Assembly: GCA_900696615.1 (NCBI GenBank)
Contig: CAADGS010000066.1
Coordinates: 1-50,666, forward strand
Direction of reading: 5' to 3'
Source: an uncultured beta proteobacterium
GTDB lineage: Bacteria > Pseudomonadota > Gammaproteobacteria > Burkholderiales > Nitrosomonadaceae
DNA: 50,666 bases
Position 1 is the first letter of the stretch; each line of letters begins with the position of its first letter. Below the pieces are notes generated by a model, which ran no database searches, was not told the DNA's origin, and saw nothing but the letters and a program-made list of their open reading frames with translations. Made by a program: the position numbers and the translations under genes. This document shows positions 1 to 50,666 of this stretch, in pieces.

Positions 1-81
1 ATACTTAATAGCATAGAATGCAACTATCGACTATGCTTTTAAGGAAGTATGTTGTGATAATGGATATTTCAGGTGATTAGC

Positions 82-1128
82 ATGTTAAACCGTCGGTTTC
101 TTTTGTGGCTGTTTCTAATGAGTTTATTTCCAAGTTATGTGTTAGGCAACCAGGAAATATCCAAAGATGAATCCAAGTCGATTCAGGACATTGTACAAAT
201 TGTCGAGCGCAGTATCCGTGCGGAGGCGGAAAAAGGTTTTGCGCGCAGAGGTGCTCATGCAAAAGCGCATGGTTGCGTAAAAGCGCAATTCCGTGTGCTT
301 CCGCTGCCGAATGAATTAAGCCTGGGGATGTTTTCCGAAGTGCGTGAGTATCCTGCCTGGATCCGCTTCTCAAATGGTGCTGATAAAGTACAGGATGATT
401 CGGCTGGAGATGGCCGCGGTATGGCAATTAAACTGATGCACGTTGATCGTAGTCCCTCCGGTACACAGGATTTTGTCATGCTAAATCATCCCACTTTTTT
501 CGTTAAAAATGCGGCAGATTACGTGGAGTTTCAGAAAGCTATAGCAACAGACAGCCCTATCAAATTCTTTTTCCCGGATCCAAATCCACTACATTTCCGC
601 CTGCACGAACTTGGAATAGTGATGGCAATTCGCAGCAAAAAGGTCAACAATCCGTTGGATATTCAGTATTGGAGCACAACACCTTATCGCTTTGGTGTTA
701 CTGCAATGAAATTTTCAACCCGCCCCTGCAACCGGCCAACGCCAGCTTTAGCGACTGATACCTCTTCGGCAAATTATCTACGTCAAAATATGCAGGAACA
801 CCTTGATCGTGACGATGCATGCTTCGACTTTATGATTCAGCTTCGCAAGCGGGCCACTGAAATGCCGGTCGAGGATCCTACCATCGAATGGAGCGAGAAG
901 GATTCGCCTTTTATCACGGTAGCGAAAATCACAATCCCCGCGCAACGATTCGATACGCCGGAACAGCAGAAATTTTGCGAGGATCTTGCTTTCTCACCTT
1001 GGCATGCCATACCTGAACATGAACCTTTGGGTGGAATTAATCGCGTACGGAAAGCTGTCTATGAAGCTTCTTCACGTATCCGGCAGGATCTCAATCGTGC
1101 CTTTGAAAGAGAATCTGCAGGATTTTGA
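82..1128 (+). CDS. Exported catalase-family haem protein
   Basis: Resembles the small catalase-like proteins (SrpA-type, catalase superfamily), shorter than true catalases. I start it at ATG 82 rather than in-frame GTG 73 because AGGTGA at 71-76 is a well-placed ribosome site for 82; this gives 348 residues. Residues 1-22 form a signal peptide, so the protein is periplasmic. Visible family features are the RRGAHAKAHG stretch around residues 55-64, FSNG at 96-99, GDGRGMAIKL at 109-118, and a later YWSTTPYRFG segment, where catalases keep haem-pocket residues. Likely role is peroxide or organic peroxide breakdown, by inference. It stands alone, with darP convergent downstream. True catalase activity is uncertain because these short forms are poorly characterised. 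Confidence 0.8.
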   Translation: MLNRRFLLWLFLMSLFPSYVLGNQEISKDESKSIQDIVQIVERSIRAEAEKGFARRGAHAKAHGCVKAQFRVLPLPNELSLGMFSEVREYPAWIRFSNGADKVQDDSAGDGRGMAIKLMHVDRSPSGTQDFVMLNHPTFFVKNAADYVEFQKAIATDSPIKFFFPDPNPLHFRLHELGIVMAIRSKKVNNPLDIQYWSTTPYRFGVTAMKFSTRPCNRPTPALATDTSSANYLRQNMQEHLDRDDACFDFMIQLRKRATEMPVEDPTIEWSEKDSPFITVAKITIPAQRFDTPEQQKFCEDLAFSPWHAIPEHEPLGGINRVRKAVYEASSRIRQDLNRAFERESAGF

Positions 1129-1189
1129 AGTTTGGTTTATTACGTTGCGGCAAGTATCGTTTTGTCAGAGGATACAGACGGCGGAGGAA

Positions 1190-1702
1190 TCAAGTTTCAG
1201 ATATGGTTGCCTGGAGTTCCTGAAATAATAAACGGAAATTCTTCGCTGGTTTATTTGCGGCTTTTTCTTTCTTAGTATTGCGGATCAGCAGATTAAAACG
1301 TTGTAAGTCGGCATGCGGATATTTCTGTGCGAATTCAGTCAGTGCATGTTCTTCGGTTAAAAAACGTTCTCGCCAACGTTCCAGATGATGTAACCGGGCA
1401 GTTTGTTGTATCGAGGCTTGATGCCAGGTTTCAAGTTTCTGCTGGATTGGCAGTGCATTCACCTCACGCATTAAACGGCCGATATATTGCAATTGCCGAC
1501 GGCGTGCGCCATGTTTTTGCATGGATCGAGCTTGATGAATCGCATCGCTCAGAATTTCCGGCAAATCAAATTCGGCTAATTTATGAGCATCCAATTCGAC
1601 TAATCGCTCTCCAATCGTCTGTAGTGCATGCATTTCCTTTTTGCGTTGCGTTTTACTGGGTGCAATATCCTGCTGTATGTCATCTTCTGAGTCGTTCTGC
1701 AC
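1190..1702 (-). CDS. darP: Ribosome biogenesis factor DarP (YjgA/DUF615)
   Basis: A small, highly charged helical protein of the YjgA/DarP family, which binds the assembling 50S subunit. Diagnostic pieces are ARRRQLQYIGRLMR in the middle and LLIRNTKKEKAANKPAKNFR near the C-terminus, both close to the E. coli protein. I prefer GTG at 1700-1702 (about 170 residues), preceded by AAGG, over TTG at 1732. It is divergent from pmbA, the arrangement seen in many proteobacteria, and the shared 140-base gap should hold both promoters. The 3' end is convergent with the catalase-like gene. Confidence 0.88.
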   Translation of the reverse strand: MQNDSEDDIQQDIAPSKTQRKKEMHALQTIGERLVELDAHKLAEFDLPEILSDAIHQARSMQKHGARRRQLQYIGRLMREVNALPIQQKLETWHQASIQQTARLHHLERWRERFLTEEHALTEFAQKYPHADLQRFNLLIRNTKKEKAANKPAKNFRLLFQELQATISET

Positions 1703-1840
1703 GGCAAGCCTTGTAATGTAATATAGTATCAAGAAGCTGTTATCATAACGTTTTACATCAACTTGATTGCAACAAATTTATTTGTTGGATGAAAGCTTTT
1801 TATATATTTCTCAATTAAACCCTTTGTTATATCGTTACTT

Positions 1841-3199
1841 ATGAACAATTCATCCGTTTCTGATTTTCGTTTTTCGTACCCGGTTAGCACACTGCAGCAA
1901 ATTGCCCGTGATATTTTGACTTTTGCCAAACAGGGAGGCGCTACGGCTTGTGAAACTAATGTGTCGGATGGTTTTGGCCAAACCGTAACGGTGCGTCAGG
2001 GTGAAGTCGAGACGATTGAATATAATCGCGACAAAGGATTGTCCGTGACGGTCTTTATTGGGCATAAACGCGGTAATGCCAGCACGTCGGATTTCTCAAT
2101 ACAGGCTATACAAGATACGGTCACCGCCGCCTTGTCAATTGCGCGTTATACCGCCGATGATGATTGTGCTGGACTGGCCGACGCGGAATGGCTTGCTAAG
2201 GATTACCCTCATTTGGGTTTGTATTACCCTTGGGCAATAACGGTTGAAGAGGCCATTGAGCTGGCGAAAAAATGCGAACAGTCTGCCTATGCAGTCGATA
2301 AACGGATCACAAATTCTGAAGGCGCTGCCATTTCAGTCAGTGAGTCACAATTCATCTATGCCAATAGTCTGGGTTTTATGGGCGGCTATCCGCTGTCACG
2401 CCATAGCATGAGTTGTGCCATGATCGCCGAGCAAGACGATAGTAAACAACGGGATTATTGGTATTGCGTTGCACGCGATGCGGCTGATCTGGAATCGCCG
2501 GAGTTTATCGGAGAAAAAGCAGGTATGCGTAGCGTGCAGCGGTTGGGAGCCAGAAAAATTGCCACCTGTGAAGTGCCGGTTCTATTTGAAGCGCCGATTG
2601 CATCTGGATTAATCGGGCATTTTGCTTCTGCGGTGAGCGGCGGCAGTTTGTATCGAAAATCTTCTTTTCTATTGGACACCATTGGTCAGCGAGTTTTTGC
2701 ACCGGATATTCAGATTCGTGAATTGCCTCATCTACACAAAGGTCTTGCCAGTAGCGCGTTTGATGATGACGGTGTGGCGACAGTCGAACGCAACGTGGTT
2801 GCGGACGGTGTTGTGCAGGGCTATTTTTTGAGTAGTTATTCAGCGCGGAAACTGGGCATGCGTACCACCGGAAATGCAGGCGGTACGCATAATTTAATCT
2901 TGCAGAATGCTGCTCCTCAGGATTTCGAATCATTGCTGCAAGAAATGAATACCGGTTTACTCGTAACTGAGTTACTGGGACATGGAATTAATCCTGTAAC
3001 GGGTGACTATTCCAGGGGTGCTTCAGGCTATTGGATAGAGCACGGTGAAATCGCTTACCCCGTCGAAGAAATCACCATTGCGGGTAACCTGAAGAATATG
3101 TTTCAAGGAATCGTGGCGATCGGTAATGATATCGTAGTACGTGGATCGAAGCAGAGTGGGTCTGTCTTGATTGATCGTATGACGGTCGCAGGCGATTGA
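1841..3199 (+). CDS. pmbA: TldE/PmbA metalloprotease-family subunit
   Basis: PmbA (TldE), 452 residues, the usual family length. In enterobacteria TldE pairs with TldD to form a heteromeric peptidase that trims peptide precursors such as microcin B17 and degrades CcdA antitoxin; TldE carries no HExxxH metal site of its own, and none is seen here. Supporting features are the N-terminal QGEVETIEYNRDKGLSVTVF segment typical of PmbA and the C-terminal GDYSRGASGYWIEHGEI motif. Cytoplasmic, no signal peptide. tldD is not in this window. Divergent from darP as in many relatives. Confidence 0.93.
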   Translation: MNNSSVSDFRFSYPVSTLQQIARDILTFAKQGGATACETNVSDGFGQTVTVRQGEVETIEYNRDKGLSVTVFIGHKRGNASTSDFSIQAIQDTVTAALSIARYTADDDCAGLADAEWLAKDYPHLGLYYPWAITVEEAIELAKKCEQSAYAVDKRITNSEGAAISVSESQFIYANSLGFMGGYPLSRHSMSCAMIAEQDDSKQRDYWYCVARDAADLESPEFIGEKAGMRSVQRLGARKIATCEVPVLFEAPIASGLIGHFASAVSGGSLYRKSSFLLDTIGQRVFAPDIQIRELPHLHKGLASSAFDDDGVATVERNVVADGVVQGYFLSSYSARKLGMRTTGNAGGTHNLILQNAAPQDFESLLQEMNTGLLVTELLGHGINPVTGDYSRGASGYWIEHGEIAYPVEEITIAGNLKNMFQGIVAIGNDIVVRGSKQSGSVLIDRMTVAGD

Positions 3200-3365
3200 T
3201 ATTGCGATGGGTGCTTTTATCGGTTAGAGGGATATTTCCTAATCGTGCTTGGTTGCAGTCATTTCGCATAATCTTATTGCTTTACCGGAAATTAAAAGCG
3301 AGCATGATCAATGCTGCATTGACGGCTTTTTAGGTGCAGAGTCGATCGTTTTGACGATGTTTGGG

Positions 3366-3593
3366 TTATTTCTTTTTCAAGACAAAAACAAATTCACCTG
3401 CATTTTCAGATATAAAAAGTAATTCATTTGCAGTTTGATCAGAAAATACCTGGAAATCAATGACAGAGGCAGGATCGGTTGCCGTAATTCGTAACGTTTG
3501 TCCGCTATCCATTTTTGCCAGCGATTGCTTGGTGCGTAAGATAGGCAATGGGCAAACCAAGCCACGCACGTCCAGTTCATGATCAATATGCAT
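3366..3593 (-). CDS. tusA: TusA-family sulfurtransferase
   Basis: Small sulfur-carrier protein, 75 residues from ATG 3591-3593 (a TTG at 3620 is less likely). The family signature Cys-Pro-Leu-Pro is present with C14 as the persulfide-carrying cysteine (RGLVCPLPILRT). TusA-type proteins hand sulfur to tRNA thiolation, molybdenum cofactor or Fe-S pathways; which one applies here cannot be read from the sequence. It lies just downstream of the carboxypeptidase gene on the same strand (about 70 bases apart) and is convergent with pmbA. Confidence 0.88.
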   Translation of the reverse strand: MHIDHELDVRGLVCPLPILRTKQSLAKMDSGQTLRITATDPASVIDFQVFSDQTANELLFISENAGEFVFVLKKK

Positions 3594-3661
3594 TGATAGT
3601 GGCCTGACTGATCTAGCCAAAGTTTTCTAATTGCAATAGATGCGTGCACTGCATTGTGTAG

Positions 3662-4924
3662 CTAACCTTGTGAACGTATCACCAAACATTCCATTCGTTG
3701 TCGTGATAGATTCTGGCAGCCCATACGTGCTTGATTTTCTTGCAATCCCACAAGCCGGGCGCGATAAAGTTTTTGATTGCTGATTTTTACTTCAGTTACG
3801 ACTACTTCACCAGGTATCCAACGCGTAGCTGCTTGTGCCTGAGCATGTGCTCTTTCGTGAGCCTGATAAGAGCCAACTTGTACTTCCCAATTTTTACTTG
3901 TCAATACCGCATTTTTTGGAGGATGAATAGGGACTTTGGCTTGAATGACCGGAGCAGTCCCGCTTGAACCAGGTGCCTCTCTCTTTACTTCGGTTGATTG
4001 GGGTGCCGTACGTGCTATATTGGTTGGACGCGCAACCGGTTTTATATGCCCATTACTAGTATTATTAGCCATAGTTGGGATTGCCATGCCTTGACTGAAA
4101 CTGCGATCCAGCAATTGAGACATGTACTGATCTCTGGCAACGGCAGTATGTCCGCCCATTACTACGGCAATGATACGACGATCACCTCGTTTAGCCGAGG
4201 TGGCGACGTTGAAACCTGACGCACGAATGAAACCCGTTTTTAAACCATCTACGCCACGTGCGTTGCGCAGCATACGATTATGACTATTGTAGGTTATGCC
4301 TTTGTGAGTAAACGATTGCGTCGAGAAAAAGTGATAGTATTGCGGAAAATCCTTCATTAAGCGCGTAGATAATGTAAGCAGGTCGCGCGCTGTTGTTTTT
4401 TGTTCACTGTGCGGCAAACCGGAGGCATTGCGAAAAGTAGTGGCGCGCATACCCATTGCACGTGCCTTGTCTGTCATCATACGCGCAAAATTAGCTTCCG
4501 TTTTACCTAAGGTTTCGGCTACCACAGCCGCAACATCGTTGGCGGATCGCACTATGAGTGCGGCAATCGCATCACGAACACCGATAGTTTCGCCTGCGCG
4601 CAGGTTGATATTGGTTGATGGCATCGATGCTGCGTGCATGGATACCGGCATGCGCGAATCCAAGCTCAATTTGCGCTGTTGCAATGCTTCGAAAAGCATA
4701 TAAAGCGTCATCATTTTAGTTAGAGAAGCCGGGTAGCGAATGGCATCGGCATGCAACTCGTGCAGTACTTCCCCTGTTTTTGCGTCCACTGCAATTGAAG
4801 CATGAAGGGGATTGGCTTGTAGCGAATTCGGACTGATTGCGAGAAGTAAAAATAACGTAGCGGCAGTAGAGATCCCTGCTTTGGCAATTTGTTTCAAAGT
4901 AACTATTTGCTTGATAGTGTTCAT
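3662..4924 (-). CDS. D-alanyl-D-alanine carboxypeptidase with C-terminal SPOR domain
   Basis: A penicillin-binding protein of the S11 (DacA/DacD) family, 420 residues. The signal/anchor segment spans about 15-37. Catalytic motifs are SLTK at 67-70, SAN at 127-129 and KTG at 229-231. After the peptidase domain comes a Pro/Thr-rich linker (about 280-345) and then a SPOR-like domain beginning NWEVQVGSY, which in other proteins binds denuded glycan strands at the division septum. This predicts a septum-directed enzyme that trims pentapeptides in the periplasm. It lacks the C-terminal PBP5 amphipathic domain. A second S11 enzyme without SPOR lies at 36.6-37.8 kb. Confidence 0.88.
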   Translation of the reverse strand: MNTIKQIVTLKQIAKAGISTAATLFLLLAISPNSLQANPLHASIAVDAKTGEVLHELHADAIRYPASLTKMMTLYMLFEALQQRKLSLDSRMPVSMHAASMPSTNINLRAGETIGVRDAIAALIVRSANDVAAVVAETLGKTEANFARMMTDKARAMGMRATTFRNASGLPHSEQKTTARDLLTLSTRLMKDFPQYYHFFSTQSFTHKGITYNSHNRMLRNARGVDGLKTGFIRASGFNVATSAKRGDRRIIAVVMGGHTAVARDQYMSQLLDRSFSQGMAIPTMANNTSNGHIKPVARPTNIARTAPQSTEVKREAPGSSGTAPVIQAKVPIHPPKNAVLTSKNWEVQVGSYQAHERAHAQAQAATRWIPGEVVVTEVKISNQKLYRARLVGLQENQARMGCQNLSRQRMECLVIRSQG

Positions 4925-5255
4925 TCGTTGAAATACCCATTAATTGTATGAATATTACCTTTAAGGTCATTTTCGTACAATTGCATTTTTTATATTTGAG
5001 AAATAAAGGGGTAAAACATCGTTACATTTCAAGATCAAGGAAAAAATGGATAAGTATTGCTTTAATGCGGAAAACTACATCACGATTTCTGATGAATGCT
5101 TGAACTTTGCGTGGAAACGTGTATCTTATAGTGGTCTTTTGGATTCAAGTTGTGAAATGTGATGCTAATGGTTGAGCCTTTTCCTTGATATTCGATGGTC
5201 ACTACATAACAGTGTAGTTAGAAATAAATTTATTAATTATTAAGGAAATCAACAC
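4925..5255. other. Intergenic region with cold-shock gene leader
   Basis: About 330 bases, AT-rich, between the divergently transcribed carboxypeptidase and cold-shock genes. No ORF of note. It should hold both promoters. Before the cold-shock gene there is a small perfect hairpin (ACTACA 5201-5206 with TGTAGT 5213-5218) and a ribosome site AAGGA just upstream of the ATG. A long structured leader is typical of cold-shock genes. Confidence 0.5.
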
Positions 5256-5459
5256 ATGGCAACAGGTATAGTTAAATGGTTCAATGACGCTAAAGGTTTT
5301 GGCTTTATTACCCCAGATAACGGTGGAGAAGATTTATTTGCACATTTCTCTGCAATCAACAGCAGTGGTTTCAAATCATTACGCGAAGCACAGCGCGTTA
5401 CCTTCGAAATTACATCAGGCCCCAAAGGCAGACAGGCATCGAATATCGTGCCTCAGTAA
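5256..5459 (+). CDS. Cold-shock domain protein (CspA family)
   Basis: Single cold-shock domain, 67 residues, standard length. RNP1 is KGFGFI at residues 13-18 and RNP2 is LFAHF at 27-31, the aromatic surface that binds single-stranded RNA and DNA. Members act as RNA chaperones, some at low temperature and some constitutively. A strong intrinsic terminator follows 30 bases after the stop, so the gene is monocistronic. Which Csp paralogue this is cannot be decided here. Confidence 0.95.
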
Positions 5460-5486
5460 AATTGAGTGTAAAGCTTAAGTAAACAA

Positions 5487-5513
5487 AGAGCCCCGGTAAT
5501 TCGGGGTTTTTTG
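5487..5513 (+). terminator. Intrinsic terminator of the cold-shock gene
   Basis: Stem CCCCG (5491-5495) pairs with CGGGG (5502-5506), extended by a G-T pair, with a four-base loop, followed by six T at 5507-5512. Upstream AAA pairs weakly with the T tract. A textbook rho-independent terminator about 30 bases after the stop codon. Confidence 0.9.
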
Positions 5514-5734
5514 TTGGATAACTGATTCCACGTATTTCGAATTCTACTATCCCTTTTTCAACAGAATTTCTCCTTAATTGTATGCATAAATCCAGCTATC
5601 TGGGATTGTTATTTTTAGATGAAGCATAAAGAAATGCCAGCGGTTGATTTGTCAGTTCGTTATTAGAATTTTTATAACATGTTGTCACAGATGCGGTAGC
5701 ATAACGTCATTTTACAAGAAGCTAATTATTGATT

Positions 5735-6964
5735 ATGCCTGTCAATATCTCAACTTTACACCCCGGTCATTTATTACCCATCTCGGGCATTACGCTCGGA
5801 GTTGCGGAGGCAGGCATCAAAAAGCCTGGTCGAAAAGATTTACTGGTAATGGTGCTGGATGAGGGTTCGCATGTCAGTGGCGTTTTTACACAGAATCGCT
5901 TTTGTGCTGCGCCGGTGATTGTAGCTAAACAGCATCTGACTTATTCATCGGCTATCCGCGCAATGATGGTAAATACTGGGAATGCCAATGCAGGAACGGG
6001 TGAAGCGGGAATTCAGCATGCCGTGGCAAGTTGCGCCGAATTAGCCAGGCTGCTGGGTTGTGCCACGCAACAGGTGCTTCCTTTTTCCACTGGTGTAATT
6101 ATGGAGCCGTTGCCGTTGGATAAGATTGTGGCCGGTTTGCCCGCAGCTGTAGCCAATTGCAAGGCGGATAACTGGTTTAACGCAGCACATGCGATCATGA
6201 CTACAGATATCGTGCCAAAGGCGGCGTCTCGGCAGGTGCAGATTGATGGCAAAACGGTGACGGTTACGGGGATTGCCAAAGGTTCCGGCATGATTCGCCC
6301 CAATATGGCGACCATGCTCGGGTACGTTGCCACCGATGCGGACATTGCTCCGGACTTGTTGCAGTCAATGGTGCGTCATGCGGCTGATCACTCATTTAAC
6401 CGCATTACAGTGGATGGCGACACATCTACAAATGACGCATTTATCTTACTAGCTACTGGGAAAGCTGGTCATAGAGCGATCACCCGCCAGGACGGCGCAG
6501 CGTATTCAGTGTTGCAAGAGGCAGTTACCGCTGTTGCTGCCGATTTAGCCAAAATGATTGTGCGCGATGGCGAAGGGGCTACAAAATTCATAACTGTGCA
6601 GGTCGATGCCGGTAAAAATTCGGCTGAATGCATCAAAGTGGCTTATGCTATTGCTCATTCTCCATTGATTAAAACGGCCTTCTTTGCTTCAGATCCGAAT
6701 CTTGGACGTATTCTGGCGGCGATTGGTTATGCGGGCATAGACGATTTGGATGTGAGCGGCATCCAACTGTATCTGGATGACATATTGGTTGCTGAGCATG
6801 GTGGCAGGGCTTCGCGTTATCGTGAAGAAGATGGGCAACGCGTCATGAATCAACCTGAGATTACCGTGCGGGTTGTGTTGAATCGTGGCTTGGTTTCAAC
6901 TACTGTCTGGACGTGCGATTTTTCTTATGACTATGTCAGGATTAACGCCAGTTATCGCAGTTAA
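5735..6964 (+). CDS. argJ: Bifunctional glutamate N-acetyltransferase / ornithine acetyltransferase ArgJ
   Basis: Transfers acetyl from N-acetylornithine to glutamate (and may use acetyl-CoA) in arginine synthesis. The ArgJ precursor cleaves itself before a nucleophilic threonine; the motif [16 protein letters not shown] is intact, with Thr193 as the predicted nucleophile in 409 residues from ATG 5735 (a TTG two codons earlier is less likely). The [12 protein letters not shown] segment and C-terminal [16 protein letters not shown] are also family hallmarks. It is followed after 15 bases by a DUF815 ATPase gene and then Nudix-ThiE, a recurrent betaproteobacterial order. Arginine supply is relevant to the cyanophycin operon a few kilobases away. 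Confidence 0.95.
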
Positions 6965-6979
6965 ACCGGTTCAATTCTC

Positions 6980-7849
6980 ATGAATGATTTTGACAAACTA
7001 TATGAACGGGCGGATAGGCTGCTCAACTACCTGGAAAAACTAATACCATCTGCACGGCCGGATCCAGACTGGCAAACAGACATTGCTTTCAGATGGCGCA
7101 GGCAAGGTAACAGCGGTTATATCGAGGCGGTGACGCATCCACATTGCATTACACTCGATGCATTATGTGGAATTGACGATCAGAAACAACGGATTGATCA
7201 GAATACCAAGCAGTTTGTGCAAGGATTTACGGCCAATAATGTATTGCTGACAGGTGCTCACGGAACGGGAAAATCATCTTTGATCAAGGCGTTGCTGAGA
7301 AAATACGCCAAGGATGGATTGCGGTTGATCGAAGTGGAAAAACATCATCTGATTGATCTGCACGATATCGTCGAGAAAATTTATCGGCGCCCGGAACGCT
7401 TTATTATTTTTTCTGACGATTTATCTTTCGAAACCGACGAACCAGGATATAAAGCACTTAAAGTGGTGCTGGATGGTTCGATCGCTGCGGTTTCCGATAA
7501 TGTCCTGATTTATGCGACGTCGAATCGGCGCCATATGGTGCCGGAATTCATGCACGACAATTTAGATACACGCCACATCGGCGAGGAAGTGCATCCAAGT
7601 GAAGCGATTGAGGAAAAAATTTCCTTGTCGGAGCGTTTTGGCTTATGGTTATCATTCTATCCCTTCGATCAGGATCATTATTTGGAAATCGTGCGTTACT
7701 GGCTGGTTTATTTCGGTATTCCTGAAATGACGGATTTAGTGCGCACCGAAGCGTTGCAGTGGGCATTGGAACGTGGCTCGCGCAGTGGCCGTGTCGCTTG
7801 GCAGTTTGCACGCGATCAAGCTGGCAGAAAGAATTCAATGACTCATTAA
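6980..7849 (+). CDS. DUF815 AAA-type ATP-binding protein
   Basis: A 289-residue protein of the DUF815 family, recognisable by Walker A at 92-99 (TGAHGTGKSS), a Walker B-like region IIFSDDLSFE, and the C-terminal RSGRVAWQFARDQAG segment. The family resembles AAA+ proteins; no biochemical role is established that I know of. No signal peptide or membrane segment. Fifteen bases after argJ and 12 bases before the Nudix-ThiE gene, so the three are probably one transcript. Function is unassigned. Confidence 0.85.
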   Translation: MNDFDKLYERADRLLNYLEKLIPSARPDPDWQTDIAFRWRRQGNSGYIEAVTHPHCITLDALCGIDDQKQRIDQNTKQFVQGFTANNVLLTGAHGTGKSSLIKALLRKYAKDGLRLIEVEKHHLIDLHDIVEKIYRRPERFIIFSDDLSFETDEPGYKALKVVLDGSIAAVSDNVLIYATSNRRHMVPEFMHDNLDTRHIGEEVHPSEAIEEKISLSERFGLWLSFYPFDQDHYLEIVRYWLVYFGIPEMTDLVRTEALQWALERGSRSGRVAWQFARDQAGRKNSMTH

Positions 7850-7861
7850 CGCGGTTAGGAG

Positions 7862-8839
7862 ATGAATCATTCTTCCAATTTATCCATTACCGGATCAATT
7901 CCTATTATTGAAGTCGTTGCAGCTGTTATCGTAAGACCCGATGGTCAATTTTTGCTGACGCGTAGACCGGGAGGAAAAATATATTCCGGTTACTGGGAAT
8001 TTCCGGGCGGCAAGGTCGAAAAACATGAATCCTTATTTGATGCACTCAGTCGAGAATTATGGGAAGAATTAGGGATTCAAATCAGCATTGCATATCCTTG
8101 GATAACCCGCATTTTTAGTTATCCCCATGCCACGGTGCGATTGCATTTTTTTCGCGTCGTGGAATGGACAGGCAAATTGGCACCCAGAGAAAAACAAGGA
8201 TTATTCTGGCAATTTCCCCATCAAGTTGAGGTATCACCTATTTTACCTGCCAACGATGCTATCTTACGGATGCTTTTATTGCCACCTATCTATGCGATTA
8301 CACGAGCCACTGAAATTGGTATTAAGCTTGCATTAGAGCAAATTGAAGAGGGATTGAAAAAAGGTTTGCGATTGTTGCAAGTTCGTGAGAAGAGCATGGC
8401 AGCGGAGGAACTGCGAGAGTTTTCCCGGCAAGTATTAGCCCTTTCGCGCGCCTATCGAGCGAAAGTAATGATCAATGGCGATCCTGAATTGGCTCGCGAA
8501 ATAAGTGCCGACGGGGTGCATTTTACTTCGGCGCAACTTATGGCAATGTCAACCCGCCCGGATCCGACATATGGACTATGTAGTGCATCCTGTCATAACA
8601 GCGAAGAACTGTTTGCGGCAGAGCAGTTGGAATTGGATTTTGTTGTTCTTGGACCGGTTCAGCCAACACTTAGCCATCCTGATCAATCGGCGCTGGGTTG
8701 GAGACGATTTGCCAAGCTGACTTGTGACTATTCTCTTCCGGTTTATGCTTTGGGCGGATTAAGTTCCAAAGATTTATTGATTGCCCAGGAAATGGGCGGG
8801 CACGGTATTGCGATAATACGAGGCATTGTAACAATATAA
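7862..8839 (+). CDS. Nudix hydrolase fused to a ThiE/TenI-like domain
   Basis: Two-domain protein, 325 residues. The N-terminal half (about 15-135) is a MutT-type Nudix domain with a complete box (GGKVEKHESLFDALSRE then LWEELGI), expected to clean damaged nucleotides such as 8-oxo-dGTP. The C-terminal half (about 145-325) has the thiamine-phosphate synthase fold (LLQVREKSM, MINGD, GPVQPTLSHP, ALGGL); the Lys following the ThiE GPxxxT loop is not obvious, so it may be TenI-like and non-synthetic. This fusion is known across beta- and gammaproteobacteria. A GGAG sits directly against ATG 7862, an awkward spacing, so the exact start is uncertain. Confidence 0.9.
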   Translation: MNHSSNLSITGSIPIIEVVAAVIVRPDGQFLLTRRPGGKIYSGYWEFPGGKVEKHESLFDALSRELWEELGIQISIAYPWITRIFSYPHATVRLHFFRVVEWTGKLAPREKQGLFWQFPHQVEVSPILPANDAILRMLLLPPIYAITRATEIGIKLALEQIEEGLKKGLRLLQVREKSMAAEELREFSRQVLALSRAYRAKVMINGDPELAREISADGVHFTSAQLMAMSTRPDPTYGLCSASCHNSEELFAAEQLELDFVVLGPVQPTLSHPDQSALGWRRFAKLTCDYSLPVYALGGLSSKDLLIAQEMGGHGIAIIRGIVTI

Positions 8840-8999
8840 TTTTAAACTATCTTTTTAAAAAGAACAGCTCAAATTGTTTTAATGAAATGGCAAAAAAATT
8901 AGAATTTTTAATTTTTACTGTCGGCTTTCGCTAGCTAAATAAATTAATAAATCTGATATGTAATTCAGAAGTTAGATTGCTAACCGATTTCTTTTATGA

Positions 9000-9185
9000 T
9001 CAGAAACCAGTCGGCTCTTTATTTTGTGAAGTGTTATCCGGCTCTGAAATTCTGTAAGTTTCCTGTGCCCATTGGGCAAGATCATGAGATTTGCAGCGCT
9101 CGGAGCAAAATGGTTTGAATTGATTTGAAGCTTCCCATAGTACTTTTTTTCCACAATGTGGGCAATTAACAATATGTTTATGCAT
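9000..9185 (-). CDS. yacG: DNA gyrase inhibitor YacG
   Basis: A 61-residue zinc-finger protein. The signature CPHCGKKVLW then PFCSERCK-x-DLAQWAQE-Y-I is that of YacG, with four zinc-binding cysteines. In E. coli YacG binds GyrB and blocks DNA binding by gyrase. In many proteobacteria it directly follows coaE-zapD; here zapD lies ten kilobases away on the same strand, with the sigma factor and cyanophycin block between them. Convergent with the Nudix-ThiE gene. Confidence 0.92.
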   Translation of the reverse strand: MHKHIVNCPHCGKKVLWEASNQFKPFCSERCKSHDLAQWAQETYRISEPDNTSQNKEPTGF

Positions 9186-9442
9186 AGGAGTTTGTCATCG
9201 CTAGGTCAATTTTGGTGCTTTCAGTTTATGATTGCATGTTGTAGAAAGATTATGTGAATTCGTGATTTTAGTTAGCTGTATGATTATAAATAAATATATT
9301 AATATTTTATAAAGTTATGCCTATATCGTTTAATCTTGTGAGCTACGGATGCAATATCCTTTTGTATTTTACAAAAATTTTATACATGTTAGCCTAAACT
9401 TTTGTAAATCATGTTTAATTATTGATAGAAAGGTTGGCAATT

Positions 9443-10009
9443 CTGGCAACACGAGAAGAACTTTCAGATTTTTTAATTGAAATCGAGCGGCGAGCGTACA
9501 AACAAGCTTTGTTTGCGGTACAAGATGAACAAGCTGCTTTGGATATCGTTCAAGATTCCATGATGAAACTTACGGTGAAGTATGCTTCAAAACCGGTAGA
9601 GGAGTTACCTCTGCTGTTTCAGCGAATACTACAAAACACTATTCGTGATTATTACCGACGGCAGAAGACCCGTTCATTATGGATTACGTTGTTTTCAGCA
9701 TTAATGCCAAGCGATCAAGACAAGGATCAAGAAGACACTGATTTTCTAGAAACTTTACCAGTAAAGCAAAAATCCAAAGAGCCTGAAGCTCAGCTTGAGA
9801 AAGCACAATTAATTGATTTAATTGAAGAAGCAATTAAAATTCTTCCCGTGCGTCAACGCGAAGCATTTATACTGCGTTATTGGGAAGAATTGAGTTTGGC
9901 GGAAACGGCAGCAATAATGAAATGTTCGGAAGGAAGTGTAAAAACGCACTGTTCAAGAGCGGTTCACACGCTGGCTTCGATACTCGGTGAAAAAGGGGTT
10001 AAATTATGA
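9443..10009 (+). CDS. ECF-like sigma-70 family RNA polymerase sigma factor
   Basis: About 190 residues, with a region 2 segment (ALDIVQDSMMKL, FQRILQNTIRDYYRRQK) and a region 4 helix-turn-helix (LPVRQREAFILRYWEELS then ETAAIMKCSEGSVKTHCSRA), the two-domain layout of ECF factors. No ATG fits. Betaproteobacterial relatives begin M-A-T-R-E-E-L, which aligns with CTG at 9443 or ATT at 9440; GAAAGG at 9428-9433 is placed for either. A TTG at 9422 leaves no ribosome site. The stop overlaps the next gene by four bases, so they are translationally coupled. Family members occur next to DUF3619, which may act as its membrane partner. Target promoters are unknown. Confidence 0.85.
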   Translation: MATREELSDFLIEIERRAYKQALFAVQDEQAALDIVQDSMMKLTVKYASKPVEELPLLFQRILQNTIRDYYRRQKTRSLWITLFSALMPSDQDKDQEDTDFLETLPVKQKSKEPEAQLEKAQLIDLIEEAIKILPVRQREAFILRYWEELSLAETAAIMKCSEGSVKTHCSRAVHTLASILGEKGVKL

Positions 10010-10620
10010 ACGAGCAAGAGTTAGGTAAAAAAATTGCAAAGCTATTGGATGCTGGTGCAAGTGAGAATATTAAGCAAAGTACGCTCTATCGGTTGCAATC
10101 TGCTCGTCGCTTGGCTCTGGAGAATTGCCAATCTAGCTATGAAATCATTAATTCAGGTAACGGTACTTCCGCCTTCGGTGAACATGATTCGCATCATTTT
10201 CATACTGGGAAATTGATATTGCTATTAATTATGTTGTTTGCTTTCGCTCTGGTTTCTGCGACTTATTGGCAATTTCTAGAAAAGGGTAAATCCGCTGTAG
10301 AAACTACGGTGTTAATTGATGATAAATCAACAAATGCAGTTTTGGATAATGAACAAGAATCAAGTGATGAATCATCAATAGAGACATACATTGATAATGT
10401 GCTCCAGTTGGTCGATGAATTGTCAACAGACGATCAAATTGACCATGAATCAGAGCAGGATGATGACGTGTCGACTGATGCTTATATCAATGATGAAACA
10501 ATATCAGAAGATGATGGTTCATTAGAAACTCGAAGTGATGATGAATTTGATCTGGATATGGATTCGCAGTCGAACGAACATATCGACAATGAAATTGAGG
10601 AAAGTTTAGTTATTCAATAA
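10006..10620 (+). CDS. DUF3619-type membrane protein with long acidic tail
   Basis: The N-terminal part (GKKIAKLLDAG, IKQSTLYRLQSARRLALE) matches the DUF3619 family that follows this sigma factor in betaproteobacteria. One membrane segment lies at about 67-88, giving a cytoplasmic N-terminus and presumably periplasmic C-terminus. Family members usually end shortly after the helix, near 130 residues; this one has 204, and its last 103 residues contain 37 Asp/Glu against 2 Lys/Arg, with loose repeats of the SDDE/IETYIDN kind. Translational coupling to the sigma factor suggests an anti-sigma-like role, an inference only. The tail looks like a local low-complexity expansion. Confidence 0.7.
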   Translation: MNEQELGKKIAKLLDAGASENIKQSTLYRLQSARRLALENCQSSYEIINSGNGTSAFGEHDSHHFHTGKLILLLIMLFAFALVSATYWQFLEKGKSAVETTVLIDDKSTNAVLDNEQESSDESSIETYIDNVLQLVDELSTDDQIDHESEQDDDVSTDAYINDETISEDDGSLETRSDDEFDLDMDSQSNEHIDNEIEESLVIQ

Positions 10621-10849
10621 ATAGCTTATTGTGAAGCATTAGTTACTGAATCTCTGTTTCTCAAGTATATCTACGCATCAGAATGCGCCGTTAATTGAAT
10701 CCTATCATCTGCTTACAGGTCAACAGTAATTGAATAACGATGTGGTTTGATCTGATTAAAAGTTAATGTAATCGTCGTTATAAAATAAAAGCTTCCGTTC
10801 ATTTAAACTTCTTCAAAACAAATTTTTACATTCCTTGGCAACGTAGCTC

Positions 10850-13147
10850 ATGCAGCAGTTTCATCATTTTTCAATCGATCATTTATCGCAAACTTGGAGT
10901 GAGGCTATCAAATCACAATTAAACGATGAGGAAAATGTGATGGCTTGGATTGAAACTGATCTGGATTTGCAATTGCATTTTTCAAAAGGTATTGTGGTTG
11001 TTACCAATCAACGCTTGTTGGCTAAAATGTATGCCAGTGATATATGGCAAACATGGTCTTATCGGCAGGACCTACTGCTGATTCAACGCGATCATGCAGG
11101 GATAGGGTGTTTAGAGTTGTTCGATGCGCATTCGCGGTTGGCGCATTGGCGCTACCGATTAGGTAACGATAGTGCAGTTAATCGGTTGATTGCATCCTTT
11201 ACTCAACAACGTGACAGCCATTTTACAACCAGTGGGCCTCCTCGAATTGCAGATGCACTAAATCAGTGCTCAGCCTGTGGTGCTGTGATGGCCACAGGAC
11301 AGAGTGAATGCCCGGTTTGTGAAAAACAAAACAACGTTCCGCCATCCACATGGACGTTACTGCGATTGTGGCGTTTCGCAAAGCCATATCAAGGGCGCCT
11401 ACTGATTGGATTTTTGTTAACGCTATGTAGCACTGCGGCAACACTGGTACCGCCTTATTTGACCATGCCGCTAATGGATAATGTGTTAATACCTTATCAA
11501 AACGGCCGCCCGATCAATAACGAATTAGTCGCATTGTATCTCTCCGGATTGCTGGGTGCATCTGTTCTGGCTTGGGTGCTGGGATGGGCAAGAACTTATA
11601 TGCTGGCGCTTGTATCCGAGCGTATCGGCGCCGATCTTCGTACAACTACTTATGAACACTTACTTAATCTTTCCCAGGAATATTTCGGCGGTAAACGCAC
11701 TGGGGATTTGATGGCGCGCATCGGTGCTGAGACCGATCGAATCAATCTATTTCTTTCTTTGCACTTACTTGATTTCGCCACAGATGTCATCATGATTGCA
11801 ATGACCGCAGTAATTCTGATCTCAATCAATCCTTGGTTGGCATTAGTGACGCTGGTGCCGCTTCCTATTATTGCTTGGTTAATTCATCTGGTTCGTGACC
11901 GTTTAAGAATTGGTTTTGAGAAAGTCGATCGTATTTGGGCTGAAGTAAACAATGTACTTGCTGACACCATTCCAGGTATACGAGTTATTAAAGCGTTTGC
12001 TCAAGAAAAAAGAGAGGCGGCGCGTTTTCATGCTGCAAATCAAAGAAATTTGCAGATCAATGACCGCGTAAATCGAATTTGGTCATTATTTACACCGACA
12101 GTGACTTTATTAACTGAGGTGGGGTTATTGGTTGTGTGGGTATTTGGCATTTGGCAAATATCGAATGATGAAATTACGGTCGGTGTGCTAACCGCTTTTC
12201 TTGCCTATATCGGCCGGTTTTATATCAGATTGGATTCGATGAGTCGCATTGTATCGATCACACAAAAAGCTGCCGCTGGAACTAAACGTATTTTCGATAT
12301 CTTGGATCATGTCTCTAGCGTTCCGGAATCTCCTAATCCTGTTCATTTGAAAACAGTGAAAGGTCAGATCGAGCTGCGCAACGTTGGTTTTCGTTACGGA
12401 ACACGTACTATCGCGCATGATATCAATCTTGAGATCAAACCGGGTGAAATGATCGGCTTGGTTGGACACAGCGGTTCGGGGAAAAGTACATTGGTGAATC
12501 TAATTTGCCGTTTTTATGATGTGACCGAAGGAAAAATTTTAATCGATGGGTATGATATCCGATCATTGCCCGTTACTGAATATCGCAAACATATTGGTTT
12601 GGTGCTCCAAGAGCCTTTTCTATTCTATGGCACTATTGCGGAAAATATTGCTTATGGTAAACCCGATGCAACGCATGCTGAAATTGTGTCGGCTGCGCGT
12701 GCAGCGCACGCCCATGAGTTTATTCTGCGCTTACCGCATGGATATGATTCGCTTGCTGGCGAGCGGGGGCAAGCGCTTTCAGGGGGAGAGCGCCAGCGCA
12801 TCTCAATAGCACGCGCGCTATTAATTGATCCACGTATCTTAATACTGGATGAAGCGACTTCTTCAGTGGATACAACTACTGAGAAGGACATTCAGAAAGC
12901 CTTGGATAACCTCGTGCGTGGTCGTACGACGATTGCGATCGCACATCGTTTATCTACCTTGCAAGAAGCCAATCGACTGATTGTGCTTGATCGTGGCAGA
13001 GTTGTTGAGATCGGCAATCATTCGGAACTAATGTCGCGAGAAGGTTATTATTACCGCCTGTATCAGGCTCAAGCCCGTAATGTCGATGACGAAGATCGGG
13101 GATATGCTCCGCGCATCGAACATAGTGCAGCAGGGGAACTTAAGTGA
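10850..13147 (+). CDS. Cyanophycin-operon ABC exporter with N-terminal zinc ribbon
   Basis: A fused permease-ATPase half-transporter of 765 residues. Residues 1-120 form an extra soluble domain of unknown role, then a zinc ribbon (C140-x2-C143-x10-C154-x2-C157), then a six-helix exporter domain (about 183-460) and an ATPase domain with Walker A GHSGSGKS at 539-546, signature LSGGE at 643-647 and Walker B ILILDEA at 663-669. All ATPase motifs are intact. It overlaps the DUF1854 gene by four bases and precedes the two cyanophycin synthetases; databases call this type 'cyanophycin metabolism-associated ABC transporter'. Substrate is unknown. Not a lipid flippase by any direct evidence, though MsbA-like exporters are its nearest general relatives. 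Confidence 0.88.
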   Translation: MQQFHHFSIDHLSQTWSEAIKSQLNDEENVMAWIETDLDLQLHFSKGIVVVTNQRLLAKMYASDIWQTWSYRQDLLLIQRDHAGIGCLELFDAHSRLAHWRYRLGNDSAVNRLIASFTQQRDSHFTTSGPPRIADALNQCSACGAVMATGQSECPVCEKQNNVPPSTWTLLRLWRFAKPYQGRLLIGFLLTLCSTAATLVPPYLTMPLMDNVLIPYQNGRPINNELVALYLSGLLGASVLAWVLGWARTYMLALVSERIGADLRTTTYEHLLNLSQEYFGGKRTGDLMARIGAETDRINLFLSLHLLDFATDVIMIAMTAVILISINPWLALVTLVPLPIIAWLIHLVRDRLRIGFEKVDRIWAEVNNVLADTIPGIRVIKAFAQEKREAARFHAANQRNLQINDRVNRIWSLFTPTVTLLTEVGLLVVWVFGIWQISNDEITVGVLTAFLAYIGRFYIRLDSMSRIVSITQKAAAGTKRIFDILDHVSSVPESPNPVHLKTVKGQIELRNVGFRYGTRTIAHDINLEIKPGEMIGLVGHSGSGKSTLVNLICRFYDVTEGKILIDGYDIRSLPVTEYRKHIGLVLQEPFLFYGTIAENIAYGKPDATHAEIVSAARAAHAHEFILRLPHGYDSLAGERGQALSGGERQRISIARALLIDPRILILDEATSSVDTTTEKDIQKALDNLVRGRTTIAIAHRLSTLQEANRLIVLDRGRVVEIGNHSELMSREGYYYRLYQAQARNVDDEDRGYAPRIEHSAAGELK

Positions 13148-13617
13148 GTCATATGCCAAAATTTCAGTTAACCCGCAATGCCTTTGGCAGGCTAGTCTTT
13201 AGAGATCAACATGGAGCAGTCCAAGAAGGTGTTGTTCCAATTAGAGGCTTTCCAATTACTAATCCCAATCAAGGAATCGCCTTGGTAGATTGTCACGGCC
13301 ATGAATTGATATGGATAGAATGTTTGGCTGTTTTGCCCGGTGATTATCGAAATCTCATTGAGGAAGAGTTATCGAGCAGGGAATTTATGCCGGAAATAAA
13401 ACGTTTGTGCAAAGTTTCGAGTTTTACTACCCCAAGTACTTGGCAAGTTGAAACGGATCGCGGGGAAGTGTTATTTGTCCTAAAAGGCGAGGAAGACGTT
13501 CGCCGATTAACGCCATCATCATTTATGATTACGGATAGTTTTGGTATTCATTTTTTGATTCGTGATCGTTTGTTACTTGATCGTAATAGCCGTAAGTTAT
13601 TGGATCATTTTTTATAA
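13144..13617 (+). CDS. DUF1854 protein of the cyanophycin operon
   Basis: A 157-residue soluble protein matching DUF1854, known from annotation as the cyanophycin metabolism-associated DUF1854 family. Recognisable segments are VPIRGFPITNPNQGIALVD, the GHELIWIE strand and, at the C-terminus, ITDSFGIHFLIRDRLLLDR-x-SRK-LD. GTG 13144 overlaps the transporter stop, so translation is coupled; an in-frame ATG at 13153 is an alternative. No catalytic motif is evident. The tight coupling suggests it works with the transporter, perhaps as an accessory subunit, by inference. Confidence 0.85.
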   Translation: MSHMPKFQLTRNAFGRLVFRDQHGAVQEGVVPIRGFPITNPNQGIALVDCHGHELIWIECLAVLPGDYRNLIEEELSSREFMPEIKRLCKVSSFTTPSTWQVETDRGEVLFVLKGEEDVRRLTPSSFMITDSFGIHFLIRDRLLLDRNSRKLLDHFL

Positions 13618-13711
13618 TTAATGTGTCTGAGAATTATTTTTCTTCTCTTGTAAACCAATTTGGTTGCGCTGCGTTAATAACCTCAATGTCTTAACTACCT
13701 GATTCGGATTT

Positions 13712-16036
13712 ATGCCTAATTCAAATAGCATTAATGAGAGAGATATCAAACTTATTGAAATCAAACACTTAAACGGACCCAATCTCTGGACTTATTACCC
13801 GGCTTTGGAAGCAACTGTCGATATTGGGGATTTGGAAGACTTTCCTTCCGATAAAATTCCAGGCTTTTACGAGCGTTTATCAGGATGGTTGCCATCACTC
13901 ATCGAGCACCGCTGTAGTTACGAAGAACGTGGCGGATTTCTGCGGCGGTTAAAAGAAGGTACGTGGCCTTGTCATATTCTTGAACATGTAACATTGGAGT
14001 TGCAAAATTTAGCGGGTATGCGAGGTGGTTTTGGTAGGGCGCGTGAAACCTCTGTGAGAGGTGTATATAAAGTTGCATTAAGCGCATGGCATGAAGAAAT
14101 TACACGTACTGCGTTGCATTTAGCGCGTGACCTGGTATTGGCAGCTATGAACTTCGAGCAGATACCGAATCCTTCGTATGATGTTGATGCGGCAGTTCAG
14201 CATTTACGGGATATGGTTGATTCACTTTGGCTTGGACCCTCAACAGCGTGCATTGTTGATGCCGCAACAGCGCGTAATATTCCGGCTATCCGACTTGTTG
14301 CTAAAGGAAATCTTGTTCAACTTGGATATGGCGTCCGTTGTCGGCATATTTGGACTGCGGAAACGGATCGAACACCTGCTATTGCAGAGAGTATTTCACG
14401 TGATAAGAATTTGACAAAAGCGTTATTGCAGTCTTGCGGAGTTCCGGTTCCAGAAGGATGTGTGGTTGAAAGTGCGGAACATGCTTGGGAGGCGGCTAAT
14501 GAAATTGGCTTACCGGTTGTCATTAAACCTTGTGACGGTAATCATGGTCGGGGCGTCTTTATTGAGTTAAGTCAGCGGGAAGAAATTGAGTCAGCTTATC
14601 ACGCAGCACTCAAGGAAGGCACCGGTGTGTTGGTTGAGCAATATATTGCGGGTACTGAGCATCGTTTATTAATTGTTGGCGGACAGCTTGTGGCAGCAAC
14701 CCGGGGCGATTCGGTATCAGTTATTGGAGATGGTATCTCGACGATCAGCAAATTAATTATGTTGCAAATTAATTCTGACCCTCGTCGAGGAACTACGGAA
14801 GATCATCCGTTGAACTTGATTCGCATTGATAGTGCGGCGCAAATTGAAATTGCGCGTCAGGGTTATCATAGCGATTCAGTTGTTCCTGCTGGCATCAGGG
14901 TTGTGATTCAACGCAATGGTAATCATGCGTTCGATGTGACGGATCAAGTGCATCCAAACACTGCCGCTATTGCATCACTCGCGGCGCGTGTTGTTGGATT
15001 GGATATTGCGGGTATTGATTTAGTGGCGAGCGATATTTCTTACCCATTAAGCGACCAAGGCGGCGCGATTGTCGAGGTAAACGCGGGTCCTAGTTTATTG
15101 ATGCATATTAAACCTGCGGTAGGCACACCTCGGCCCGTAGGTAAAGCAATAGTTACACATCTTTTTCCAAATCACGACAATGGTCGCATTCCTATCGTCG
15201 GAATTAGCGGTAGTTATGGCAAAACAGCCGTTTCGTATTTGGTTGCAAGGCTGCTGATTCTTTCCGGAAAAAAAACTGGCTTAGCATGTAGTGATGGACT
15301 TTATCTGGATTATAGAAAAATTGATAAAAAGAACAGCGCTAGCTGGGCAGCAGCAAATCGTACCTTAATGAATCCAACTGTTGAGGCAGCTGTGTTCGAG
15401 AACGGTTTTGACGTGCTTATGAATGAAGGGTTAGCTTACGATAGCTGCGATGTAGGTGTAATCACTAATGTTGATGCGTCTTATCATTTTAATCGGCATG
15501 GTGTTGAGACACATAAGCAAGTTTTCAATGTACTGCGGACACAAGTTGATGTGGTGACACCTACATCTGCAGCGGTTGATGACGTGGAAAAAGATATCCG
15601 CCTACCTATTGGTGCTGCGATTCTCAATGCTAAAGATGAAATATTGGTGGAAATGTCTGAGCTGTGCCACGGTGAAGTTATTTTCTTCAGTACCGAGCCA
15701 GATTTACCGGTGATCACTCAACATCGTATCAGCGGGACAGGCCCTACGCAGGGTAAACGAGCCGTGATACTACGAAATAACAGCTCTATTGTGCTGGTTA
15801 CCGGTGCTTATGAATTACCGTTGATTAAATTGACGGACATATTCTCAGATATCACTGGGCACAGTTTGCAAGAGATAGAGAACATCTTGGCCGCTATAGG
15901 TGCTGCCTGGGCGTTGGGTATTAGGTCTGATCTTATACGGATTGGGATTGCAGCCTTTGGATTTACTCAAAATGAATATAAACCGGAAAATCAGGATTAT
16001 TTTGCTAATCTACAAATTCAAGGAATCAAATTATGA
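13712..16036 (+). CDS. Cyanophycin synthetase paralogue with truncated, degenerate Mur-ligase half
   Basis: First of two tandem synthetase genes, 774 residues. The N domain (1-165) keeps H88-x2-E91-H92 in CHILEHVTLELQ. The ATP-grasp domain (about 220-485) looks intact (VVIKPCDGNHGRGV, LVEQYIAG, EVNAGPS). The Mur-ligase-like half is eroded: the P-loop reads GSYGKTA (500-506) where active enzymes have GTNGKTT, and the ETARGG motif is ENGFDV (563-568). The protein ends where the C-terminal Mur domain should begin. The shape recalls CphA2, which joins beta-Asp-Arg dipeptides with ATP-grasp alone, and the second cphA' copy of other betaproteobacteria. It probably cannot add arginine itself, by inference. 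Overlaps the next gene by four bases. Confidence 0.88.
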   Translation: MPNSNSINERDIKLIEIKHLNGPNLWTYYPALEATVDIGDLEDFPSDKIPGFYERLSGWLPSLIEHRCSYEERGGFLRRLKEGTWPCHILEHVTLELQNLAGMRGGFGRARETSVRGVYKVALSAWHEEITRTALHLARDLVLAAMNFEQIPNPSYDVDAAVQHLRDMVDSLWLGPSTACIVDAATARNIPAIRLVAKGNLVQLGYGVRCRHIWTAETDRTPAIAESISRDKNLTKALLQSCGVPVPEGCVVESAEHAWEAANEIGLPVVIKPCDGNHGRGVFIELSQREEIESAYHAALKEGTGVLVEQYIAGTEHRLLIVGGQLVAATRGDSVSVIGDGISTISKLIMLQINSDPRRGTTEDHPLNLIRIDSAAQIEIARQGYHSDSVVPAGIRVVIQRNGNHAFDVTDQVHPNTAAIASLAARVVGLDIAGIDLVASDISYPLSDQGGAIVEVNAGPSLLMHIKPAVGTPRPVGKAIVTHLFPNHDNGRIPIVGISGSYGKTAVSYLVARLLILSGKKTGLACSDGLYLDYRKIDKKNSASWAAANRTLMNPTVEAAVFENGFDVLMNEGLAYDSCDVGVITNVDASYHFNRHGVETHKQVFNVLRTQVDVVTPTSAAVDDVEKDIRLPIGAAILNAKDEILVEMSELCHGEVIFFSTEPDLPVITQHRISGTGPTQGKRAVILRNNSSIVLVTGAYELPLIKLTDIFSDITGHSLQEIENILAAIGAAWALGIRSDLIRIGIAAFGFTQNEYKPENQDYFANLQIQGIKL

Positions 16037-18603
16037 AAGTATTGCGTATTCGAACGTTGCGTGGACCAAATTTATGGAGTCAATATACTTCCATAGAAGC
16101 TACTATTCTTTGTAGTGAATTGGAGGCAAATATCAATAAAATACCTGCTTTTGAATTACGTTTACGTGAAGGCTTCCCAGAGATTCCCTTTCCGGAACTT
16201 GCCAGTCACCGTGAGGCTATCCCGATTGCTTGCGTGCTTGAGTCCGTTGCGCTAGGTTTGCAAGTTAAAGCTGGTTGTCCGGTAACTTTTAGTAATACGG
16301 TTAAAACACCTGAAGCAAATACATATCAAGTGATCGTAGAATACAGTGAAGAAAAAGTTGGTAAGTTTGCATTTGAAATGGCGCAATTTTTTTGTAATGC
16401 AGTTATTAAAGATACTGAATTTGATATAAATGATGCTTTGTCGAAATTGCGCGAACTTAATGAAGATATACGTTTGGGACCTAGTACGAATGCTATTGTG
16501 CAAGCCGCAGTTGCACGGGGTATTCCTTTTCGTCGACTGACCGAAGGCAGCCTAGTGCAGCTTGGTTGGGGAAGTAAGCAGCGACGTATTCAAGCTTCCG
16601 AAAGCGATATGACAAGCGCTGTTGCTGAATCAATCGTGCAAGATAAGGAATTGACTAAAACATTGCTTCATGCAGCAGGAATTCCCGTTCCACTAGGTCG
16701 AAATGTAAAAAATGCTGATGACGCATGGGCAGCGGCGTCTGAGATCGGTGCACCCGTAGTCGTGAAACCACTTGACAGTAATCAAGGTAAAGGTGTTACA
16801 GTCAATCTTGTTGATGCTGAACAAGTAAAAGCGGCTTATCTGATAGCTGCCGAGTTTAGTGACAATGTTTTGGTTGAGCGTTATGTTCCTGGATATGATT
16901 TTCGCATGCTTGTTGTTGGTAATAAAATGGTTGCGGCTGCACGACGCGATCCGCCACACGTTATTGGTGACGGGATTCATAATATCCGTAAGTTGGTCGA
17001 GCAAATTAATCGTGATCCAATGCGAGGAGAAGGTCATGTTTCTTCATTAACTAAAATTTCCATCGATGAGACTTCTTGCGCTCATTTAGCATTGCAGGGA
17101 TTAACTGCCGATTCAATCCCGGAAAAAGATGCGCGCATTGTGCTGCGTAGTAATGCTAATTTGTCAACTGGCGGGACGGCAAGCGATGTTACCGATGATG
17201 TTCATCCTGAGCTGGCAGCGCGTGTAATTGAAGCCGCAAAGATTGTGGGGTTGGATATTTGTGGTGTGGATGTTGTTTGTAATGATGTGAAACTGTCCTT
17301 AGAAGAACAGGGTGGAGGTATTATCGAAGTTAATGCTGCTCCAGGTTTGCGCATGCATTTGCAACCGTCATTTGGCACAGGACGCGCTGTAGGTGAGGCT
17401 ATTATTGAAAATATGTTTTCCAAGGGGAATGATGCGCGTATTCCGGTTATTGCGATAACAGGCACAAACGGTAAAACTACGTCTGCTCGTTTGATTGCTA
17501 ATATTCTTGATAAAAATGGTAAGCGTGTAGGTGTAGCTTGCACTGATGGAGTGTATATAAATGGGCAATGTATCGAAACTGGCGATTGCAGCGGTCCCAT
17601 AAGTGCAAGAAATATTTTGTTTCATCCGCATGTCGATGCAGCGGTCCTAGAAACAGCCCGCGGTGGATTGCTGCGTGAGGGGTTGGGATTCGATCGTTGT
17701 GATGTCGCTGTCGTAACAAATATTGGTATGGGCGATCATTTGGGTATTGCTTATGTCAATACTCCGGAAGAATTGTCTATTGTTAAACGTATTGTTGTAC
17801 AAAACGTAGCTTCAAGCGGCTATGCTGTGCTAAATGCAGCCGATCCGTTAGTAGTCAGTATGGCAGAGCATTGCCCCGGTTCGGTTATCTTTTTTGCTCA
17901 AGATGCGCATAATCCGGTACTGGCTATGCATCGCGCCCAGCATAAAAGGATTATTTTTGTTGATAATCGTAGTATCGTTGCTTTGGACGAAAAAGGCGAA
18001 TATCGCATTCCATTGAGTGAAATTCCGTTAACAAAGAATGGCAGTATTTATTTTCAAATTGAGAATGCAATGGCGGCTATTGGGGCGGGTTGGGCATTGG
18101 GGTTAGAGTGGGCAATTATTCGTAAGGGGTTGGCTGATTTTGTAAACGATGCACAGACCGCACCAGGCCGTTTTAATTTATTTAGTTACCGTAATGCTAC
18201 TTTGATTGCTGATTATGGGCATAATCCAGATGCAATAAAAGCGCTCGTATGTGCTATTGATAATATCCCATCCAAAAAGCGCTCTGTGGTTATTAGCGCT
18301 GCTGGTGACCGGCGTGATGAAGATATTCGTCAACAGACTCGAATACTTGGTGATGCATTTGATGAAGTTGTATTGTATCAAGACCAATGTCAGCGCGGCC
18401 GCGCCGATGGCGAGGTATTGTCTTTGTTACGAGAAGGACTGGGTAATGCCAAACGTACGCAGAAGGTTAGTGAGATCGTAGGTGAAGCTATTGCAATTGA
18501 TAAAGCACTATCGAACCTTGAAGATGGCGAGTTGTGTCTAATTTTGGTTGATCAGGTTGAGCAATCTCTCGGGCAAATCAATAATCGCATTGCTTTAGGC
18601 TAG
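16033..18603 (+). CDS. cphA: Cyanophycin synthetase CphA
   Basis: Builds multi-L-arginyl-poly-L-aspartate: the ATP-grasp half adds Asp to the backbone and the Mur-ligase half attaches Arg to its side chain. 856 residues, near the family length. The ATP-grasp domain (about 190-460) has VVVKPLDSNQGKGV and EVNAAPG; the Mur half has GTNGKTT at 477-483, ETARGG at 540-545, GDHLG near 567-571, and the C-terminal domain from about 710 with PGRFN, DYGHNP and GDRRDED. The N domain is divergent: the HxxEH of the upstream paralogue reads C67-V-L-E70-S71 here, losing both histidines. ATGA overlap with the upstream gene implies coupled synthesis and perhaps a complex. No cyanophycinase lies in the window. 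Confidence 0.93.
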   Translation: MKVLRIRTLRGPNLWSQYTSIEATILCSELEANINKIPAFELRLREGFPEIPFPELASHREAIPIACVLESVALGLQVKAGCPVTFSNTVKTPEANTYQVIVEYSEEKVGKFAFEMAQFFCNAVIKDTEFDINDALSKLRELNEDIRLGPSTNAIVQAAVARGIPFRRLTEGSLVQLGWGSKQRRIQASESDMTSAVAESIVQDKELTKTLLHAAGIPVPLGRNVKNADDAWAAASEIGAPVVVKPLDSNQGKGVTVNLVDAEQVKAAYLIAAEFSDNVLVERYVPGYDFRMLVVGNKMVAAARRDPPHVIGDGIHNIRKLVEQINRDPMRGEGHVSSLTKISIDETSCAHLALQGLTADSIPEKDARIVLRSNANLSTGGTASDVTDDVHPELAARVIEAAKIVGLDICGVDVVCNDVKLSLEEQGGGIIEVNAAPGLRMHLQPSFGTGRAVGEAIIENMFSKGNDARIPVIAITGTNGKTTSARLIANILDKNGKRVGVACTDGVYINGQCIETGDCSGPISARNILFHPHVDAAVLETARGGLLREGLGFDRCDVAVVTNIGMGDHLGIAYVNTPEELSIVKRIVVQNVASSGYAVLNAADPLVVSMAEHCPGSVIFFAQDAHNPVLAMHRAQHKRIIFVDNRSIVALDEKGEYRIPLSEIPLTKNGSIYFQIENAMAAIGAGWALGLEWAIIRKGLADFVNDAQTAPGRFNLFSYRNATLIADYGHNPDAIKALVCAIDNIPSKKRSVVISAAGDRRDEDIRQQTRILGDAFDEVVLYQDQCQRGRADGEVLSLLREGLGNAKRTQKVSEIVGEAIAIDKALSNLEDGELCLILVDQVEQSLGQINNRIALG

Positions 18604-18749
18604 TCGCCCCTGAAAAAGTAACAAATAACAGTTGTTGTTATTGAAAAGCCGCCTGAGAAAACGGCTACCAATCAAAATGCATACCCGTGTAGTTTAGATT
18701 TCGATCAAGGAATCCGATAAATTTGCAGTTTTCGCCATGTGAAAAAGAG

Positions 18750-19145
18750 TCAAAAAATGACCACCAGCCATTGTTTCAGATTCCAGGCGCAAGCAGCCTC
18801 AGAAGGTTGATGCGATAGCCGATAGCGGATAGCACCTTTCAGATAGTTCCTTGCCATTCGATAATCCGACTTCAAATGGCCGATAATGGATTCAATTGCG
18901 GCACGCTTCCTGCATTGTTTTCGCTTCTTGTCTTTCTGGTACCGGGTATCCTTCTTGAGCGCCTTTCCAGGCAAAATGATCTGCGTTCCATTGATCTCAC
19001 GTTTGCCGCGGTAGCCGCGATCGCATACGGCTTGCCTGGCAGCTTTCCCTCGCGAAATCTCAACATGTCGTAATATCTCCGGCAGAGTATGACTGTTATG
19101 CAGGTTCTGTCCGTGACTGACAACCCCGCTAGGCAAGAATGTCAT
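18750..19145 (-). mobile_element. IS5-type transposase remnant
   Basis: About 130 codons matching only the C-terminal part of an IS5-family DDE transposase: HTLPEILRHVE, AVCDRGYRGK, and the glutamate-containing RAAIESIIGHLKSDYRMARNYLKG. The N-terminal half with the first catalytic Asp is absent. Near the 3' end the frame seems shifted: the adjacent frame reads GYRINLL, as expected after LKGAI, before the present frame resumes with AACAWNLKQW. No terminal inverted repeats were found. It abuts zapD (about 33 bases) at the right edge of the cyanophycin block, so it could mark a past rearrangement. Not capable of transposition alone. Confidence 0.75.
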
Positions 19146-19178
19146 GAGAATCGCTGTTTTAGGGAATTAATTTGGTTA

Positions 19179-19934
19179 TCATAAATTACAAAAGGTGATT
19201 TCAAAGTCAACGTCACCTTCGTACGTTTTGTTCCTCTGTTCGGATTGGAAAGGAACAAAACGAATGTTTAGTGCATATTTATTCGCGCTGATCTCGGGTA
19301 TACAAGGTAAGTCGCTATTTACAGTCAGCCTTAGCATGTGGGCTGAAAACGCTGTGCCAGTTTGCTGGAATACTCCCTGATTTGCCACAAACTTGCCAGT
19401 CCGACCACTTTTCCTCAACAAAAATAGAACAATTCCAAAGGCGTTTCGTATGGGTAGAAAAGGTGTTAGCCATGTTTGAATGTCTTTGTGGCGCTGATTA
19501 GAATCCAAATTTAGCCAATAATGATAGGAAGGCAAGTCAAATACACAACCTCCTCCCGGAATACTATTACGTTGCTTAATGGACATTAACCATTCATTTT
19601 CACGTAAATGTTCGCCAACTTTCCCTGGAAAGTCCAACATTTCTCTAAAAGTAATTTTTATGCTTGAGAGTACTTCATCGAGCACTGTTTCAGAGACATT
19701 CGGATTCTTTCTTAACATCTCAAGTGCTTGTTTTTGTCTCTCAAGTTCTTGCAATAAATCTGATTTAATGTCTGCTCGGCTTGTAATTTCTAAGATCTCA
19801 AATAATGCAATAAGAGATGCGTGATGCTCAATAGCATTATCCTTGTTTGAGAAAAAATCTATTTTGCTAAATAAATTTTCTAGTCGTAACAGAGTACGGA
19901 TACGTTCATTTAATGGATGCTCGTAACTAATCAC
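19179..19934 (-). CDS. zapD: Cell division protein ZapD
   Basis: ZapD (YacF, DUF1342) bundles FtsZ protofilaments at the Z ring. 251 residues, usual length. It begins with the family's ISYEHPLNERIRTLLRLE and contains SDLLQELERQ, HLRENEWLMSIKQR-x-IPGG, DLPSYHYWL and PEISANKYALNIRF, ending FEITFCNL. The start is GTG at 19932-19934, which fits the family N-terminus; no ATG is nearby. It follows coaE by about 110 bases on the same strand. The usual next gene, yacG, is displaced by ten kilobases. Confidence 0.93.
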   Translation of the reverse strand: MISYEHPLNERIRTLLRLENLFSKIDFFSNKDNAIEHHASLIALFEILEITSRADIKSDLLQELERQKQALEMLRKNPNVSETVLDEVLSSIKITFREMLDFPGKVGEHLRENEWLMSIKQRNSIPGGGCVFDLPSYHYWLNLDSNQRHKDIQTWLTPFLPIRNAFGIVLFLLRKSGRTGKFVANQGVFQQTGTAFSAHMLRLTVNSDLPCIPEISANKYALNIRFVPFQSEQRNKTYEGDVDFEITFCNL

Positions 19935-20047
19935 AATAAAATTGAATCGATAGAGAAGTGTGAAACTTATAATCTTGCCTTAAGCACAAGCATTTCACAA
20001 ATGAAAATTAATTTCTCAAATAATTATTGACAACAGGTTTGTGCGTA

Positions 20048-20662
20048 CTAAATCTTCGATTGCTTTTTTGAAAGAAGCAAGTATTGGTTATGCCTATCAA
20101 GTACCTGCTGTTTTAAATGGTGAATATCATAATTATTGATAATAATATCATCTGCTCTTTGTAGTCGCATCTCTCTGGAAATTTGCGTGGCGATAATGGC
20201 TTCTACTTTTTCCGCTGGTAGATTGGTACGTGCTATAGTTCTTGAGAGTTGCAATTGTTCATCGCAATCGACTACAAGAACTCGCTGAATAATATTATCA
20301 TAGTCGCCTTTCTCAAGGAGCAGTGGTATTACGACAATAGCGTAGGGAGAATTGATTTTTTTGATACGTGCTATTGTTTCTTCCAGAATAAGAGGATGAA
20401 GAATTTTTTCAAGTTTGCTTCGTGCCGCGTTATCCGTAAATATTAGGTTACGCATTTTATCTCTATCTAGAGAGCCATCCGCGGTAATAAAATGATTTCC
20501 GAAACAATTTTGTATCGTGCTAATAGCCAGTCCGTCGGATTGTGTCAATTCTCGAGCAATTATGTCAGTATCAATGACAGTAATCCCTAGATTAGAGAAA
20601 AGTTCACTAGTACTAGTTTTTCCGCAACCAATTCCTCCGGTGAGTCCAACTATAAAAACCAT
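20048..20662 (-). CDS. coaE: Dephospho-CoA kinase
   Basis: Last step of coenzyme A synthesis, phosphorylating the 3'-hydroxyl of dephospho-CoA. 204 residues with P-loop GGIGCGKT at 9-16, the DTDIIARELT segment that contacts substrate, and LEKILHPLI in the CoA-binding domain. It starts three bases after the pilD stop, so pilC-pilD-coaE-zapD is probably one transcript. The earlier CoA enzyme coaD is also in this window at 32.9 kb. Confidence 0.95.
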   Translation of the reverse strand: MVFIVGLTGGIGCGKTSTSELFSNLGITVIDTDIIARELTQSDGLAISTIQNCFGNHFITADGSLDRDKMRNLIFTDNAARSKLEKILHPLILEETIARIKKINSPYAIVVIPLLLEKGDYDNIIQRVLVVDCDEQLQLSRTIARTNLPAEKVEAIIATQISREMRLQRADDIIINNYDIHHLKQQVLDRHNQYLLLSKKQSKI

Positions 20663-20665
20663 TGA

Positions 20666-21526
20666 TTAAAATAATTTTAGATAAGTATGATTTAGTTTTT
20701 CACCCCAAAATAAGGCGATCAGTCCCCCGGCAACTAAATAAGGTCCAAATGGCATAGGGATGTTTTTCTTGAGTCTACAGACGATAATTAAACCAATTCC
20801 AACAATCGCACCCACGAATGATGAAAATAATATGACAAGTGGGAGCATGCTCCAGCCTAGCCATGCGCCGATGGCGGATAGCAATTTAAAGTCGCCATAA
20901 CCCATACCTTCTTTTCCTGTCATCAGCTTAAAGCTCCAATAAATCAACCACAGGGATAAATAACCCAGTATGGCGCCAATAATTGCTGAATCAATTGTAG
21001 TAAAGAGGTTGTTCATGTTGACAATTAAGCCAATCCATAACAAAGGTAATGTTATATCATCAGGTAATAATTGTGTATTGAGATCAATAACAGCCAATGC
21101 GATGAGTGCCCATACAAAGATTAATGCTGCCATTGTGATAATACTAAATCCAAAAAACCAAGCGATAAATCCGCTCAGAAGCGCTGTTATAGCTTCTACT
21201 GCAGGATATTGAAGTGAAATGTGAGCATGGCATTGAGAACAGCGACCGCGCAGGGCAATATAGCTAACAATTGGAATATTTTCCAACACAGTTACTTTAT
21301 GACCACAATGAATACATGCAGAGCGTGGACTGACAAGATTGAAAATTGGCTGTGATTCATAGGATTCACCACGTAATTCCGCGCACTGGCGTTGCCAATC
21401 TTTTTTAATCATCAAAGGTAGGCGATAGATCACAACGTTAAGGAAGCTGCCTACCACCAAACCGATAATTGTGATGAGCGCAATAAAAAAAGACGGCGAG
21501 TCTTGCAAGATGGATATGATCGACAT
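20666..21526 (-). CDS. pilD: Prepilin peptidase / N-methyltransferase PilD
   Basis: Inner-membrane aspartic protease that cleaves and N-methylates type IV pilins and type II secretion pseudopilins. 286 residues. The cytoplasmic loop carries the zinc-binding pairs C71-x2-C74 and C96-x2-C99. Catalytic aspartates are D148 (AVIDLNTQLLPD) and D212 in the GYGD motif at 209-212. Multiple hydrophobic helices follow. Located between pilC (42 bases) and coaE (3 bases). No pilin gene is in the window. Confidence 0.95.
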   Translation of the reverse strand: MSIISILQDSPSFFIALITIIGLVVGSFLNVVIYRLPLMIKKDWQRQCAELRGESYESQPIFNLVSPRSACIHCGHKVTVLENIPIVSYIALRGRCSQCHAHISLQYPAVEAITALLSGFIAWFFGFSIITMAALIFVWALIALAVIDLNTQLLPDDITLPLLWIGLIVNMNNLFTTIDSAIIGAILGYLSLWLIYWSFKLMTGKEGMGYGDFKLLSAIGAWLGWSMLPLVILFSSFVGAIVGIGLIIVCRLKKNIPMPFGPYLVAGGLIALFWGEKLNHTYLKLF

Positions 21527-21568
21527 GGTTATTTATGTTACTAAACAGATGTTCTTGCGAGATTGGGC

Positions 21569-22792
21569 TTAACTGACAACCATTCCCATTTTGAAAATTG
21601 GTAAATACATTGCGACTACCATTCCACCAATGAGCGTACCCAGTACAACCATTATCATCGGTTCCATCAGGCTCGACAGTGCAGCCACAGCATCGTCTAC
21701 TTCTGCTTCATAAAAATCAGCGACTTTTCCCAACATCGAATCAAGAGAACCGGATTCTTCGCCAATGGCAACCATCTGCACGACCATACTGGGGAACAAA
21801 TTGGTACTAGCCATTGAAGATGTTAAACTATTACCCGTACTGACTTCGATCTGAATATTTTTTGTGGCTTCGTAATAAATATAATTTCCGGCTGCACCAG
21901 CAACAGAGTCGAGCGATTCCACTAGAGGCACACCTGCGGCAAACATGGTTGAAAGTGTCCGTGACCAGCGTGCAATTGTGGCTTTGCGAATGACTTCTCC
22001 AAAAATAGGTAGTTTGAGTATTAGTTTATCCATAACGCGTTGCATCGGAATCGAGCGCTTCCAAGCATAAAGAAAAGCGTAAATTCCGCCACCCAGTATG
22101 CCAATAATAGCCCACCAATACGCTACGAAAAAATCTGAGATCGACATAACTATCAATGTAGGTGCAGGCAGCTCAGCTCCAAATCCTTCAAAAAGACTTT
22201 TAAAGGAAGGAATTACAAATATCATAATTACTGCAGTAATGATAAAAGCAACGACGATAATCGAAATAGGGTAAAAGAGCGCAGATTTAATCTTTCCTTT
22301 GATTGCTTGAATTTTTTCCTTATAGGTTGCTAAACGGTCAAGTAGACTATCCAATATACCTGCAGCCTCTCCAGCTCCGACTAGATTGCAAAATAATGTA
22401 TCAAAATAAAGTGGATATTTGCGAAAAGCATCGGCTAGATTACTGCCTGTTTCTACATCCGTTTTAATGTCAAGTAACAATTTTCCTACGGCGCGATTAT
22501 TGTGCCCTTTTCCAACTATATCAAAGGCTTGTAGTAATGGTACACCTGATTTCATCATGGTGGCTAATTGGCGTGTAAAGAGTGTTATATCTTTTTCGGT
22601 AATTTTTCCGCTCGATTGGATTTTTTTAACTTTAGTTACTTTGATTCCTTGGCGACGAAGCGTCGAGATAATGACCACTGTTCCGGCTGCACGCATTTCA
22701 CCTTTTACCTCTTTGCCAGATTTATCTTTTCCTTCCCACGAGTAATTGGTTTGTTTTAACTTCTTTTCTTTATGCGTAGCTACAGTCGCCAT
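21569..22792 (-). CDS. pilC: Type IV pilus inner-membrane platform protein PilC
   Basis: PilC/GspF family, 407 residues with the duplicated cytoplasmic domain (about 70-190 and 275-395) and three membrane segments near 170-195, 220-245 and 375-400. Motifs include ITLFTRQLATMMKSGVPLLQAFDI and, in the repeat, ARWSRTLSTMFAAGVPLVESL, with conserved GEESGSLD. The PilC N-terminal segment (NYSWEGKDKSGKEVKGEM) distinguishes it from GspF. It leads the run pilC-pilD-coaE-zapD. pilB, normally just upstream, is replaced by an unrelated gene. Confidence 0.95.
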   Translation of the reverse strand: MATVATHKEKKLKQTNYSWEGKDKSGKEVKGEMRAAGTVVIISTLRRQGIKVTKVKKIQSSGKITEKDITLFTRQLATMMKSGVPLLQAFDIVGKGHNNRAVGKLLLDIKTDVETGSNLADAFRKYPLYFDTLFCNLVGAGEAAGILDSLLDRLATYKEKIQAIKGKIKSALFYPISIIVVAFIITAVIMIFVIPSFKSLFEGFGAELPAPTLIVMSISDFFVAYWWAIIGILGGGIYAFLYAWKRSIPMQRVMDKLILKLPIFGEVIRKATIARWSRTLSTMFAAGVPLVESLDSVAGAAGNYIYYEATKNIQIEVSTGNSLTSSMASTNLFPSMVVQMVAIGEESGSLDSMLGKVADFYEAEVDDAVAALSSLMEPMIMVVLGTLIGGMVVAMYLPIFKMGMVVS

Positions 22793-22933
22793 AATTTATC
22801 AGCTCCCATGATGAATCTAAATTCAAGTTAATGAAATACTAAGAAAGTGTTGAAATTGCTTAAAGTGTTACGGCAAAGTTTTATAAATTCTTAGTAAGAC
22901 ACTTCATAGCCGTGGCTGATGGGTAAAAAAATT

Positions 22934-23836
22934 TTAAGTTTTATTAATTTGAAGTTTTGCTGCTTGAATACCTTCTGAGACTGTTGGATACAATAAATGG
23001 ATGTGCAATTCTTTTTTTATACGTGCGTTCTTAAGTCTTCTGGATTCTTTCATAAAAGAAAACATGCTAGGTGGTATGCGTTCTCGAGCTTCCTGGAAAG
23101 ATATGCGGGGAGGAAGTGGTAAATCAAAATGAGTTGCTACGAGATCAAAATAGTCTCCCATCTTTAAATGAGAATCATCATTGGAATGGTAAATTCTACA
23201 TGTTCGTCCATGTAGTAAAGCTGCGCAAATTATCTGTGCGAGATCATCCGCATGGATATGATTAGTATAACCATCATCACTTGCTAATAACACCGGACGT
23301 CTCTCTTGAAGCCGTGCTAACGGCAATCTGTTTTCTGCATAAATGCCGGGTACCCTTAAGATGGAAACAGAGACATTATTCCGTTTTCCCCAATTTCGTA
23401 TCTGTTTTTCAGCGTTAATGCGTCTTATAGCTCGATCAGTTTGTGGGTGCACAGGGCATGTTTCATCAATATATGCTCCGTTACAGTTGCCATAAACACC
23501 GCTGGTGCTGATATAGATAAGGCGTTGTGGTAGAATCGCCCGATAATTTTTTGCTGGTCTGGAAAGTGCGGATAATAGGTGTTTGGTTCTGTCGTCTTGT
23601 AAGCCTAGATTGGGAGGGGGGGCCAGATGTACTATGAATTGTGCAATCCCAGCGAGTCTTTTAAGGCTCTCTGGATAGTCTAAATCTCCGTAAATTGGGA
23701 TAACGCCGAGTGACCGTAAGTGATCAAGGCTGTTTAAATTGCGATGCAGTCCAAGAACTCGATAGCGCTTTAGTAGTAGCGGTGCTGTGCGAAGCGCAAT
23801 ATCACCACACCCAACAATTAATAGTGTTTTTTTCAT
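22934..23836 (-). CDS. NAD(P)-binding epimerase-like protein (extended SDR)
   Basis: 300 residues with an N-terminal Rossmann motif (LLIVGCGDIALRTA) and an SDR-like YISTSGVYGN stretch, resembling the YeeZ/YbjT-type NAD-dependent epimerase group. The catalytic Tyr-x3-Lys pair is altered (SGVYGNCNGAY), so a classical dehydrogenase reaction is doubtful. Later segments (NHIHADDLAQI, RIYHSNDD) are typical of NAD-dependent epimerases. Substrate unknown. Divergent from the flavoprotein gene with only about 45 bases between them. Confidence 0.75.
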   Translation of the reverse strand: MKKTLLIVGCGDIALRTAPLLLKRYRVLGLHRNLNSLDHLRSLGVIPIYGDLDYPESLKRLAGIAQFIVHLAPPPNLGLQDDRTKHLLSALSRPAKNYRAILPQRLIYISTSGVYGNCNGAYIDETCPVHPQTDRAIRRINAEKQIRNWGKRNNVSVSILRVPGIYAENRLPLARLQERRPVLLASDDGYTNHIHADDLAQIICAALLHGRTCRIYHSNDDSHLKMGDYFDLVATHFDLPLPPRISFQEARERIPPSMFSFMKESRRLKNARIKKELHIHLLYPTVSEGIQAAKLQINKT

Positions 23837-23883
23837 ATAGCCTTATATTTTAACCATTATATTTTTTATTGGTTTGTTATTCA

Positions 23884-24921
23884 ATGTTGCATGAAATTAT
23901 TATCCAGCCAAGTGGCCATGTCATTAAAGCGGAATCTGATGAAACTATTCTTGAAGCTGCTTTGAGAGAAGGCTTTTCATTGCCTTATGGTTGTCGCAAT
24001 GGTTCCTGTGGAATTTGCAAAGGTAAAATCATACAAGGTAGAGTCGATTATGGCAGTTACAATGAAGAAACTCTAAGTGCAGAAGAAAAAAAAGCAGGCA
24101 TTGCATTATTTTGTTGTGCTACACCTTTATCAGATCTTGTTATCGAATGCCATGAAATAAGTGCTACTAAAGATATTGAAATAAAAACCTTGCCGTGTAA
24201 GGTGCATAAACTTGAGTTAGTCGCCCCCGATGTAATGATTATTTCCTTGAAACTCCCAGTTAATCAACGATTGCAGTTTCTGGCTGGACAATATATCGAT
24301 ATTTTGCTTAGTGATGGCAAACGTCGGAGTTTTTCCCTGGCAAATGCTCCTCATGACGATGAATTCTTGCAGTTGCATGCGCGCAATTATCCAGGCGGCG
24401 CATTTGCAGAGTATGTTTTTACAGAAATGAAAGTAAAAGATATGCTTCGTTTCACGGGGCCGCTAGGCTCATTTTTCTTGCGAGAAACGCCTGAAGGAAA
24501 TTCAATTATTTTTCTAGCAAGCGGTACGGGTTTTGCACCCATCAAAAGTATTCTTGAGCATGTTTTTTTTCAGGAAAGCAATAAAGCTACTCCAAGAAAA
24601 ATGATTCTTTATTGGGGGGCACGAGTAAGAGCTGATTTATATTTGTTTGAGTTAGCGGACAAGTGGCAAAAAGAGCATCATAATTTCACTTTTATTCCAG
24701 TTTTGTCGGAGCCGTTGTTATCTGACGATTGGCGAGGAAGAACAGGTCTGGTTCATGAGGCGGTAATGCAGGATTTTCAAAATATGACTGCACATCAAGT
24801 GTATGCTTGCGGCGCACCGGCAATGGTAAAGGCTGCCTATCATGACTTTACCACCCAGTGCAATTTACCAAAGAACGCCTTTTTCTCTGATGTGTTTACA
24901 CCCTCAACCAGCAATCCATAA
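23884..24921 (+). CDS. 2Fe-2S/FAD oxidoreductase, ferredoxin-NAD(P) reductase type
   Basis: 345 residues from ATG 23884 (a TTG five codons upstream is weaker). The N-terminal plant-type ferredoxin domain has C37, C42, C45 and C77 (GCRNGSCGIC, then FCCATP). The FAD domain has RSFSLANAP and the NAD(P) domain has FLASGTGFAPIKSIL and YACGAPAMV. Proteins of this shape are commonly labelled CDP-6-deoxy-delta-3,4-glucoseen reductase (AscD-like) in betaproteobacteria, but no deoxysugar genes are nearby, so the label is only a family name. It likely passes electrons from NAD(P)H to an unknown oxygenase or reductase in the cytoplasm. Confidence 0.85.
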   Translation: MLHEIIIQPSGHVIKAESDETILEAALREGFSLPYGCRNGSCGICKGKIIQGRVDYGSYNEETLSAEEKKAGIALFCCATPLSDLVIECHEISATKDIEIKTLPCKVHKLELVAPDVMIISLKLPVNQRLQFLAGQYIDILLSDGKRRSFSLANAPHDDEFLQLHARNYPGGAFAEYVFTEMKVKDMLRFTGPLGSFFLRETPEGNSIIFLASGTGFAPIKSILEHVFFQESNKATPRKMILYWGARVRADLYLFELADKWQKEHHNFTFIPVLSEPLLSDDWRGRTGLVHEAVMQDFQNMTAHQVYACGAPAMVKAAYHDFTTQCNLPKNAFFSDVFTPSTSNP

Positions 24922-24947
24922 ATCATGCGATTGAATTATTAATCATT

Positions 24948-26123
24948 CTAGTTCAATTGCTTAAGCGTTAATTCTAACCCTTGGTTGTAATGATCCATTG
25001 CAACTTCATGCTTCCCTAATTTTTCATTTAACTGAGCTAATGCAAAATGAGCTTTATGCCCAGGTTCTACGGATAAGCTTGCTTCCAGGTAGTTTTGGGC
25101 CTTACCCCAGAGTTCACAGTGTGTGCATAATTTACCAAGTGTGAGTAATAATTGCGCATTGTTAGGGTGGGTTTTTAGCCACATTTCTGCGCACTCTATT
25201 TGTCTGCTGACATGATAATCCAGACACTCTGCATAGAGTTCGATTAATTCGCTGTCACCGGTAATCGGAACATTTTGTTCGATGATTTGATTAGCCGTGT
25301 TACAGTTTCCTAGTGCGATATATGCGCGAGTTGCCGCAACGGCAAGTTTGCTATCCATTTTTTCCAAAGGTGATAGATGTTGCCAATATTGATTAAGAGT
25401 TCGCAGGTCAGAAGCTTTGTTCTTAATGTTTTCCATTTGAGCATCGTGCTTTAATTTTTTCACCAGCGATTTATTCGTAGAGTGACGGGTTGCGAGGATG
25501 TCAGCAAGCTCTATGACTGCATCCCAATTTTTTGCTTGTTGGTGTGCTTTTAATTCTAACTGAAGAGCCGAAGAAGGTTGCAATCCGCCATTGGCGTATA
25601 GCGATTGTAAGGTTTCCAGCGCTTCTTTATGATGGCCACCACTTAATTGAAAATCAGCTTTTGCGATAAGCCTTAACGATTTTTCTCTTGGCGCCTTTTT
25701 AGCTGCGATTGCGAGATATTCATCCCGAGCATTATTGTCTCCAAGTTCATGTGCAGATCGGGCGGCTATTACAGCACTAATTGCCGCGATAATAGGTGAG
25801 TTAGTCAGCTTCAAAGCAATGGCAGTGTTCTTTTGGGCCTTAATATAATTACCTTCCAAATATGCTTTTAATCCAGAAACTAACATGATGTTCGATTTTT
25901 TGTACCGGCGACGTTGATTGTATCCAAAAATTCCCAAAATAAACCGGACAACAATATAAAATAAAAAAAATAACGCGACTAGTCCGATAATAAAATGATC
26001 CAGGGACAGTTCCAATTGGTAAGGAGGCATTACTATTAATGCATGCCCAGTAGTGTACTTAGCGGCAAGCGTCACCGCTACAGCAACGGCAAAAAGTGCC
26101 AATAGCCAGAGTATTAGTTTCAT
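24948..26123 (-). CDS. hemY: Haem biosynthesis-associated TPR protein HemY
   Basis: 391 residues. Two N-terminal membrane helices (about 4-22 and 43-66) are followed by a helical TPR domain facing the cytoplasm, including CAEMWLKTHPNNAQLLLTLGKLC and a similar C-terminal repeat. This is the proteobacterial HemY of the hemCDXY operon, not the protoporphyrinogen oxidase of Gram-positives; its role in late haem synthesis is unclear. The ribosome site GAGGAG lies just upstream. Its ATG overlaps the stop of a 48-codon ORF that fills the place of hemX. Confidence 0.9.
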   Translation of the reverse strand: MKLILWLLALFAVAVAVTLAAKYTTGHALIVMPPYQLELSLDHFIIGLVALFFLFYIVVRFILGIFGYNQRRRYKKSNIMLVSGLKAYLEGNYIKAQKNTAIALKLTNSPIIAAISAVIAARSAHELGDNNARDEYLAIAAKKAPREKSLRLIAKADFQLSGGHHKEALETLQSLYANGGLQPSSALQLELKAHQQAKNWDAVIELADILATRHSTNKSLVKKLKHDAQMENIKNKASDLRTLNQYWQHLSPLEKMDSKLAVAATRAYIALGNCNTANQIIEQNVPITGDSELIELYAECLDYHVSRQIECAEMWLKTHPNNAQLLLTLGKLCTHCELWGKAQNYLEASLSVEPGHKAHFALAQLNEKLGKHEVAMDHYNQGLELTLKQLN

Positions 26124-26266
26124 ATGTTCTCCTCGTTACGGTAGAATCGACAGTTGTAAATAATGAATCGTAGATGGCAAATTAGAGTGATGCCAGTTAT
26201 GGTAGATACTAAAGATGTGATGATACGTCTTACTGATTTAACTTTATTTTGAATATTTTTTTCCAT
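26120..26266 (-). CDS. Small ORF at the hemX position, possible hemX remnant
   Basis: A 48-codon frame starting ATG at 26264-26266 inside the end of hemD and ending in a TGA that overlaps the hemY ATG (ATGA). The peptide begins MEKNIQNKVKSVRR, then a moderately hydrophobic stretch (about 15-37), then a charged end. In relatives, hemX, a single-pass membrane protein with a basic cytoplasmic start, sits here. The exact coupling at both ends suggests either an internally deleted hemX or a genuine tiny membrane protein. Sequence similarity to HemX cannot be shown at this length. Confidence 0.4.
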   Translation of the reverse strand: MEKNIQNKVKSVRRIITSLVSTITGITLICHLRFIIYNCRFYRNEENI

Positions 26267-27074
26267 ATTCGTTTTCTTTATGCATCACTGTGTTTGGTGA
26301 CGAATCAAAGTATGAGTGTAAGCCTTCTAGTAAACCTTTATCCCCGCCCGCTGTTGTCTTTACAATTCTTTCCAACCCAAGATTCTTTGCCGTCTGAGCA
26401 ATACGTTCATGAGCTGTAAAAATCGGAGTCAATTTCAGTAATTGTTGGCCAAGCGTGCCTATTATGTCAAATAAATTATGCAATCCTTCGCTGCTGGTGA
26501 TAATAACGGCATGGATTTCACCTTGTGACCAAGCTGTTACAAGCGATGAAGCATCAATATCCGGTTTCTTGCGTAGATAGCATTCGGCATATTCGACTAC
26601 AGCACCTCGCCGTACAAGCGTTTCACCCAGTAATTGCCTGCCATCGTTGCCTCGAAAAATAACCACGCGTTTACCCTGCATATTCTGTAATTCTTCCTGG
26701 CGAAGTAGCGCTTCGCTATCAGAATGTTCCGTTGGGACTAGTACTTCGTTGATGCCATAATTACTCAATGTATTTGCGCTTCCTTTTCCAACAGCGGCGA
26801 TTTTTAAGCGTTTGGGTAATGTGCGTTGTTGAATTATTACACTCATGGCTTTGTTGACCGCATTGGGACTGACAAATATCGCCCAATCAAATTCATCGAG
26901 ACGATTAATTAAATTCTTCAATGGATTTAGATCTGTAATATCGGCTATTTCTAATACCGGAAATAAAATCGGATTACCGCCCAAAGCGCGGATGCCTTCC
27001 GCCAGAAAAGCGGATTGGTGAAGTGGACGGGTAATGAGTATGTTAAGGTCAATTAATGGTTTCTGGGTTAACAA
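26244..27074 (-). CDS. hemD: Uroporphyrinogen-III synthase
   Basis: Closes and inverts ring D of hydroxymethylbilane. 276 residues; HemD is poorly conserved, but ILITRPLHQSAFLAEGIRALGG at the start, DWAIFVSPNAVNKA, AAVGKGSANTL, VIFRGNDGRQLLGE and HAVIITSSEGLHNLF are characteristic. Two bases after hemC, so co-transcribed. Many betaproteobacteria carry HemX fused or directly following; here HemD ends with a charged tail overlapping a 48-codon ORF. Confidence 0.9.
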   Translation of the reverse strand: MLTQKPLIDLNILITRPLHQSAFLAEGIRALGGNPILFPVLEIADITDLNPLKNLINRLDEFDWAIFVSPNAVNKAMSVIIQQRTLPKRLKIAAVGKGSANTLSNYGINEVLVPTEHSDSEALLRQEELQNMQGKRVVIFRGNDGRQLLGETLVRRGAVVEYAECYLRKKPDIDASSLVTAWSQGEIHAVIITSSEGLHNLFDIIGTLGQQLLKLTPIFTAHERIAQTAKNLGLERIVKTTAGGDKGLLEGLHSYFDSSPNTVMHKENEYGKKYSK

Positions 27075-27076
27075 CT

Positions 27077-28033
27077 TTATGTCCAGCCTTCGGTGACTAC
27101 CAGGGTTGCCAGAATCTGATCAGCACCTTCTTGTTTGAGCTTCTGAGCTAATTGCTGTCCCATTGCAATGCCGCATTCTGGCGAGCCGGTTAATTCACCG
27201 CTGACGACATGCTTACCGTCAGGTTGTGCTACAAAACCTCTTAAATGAAGAGTGCCGTTGCTGATTTCTGCAAAAGCACCAAGCGGCACTTGACAGCTTC
27301 CTCCCAGTACTTGACTCATTGCGCGTTCCGCTTCGACACAATAAGCAGTTTCTTGATGGTGCAATGGTTGCACAAGATCGACCAAATCTGTGCGATCAGC
27401 CCGGCACTCGATTCCGAGAGCACCTTGTCCAACCGCTGGTAAGCTTTGTTCCGGACTCAGAAGTGTGGTGATACGATCAGATAATCCTAGCCGTTTTAAA
27501 CCTGCTGCAGCTAAAATAATTGCTGCATATTGACCTTCATCGAGTTTGCGTAATCGGGTTTGCACATTGCCACGCAAAGGTCGTACCTGAAGATGCGAAA
27601 AATGTGCGCGCAATTGACTTTCACGGCGCAAACTAGATGTGCCGACGATACTGCCTTCCGGTAAGGCAATCAAGCTTGCAAACTGGTTGGAAACAAAGGC
27701 ATCACGCGGATCCTCTCGCTCAGTAATGGCGGCAAGTTTGAATCCCTCGGGTACATTCATGGGCATATCTTTCATGGAATGCACGGCAATATCAGCACGG
27801 CCATCTTCTAATGCCTGTTCCAATTCTTTGATAAATAAACCCTTTCCGCCAATCTTTGACAAGGATTGATCAAGTATTTGATCACCGCGAGTTGTCATAC
27901 CAAGTATGCTGATTTCAGTTTGTGGGTATAATTCGCCTAATAATTTCTGAATGAATTTTGCTTGCCACATTGCGAGCAAGCTTTCTCGTGATGCAATTAC
28001 GATTTTTTTAGTAGATAAAAGTGAACTAGGCAT
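27077..28033 (-). CDS. hemC: Porphobilinogen deaminase (hydroxymethylbilane synthase)
   Basis: Condenses four porphobilinogens into hydroxymethylbilane. 318 residues. The dipyrromethane cofactor attachment cysteine is C247 in [10 protein letters not shown]; other conserved segments are TTRGD near residue 48, [28 protein letters not shown] and LRGNVQTRL. First gene of hemC-hemD-(small ORF)-hemY. Divergent from ppc across about 120 bases. Confidence 0.96.
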
Positions 28034-28156
28034 TGATAAAAAAATGAAAAAAATACAGAAGGTTCCTAATAGCGATCATTTTAGCACGACCGATACTGAC
28101 TTGGCTTCCCGTACTGATGTGCGAGACTCATTTTTTAAGTGCGAGTATGTAAAGCG

Positions 28157-30952
28157 ATGAGTGCTGCAGAATCAGAAAAAATTGGAACCAGCAACACCTT
28201 GGTAAATGATAAGGATTTGCCGTTGCGAGAAGATATTCGTTTTCTTGGCCGAATGCTGGGCGATACGCTACGAGAACAGGATGGGGACAATGCGTTTGAG
28301 CTGGTAGAAAATATTCGGCAGACTGCTGTGCGTTTTCATCGGGATCAGGATCCCAGCGCGCGCCAAGAACTTGATGCCATTTTAACCCAATTAAGCGATA
28401 AAGATTCATTGTCTGTAGTCCGTGCTTTCAGTTACTTTTCATTACTATCGAATATTGCCGAAGATGTTCATCATAACCGACGGCGGCGAGCCCACCTTCG
28501 TGCAGGATCTCCGCCCCAAGCAGGTAGTGTCACGCTCGCTTTGGAGCGAGTGCTGGAGGCAAGGAAAGATGTTTCTGTGCTGGCGGATTTTTTCAAAAAA
28601 GCTGTTGTTTCTCCGGTTTTAACAGCTCATCCGACAGAAGTGCAAAGAAGAAGTATTTTGGATTGCCAGTTAGCTATCGAGCGTTTGCTAAAAGAACGCG
28701 CACGCACAGAGCTAACGCCAAATGAATTGCGTCACAATGAAGAAGGCTTGCGTGCAACCATTCAGATTTTGTGGCAAACGCGCATGCTAAGGCCAACCCG
28801 TTTATCGGTATACGATGAAATTGAAAATGGTCTGGCGTATTACAGCTACACTTTTCTGACTGAAATTCCATATATTTATGCAAAGATGGAAGACTTGCTC
28901 CAGCGCCGTCTGGATAAGAACGCGCCCGAGGTGACTTCTTTCTTGCGTATGGGTAGTTGGATTGGCGGTGATCGTGATGGCAATCCTTTTGTCACGCATG
29001 ACGTGATGCTGCGGGCTGTCGAACGCCAATCAGCCTTAGCCTTGGATTTCTACTTGGATGAAGTCATTAAGCTAAGCCGTTCATTGAGTCTCACTGAGCG
29101 TTTGGTGAAAGTCAGCGAAGAAGTAAAAAAATTGGCAGCGGTTGCACCAGATATACCTAATCGGTCCGATGAACCTTACCGGCGGATTTTTCTCAGTATG
29201 GCTGCTCGTTTAGTTGCAACCGCTCAACAATTAGGGCATCAGGTTATGCAGCAAGGCCTGGTTCAAGCTGGTAAACCATATGCCAATAGTATTGAATTTC
29301 TGCATGATCTCGACACAATTATTCAATCGCTTGAACACCATAAATCCTACTGGGTAGCGCATGGTCCATTGAGGAATCTACGCCGTGCAGTAGATGTATT
29401 CGGGTTTCATTTGGCGCACTTGGATATGCGTCAGCATAGTAAGGTGCATGAGCAAGTTGTGGCGGAAATATTTGAACGCAATGCGCATTGTAACAACTAC
29501 TTACGATTGAATGAGTCAGAGCGTATTGAATTATTGCTGCAAGAAATCAACCAGTCGCGTCCTTTGCTGACGTGTTGTGCAGATTATTCCGAAGCAGTGC
29601 AATCCGAGTTACGCATTTTACAATGCGCAGCGGAAATTCATCGTCGTTTTGGGCAAAAAGCGATGCCCAATTACATTATTTCTATGACAACCGGTATCGT
29701 TAATGTGCTCGAAGTCGCATTGTTATTGCAGGAAGTGGGCTTATTACAACCTGGTGAGAATCCGCAATTACATTTGAATATCATTCCATTGTTTGAAACT
29801 ATCTCGGATTTGCGTAGCAGCGGCAAAATAATGGATCAGTTATTTTCACTGCCATATTATCGCAAGCTGCTTAATTCGCGTGGCAATGTGCAAGAAGTGA
29901 TGCTGGGCTATTCCGATAGCAATAAAGATGGCGGTTTTATCACTTCCAATTGGGAAATATATAAAGCTGAAATTGAGCTGACAAAAATTTTTTCCAAACA
30001 TCAGGTTAGTCTACGCTTGTTTCACGGTCGCGGCGGAACGGTGGGCCGAGGCGGTGGACCGAGCTATCAAAGTATTCTCGCGCAACCGCCTGGCAGTGTG
30101 AATGGTCAGATACGCGTTACAGAACAAGGTGAAGTTATTAGCAGCAAGTATGCGGAACCTGAAATTGGGCGGCGCAATTTAGAAACACTGGTTGCAGCGA
30201 CGATGGAGGCGACGTTACTGGGTCACGATTCGGTCGGAGCCAATGCAGACCGATATTATTCAGCTATGGAAAAACTTGCATCCGCGTCTTTCCGGGCTTA
30301 CCGTGACCTGGTATATGAAACACCGGGTTTTAAACAATTTTTTCTGGAATCGACACCCATTCGCGAAATGGCTGGATTGCACATTGGTAGCCGGCCGCCG
30401 TCACGTAAGAATTCCGATGCAATCGATGATTTGCGGGCAATCCCATGGGTATTTAGCTGGAGTCTAAGTCGAATGATGTTACCAGGATGGTATGGTTTTG
30501 GTCGTGCTGTAGAAGCCTTTGTGGATAGTGAAGATGAAGCAGGGAATGGATTGATACTATTACAGGAGATGTACCGAGAATGGCCATTTATGCAAACATT
30601 GCTATCCAATATGGATATGGTGCTTGCTAAAACGGACATGGGGATTGCATCCCGTTACGCGGAATTGGTCGAAGATATCGCATTACGCGAACAAATCTTT
30701 GGGCGCATCCAAGAGGAACGGATCCGATGTGAGAAATGGCTATTTGCGGTAACCGGTCATACCGAGCTATTGCAAGACAATCCAACGCTAGCTCGCAGCA
30801 TTCGTAACAGAACACCGTATATAGACCCGCTTAACCACTTGCAAGTGGAATTGTTGCGCCGTTATCGTTCCGGCGAGGATAGCGAAGAAGTAAAACGTTC
30901 CATTCACCTTACTATCAATGGTGTCACGGCCGGGTTGCGCAATAGTGGGTAA
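28157..30952 (+). CDS. ppc: Phosphoenolpyruvate carboxylase
   Basis: Carboxylates PEP with bicarbonate to oxaloacetate, refilling the TCA cycle. About 931 residues from ATG 28157; a GTG six codons earlier is possible. Catalytic segments are present: TAHPTEVQRR with the essential His near residue 155, GSWIGGDRDGNPFV, LGYSDSNKDGG, the glycine-rich loop FHGRGGTVGRGGGPSY, and the C-terminal TINGVTAGLRNSG. The final residues are usually NTG; here NSG. Divergent from hemC. Confidence 0.96.
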   Translation: MSAAESEKIGTSNTLVNDKDLPLREDIRFLGRMLGDTLREQDGDNAFELVENIRQTAVRFHRDQDPSARQELDAILTQLSDKDSLSVVRAFSYFSLLSNIAEDVHHNRRRRAHLRAGSPPQAGSVTLALERVLEARKDVSVLADFFKKAVVSPVLTAHPTEVQRRSILDCQLAIERLLKERARTELTPNELRHNEEGLRATIQILWQTRMLRPTRLSVYDEIENGLAYYSYTFLTEIPYIYAKMEDLLQRRLDKNAPEVTSFLRMGSWIGGDRDGNPFVTHDVMLRAVERQSALALDFYLDEVIKLSRSLSLTERLVKVSEEVKKLAAVAPDIPNRSDEPYRRIFLSMAARLVATAQQLGHQVMQQGLVQAGKPYANSIEFLHDLDTIIQSLEHHKSYWVAHGPLRNLRRAVDVFGFHLAHLDMRQHSKVHEQVVAEIFERNAHCNNYLRLNESERIELLLQEINQSRPLLTCCADYSEAVQSELRILQCAAEIHRRFGQKAMPNYIISMTTGIVNVLEVALLLQEVGLLQPGENPQLHLNIIPLFETISDLRSSGKIMDQLFSLPYYRKLLNSRGNVQEVMLGYSDSNKDGGFITSNWEIYKAEIELTKIFSKHQVSLRLFHGRGGTVGRGGGPSYQSILAQPPGSVNGQIRVTEQGEVISSKYAEPEIGRRNLETLVAATMEATLLGHDSVGANADRYYSAMEKLASASFRAYRDLVYETPGFKQFFLESTPIREMAGLHIGSRPPSRKNSDAIDDLRAIPWVFSWSLSRMMLPGWYGFGRAVEAFVDSEDEAGNGLILLQEMYREWPFMQTLLSNMDMVLAKTDMGIASRYAELVEDIALREQIFGRIQEERIRCEKWLFAVTGHTELLQDNPTLARSIRNRTPYIDPLNHLQVELLRRYRSGEDSEEVKRSIHLTINGVTAGLRNSG

Positions 30953-31010
30953 TAATCAGGCTAAATAACTGTCATAATGCTCTGATAAACGCCGAGTGTA
31001 GGAGACTGCA

Positions 31011-32315
31011 GTGCAAGTAAAACGATTTATTACAATATTATTGTTTAGTATTTATTCTCAGTGGGTATTGGCTTCTCTGCCAATACAAAATTGGCAAACA
31101 TCTTCTGGTACAAGGGTTTATTTCGTTGAAAATCATGATCTACCAATACTCGATATCAGTGTCGAGTTTGCAGCGGGCAGCGGTATGGATACGGAGAATA
31201 AATCCGGGTGTGCCAACTTGGTGCAACATTTGCTTAGTCTTGGGGCGGGCGGCCTGACTGAAGATGAAATTGCTACCACATTGGCTGATGTTGGTGCACA
31301 GCTTAAAAGTCATTTCGATAGAGATCGCGCGGGCATTACTTTGCGCACACTAAGCAGTGAGCGGGAACGGAAGCAGGCACTCGATATACTTGCGCGTATC
31401 ATTCAGTATCCGCAATTTCCGCAAGATGCATTGCAAAGAGAGAAAGCAAGAATTATTGCTGGTATCAAAGAAGCAAGCACTAAGCCGGATTATATTGCCG
31501 AACATCAATTGATGAAGATGCTTTATGGTGATCATCCTTACGGATTCAGTGAATTAGGGGAAATTGAAACCCTCAATGGATTGCAGCAAGAAGATTTGCT
31601 TACTTTTTATCGATCCCATTATGTAGTTAACAATGCGGTTATAGCGATTATTGGTGATATTACGCGAGATGAGGCGGCAGAAATTGCGGAATCACTAACG
31701 AGGAAACTACCCTCCAATCAACAGAGCAAAGAGATTCCCGCAGTGATCCTTCCAAAGGGAGAGGTAAAAAGGATTCCTCACCCGGCTACACAAAGCCATA
31801 TCCAGTTGGCCTACCCAGGTTTGCGCCGCGACGATCCTGATTATTTTCCCTTGTTAGTAGGTAATCATATTCTGGGCGGTGGAGGATTTGTTTCGCGCCT
31901 GATGGAAGAAGTTCGTCAGCAACGCGGCCTGGCCTATAGTGTTTTCAGTTTTTTTACACCTTATAAAGAGCAAGGACCTTTCCAGATTGGTTTACAGACT
32001 AAAAAGGAACAATCGGAAGAAGCTTTTGCATTAACCCGTAAGATACTTAAGGATTTTATTGCTTCTGGCCCAACAGAAGAGGAATTAATCGCCGCAAAGC
32101 AAAACATAATTGGTGGATTTCCACTGCGAATAGATAGCAATAGCAAAATTTTGGGGTTTCTTTCCATGATTGGTTTTTATCAATTACCACTTAACTATTT
32201 AACGCATTATTTGACAGCTGTCGAAGCCGTAACGGTTGAGCAAATTCGGCAAGCATTTCAGCGTCGCATTCAACCCGATGCTATGGTAGGCATTATTGTC
32301 GGCTCGGTTGAGTAA
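31011..32315 (+). CDS. M16-family peptidase homologue, non-catalytic type
   Basis: 434 residues with a signal peptide (1-22), so periplasmic. It has the duplicated pitrilysin/MPP fold, including ILGGGGFVSRLMEEVRQQRGLAYSV in the second half. The zinc motif HxxEH of active M16 enzymes reads N69-L-V-Q72-H73, so it lacks the catalytic Glu and one zinc His and is almost surely not a protease by itself. In betaproteobacteria it normally pairs with an active M16 subunit encoded just upstream; here ppc is upstream instead. It heads the run to rsmD (16 bases), coaD and ferredoxin. Confidence 0.88.
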   Translation: MQVKRFITILLFSIYSQWVLASLPIQNWQTSSGTRVYFVENHDLPILDISVEFAAGSGMDTENKSGCANLVQHLLSLGAGGLTEDEIATTLADVGAQLKSHFDRDRAGITLRTLSSERERKQALDILARIIQYPQFPQDALQREKARIIAGIKEASTKPDYIAEHQLMKMLYGDHPYGFSELGEIETLNGLQQEDLLTFYRSHYVVNNAVIAIIGDITRDEAAEIAESLTRKLPSNQQSKEIPAVILPKGEVKRIPHPATQSHIQLAYPGLRRDDPDYFPLLVGNHILGGGGFVSRLMEEVRQQRGLAYSVFSFFTPYKEQGPFQIGLQTKKEQSEEAFALTRKILKDFIASGPTEEELIAAKQNIIGGFPLRIDSNSKILGFLSMIGFYQLPLNYLTHYLTAVEAVTVEQIRQAFQRRIQPDAMVGIIVGSVE

Positions 32316-32331
32316 ATAGAGTCCCGAGTAC

Positions 32332-32886
32332 ATGGCATTAACCCGTAGAAAAGTGCGTATCATTGGAGGGCAGTGGCGCAGTCGCATACTGGTTTTTCCT
32401 GAGCATGCTGATTTAAGGCCTACTTCTGACCGGATACGTGAAACAGTATTTAATTGGTTAGGACAAGATTTGTACGGGTTGGCTTGTCTTGATTTATTTG
32501 CCGGAAGTGGCGCGCTGGGTTTCGAAGCGGCATCTCGCGGCGCGGGGTTAGTGGTTATGGTTGAGTTTGACGTCAACATTTTTCGTTCGTTGCGTGAAAA
32601 TAAGGAGAAATTACGAGCAACACAAGTAGAATTGGTGATGATGAACGCGATAAATTTTATAAATTCTGATTTGCGAAAATTCGATGTGATTTTTCTTGAT
32701 CCGCCTTACCGTTTGGGATTGTTATCGGGATTATTGCCGCTATTGCCAAGACATCTCGAACTGAATGGTTTGGTTTACACTGAAACGCCACGTGCCTGGG
32801 TACCAGATAATCAATGGAATGTAAGGCGTAGCGCCAGAGCTGGTGCTGTACACTACCAGCTTCTTGAACTGGCGCATCCTGAATGA
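32332..32886 (+). CDS. rsmD: 16S rRNA (guanine966-N2)-methyltransferase RsmD
   Basis: Methylates G966 of 16S rRNA in the assembling 30S subunit. 184 residues; SAM motif [15 protein letters not shown]-terminal [10 protein letters not shown] and [16 protein letters not shown], and catalytic motif [10 protein letters not shown]. The stop overlaps the coaD start by four bases, the common rsmD-coaD pairing. Confidence 0.95.
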
Positions 32887-33362
32887 GTAAAGTGATTTAT
32901 CCCGGTACATTTGATCCCATCACACGGGGACATGAAGATCTTGTTCGGCGTGCCTCCCGTTTATTCAATCAGGTTATAGTGGCTGTGGCTGTAAGCGGTA
33001 GCAAAAAACCATTTTTTTCCATAGAAGAGCGGGTGGACATGGCACAAAGGGTTTTGTCCGATTGTCAAAATGTTGAAATTATGTCGTTTTCTGGTTTATT
33101 GATGGATTTTCTACGGCAACAAAACGCGCAAATTATCTTAAGAGGATTACGTGCCGCTTCGGATTTTGAGTATGAATTTCAAATGGCCGGGATGAATCGT
33201 AGTATGTATCCGGATGTAGAGACACTATTCATGACACCGTCGGAACAGTATATGTTCATTTCTGCGACAATCGTCCGGGAAATTGCATTACTTGGCGGAA
33301 AAGCGGATGCTTTCGTGCATCCTATCGTGGCACAGAAGTTGCACGAAAAGTTATCACAATAA
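32883..33362 (+). CDS. coaD: Phosphopantetheine adenylyltransferase
   Basis: Converts 4'-phosphopantetheine and ATP to dephospho-CoA, the step before CoaE. 159 residues with the nucleotidyltransferase motif [15 protein letters not shown] near the start, [17 protein letters not shown] and the [10 protein letters not shown] motif. Overlaps rsmD by four bases, and the ferredoxin gene follows after 17 bases. Confidence 0.97.
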
Positions 33363-33379
33363 TTTCGAGAGAAATATAA

Positions 33380-33648
<269 letters not shown>

Positions 33649-33787
33649 AATAGCTTCAGTTAGTTTAGAAGATGTTTAATAACAGTAAATAAACTGAAAT
33701 AGTGCGTTGGAAAGAAATAAGTAGCGGCTTCATGGAAAAGCCCCTGTTATACGATACTTGCACATAACTTAGATACGCTTCTAATTT

Positions 33788-34732
33788 TCACAACAATCCC
33801 GATTCATGCGCTTGTTGGTCGGCGTGGTAACTGGAGCGCACCATTGGTCCGCATGCGGCGTGACTGAAACCCATCTCGAATGCTGCGCGTTCAAATGCTT
33901 CGAAGCCCTCTGGAGTTACATAACGCATGACAGGCAGGTGGCCAATGCTTGGCTGCAAATACTGGCCAATCGTTAACATCTCTACGTTATGTTCGCGCAG
34001 ATCGTGAAGAACTTGCATGATTTCTTCGTCAGTTTCCCCAAGCCCGAGCATCAGTCCCGATTTGGTAGGAATGTGCGGAAAATCCGCTTTGAAGTCTTTC
34101 AGTAGTTTCAGCGAGTGTGCATAATCAGCGCCTGGACGGCATTGTTTATACAATCTGGGTACCGTTTCAAGATTGTGATTCAATACATCGGGTGGACAAG
34201 CGGCAAGTTTTTCCAACGCAACTTCAAGTCGACCTCTAAAGTCGGGTACTAACGTTTCAATTTTTGTATTCGGCGAATGAGTACGAATTTCGCGAATGCA
34301 GTCGGCAAAATGTTGTGCACCACCATCGCGCAGGTCATCACGGTCGACGCTGGTTATAACGACATATTTCAGTCTCATAGCAGCGATTGATTGGGCTAAA
34401 TGTAAAGGCTCATTGACATCGGGTGGTTTTGGCCTGCCATGCGCAACGTCACAAAATGGACAGCGGCGCGTACATAAATCACCCAGTATCATAAAGGTTG
34501 CGGTGCCCTTACCAAAGCATTCGCCGATATTGGGGCAGGATGCTTCTTCACAAACGGTATGCAATTTATGTTCCCGCAATAGCCGTTTTACTTCGTAAAA
34601 GCTTTCACTGTTGGAAGAGCGTACGCGAATCCATGACGGTTTACGCAGCAGATCATCGCGTGACTGCGGGGTGATTTTAATGGGATTGCGTGCTGTTTTG
34701 TCAGCACCCTTTTGGCGGGTGTCAGTGGTCAT
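33788..34732 (-). CDS. lipA: Lipoyl synthase LipA
   Basis: Radical-SAM enzyme that inserts two sulfurs into octanoyl groups on lipoyl domains. 314 residues. The auxiliary cluster motif C-x4-C-x5-C ([12 protein letters not shown]) and the radical-SAM C-x3-C-x2-C (CTRRCPFC) are intact, as is the C-terminal SSYHAD. The start overlaps lipB by 11 bases. Part of dacC/aminotransferase/DUF493/lipB/lipA, a conserved proteobacterial run. Confidence 0.97.
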
Positions 34733-35396
34733 GATGGTTAGATGATAATCCTTTGAGAAGTTTTTCTTGTAAATGATTTGCCAGCTTAACGCTCAATATT
34801 TCCATGCCATCGGTAATGCCGAGATCTTTTGTTTGCGTTATTTGAAGATTTCGGTAGCCGCATGGATTAATAAACGAAAATGGCGTTAAATCCATATCGA
34901 CATTGAGTGCAATACCGTGATAGCAATAATTTCTTTTAATTTTGAGTCCCAGTGACGCAATTTTAGCATTGTTGACGTAGACTCCGGGGGCTTCTATATG
35001 ATTGAATGCTTGAATCCGATAGGTTTTTAACAAATCTATCACTGCGTTCTCCATGCATCTGACTAATTCTCGAACACCAAGTTTTAAGCGGCGTAGATCG
35101 AGCAATAAATAAGCAATGAGTTGCCCGGGTCCATGGTAAGTGATTTGTCCGCCTCGATCGGTCTTTATCACGGGAATGCCGGAGTTATTGCTTAATAAAT
35201 GTTCGGCCTTTCCCGCAATGCCTTGCGTGTAAGTGGGTAAGTGCTGTAACAACCAAATTTCATCACAAGTTGCTGCTGTGCGATGCTCGGTAAAATTTTT
35301 CATGGCTTGCCAGGTTGCCTGATAGTCCGAAAGTCCCAGTTTCTTGACGATACAGGAGTAAGTTTCCACCATTGAAGGTACATGGATTTGCTGCAT
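34722..35396 (-). CDS. lipB: Lipoyl(octanoyl) transferase LipB
   Basis: Moves octanoyl from acyl carrier protein to lipoyl domains, giving LipA its substrate. 224 residues with the conserved [20 protein letters not shown], the Lys-containing [17 protein letters not shown], and the catalytic Cys in [11 protein letters not shown]. The start could also be the second Met, nine residues in. Six bases after the DUF493 gene, overlapping lipA. Confidence 0.95.
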
Positions 35397-35402
35397 GATT
35401 AG

Positions 35403-35669
35403 TTACAATACAACCGCCACTAACGGATGCTTCGATAATGCTCGATATAGCTCATCCAATTGAGACCGCGATGTGGCACGAATCGTGCAGGTAATACTTA
35501 AATACGTGCCGTTCTTGCTTGCTCGCACTGACACGGTTGTTGTATCAAAGTCTGGCGCGTGGAATTTAACGATTGCGAGTGCTATTTCTGTAAAATCCTG
35601 ATGTGCTTTGCCCATGATTTTGATGGGAAAATCACAAGGGTATTCGATAAGTGAAGGTTGTTCTTCCAT
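35403..35669 (-). CDS. DUF493 protein (YbeD family)
   Basis: About 88 residues from ATG 35667-35669; a longer TTG-started frame is unlikely. The PSLIEYPCDFPIKIMG start and YLSITCTIRATSRSQLDELYRAL end are typical of YbeD, a small ferredoxin-like-fold protein almost always next to lipB. Suspected to be regulatory, but the role is not established. Between the aminotransferase and lipB genes in the same transcript. Confidence 0.88.
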   Translation of the reverse strand: MEEQPSLIEYPCDFPIKIMGKAHQDFTEIALAIVKFHAPDFDTTTVSVRASKNGTYLSITCTIRATSRSQLDELYRALSKHPLVAVVL

Positions 35670-35719
35670 AACTGTAGTAACACAATGCTTGAACGCGAAT
35701 ATTTCTTGAAGCAATGTTA

Positions 35720-36589
35720 TTAGCTCGTAGCGATGCCATCCGGTTTGCCGCGCATATGTGTGGCTTTGTACTGCTGGTACAAAGCGTATAAGTGAAAAAA
35801 CATATCGCCTGGTTTTCCATTACCCACTGCCTGATTATTGAGCGATGTGATCGGCATGATTTCTTTCGTGGAAGAAGTCAGTAAGATTTCATCGGCAGTA
35901 AATACTTCGTTTTCTGAAATTTCCCGGATTTCATGCGGTATCCGATTGGCTGCCGCTAGCTCCAGAACTACATCGTATGTTATTCCTGGCAGCATCAAAT
36001 GGCTTTTCGGGGGGGCCAACAGTACTTGGTTTTTGACAATAAAAATATTACTGGCAGCTCCTTCGGTCAGAAAGCCATCACGAATCAAAATAGTTTCAAG
36101 AGCATGTATGTCCACAGCCAATTGGCGCAACAATACATTGGGTAATAACGATATTGCTTTGACATCGCAGCGTATCCAGCGATTATCCAAAGCTGTGATG
36201 GCAGATGCGCCACTGACTAGTAATTCACGCGGTGGTGGCAATAGCGGGTTGCTCATGATAAAAACAGTAGGTGAAACACCAATCGGAAAAGCATGATCCC
36301 GTTTTGCTACCCCGCGTGTGATGTGTAAATACAAATACTGATCTTCAGCGTCATTTTTAGCAATGACCTGTTCCAGTAAATTTTTCCATTCGCCATCATT
36401 GAAAGGATTTTTTAGGCGTATTCCATCCAAGCTATGCTGAAGCCGGCTTAAATGCTTGGCTAGTCGGAATGGTTTGCGCGAATATGCGGGAATTACTTCG
36501 TAGATACCGTCGCCGAAAATAAAGCCGCGATCCATAACAGGAATGCACGCTTCTTCAATAGGCATGAATTTGCCATTTAGAAATATCAT
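35720..36589 (-). CDS. D-amino-acid aminotransferase (class IV PLP enzyme)
   Basis: 289 residues, fold-type IV PLP transaminase. Features include VMDRGFIFGDGIYEVIP near the N-terminus, the PLP-lysine region (RWIRCDVKAISLLPNVL), EGAASNIFIV and, late, EVFTADEILLTSSTKEIMPI. Members make D-alanine or D-glutamate, which suits its place between a D,D-carboxypeptidase gene (about 40 bases upstream) and DUF493-lipB-lipA. Branched-chain or 4-amino-4-deoxychorismate activity are alternatives, judged less likely from the context. Confidence 0.9.
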   Translation of the reverse strand: MIFLNGKFMPIEEACIPVMDRGFIFGDGIYEVIPAYSRKPFRLAKHLSRLQHSLDGIRLKNPFNDGEWKNLLEQVIAKNDAEDQYLYLHITRGVAKRDHAFPIGVSPTVFIMSNPLLPPPRELLVSGASAITALDNRWIRCDVKAISLLPNVLLRQLAVDIHALETILIRDGFLTEGAASNIFIVKNQVLLAPPKSHLMLPGITYDVVLELAAANRIPHEIREISENEVFTADEILLTSSTKEIMPITSLNNQAVGNGKPGDMFFHLYALYQQYKATHMRGKPDGIATS

Positions 36590-36631
36590 ATAAGCCTTTT
36601 TCTATGCAAGCTGAAAATTAGTGGTATGTAT

Positions 36632-37753
36632 TTAATTTAACAGCAATTTTACGCTATCCCATGCGCGACCAAAAATATTCGCCAGATCAACTTGTTCCAA
36701 AGCAACCAATGGATAAGTTTCTATGACTTTGTCGTCAAGAGTAAATTTTACAGTTCCGACTTCTTGGCCAAGTTCGATGGGGGCAACTAAAGGCTGTTTG
36801 TATTCCATGGTAGCTTTCAACTTATCTGATTGACCTTTGAGCACGGTAAAATAAACATCTCGATCAAAGCCGGCTTTTAATTCATTCTGACTGCCCTTCC
36901 ATAAATGGATAGTAGTCAATGCATCGTTTTTCTTATAGAGATGCAGCGTATCGAAAGCTTGGAAGCCATAATTTAGCAGGCGTTGACTTTCAACGCTACG
37001 AGCGTTGGCCGATTTTGCGCCGATAATTACTGAGATGAGCCGCCTTTTATCGCGTATTGCTGACGTAATCAAGCAAAAGCCTGCATTTTGAGTCCATCCG
37101 GTTTTCATACCATCCACATGCGGATCTATCCATAACAACCTGTTTCTATTGGGTTGTGTAATATTGTTGTAGGTATACTCTTTTTGCGAATAGAGCGGAT
37201 AAAACTCGGGAAAATCCCGAATAATGGCCGTTGCAAGTAAAGTCAGATCGTGCGCCGTAGTGTAATGATTGGGATCAGGCAGTCCCGTTGAGTTGGTGAA
37301 ATGTGTGTTTGTCATGCCCATGCGCTTGGCTTCGTTATTCATGATCTCAGCAAAGTTGCCTTCTGAACCCGCAACGGTTTCTGCCAATGCAATACATGCA
37401 TCGTTGCCGGATTGCACAATCATGCCTCGAATCAATTCATCTACAGTAACCTTTTTGTTGGGCTCGATAAACATACGCGAGCCAATCATTTTCCAGGCAG
37501 TTTGTGACACAGGCACCACTTGATCCAACGCCAGGCGATTTTGCTTTAAAGCTGAAAATACTACGTAAGCTGTCATCAGCTTTGTCAGCGAAGCGGGTTC
37601 TATGCGTTCGTGTTCGTTCTGACTAACTAATACTTGCCCGGTCTGAAAATCTGACAGCATGTAAGCTTTAGCTGCTATGGATATGCCTTGCTGCTGAGCA
37701 ATCGCGGACGACATAACGAGGCACAATAGCAATAATAGAAATAAGTGCTTCAT
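36632..37753 (-). CDS. dacC: D-alanyl-D-alanine carboxypeptidase (PBP5/6 type)
   Basis: Removes the terminal D-alanine from peptidoglycan pentapeptides. 373 residues from ATG 37751-37753, with a signal peptide (1-19). Motifs are SLTK at 55-58, SGN at 115-117 and KTG at 217-219. After the catalytic domain comes the PBP5 beta-rich domain (about 275-355) and a C-terminal amphipathic tail that would anchor it to the outer face of the inner membrane. It leads the run to the aminotransferase, DUF493, lipB and lipA. Paralogue of the SPOR-tailed enzyme at 3.7-4.9 kb. Confidence 0.93.
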   Translation of the reverse strand: MKHLFLLLLLCLVMSSAIAQQQGISIAAKAYMLSDFQTGQVLVSQNEHERIEPASLTKLMTAYVVFSALKQNRLALDQVVPVSQTAWKMIGSRMFIEPNKKVTVDELIRGMIVQSGNDACIALAETVAGSEGNFAEIMNNEAKRMGMTNTHFTNSTGLPDPNHYTTAHDLTLLATAIIRDFPEFYPLYSQKEYTYNNITQPNRNRLLWIDPHVDGMKTGWTQNAGFCLITSAIRDKRRLISVIIGAKSANARSVESQRLLNYGFQAFDTLHLYKKNDALTTIHLWKGSQNELKAGFDRDVYFTVLKGQSDKLKATMEYKQPLVAPIELGQEVGTVKFTLDDKVIETYPLVALEQVDLANIFGRAWDSVKLLLN

Positions 37754-37777
37754 GGACAATCTTTAGAAAATAAAAAC

Positions 37778-37783
37778 ATTATA
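37778..37783 (-). promoter_or_regulatory. Consensus -10 element before dacC
   Basis: A perfect TATAAT on the minus strand 25 bases before the dacC ATG. The -35 region, about 17 bases further up, is a poor match to TTGACA, so the promoter call is tentative. The predicted leader is only about 20 bases. Confidence 0.4.
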
Positions 37784-37971
37784 TCTTGCCCTGCGAGAAT
37801 CTAACAGTTAGTTGAGAAACTTTCTAATTCTGCATTAAGGTAGTGTGTAATTAATTTAAGATATTGTTTTTAAAATAATAATATGGTATTTTTTATGGAA
37901 ATCGCCACCACTTTGTGAGAATTATCGCAAACTGAATAGCTCTGCGATTTATTCACTTCTACTAGTTAATT

Positions 37972-38517
37972 TCAGTCGCTATTAGATGACCGATCAATTA
38001 CTCCCATGTGAAATCCCGGTTTGCCATCGCTACGCTCTTTGAAATACCGCTTCAAGGGATCATGAATGACTCGGAATGCCATTTCTTCCCATGGCATCTC
38101 ATGTTCAGACATGAGTTTCACGTCCAGGCTTTCGATGCCGGGGCTGAAATCGAGATCCAAAAGTTGAGCGCGAAATAGTACGTAAACCTGGCTGATATGA
38201 GGGAGGCTATATAGTGCGTATAAATCCCCGACTTCTACCCGTGCATTGGCTTCTTCCAATGTTTCACGGGCAGCGGCTTGGGCAAGTGTTTCATTGTTTT
38301 CCATGAAACCGGCAGGTAATGTCCACCAGCCCAGTCGCGGCTCGATGGCGCGGCGGCATAACAAAATTTTATCTTTCCATTCTGGAATGCATCCCACGAC
38401 TATTTTGGGATTCTGATAGTGGATAATGTGACAAGCGGTGCATACGTACCGTGGGAGCATATCACCGGCAGGTATCAGTAATTCGACAGTGGCACTACAA
38501 TTACTACAGTATTTCAT
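37972..38517 (-). CDS. Nudix hydrolase with N-terminal zinc ribbon
   Basis: 181 residues. A zinc ribbon (C4-x2-C7, C26-x2-C29) precedes a Nudix domain with a full box: G70-x5-E76-x7-R84-E85 through E88-E89 (GFMENNETLAQAAARETLEE). This layout resembles the shorter NudC/ADP-ribose pyrophosphatase-like family that hydrolyses NADH, ADP-ribose or related dinucleotides; the exact substrate is not readable. Follows the frameshifted DUF2914 gene by about 30 bases on the same strand. Confidence 0.88.
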   Translation of the reverse strand: MKYCSNCSATVELLIPAGDMLPRYVCTACHIIHYQNPKIVVGCIPEWKDKILLCRRAIEPRLGWWTLPAGFMENNETLAQAAARETLEEANARVEVGDLYALYSLPHISQVYVLFRAQLLDLDFSPGIESLDVKLMSEHEMPWEEMAFRVIHDPLKRYFKERSDGKPGFHMGVIDRSSNSD

Positions 38518-38546
38518 GAGAAACCCTCAAATACGTTGAGTGAATT

Positions 38547-39391
38547 TCAATATTGTGTGACGGTAAAGTGTCGTGTTGCAAGCCGATTACCGGTTTCATC
38601 GGCCAATTCTACGCGCCATGCGCCAAGCCTCTCATGATCAAGTTGTTTGCTTGCATTAGTCCGCCAATTGTCAGTATAAATTTGCAGAGGCAGTTGTGAA
38701 TCTAACCTGTCATTGCGGTACCACAAAATATTAACCTTTTTTTTTGCAAATCTTTTACGTGTAAATAAAAATAAATGGACTTGGATTCTCCGTGCCGCAA
38801 CTTTACTGTGTCGATGTTATCGATGGGTTCGCGTGCTTTGATTGCATGACTCAGCTGTGCTCTGATAACTTGCGGATAATCTGAAGTTTCTTGCGGCTTG
38901 AGTGTTGACTTAATATCCGGTTTTCTACGTGGCATAACCATCGATTTTAGAGTTTTTGGCTCAGGCTTGGGCTTCGCGACTGGTGCATAAACCGGATTGG
39001 ACGAGTTGGTGGTTATGCTATCTACTGGCTGAGCTAAGATTGGTGAGTTATTGGATTCGGGTGCAGAGGCGGGATCGGCAGCAGTGGTTTGGTCAATTCC
39101 TTGACGCTCCGCCATCGATTCCTTGTCTTGTGAAACATGGGTTTGATCGATTGCGGTCGCTGTATTTTCATGCTTTGTTGCAGAAGATTCAATTTCGGCG
39201 GTATCCGATAATATAGCGCCGATCAATGCAATAATAACAAGCAATGATGAAATGGCCATAGCAATTTTTTTCCAATCCCATGATTGCTCATATTCAATTT
39301 CTGGCTCATTTAATTCCGGATAAATCTCTTCGATGGCTTGCTGAGGTGACTGTTGGATGTTGATGCGGATTTTTAAAGTATTTTCACTCAT
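38547..39391 (-). pseudogene. DUF2914 membrane protein, frameshifted in an A9 tract
   Basis: The first frame (229 codons, 38702-39391) encodes a cytoplasmic N-terminus, one membrane helix (about 44-64), a long Ser/Pro/Lys-rich linker and the start of a DUF2914 domain (IYFYLHVKDLQKK), then falls into unrelated residues and stops. The adjacent frame carries on exactly where it fails: ILWYRND, DNWRTNASKQLD, LGAWRVELADETGNRLATRHF, ending at 38547. The junction is nine A on the coding strand (38737-38745); ten A would restore one 280-residue protein. It may be a real mutation, a phase-variable tract, slippage-rescued, or a sequencing error. Function unknown. Confidence 0.75.
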
Positions 39392-39665
39392 AACAAATAT
39401 CGTAAGATAAATAATGTCTGATAGTTTTCTACTGGCGGCGTCAGTATAAAGGATTTTTCATTAATCGTAGCATCTTGCTTTACTAAGGTTGAAGACAGAT
39501 TTCGTTACCAATAAGAAAAATAAAGTATGCTTAAAAGTTGCTGAATTATTGTCATTTCGGACAATACGGAAAATCACCGGGATTGATAAATGACATTCAG
39601 CGCTACATTGAGCATGACAAATATGGATAATGCAGTGCATTTGCCGCCATAAAACCTGCGCATGA

Positions 39666-41702
<2,037 letters not shown>

Positions 41703-41722
41703 TCCCTGGTGCGTATTGATTT

Positions 41723-42367
41723 TTATTCTGTACCGCCTGCAACCGCAAAGCAACAATAATTCCCTTTTTTGACAATACATTCTTTGTGCTCGATGTTGGC
41801 TTTTAACAAAGAAGCTAGAAAACTCAGATCAAGTGCACAAAATCCTTGGCGCTCATTAGCGATTTTATAGAAAATGCAGTTATTTGCGATGATTTCAGCA
41901 TAATCTTCGGAAACTTGCTTCATACTGGCGTCATAGCCTAATTCACACATAATAGTCACTACTTCACGGAGTTTGTCGGCTGGTGATGACCGATTCATGA
42001 CTCGATTTTCAAACTGTTCCGCCATCTGTTTTCCAAGTGATTGTAAGCATGCTTGCGATTCATGTTCGTTAAGATTTTTATCGATCCAAGCAAACAACAG
42101 CTTTGCAATAAACGAATAATGTCTGGGAAAAAGCTCGAGTCCGCTTGGAGATAATGTATAAATTTTACTTGGTCTTCCCCCGGTACTCTCCAGTGTCGCG
42201 CTCTGAATAAAACCGCTACTTGCAAGGCTGGAAAGGTGCTGATTGACCGCGTTTCGAGAAATGGATAGCAACTGCGACAATTCATCCACTGTAAGTCCGT
42301 TACGGTTTTGAAGTAATGCAGTGACCAGGGATTGTTGGCTCTGACCCAATAATGATAAGGCTGACAT
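41723..42367 (-). CDS. SufR/ArsR-like helix-turn-helix regulator with C-terminal cysteines
   Basis: 214 residues from ATG 42365-42367. A winged helix (about 15-75, LTVDELSQLLSISRNAVNQHL and GGRPSKIYTL) is followed by a sensory domain whose end carries C164, C177, C197 and C205/C206. The pattern NC-x12-C-ALDL-F-x-LL-x-C-x7-C is that of SufR-type iron-sulfur sensing repressors, though the spacing differs from cyanobacterial SufR. No suf genes are nearby; the divergent pair of small membrane proteins is the likely target. An inverted repeat overlaps its own start codon, suggesting autoregulation. Confidence 0.78.
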   Translation of the reverse strand: MSALSLLGQSQQSLVTALLQNRNGLTVDELSQLLSISRNAVNQHLSSLASSGFIQSATLESTGGRPSKIYTLSPSGLELFPRHYSFIAKLLFAWIDKNLNEHESQACLQSLGKQMAEQFENRVMNRSSPADKLREVVTIMCELGYDASMKQVSEDYAEIIANNCIFYKIANERQGFCALDLSFLASLLKANIEHKECIVKKGNYCCFAVAGGTE

Positions 42368-42384
42368 TCTAATTATTACTGTCA
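42362..42384. promoter_or_regulatory. Inverted repeat TGACA-N13-TGTCA, candidate operator
   Basis: TGACA (42362-42366) and TGTCA (42380-42384) are exact inverse copies with an AT-rich 13-base spacer. The site overlaps the regulator's ATG and sits about 100 bases before the divergent membrane-protein pair. Fits a dimeric winged-helix binding site; no experimental support. Confidence 0.3.
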
Positions 42385-42481
42385 ATGACGTTCAATAGTT
42401 TTAACATATTTATATTGCAAAAGTCCCAAGATCTAAAGTAAAGTATAAAAGCCTTACATTATAAAAAGAGAGGAGAAATTA

Positions 42482-42820
42482 ATGCTTACCTATTTAATCA
42501 TAGTTTTGGCCATTGCTGCTGTCGGCGGTGTGGTTTTAGCAACGAAAGTGTTTGCCGGTCAGCTGGCTCCATGGCCTTTATCGATTGTTCATGCTCTATT
42601 AGGTGCCACCGGCTTGGTAATGTTGATCATGCTTGTGCTGGAAGGATCAGGTGACGCACGCCTAACGGCGGCTTTGGGTTTGCTCGTTGTTGCTGCATTG
42701 GGAGGATTCTATCTTGCTTCCATACATGTAAAGGGTAGTGTTGCACCGAAAAATATTGTCCTGATCCATGCGGGCGTAGCAGTAGCGGGTTTTCTGACGT
42801 TGTTGAGTCTGTTTATTTGA
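42482..42820 (+). CDS. Small four-helix membrane protein
   Basis: 112 residues, nearly all hydrophobic, with four predicted membrane segments (about 3-22, 32-52, 61-81, 91-111). No family recognised with confidence. A strong ribosome site (GAGAGGAG) precedes the ATG. It is followed after 18 bases by the DUF2231 gene, so the two are co-transcribed and divergent from the Fe-S-type regulator. No cysteine or obvious haem-binding motif other than scattered histidines. Confidence 0.75.
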   Translation: MLTYLIIVLAIAAVGGVVLATKVFAGQLAPWPLSIVHALLGATGLVMLIMLVLEGSGDARLTAALGLLVVAALGGFYLASIHVKGSVAPKNIVLIHAGVAVAGFLTLLSLFI

Positions 42821-42838
42821 CTTTGAAGGAAGACATCC

Positions 42839-43270
42839 ATGAAACACCCTATCCACCCGATGTTAGTTCATTTTCCTATAGCAACCTGGTTTCTTGCGAC
42901 CATAGCAGACATCGCCAGTTTATTTACAAATGAACAAATAGGCTGGGTTGCTGGGGTGTTATTAGTTGTCGGTACAATTACTGCATTGCTTGCCATGACA
43001 ACAGGTCTTATAGAACTCGGAAAAATCGACCAGAACAGTCCTGCGATCAAGATAGCCAATCAACACATGATACTTATCTTGATAAGCTGGTCTTGCTATG
43101 CAGTTAGTCTATTTTTGCGTCTGAACGGTACGCAACTTGAGCAACCAGGATTGATAGCTATTTCTTTGTCAATTGCAGGATTTATTTTTCTTTGCAGTGC
43201 AGGGTGGATGGGCGGGAAGCTGGTATATGAATATGGCATAGGCATCCATCACGATAAAACTTCTAAATAA
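42839..43270 (+). CDS. DUF2231 membrane protein
   Basis: 143 residues with four membrane segments. The N-terminal HPIHPMLVHFPIATW is the hallmark of DUF2231; its histidines could bind haem or metal, which is not proven. GGKLVYEYGIG at the end is also typical. Co-transcribed with the upstream four-helix protein, downstream of a redox-type regulator; the context hints at a role in respiration or stress, by inference. Confidence 0.85.
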   Translation: MKHPIHPMLVHFPIATWFLATIADIASLFTNEQIGWVAGVLLVVGTITALLAMTTGLIELGKIDQNSPAIKIANQHMILILISWSCYAVSLFLRLNGTQLEQPGLIAISLSIAGFIFLCSAGWMGGKLVYEYGIGIHHDKTSK

Positions 43271-43433
43271 AGAAAGTTAAATCAGTACCGTGTCTTGAGA
43301 TACTTCTAGTTTTGTAATGAGACTGAACAGCGATAGGCTTAACGCTACATTCTTTTTCAATCCTGCGGCGTTTACGTTTAATAATCATGCTCGTTAAAAT
43401 TGCAGCGGAAAGCTTACATTTTATAGCCTATGC

Positions 43434-43994
43434 TCATAGCGTATTTTCTACGGCTAAGCTGAATGTGCCGGTGTGTTCACCATTAAGGCTGTATTCATAA
43501 GTACCTGCTGGAAGACCATATACCGCTAACGGAATAATTTTTTCGTAAGGGACAACAATGGTTGCGCAGGTTATATCATTCGGACCTGGAACTACATGCA
43601 TAGTAACTTCAAATTTATTGGTTTTCAGACGCTGATTGATTTGTCCAAATTCGCTGCAAGGAGAAGGAGCAGTAAATCCGTTTATCTTTAGAAATACCTG
43701 GATAGGTAATGTGCTCGTAACGATTAGTTCAACTGTATCCGGTACCAGTCCTCGCCCTGGCGCAATTGTGGTTTCCATGTAATCGAGCAGTCGCCATGTA
43801 TTGGTTATATTATCGAATTGAAATATTGCATCCTGAAAATTTCCGACTTGCGCGTCCGTATCGACGCGAGGAATTGTCAATATTCCATCACGATATGTTG
43901 GATATCCGGTAACTGGTGCATTTTGTGAAAAAGCACAATTGATCAGTAAAAAAGAAATTGTAGTGATTATTAAGAGAGCTTTAAGTCGATGCAT
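43434..43994 (-). CDS. Exported protein of unknown function
   Basis: 186 residues with a clear signal peptide (1-24, LLIITTISFLLINCAFSQ). A lipobox-like LINC is present, but Asn before the Cys is atypical, so lipoprotein status is doubtful. The rest is beta-rich, with two further cysteines (SPCSEFG and ITCATIVV) that could form a disulfide. No family recognised. Stands alone between the DUF2231 gene (convergent) and hpt (divergent). GAGGA-type ribosome site present. Confidence 0.7.
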   Translation of the reverse strand: MHRLKALLIITTISFLLINCAFSQNAPVTGYPTYRDGILTIPRVDTDAQVGNFQDAIFQFDNITNTWRLLDYMETTIAPGRGLVPDTVELIVTSTLPIQVFLKINGFTAPSPCSEFGQINQRLKTNKFEVTMHVVPGPNDITCATIVVPYEKIIPLAVYGLPAGTYEYSLNGEHTGTFSLAVENTL

Positions 43995-44163
43995 GCTATT
44001 CTCCTTGATATCGAGGAAGATTGTAGCGTAATAATATGCCTATGTTGTATCAAAAATGATTAGTAAAATTAATCAGAAATAATATGATCTTGTATCAGCC
44101 TTAGTTCATTCTACCGTTAATTTACACGCTGTAAGCGCTTACTTCCATAACGTTAACATTTTT

Positions 44164-44718
44164 ATGCTTACCTACCTAAAAGCTCAACAGATCCTCGATA
44201 CGGCTGAATTAATTCATTCGGAACAAGCCATATCGCAGACAGTGCAACGACTGGCAGCAGAGATCACACAGCTGTTAGCGCATCAACAGCCATTGGTTTT
44301 ATGCGTGATGAACGGAGCTGTGGTGTTTGCCGGACAGCTCCTGCCACAGTTACAGTTTCCACTCGATTTCGATTATGTGCATCTGACGCGCTATGATAAT
44401 AAGTTGCATGGCGGGAGCATTCACTGGCGGGTTGAATCGAAGGAAAATGTGCGTGACCGGACAATATTGGTGCTCGATGACATTCTGGACGAAGGCATCA
44501 CGTTGACTACTATTCGTGACAAACTGATTAAAAATGGTGCAAAAGCATTTTATAGTGCAGTGCTTGCAGAAAAAGAATTGGATAAGCCAAAATCGTTCCA
44601 TGCGGATTTTGTTGGATTGACTGTACCCAACCGCTACGTATTTGGTTTTGGTATGGATATTTATGGCGCATGGCGGAATTTGCCTGCTATTTATGCAATG
44701 AAAGATCAGGTTCTTTAG
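44164..44718 (+). CDS. Hypoxanthine-guanine phosphoribosyltransferase
   Basis: Purine salvage enzyme joining hypoxanthine or guanine to PRPP. 184 residues, with the PRPP loop TILVLDDILDEGITLTTI and an upstream FDYVHLTRYD segment. It lies 12 bases before the methylthioinosine phosphorylase gene, whose product releases hypoxanthine, so this pair would turn methylthioinosine into IMP. Gene name left blank because hpt and gpt types are hard to separate here. Confidence 0.9.
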   Translation: MLTYLKAQQILDTAELIHSEQAISQTVQRLAAEITQLLAHQQPLVLCVMNGAVVFAGQLLPQLQFPLDFDYVHLTRYDNKLHGGSIHWRVESKENVRDRTILVLDDILDEGITLTTIRDKLIKNGAKAFYSAVLAEKELDKPKSFHADFVGLTVPNRYVFGFGMDIYGAWRNLPAIYAMKDQVL

Positions 44719-44730
44719 CACGAGGGAATA

Positions 44731-45477
44731 ATGCTTGCAATCATTGGCGGCAGCGGAATGACACAATTATCTTGTCTGGAAATTGCGCACCGGCGAATCA
44801 TACGTACGCCATATGGTGAGCCTTCCGGGCCATTGACATTTGGCCAGATTAACAATCGGGATATTGTTTTTCTGGCGCGACACGGGCATGGACATACGAT
44901 TCCTCCGCACGCGATCAATTACCGCGCAAATTTATGGGCGCTGCATTCGTTGCGGCCGTCCCATGTCATCGCTATTGCTTCAGTAGGGGGTATTCGCGCT
45001 GATCTGACGCCAGGGCGTCTGGTGGTGCCAGATCAGATCATTGATTATACTTATGGGCGCAATTTTACCTTTTTTGATGGTACGGATCAGCGCGTGACAC
45101 ATATTGATTTTACCTTGCCTTACTGCTCGCAGACTCGTATGTTGCTATTGCAGGCCGCTAAAATTGCCAATGAGAGTGTTTTCGATAACGGAGTATATGC
45201 TGCAACGCAAGGCCCGCGACTGGAGACTGCTGCTGAAATTAACCGGCTGGAACGCGATGGCGCGGATATGGTGGGGATGACAGGCATGCCGGAAACCGCT
45301 CTGGCACGTGAACTGGGATTGAATTATGCTACGCTTGCGGTAGTGGCAAATCATGCTGCCGGGCGGGGTACAAATGTGCAAGGTATTCCATTCAAGGAGA
45401 TTTATGCGGTATTGGAACGGGCAATGGTGAATGTTAGAAATATATTGCAACAAGCGGTGAATTGTGATGGCGATTAA
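44731..45477 (+). CDS. S-methyl-5'-thioinosine phosphorylase (MTAP family)
   Basis: 248 residues of the purine nucleoside phosphorylase/MTAP family. Features: LAIIGGSGM at the start, [58 protein letters not shown] and ANHAAG. The Pseudomonas-type members prefer methylthioinosine over methylthioadenosine; the neighbouring hypoxanthine transferase supports that reading, but adenosine-type activity cannot be excluded. Overlaps the def start by 11 bases. Confidence 0.88.
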
Positions 45478-46000
45478 ACCGGTACTCAAAATGGGCGATC
45501 CCGTATTGCTGCAGGTGGCTAAGCCTGTTGACCGGTTCGACTCATCTGAACTGCACTCGTTAATTCAGGATATGCACGATACTATGATTCACCTGAATGG
45601 CGCTGGTTTGGCTGCGCCACAGATCGGCGTTAGTTTGCAAGTGGTGATTTTTGGTTTTGCTAACAATCCACGTTATCCGCGCGCCGAAGAGGTGCCCTTT
45701 ACCGTTCTAATTAATCCCCAATTGACATTGTTATCGGATGAACAGGAAGATGGCTGGGAAGGTTGCTTGAGTGTGCCGGGTATGCGTGGCGTAGTGCCAC
45801 GCTATGTGCATTTGCGTTACCAAGGTATGGATCAATACGGCTGTGCCATCGATCGAACTGTCAGCGGTTTTCACGCGCGCGTGGTGCAGCATGAATGCGA
45901 TCATTTGCAGGGAATTCTCTATCCAATGCGAATTAAGGACTTCCGTTTGTTTGGCTTTACGGAAGTATTATTTCCAGGGCAAGAGGTGATGGATGATTAA
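45467..46000 (+). CDS. def: Peptide deformylase
   Basis: Removes the formyl group from nascent N-terminal methionine. 178 residues (177 from ATG 45467; GTG 45464 directly before). The three motifs are intact: [10 protein letters not shown] at 45-54, EGCLSVP with metal-ligand C100, and H142-E143-x2-H146 (QHECDH). No fmt follows, so this is likely an extra paralogue, coupled to the salvage genes by an 11-14 base overlap. Confidence 0.95.
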
Positions 46001-46045
46001 TCTAAGAAAATATATACTTGTTTCATTTCTCTATTCAAGTAGCAT

Positions 46046-47530
46046 TTATATTTTCTTATACCACTTCCCATTTTCTACCGAATCGAATTCGGTATATTGA
46101 CTCATCATGAATTGCCAAAGTTTGTTGTGCTTCGTTTCAATAAGATCGTCGTAATCATTTTTTACAAATAGGTAAGTGGGCGGTTTGTTTACAAATTCAT
46201 TGTAAAATTGTTCCCATTGAAAATCTAAATAATACTCCAGAATCCACCCATTGGTGCTTAGCTCGGGTAAGCGGGACGCGAGGATATACATTCTAGGGTT
46301 GCCGCATACAAAAATCGTATCTTCTTCATTTAATGCTGTGAGTAAATTCGCTGCATCTTCTTTCGCATAATCGTAACTATACAACTTTGTATGATTGTGA
46401 GAACTCATACCCCTTTTTACCGATTCGATTTGCATATTAAAAACTAACAATAACATCGCCGTTAATAGGCCGACTGCTAGTACAGTGGATTGCAGTTTTA
46501 TTCTTTGCAACAGGTGATACAGGATAAAATCCAGACCGATGGCGGAAAAGAAACCTATCGGCACATATAATAATTGCAAATGATAGGACCACCACGAGGT
46601 TTTCTGCATAAGAATTACCAGAAATCCGACTATGCCCCACAATACCATTTGAATGGCAAAATGAGGCTCTTTTCGGAATATGATCAATACTCCGATGACA
46701 GCAAGTAATAGGAATGCAAGCATTCTTTTGCCAAACCATTTGATTGAATTCAGCAACCTTTCGGGATCAACCTGATCATCCAGATTCACCACACTGGCGG
46801 GAATTTTAAAAAAAATATCCCATACGAGATTTTCGATGTGGTGATTAAAAATATAAAACAGAAATAAAGAGACCGGCACTGCAAATCCCAGGATAAGTGG
46901 CATTAGTTTTTTGCTTATGAGATCTATCCAGCCGTTTTTTCTGATTACGAATATAAGATGAATGAGCAGAAAGCAAAAAATGATCGGCGTGAAAACTAAT
47001 TTGCAAAGTAGAACAATGCCTATCAATCCTCCTATCGCTAAGTAGGTGATGAATAATCGATTTCCATCCTTATAGGCTTTGTCCAATAACCAAACGATAA
47101 GAAATAGTGGAACGGAGACGAGTGCTTCAAGCTGGGTGAGATGAAAAGGGGTGGCATTGCAATAATATACCCCGACAATGAATAGCGGCATCAAGCCAGC
47201 GAAATATTCATTGCGAAATAAAGAGTTTTGTTTGAGAGTTAAGATCAAAATAACGGAAAATATTAACCAATAACCTAATTCAAACAGATGGATGCTAATA
47301 TCACTCCAACCCAAAGTTTTACCTGCCAATAAATAAAATAAAAAGATACCCGGCTGTTTATAATCAAACAAATCTTGATAAAGCACCTTGCCGGAATCCA
47401 CGAGTTGAGCAATAACTACGAATAGTGACTGATCGCCTCCCAATACTGTGACGCTATGAATCAACCCCAACGTAATAATGATGGAAAGTGCGGCAATACT
47501 GGTAAATCTATTTGGAATGTTCGGAGTCAT
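46046..47530 (-). CDS. GT39-like polytopic glycosyltransferase
   Basis: 494 residues with about ten to eleven hydrophobic helices and a soluble C-terminal stretch, the shape of GT-C glycosyltransferases that use polyprenyl-phosphate sugars. The first periplasmic loop has GGDQSLF and YQDLFDYKQPGIFLFY, matching the family's acidic loop. Donor and acceptor unknown. It is solitary; no polysaccharide cluster is visible in this window. Confidence 0.75.
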   Translation of the reverse strand: MTPNIPNRFTSIAALSIIITLGLIHSVTVLGGDQSLFVVIAQLVDSGKVLYQDLFDYKQPGIFLFYLLAGKTLGWSDISIHLFELGYWLIFSVILILTLKQNSLFRNEYFAGLMPLFIVGVYYCNATPFHLTQLEALVSVPLFLIVWLLDKAYKDGNRLFITYLAIGGLIGIVLLCKLVFTPIIFCFLLIHLIFVIRKNGWIDLISKKLMPLILGFAVPVSLFLFYIFNHHIENLVWDIFFKIPASVVNLDDQVDPERLLNSIKWFGKRMLAFLLLAVIGVLIIFRKEPHFAIQMVLWGIVGFLVILMQKTSWWSYHLQLLYVPIGFFSAIGLDFILYHLLQRIKLQSTVLAVGLLTAMLLLVFNMQIESVKRGMSSHNHTKLYSYDYAKEDAANLLTALNEEDTIFVCGNPRMYILASRLPELSTNGWILEYYLDFQWEQFYNEFVNKPPTYLFVKNDYDDLIETKHNKLWQFMMSQYTEFDSVENGKWYKKI

Positions 47531-47801
47531 TGCGGTGATGAGTTATTGTTTTGTTAATGATTAAAAATTTTATAGAGCCAATGAAGATTCATTAAGAGCA
47601 TAGAAATTTTTCTACGAGTACCTATGGAAAGTTTAATTAAAAACTTTCCAGAATCTTACCTGATTGTGTACTGTCAGATATTCGTATATAGCTTAAAACA
47701 TGTAAGATTATTTTTGTAATTATATCAGTCAAATCAGCAGGTAATAAATTGTTGTATTTGTCTTGATCGGTACCAAATCATTAGTGGCGATAATAAAAGG
47801 A
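47531..47801. other. AT-rich intergenic region
   Basis: About 270 bases upstream of the GT39-like gene. No ORF, RNA gene or clear terminator recognised. It should contain that gene's promoter. Together with the decayed ORF beyond it, almost 700 bases here lack an intact gene. Confidence 0.5.
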
Positions 47802-48136
47802 TCACACTATGCTTGTTAATGAATATGAGTTATCCGTAACGTTCCATTTCGAAATTTCTTTATCTTTTTTATCATTCAATTCAAATTCTACTGACATAAC
47901 CGAACCTTCTTTTTTACCGTAGAATCTGACATCGGTTTTACCATATCGCGTAATTTTTCTGGTGTGGGAGTTGTTAGAAATAGCTGCGTAAAGGATTCGG
48001 CTTGTTTGGCTTGCATGATCAAGCGATTGACAGGGATTAATTCCTTGCGTGAATCGCTATCTTGCGGGAAATTCGATTTGTGCGGCTTATTGGAGAAGAG
48101 ATGGCGATGGGATTGTAATGGTATTGTAAGGGCAAG
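47802..48136 (-). pseudogene. Decayed ORF with single-base frameshift
   Basis: Two minus-strand frames read like one protein. The first, open from 48136 and stopping at 47888, contains MQAKQAESFTQLFLTTPTPE then KLRDMVK. The second continues in the neighbouring frame with TDVRFYGKKEGSVMSVEFEL and ends at 47802. One more A in the AAAA run near 47937-47940 would join them as DMVK-TDVRFYG. No good start codon or N-terminal part exists upstream, so it looks like a leftover C-terminal fragment. Family not recognised. Confidence 0.35.
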
Positions 48137-48224
48137 CTACTTTGCAGCGGATGCGGATTGTTTTGTAAAGAATCCGCATCAGCCGAATGGAATCCTTCTG
48201 TACGGGATATTCTCGTGGCATTCG

Positions 48225-48824
48225 TTACGGTTGCCTTGTATAGATAACCTCGAGCATTTTCATTTCCTCGCCGCCATGGTGAGTTCCGTACATGATGAAT
48301 TCCTGGTTATTGCTATCCACGATTTTCCAGATAGCGCGGTGCGTCATATGCCCGCCGCCCACTTCCGCGTGTTGTCCGGTAAAGATGATGGTCTTACCGT
48401 CTGCGCTTGCTGTGCCTTCCATCGTGAAAATGCCTGTGCTCATGCTATCGATCCATGTCGAAAAATACTGTTTGAGTAAGTTGTCGTAAGCGATAGTCCA
48501 AATCCCTTTATGGGGTTTGCCGTGCATGCTGCCGGTAATTTCTTGCTGGAGAAAACGCCCTTCCAGTAACATTCTGATATTTACGGAACCTGTTGACTCC
48601 ACCGGTGGTTTTTGCGGATCCATCCATTCTTTCGTTTTTGTTGCCCAACTGCCCGTGAGACTTGCCAATAGCTTGTGCTGCTCTCCTGGCGTAGCCAATT
48701 TTGTATAAATTTCCATCATTTCTTCAGGACTCATAGGCTTGCCGCTTTTGGGGTCGTCGGCAATAGCGCCCGTTGTCAGTATTATCGAAAACCAAATAAC
48801 CAAAGCAAAATGTGAATACTTCAT
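48225..48824 (-). CDS. DUF1579 exported protein
   Basis: 199 residues with a signal peptide (1-22). The body matches DUF1579: LLASLTGSWATKTKEWMDP, GRFLQQEITGSM, GIWTIAYDNLLKQYFSTWID and IMYGT near the end. The family has a lipocalin-like beta barrel by prediction and no known activity. Last gene of a minus-strand cluster with DUF1428, VOC and two YciI-like genes, a group often linked to an ECF sigma factor. Confidence 0.85.
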   Translation of the reverse strand: MKYSHFALVIWFSIILTTGAIADDPKSGKPMSPEEMMEIYTKLATPGEQHKLLASLTGSWATKTKEWMDPQKPPVESTGSVNIRMLLEGRFLQQEITGSMHGKPHKGIWTIAYDNLLKQYFSTWIDSMSTGIFTMEGTASADGKTIIFTGQHAEVGGGHMTHRAIWKIVDSNNQEFIMYGTHHGGEEMKMLEVIYTRQP

Positions 48825-48868
48825 GACTTTCTCCTTAAAAAATTTTTAATATACAAACTATCAATAGC

Positions 48869-49234
48869 TTATTTGAAGCTAACAATTGTTTTAAAACCAC
48901 CATATGCCATTCGTTTACAGTCGAAAGGCGGTGAACTGGGATTCATCATTTTTTCCAGTCTCGGATCAGCCATGACGGCCTGATTAACGCGATCGCGATG
49001 TTCTCTTGACTCGAAAACGATCCATGCAAAAATGACTGTTTCGTTCTCGGTGGCACCAGCCAATTTATTGAACGATACCAATTCTTCTTGATTGAGATCA
49101 TCTCCTGCGCACTCGATATACTCCAGAGCGCCATGCTCTTTCCAAACCGAACCGGCCAATTCGGCCATTTTTATATAATCATCCAGTTTATTCTGAGCAA
49201 TGGGAATCACATAACCATCTACATATTTTTCCAT
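48869..49234 (-). CDS. DUF1428 family protein
   Basis: 121 residues matching DUF1428 (YbaA-like), an alpha-beta barrel dimer fold: start YVDGYVIPIAQNKLDDY, middle VIFAWIVFESREHRDRVNQAVMADPR, end CKRMAYGGFKTIV. No catalytic activity is established. Between DUF1579 and the VOC gene, each about 45 bases apart. Confidence 0.9.
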   Translation of the reverse strand: MEKYVDGYVIPIAQNKLDDYIKMAELAGSVWKEHGALEYIECAGDDLNQEELVSFNKLAGATENETVIFAWIVFESREHRDRVNQAVMADPRLEKMMNPSSPPFDCKRMAYGGFKTIVSFK

Positions 49235-49282
49235 AGTGTTTTCCTTTGAATTTATTATTTAAATGTTAGACGCAGTGGGGCA

Positions 49283-49747
49283 TTACCCGGTACATTCCAC
49301 TGCTGCAGCTTGACGAATTTCTTCAGGACTGACATCACGGATATGGGTTGCTATCGACCACTGATGTCCGAAGGGATCTTTCACGCTACCATAACGGTCG
49401 CCCCAGAACATATCATCAACCGGCATCATTACGGTTGCACCGGCCTTAACTGCTCGATTAAAAACCGCATCGACATCCTCAACTTGCAAATGAATCGTGA
49501 CGGGCGAACCTTTCAACGTGAGCGGGCTAAGGCAATCCCATTGTGGATTTTCGTCTACCAGCATCACGAGTGAATCGCCAATTCGAATACAGGCATGAAT
49601 CAATTTTCCACCCGGACCTGGAACCCGGATCATTTCTGTGGCATTGAATGCTTGCCGGTAAAATTCGATTGCCTTGGCGGCATCTGAACAAACCAGGTGT
49701 GGTGTAACGGTGTGCATGCCTTCGGGAATAGGGCTTACTTGCGACAT
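49283..49747 (-). CDS. VOC (glyoxalase/PhnB-like) family protein
   Basis: 154 residues, PhnB/YdcW-type vicinal oxygen chelate fold in two beta-alpha-beta-beta-beta halves. Segments: TPHLVCSDAAKAIEFYRQAF, GDSLVMLVDENP, VTIHLQVEDVDAVFNRAVKAG and RYGSVKDPFGHQWSIATH. Metal-binding residues are only partly kept, usual for PhnB-like proteins. Substrate unknown. Member of the DGPF-type cluster. Confidence 0.9.
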   Translation of the reverse strand: MSQVSPIPEGMHTVTPHLVCSDAAKAIEFYRQAFNATEMIRVPGPGGKLIHACIRIGDSLVMLVDENPQWDCLSPLTLKGSPVTIHLQVEDVDAVFNRAVKAGATVMMPVDDMFWGDRYGSVKDPFGHQWSIATHIRDVSPEEIRQAAAVECTG

Positions 49748-49812
49748 AGTAGTCTCCTTATATTTGATATCAATTAAAACAATGACTTGATTGCTATAGT
49801 AATCGATACTAT

Positions 49813-50229
49813 CTAACTGATTCTGGTATGTTCAAGCACACGGAACCGCTCGATAGCTTCGCCGGGTTCAAAATCATCCATCTCGTATAATTGCCGAACC
49901 TCAATTTCACAATCCTTTCCTTCCCCCGCAGGATTAGGGAAACGTTTGCTCCATTCAATAGCCTCGGCTTTTGATGCAACCTGAATTAAGGTATAGCCGG
50001 CGATCAGTTCTTTCGTTTCGGTAAAAGGGCCGTCTATCAACATACGCTTGTTTCTACGGTATTGGATACGCCAGCCTTTTGAACTCGCTTGTAAACCCGA
50101 TGCGTCCAGTAATGCGCCTGCTGCCGCGAGTTCTTCATGAAATTTTGCCATCTCTGCGATGAGCTGCTCTTTGGGCATGACGCCTGCTTCCGAATCTTGG
50201 TTTGCTTTGACTATGATCATGTAACGCAA
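49813..50229 (-). CDS. YciI/DGPF-domain protein
   Basis: 138 residues with the YciI fold and the motif DGPFTETKELIAGY near the middle that gives the DGPF group its name. YciI-like domains form dimers with a possible His/Asp site, but enzyme activity is unproven for this type. DGPF proteins are the regular companions of ECF42 sigma factors. A second copy follows upstream at the window edge. Confidence 0.9.
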   Translation of the reverse strand: MRYMIIVKANQDSEAGVMPKEQLIAEMAKFHEELAAAGALLDASGLQASSKGWRIQYRRNKRMLIDGPFTETKELIAGYTLIQVASKAEAIEWSKRFPNPAGEGKDCEIEVRQLYEMDDFEPGEAIERFRVLEHTRIS

Positions 50230-50374
50230 TTGAATTCTCCTTTAAATAGACCTATGGAATCAAACGATCGCTCGTTATCGTGCTGTTTGATTCTGATGAG
50301 TAGTCGAATGACAACAAGGCAAATCGACAAGGCGGGTAAAAATTTTTTCGGGTTATTTTTTGGAACGTCCATTC

Positions 50375-50666
50375 TCAGACAAATTCCCTATCATTTTGCT
50401 TTGCCATCTCACGGATCGGCCTTATCGGCCTGATTTCAATACTGCCAACCTGCGCAGGTGGAATTTTTGAGGCTAATTGAATGGCTTCGTCCAGGTGTCG
50501 GGCTTCAATCAAATAAAACCCAGCCAGTTGTTCTTTGGTTTCAGCGAAAGGCCCATCGGTAATACTCACCTTACCGTCGCGAACTCTCACTGTGGTGGCG
50601 GTTTGTACCGGCTGCAGGGCTTCCGAAGCCAGGCAATGCCCGGATTTGCGGATCCGCTCGTCATAA
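50375..50666 (-). CDS. YciI/DGPF-domain protein, cut by the window edge
   Basis: Partial: the frame is open to the right edge, so its N-terminus is outside. The visible 96 residues contain RIRKSGHCLASEALQPV, TTVRVRDGK, TDGPFAETKEQLAGFYLIEA and a C-terminus with repeated RPI. This is a closer match to the ordinary YciI-like type (COG3795) than the neighbour. About 145 bases from the next YciI-like gene. The gene upstream, outside the window, is often an ECF sigma factor. Confidence 0.9.
   Translation of the reverse strand, partial: YDERIRKSGHCLASEALQPVQTATTVRVRDGKVSITDGPFAETKEQLAGFYLIEARHLDEAIQLASKIPPAQVGSIEIRPIRPIREMAKQNDREFV

Follow-up and report, generated by a model that had tools for sequence, protein, structure and literature searches.

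The 50,666-nucleotide stretch of DNA analysed here (the window) belongs to a Nitrosomonas-type genome and carries, in this order, genes for an ABC exporter-like protein, a DUF1854 protein and two relatives of cyanophycin synthetase, an upstream copy (UP) and a downstream copy (DN; Table 1). DN scores 980.9 bits against TIGR02068, above its cut-off of 850; UP reaches 697 bits, below that cut-off, and passes the broader NF010623 (1015 bits, cut-off 877). The order UP to DN, on one strand, holds in 90/90 loci that contain both. Translational coupling, proposed in an earlier sequence-only reading of this locus, is consistent with the window itself, where the two genes share an ATGA overlap (16033-16036), but was rejected as a family-wide trait, spacing being exactly -4 nt in 15/90 pairs only (median gap 31.5 nt).

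Table 1. Genes and active-site features of the tandem cphA locus, in window coordinates.
Feature	Coordinates	Strand	Basis or distribution
CphA-associated ABC exporter-like protein (NF052233)	10850..13147	+	NCBIfam 1409.7 bits, cut-off 880
CphA-associated DUF1854 protein (NF052234)	13144..13617	+	NCBIfam 216.9 bits, cut-off 150; Pfam DUF1854
UP, 774 aa: relative of CphA1; peptidase site in the N domain, acceptor pocket of the ATP-grasp domain altered, M domain decayed, Mur C-terminal domain absent	13712..16036	+	
UP codons H66, C68, R79, H88, E91, H92 (SuCphA1 H57, C59, R70, H79, E82, H83)	13907..13987	+	alignment to 7lg5
UP H278 (H267 of the G-domain P-loop, NHGR), kept	14543..14545	+	98/103 UP
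UP G332 in place of R323 (aspartate beta-carboxylate ligand)	14705..14707	+	R323 in 0/103 UP
UP position at which the LSTGG loop (S396) is deleted	14915..14929	+	S396 to G398 gapped in 103/103 UP
UP L463 in place of R458 (aspartate alpha-carboxylate ligand)	15098..15100	+	R458 in 0/103 UP
UP degenerate M-domain P-loop, GSYGKTA	15209..15229	+	motif alignment
UP ENGFDV in place of ETARGG	15398..15415	+	motif alignment
DN, 856 aa: relative of CphA1; M motifs and aspartate pocket complete, peptidase site lost from the N domain, H267Q	16033..18603	+	
DN CVLES in place of HxxEH	16231..16245	+	complete C59/H79/E82/H83 set in 0/95 DN
DN Q251 (H267Q; PLDSNQGKG)	16783..16785	+	Q in 92/95 DN
DN LSTGG loop, kept	17161..17175	+	95/95 DN; R305 (R323) and R440 (R458) kept too
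DN M-domain GTNGKTT, ETARGG and DH motifs, kept	17461..17739	+	

Residue counts refer to 95 DN proteins (more than 900 bits to the window's DN and longer than 800 aa) and 103 UP proteins (longer than 600 aa), the latter including ten extra paralogues and many near relatives from Nitrosomonas. Left out were fragments or broken genes (the UPs of L121 and L122, the UP piece of L123, L126, and the DN of L159), partial DNs where a contig stops (L134, L188, L189), and other proteins of ATP-grasp/Mur type, second Mur ligases included (such as the second genes of L128, L219 and L220, together with L135 and L222-L224). The L035 protein at 5695, which scored 692 against DN and 679 against UP, was assigned to UP because of its gene order, motifs and position in the tree; the UP of L216 enters the residue counts and is absent from the UP/DN tree. 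Ten UP loci with no DN nearby (L026-L029, L031-L034, L036, L040) were rejected as orphans and are taken as extra paralogues, because all ten genomes also hold an adjacent pair, its DN being cut or partial in two of them (G879, G883). Candidate DN-only loci were also set aside: in G858 and G652 the DN lies at a contig end, and in G723, an incomplete genome, a transposase-like ORF occupies the expected position of UP.

The HxxEH motif that the sequence-only reading picked out in UP corresponds to the third, N-domain site of CphA1 (PMC9262961), whose Cx19HxxEH form is present in most, not all, CphA1s. Alignment to SuCphA1 (7lg5) lays H88, E91 and H92 of the window's UP on H79, E82 and H83, placing both histidines on the known N-domain metal site, and C68 (SuCphA1 C59) as the third metal ligand completes a full Cx19HxxEH zinc-peptidase site. 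All six residues of this site (H57, C59, R70, H79, E82 and H83 in SuCphA1 numbering) are kept in 103/103 UPs, and the complete site is found in none of the 95 DNs. The window's DN does read CVLES at HxxEH, as first noted, with an adjacent deletion that takes out R70; CVLES is not, however, the typical form, since the first His of the motif is kept in 83/95 DNs and the Glu in 69/95, with H79, E82 and H83 all retained in two (L190, L193). Losses in DN affect R70 in 95/95 proteins, C59 in 94/95, and H57 and H83 in 93/95 each.

Loss in the M (Mur-ligase) domain is reciprocal. Profile search and alignment confirmed three earlier observations on UP, its GSYGKTA P-loop, its ENGFDV and its missing Mur C-terminal domain, as well as the full set of Mur motifs in DN. 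The M motifs are complete in 95/95 DNs, K499, R561, D585 and H586 included; R561 survives in 1/103 UPs, and most UPs, that of the window among them, have lost the M P-loop and M lid, a C-terminal Mur stretch being still present in 9/80 UPs of one tree set. An apparent loss of D585 from DN in a column scan proved to be a one-residue alignment shift (GDHLG), with DH intact in 95/95. The motif losses co-occur in the pairs examined, and opposite active-site loss in tandem copies characterises a large family, found in many beta-proteobacteria, as a constant trait.

The ATP-grasp (G) domain, which the sequence-only reading took to be intact in UP, is also divided between the two proteins. In UP the two arginines that bind the carboxylates of aspartate are replaced and the LSTGG loop is missing. 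Three residues of the aspartate pocket, R323, S396 and R458, occur in 0/103 UPs versus 95/95 DNs, a loss common to every UP examined, even those that retain the C-terminal Mur domain. Loss of the pocket is not total, because N394, which also contacts aspartate, is matched by an N in 97/103 UPs, at an unsure place beside the deletion. UP also gains an acidic residue at H353, and most of its ATP-binding and catalytic residues are kept (of 103: K220 in 101, K261 in 102, E300 in 102, R309 in 103, E450 in 100 and N452 in 101). DN keeps the aspartate pocket and is altered at position 267, which is Q in 92/95 proteins and H in 3/95. This substitution could weaken DN, because H267A impairs SuCphA1 and TeCphA1; Q also stands there in one of 23 stand-alone CphA1s (L268), and GshF has F or Y at the position of H267.

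We also scanned, with no preselection of motifs, 186 columns conserved in the 23 stand-alone CphA1s. UP has lost 1/30 conserved N-domain columns and DN 11/30; in the G domain the losses are 15/93 for UP and 3/93 for DN. At the lost columns of UP's G domain the replacement is mostly one fixed residue (median share 0.89), compared with median shares of 0.36 in the UP M core and 0.39 in the DN N domain, so that UP's G domain looks re-specialised and the other two look decayed. The sequence-only reading had seen the pair as a split between primer formation and arginine addition; reciprocal loss of a complete HxxEH site agrees with this, but the split goes further, because all UPs lose aspartate-pocket residues and DN has a derived H267Q.

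In phylogenetic trees UP forms one clade and DN another, the two are sisters, and a branch separates both from the stand-alone enzymes. The best reading of this pattern is a single duplication of an ancestral CphA1, after which the active sites would have been divided between the copies. Distances among UPs are correlated with those among DNs (r 0.534, against at most 0.293 in 1000 shuffles). Co-inheritance of the two genes supports shared function only, the complex or obligate pair proposed in the sequence-only reading being a prediction.

Our genome survey covered 399 genomes of the window's order, which we take to be Burkholderiales, and within it the window's family, presumably Nitrosomonadaceae (GTDB usage). 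The ABC family (NF052233), which resembles MsbA-type exporters, is present in all 132 genomes with at least two CphA matches and in 0/252 without CphA. A cyanophycinase above cut-off accompanies 11/11 single-CphA1 genomes (two genera; six of the 11 confirmed by sequence as ordinary CphA1) versus 10/136 other CphA genomes. Close relatives are among the genomes and proteins in all these counts, and the Fisher tests ignore kinship. Within the window's family, G818 alone among 83 CphA genomes was seen with an ordinary CphA1, and its cyanophycinase lies close to that gene on the same contig; besides G818, one other of 125 genomes has a cyanophycinase above cut-off. The window's own genome, UP included, gave no match to the cyanophycinase model TIGR02069 at E 1e-10. 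Cyanophycinase has been found in 2.8% of 903 CphA1-bearing beta-proteobacterial genomes, and the existence of unknown isozymes suggested (PMC10206079).

Tandem copies as such have been described before. The excerpted text of PMC10687191 reports that Nitrosomonas has cphA and that Accumulibacter has two copies side by side, names Fuser and Steinbuchel 2007 as the source for neighbouring copies, and defines a Group 1 cluster of neighbouring cphA copies with an ABC transporter and no cphB; the arrangement is of the same kind as the window's, and reciprocal active-site loss is absent from its description in that excerpt. Among the open-licence titles and abstract openings listed, none concerned tandem cphA genes that have lost sites reciprocally. 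SuCphA1 (7lg5/7txv; PMC9262961) is likewise a three-domain protein, sharing the full Cx19HxxEH site with UP and the aspartate-pocket residues and M motifs with DN; unlike the tandem proteins, it bears all sites on one chain, and it differs from them in DN's H267Q and in UP's lack of R323, S396 and R458. TmCphA1 (7lgn) resembles DN in lacking the N-domain site and keeping the M motifs, and DN is therefore predicted to be primer-dependent; TmCphA1 was, however, studied as a single enzyme needing added primer, whereas DN has a neighbour with the missing site, and H267Q.

Taking residues and descent together, we lean towards the view that polymerisation falls to DN and that UP is an endo-cyanophycinase and primer maker with a re-specialised ATP-grasp site, and not a CphA2. 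DN would elongate the polymer and, alone, would need primer; UP would cut chains internally, with H79, H83 and C59 binding zinc and E82 acting as base, thereby supplying primers. The ATP-grasp domain of UP could plausibly still activate the chain C-terminus, with an acceptor other than aspartate, and the ABC exporter-like and DUF1854 proteins would be part of the same system. An isolated N domain is known to act in trans on a CphA1 that depends on primer, and activity is also seen in an N-G+M+/N+G-M- hybrid (PMC9262961). Separating the N site brings no obvious gain, because primer-free synthesis is somewhat lower in SuCphA1 hybrids that carry it on the opposite protomer (PMC9262961). The balance of CphA1 activities cannot be regulated by expression level, because a single chain carries a cutting site along with two sites for synthesis (PMC9262961); with making and cutting apparently on separate proteins, a cell could regulate cutting alone. 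Because UP is a separate protein its cutting would be tunable independently, so that it may double as the cyanophycinase otherwise missing from these bacteria, a concrete candidate for the gap stated in PMC10206079. UP would share with the known cyanophycinases (TIGR02069; CphB, CphI and CphE, PMC10206079) the proposed job of cutting cyanophycin; those are described as exo-enzymes, whereas UP carries the endo-acting kind of site known from CphA1 N domains and has no match to the family model. The apparent separation of sites in the UP/DN family also gives a natural test of the CphA1 primer model.

Several observations weigh against the polymerase and primer-maker reading: HxxEH in most DNs still has its first His and its Glu, the ten non-single CphA genomes noted above also have a cyanophycinase, a pure peptidase role leaves UP's kept ATP-grasp residues unexplained, and H267Q may weaken DN, a point countered by the residues found there in GshF and L268. 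A further one is that two reviews cite Adames 2013 for the R. eutropha homologues having given no cyanophycin (PMC8560796, PMC11362209), because of which the product of the UP/DN system stays putative.

This last report fits an explanation that we hold to be unlikely, in which the four genes would yield no storage granule but an Asp/Arg-type peptide, short or altered, that UP trims and perhaps caps and the ABC protein exports. The strict association of the MsbA-like ABC family with multiple CphA matches agrees with it, as do the lack of cyanophycinase in most genomes that have both and the rebuilt look of UP's acceptor pocket; DN, however, retains its aspartate-pocket residues and M motifs, the product is putative, the direction and cargo of transport are guessed from family resemblance, and the Adames result comes through citing reviews. 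Rather improbable, in our view, is that UP is a tailoring enzyme, whose N domain would shorten the DN chain and whose ATP-grasp domain would add a non-aspartate acceptor, the ABC protein exporting the modified peptides. Such an acceptor is suggested by the loss of two carboxylate-binding arginines and the acidic residue gained at H353; were this so, many beta-proteobacteria would use cyanophycin synthetase genes for an unrecognised secreted peptide and not a granule. We doubt more strongly that UP has no catalytic activity and persists solely to assemble or regulate DN: its decayed M domain and missing aspartate-pocket residues would suit that role, the CphA1 tetramer with its G-G dimers (PMC9427784) makes a mixed UP:DN oligomer plausible, and the distance correlation agrees, although common descent alone can explain it, but a scaffold needs neither the zinc-site residues kept in every UP nor the ATP-site residues kept in 100 to 103 of 103.

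That UP is a CphA2-like polymerase, its G domain joining beta-Asp-Arg dipeptides, was the alternative offered by the sequence-only reading and is very improbable. In its favour, UP retains the catalytic residues of the ATP-grasp domain, a functional M P-loop and the M lid are missing from most UPs as from CphA2 (7ta5, 8fxh; PMC9427784), and the Sideroxydans pair has been named CphA1 and CphA2 (PMC5178258), but CphA2, described as cyanobacterial, lacks the N-domain motif (PMC9262961) that all UPs keep, both solved CphA2s retain the length of the loop deleted in UP (8fxh, 351-475; 7ta5, 339-463; judged by alignment lengths), R323 and R458 are lost in UP (CphA2 being compared there by length, not residue), and UP, the sister of DN, is closer to CphA1 in sequence (468.8 versus 196 bits) and in fold (Foldseek, 2.4e-52 versus 1.6e-25, with an AlphaFold2 model of middling quality). 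We therefore rejected UP as a member of CphA2 on its N-domain motif; 'CphA2' looks like the wrong label for the upstream gene, and where annotation lists two cyanophycin synthetases, a genome may have one synthetase and one different enzyme. The AlphaFold2 models (DN, pLDDT 67.2 and pTM 0.47; UP, pLDDT 69.7 and pTM 0.62) are too weak for site geometry, and so only the fold-level match of UP was used. With a glutathione synthetase (L258) as query, CphA1 chains still came out ahead of CphA2.

Alignment of the window's two neighbouring cyanophycin synthetases (CphA) to the solved SuCphA1 (7lg5, whose residue numbers we use for all homologues) places H66, C68, R79, H88, E91 and H92 of the upstream copy (UP) on H57, C59, R70, H79, E82 and H83. 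In SuCphA1 the Cx19HxxEH site, made up of C59, H79, E82 and H83, cleaves cyanophycin into primers, and primer-independent activity is also lowered by changes to H57 and R70 (PMC9262961). The HxxEH singled out by the sequence-only reading, H88/E91/H92, is thus the known third site of CphA1. The alignment likewise bears out that reading's account of the Mur and N-domain sites: UP has degenerate motifs in its Mur ligase (M) domain and lacks the Mur C-terminal domain, and the downstream copy (DN) has CVLES, adjoining a deletion, in place of the N-domain HxxEH, with all Mur motifs present. It omitted losses in the aspartate pocket of the UP ATP-grasp (G) domain and the change H267Q in DN. In the G domain, R323 and N394 contact the aspartate beta-carboxylate, R458 the alpha-carboxylate, S396 lies in the pocket, and H267 and R309 are assigned to the acyl-phosphate (PMC9427784).

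Cyanophycin-related genes in the window
Feature	Position	Strand	Family
ABC transporter	10850-13147	+	NF052233
DUF1854 protein	13144-13617	+	NF052234
UP	13712-16036	+	
DN	16033-18603	+	

The two copies share ~40% identity, and no third CphA was found in the source genome (contig C66; 2.58 Mb, 92.5% complete). The closest relatives of the window's proteins are from Nitrosomonas, UP being 94% identical to its counterpart in a Nitrosomonas MAG. NCBI labels both families in the table 'cyanophycin metabolism-associated'. The ABC protein carries an N-terminal extension of ~165 residues with CxxC...CxxC, a candidate zinc ribbon, and the stretch immediately 5' of its gene (9422-10620) encodes a sigma factor of the ECF type alongside a DUF3619 protein.

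Our survey comprises 34 loci from a single scan of named genome contigs, searches at the level of class (369 genomes), order (399) and family (125), the last two taken to be Burkholderiales and Nitrosomonadaceae in GTDB usage, and 75 fetched regions, one or two per genus. CphA matches at E 1e-60 occur in 147 of the 399 order genomes, with at least two in 132 (a subset of these pairs was read); the family has matches in 83 of 125, with at least two in 81 and a UP-like match above 1000 bits in 80, and the class sample in 18 of 369. The resulting motif table takes in 103 UPs, 95 DNs and 14 stand-alone CphA1s, ordinary unpaired enzymes; all 14 of these have every N-domain, G-pocket and M-domain residue given below.

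On whether the motif losses co-occur, a check proposed by the sequence-only reading, the copies in the table agree: H57, C59, R70, H79, E82 and H83 are each kept in 103/103 UPs, whereas the complete C59/H79/E82/H83 set is found in 0/95 DNs, where single residues survive unevenly (C59 in 1, H57 in 2, R70 in 0, H79 in 83, E82 in 69, H83 in 2). UPs largely retain the ATP-grasp residues (K220 in 101, K261 in 102, E300 in 102, R309 in 103, E450 in 100, N452 in 101) and H267 (98; the exceptions are loci L205, L207, L214, L215 and L216); N394 is aligned with N in 97, and R323, S396 and R458 are kept in none. Their M domains keep K499 in 48, R561 in 1, D585 in 22 and H586 in 37. Every DN has K220, K261, E300, R309, R323, N394, S396, R458, E450 and N452, as well as K499, R561, D585 and H586 (each 95/95); position 267 is Q in 92 and H in three (L023, from N. 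eutropha, L214 and L215). The DNs of L190 and L193 have H79, E82 and H83 and lack C59, H57 and R70, maybe as half-decayed N sites. Extra UP paralogues lie apart from the pair at L026-L029, L031-L034, L036 and L040, in Zwartia-like and related genomes; the UPs with A at E87, which supports H83 in SuCphA1, are exactly these ten paralogues.

Neighbouring cphA copies outside cyanobacteria (PMC10687191, PMC5178258) and two copies in N. ureae (PMC4786657) are described in earlier papers, and the CphA1 third site and CphA2 are already in print. Our search, mostly of open-access literature, found no published account of reciprocal site loss in neighbouring CphA copies.

A scan with no motif preselection took as reference 23 stand-alone CphA1s: the 14 of the motif table, SuCphA1 itself, and eight encoded on plasmids of alpha-proteobacteria, Deinococcus and Chryseobacterium. 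Among 186 conserved columns, with 'lost' meaning kept in <5%, UP and DN have lost 1 and 11 of 30 in the N domain, 15 and 3 of 93 in the G domain, 7 and 3 of 48 in the M core (one DN loss, D585, being an alignment shift) and 6 and 0 of 15 in the M lid. In a thinned set of 78 UPs and 80 DNs, the commonest replacement has a median share of 0.89 over 13 lost columns of the UP G domain, with R323G, R458L, H353E, D307E, A203T and R418L among the replacements, versus 0.36 in the UP M core (15 columns) and 0.39 in the DN N domain (11 columns). From these shares we read the UP G pocket as probably re-specialised, and the UP M core and DN N domain as probably decayed. Mean pairwise identity in the M core (UP 0.475, DN 0.671) agrees with decay in UP; in the N domain the gap is modest (0.637 and 0.574), which argues that the DN N domain is still under constraint, perhaps as a polymer anchor.

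UPs and DNs each form one clade, with support of 99 and 99 in FastTree (175 rows) and 100 and 99 in a quick IQ-TREE analysis (51 rows), and jointly lie across one branch from the stand-alone CphA1s; rooting on that branch is an assumption. First to branch within both clades is the L035 pair, whose UP retains the C-terminal Mur stretch, GTNGKST, ESGRGG and DH, and is without R323, the LSTGG loop that holds S396, and R458. The stretch is retained by 9 of 80 UPs, and its distribution on the N+G tree takes 6 changes, at least two of them forced by well-supported branches. Judged from the L035 UP and this distribution, loss of the aspartate-pocket residues is an old change common to UPs, and UP M-domain loss looks later and repeated. 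The L035 and L038 pairs lie in MAGs labelled Planctomycetaceae and Akkermansia, for which transfer and mislabelled or mixed bins are both possible. In genome G843 the two copies are either jointly disrupted or the product of misassembly; at L259 (G723) a transposase-like ORF occupies UP's expected place, 5' of an intact DN.

The most economical reading of UP and DN is a divided enzyme, in which DN would add Asp and Arg, with a predicted primer dependence like that of TmCphA1, and UP would provide the cutting site in trans. According to PMC9262961, an isolated N domain can act in trans, and primer-free activity is somewhat lower in a hybrid whose N site sits on the opposite protomer. H267Q need not be fatal to DN, since GshF has F or Y at that place and a stand-alone Chryseobacterium CphA1 has Q. 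In this plasmid-borne enzyme (L268), which carries Q267, the N site (HxxIY, no R70) was lost independently, and the two changes may therefore be linked. Cyanophycinase has been reported from 2.8% of 903 CphA1-bearing beta-proteobacterial genomes, and unknown isozymes proposed (PMC10206079); UP is a candidate for such an isozyme. Its conserved ATP-grasp residues and rebuilt acceptor pocket suggest a putative second ligation reaction.

The pair may instead make a product other than cyanophycin, possibly an exported one. This alternative is kept alive by the association of the pair with an ABC gene and by the report, cited in two reviews (PMC8560796, PMC11362209), that R. eutropha homologues, whether or not they are a UP-DN pair, gave no cyanophycin, which counts against cyanophycin synthesis by a divided enzyme. 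The exporter-like family NF052233 occurs in 134 of the 399 order genomes, every one with CphA, and in 132/132 with at least two CphA matches; the 13 genomes with CphA and without NF052233 are 11 with a single CphA1 plus G501 and G652, both <83% complete. Among 90 UP+DN loci, the available sequence includes the ABC gene in 78 (opposite orientation in 59, same in 19, the latter mainly in the window's family) and DUF1854 in 75; at the remaining loci the ABC gene may lie elsewhere in the genome, as in G511 and G579. Neither gene was found beside the 14 stand-alone CphA1 genes in the available sequence, which is short for some.

Cyanophycinase (TIGR02069 above cut-off) shows another distribution, uncorrected for kinship: 11/11 single-CphA1 genomes from two genera (single status read from sequence in 6, presumed alike from genus and match count in 5), 10/136 other CphA genomes and 6/252 without CphA. 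At five loci (L128, L219, L220, L222 and L223) an ordinary CphA1 gene is followed by a separate second Mur-type ligase (GTNGK/ARGG/DH). Within the window's family, cyanophycinase is confined to two of the 125 genomes: G773, with two CphA matches, and G818, where it lies ~1 kb from the sole ordinary single CphA1 found in the family. The combination of single CphA1 and cyanophycinase occurs in three lineages.
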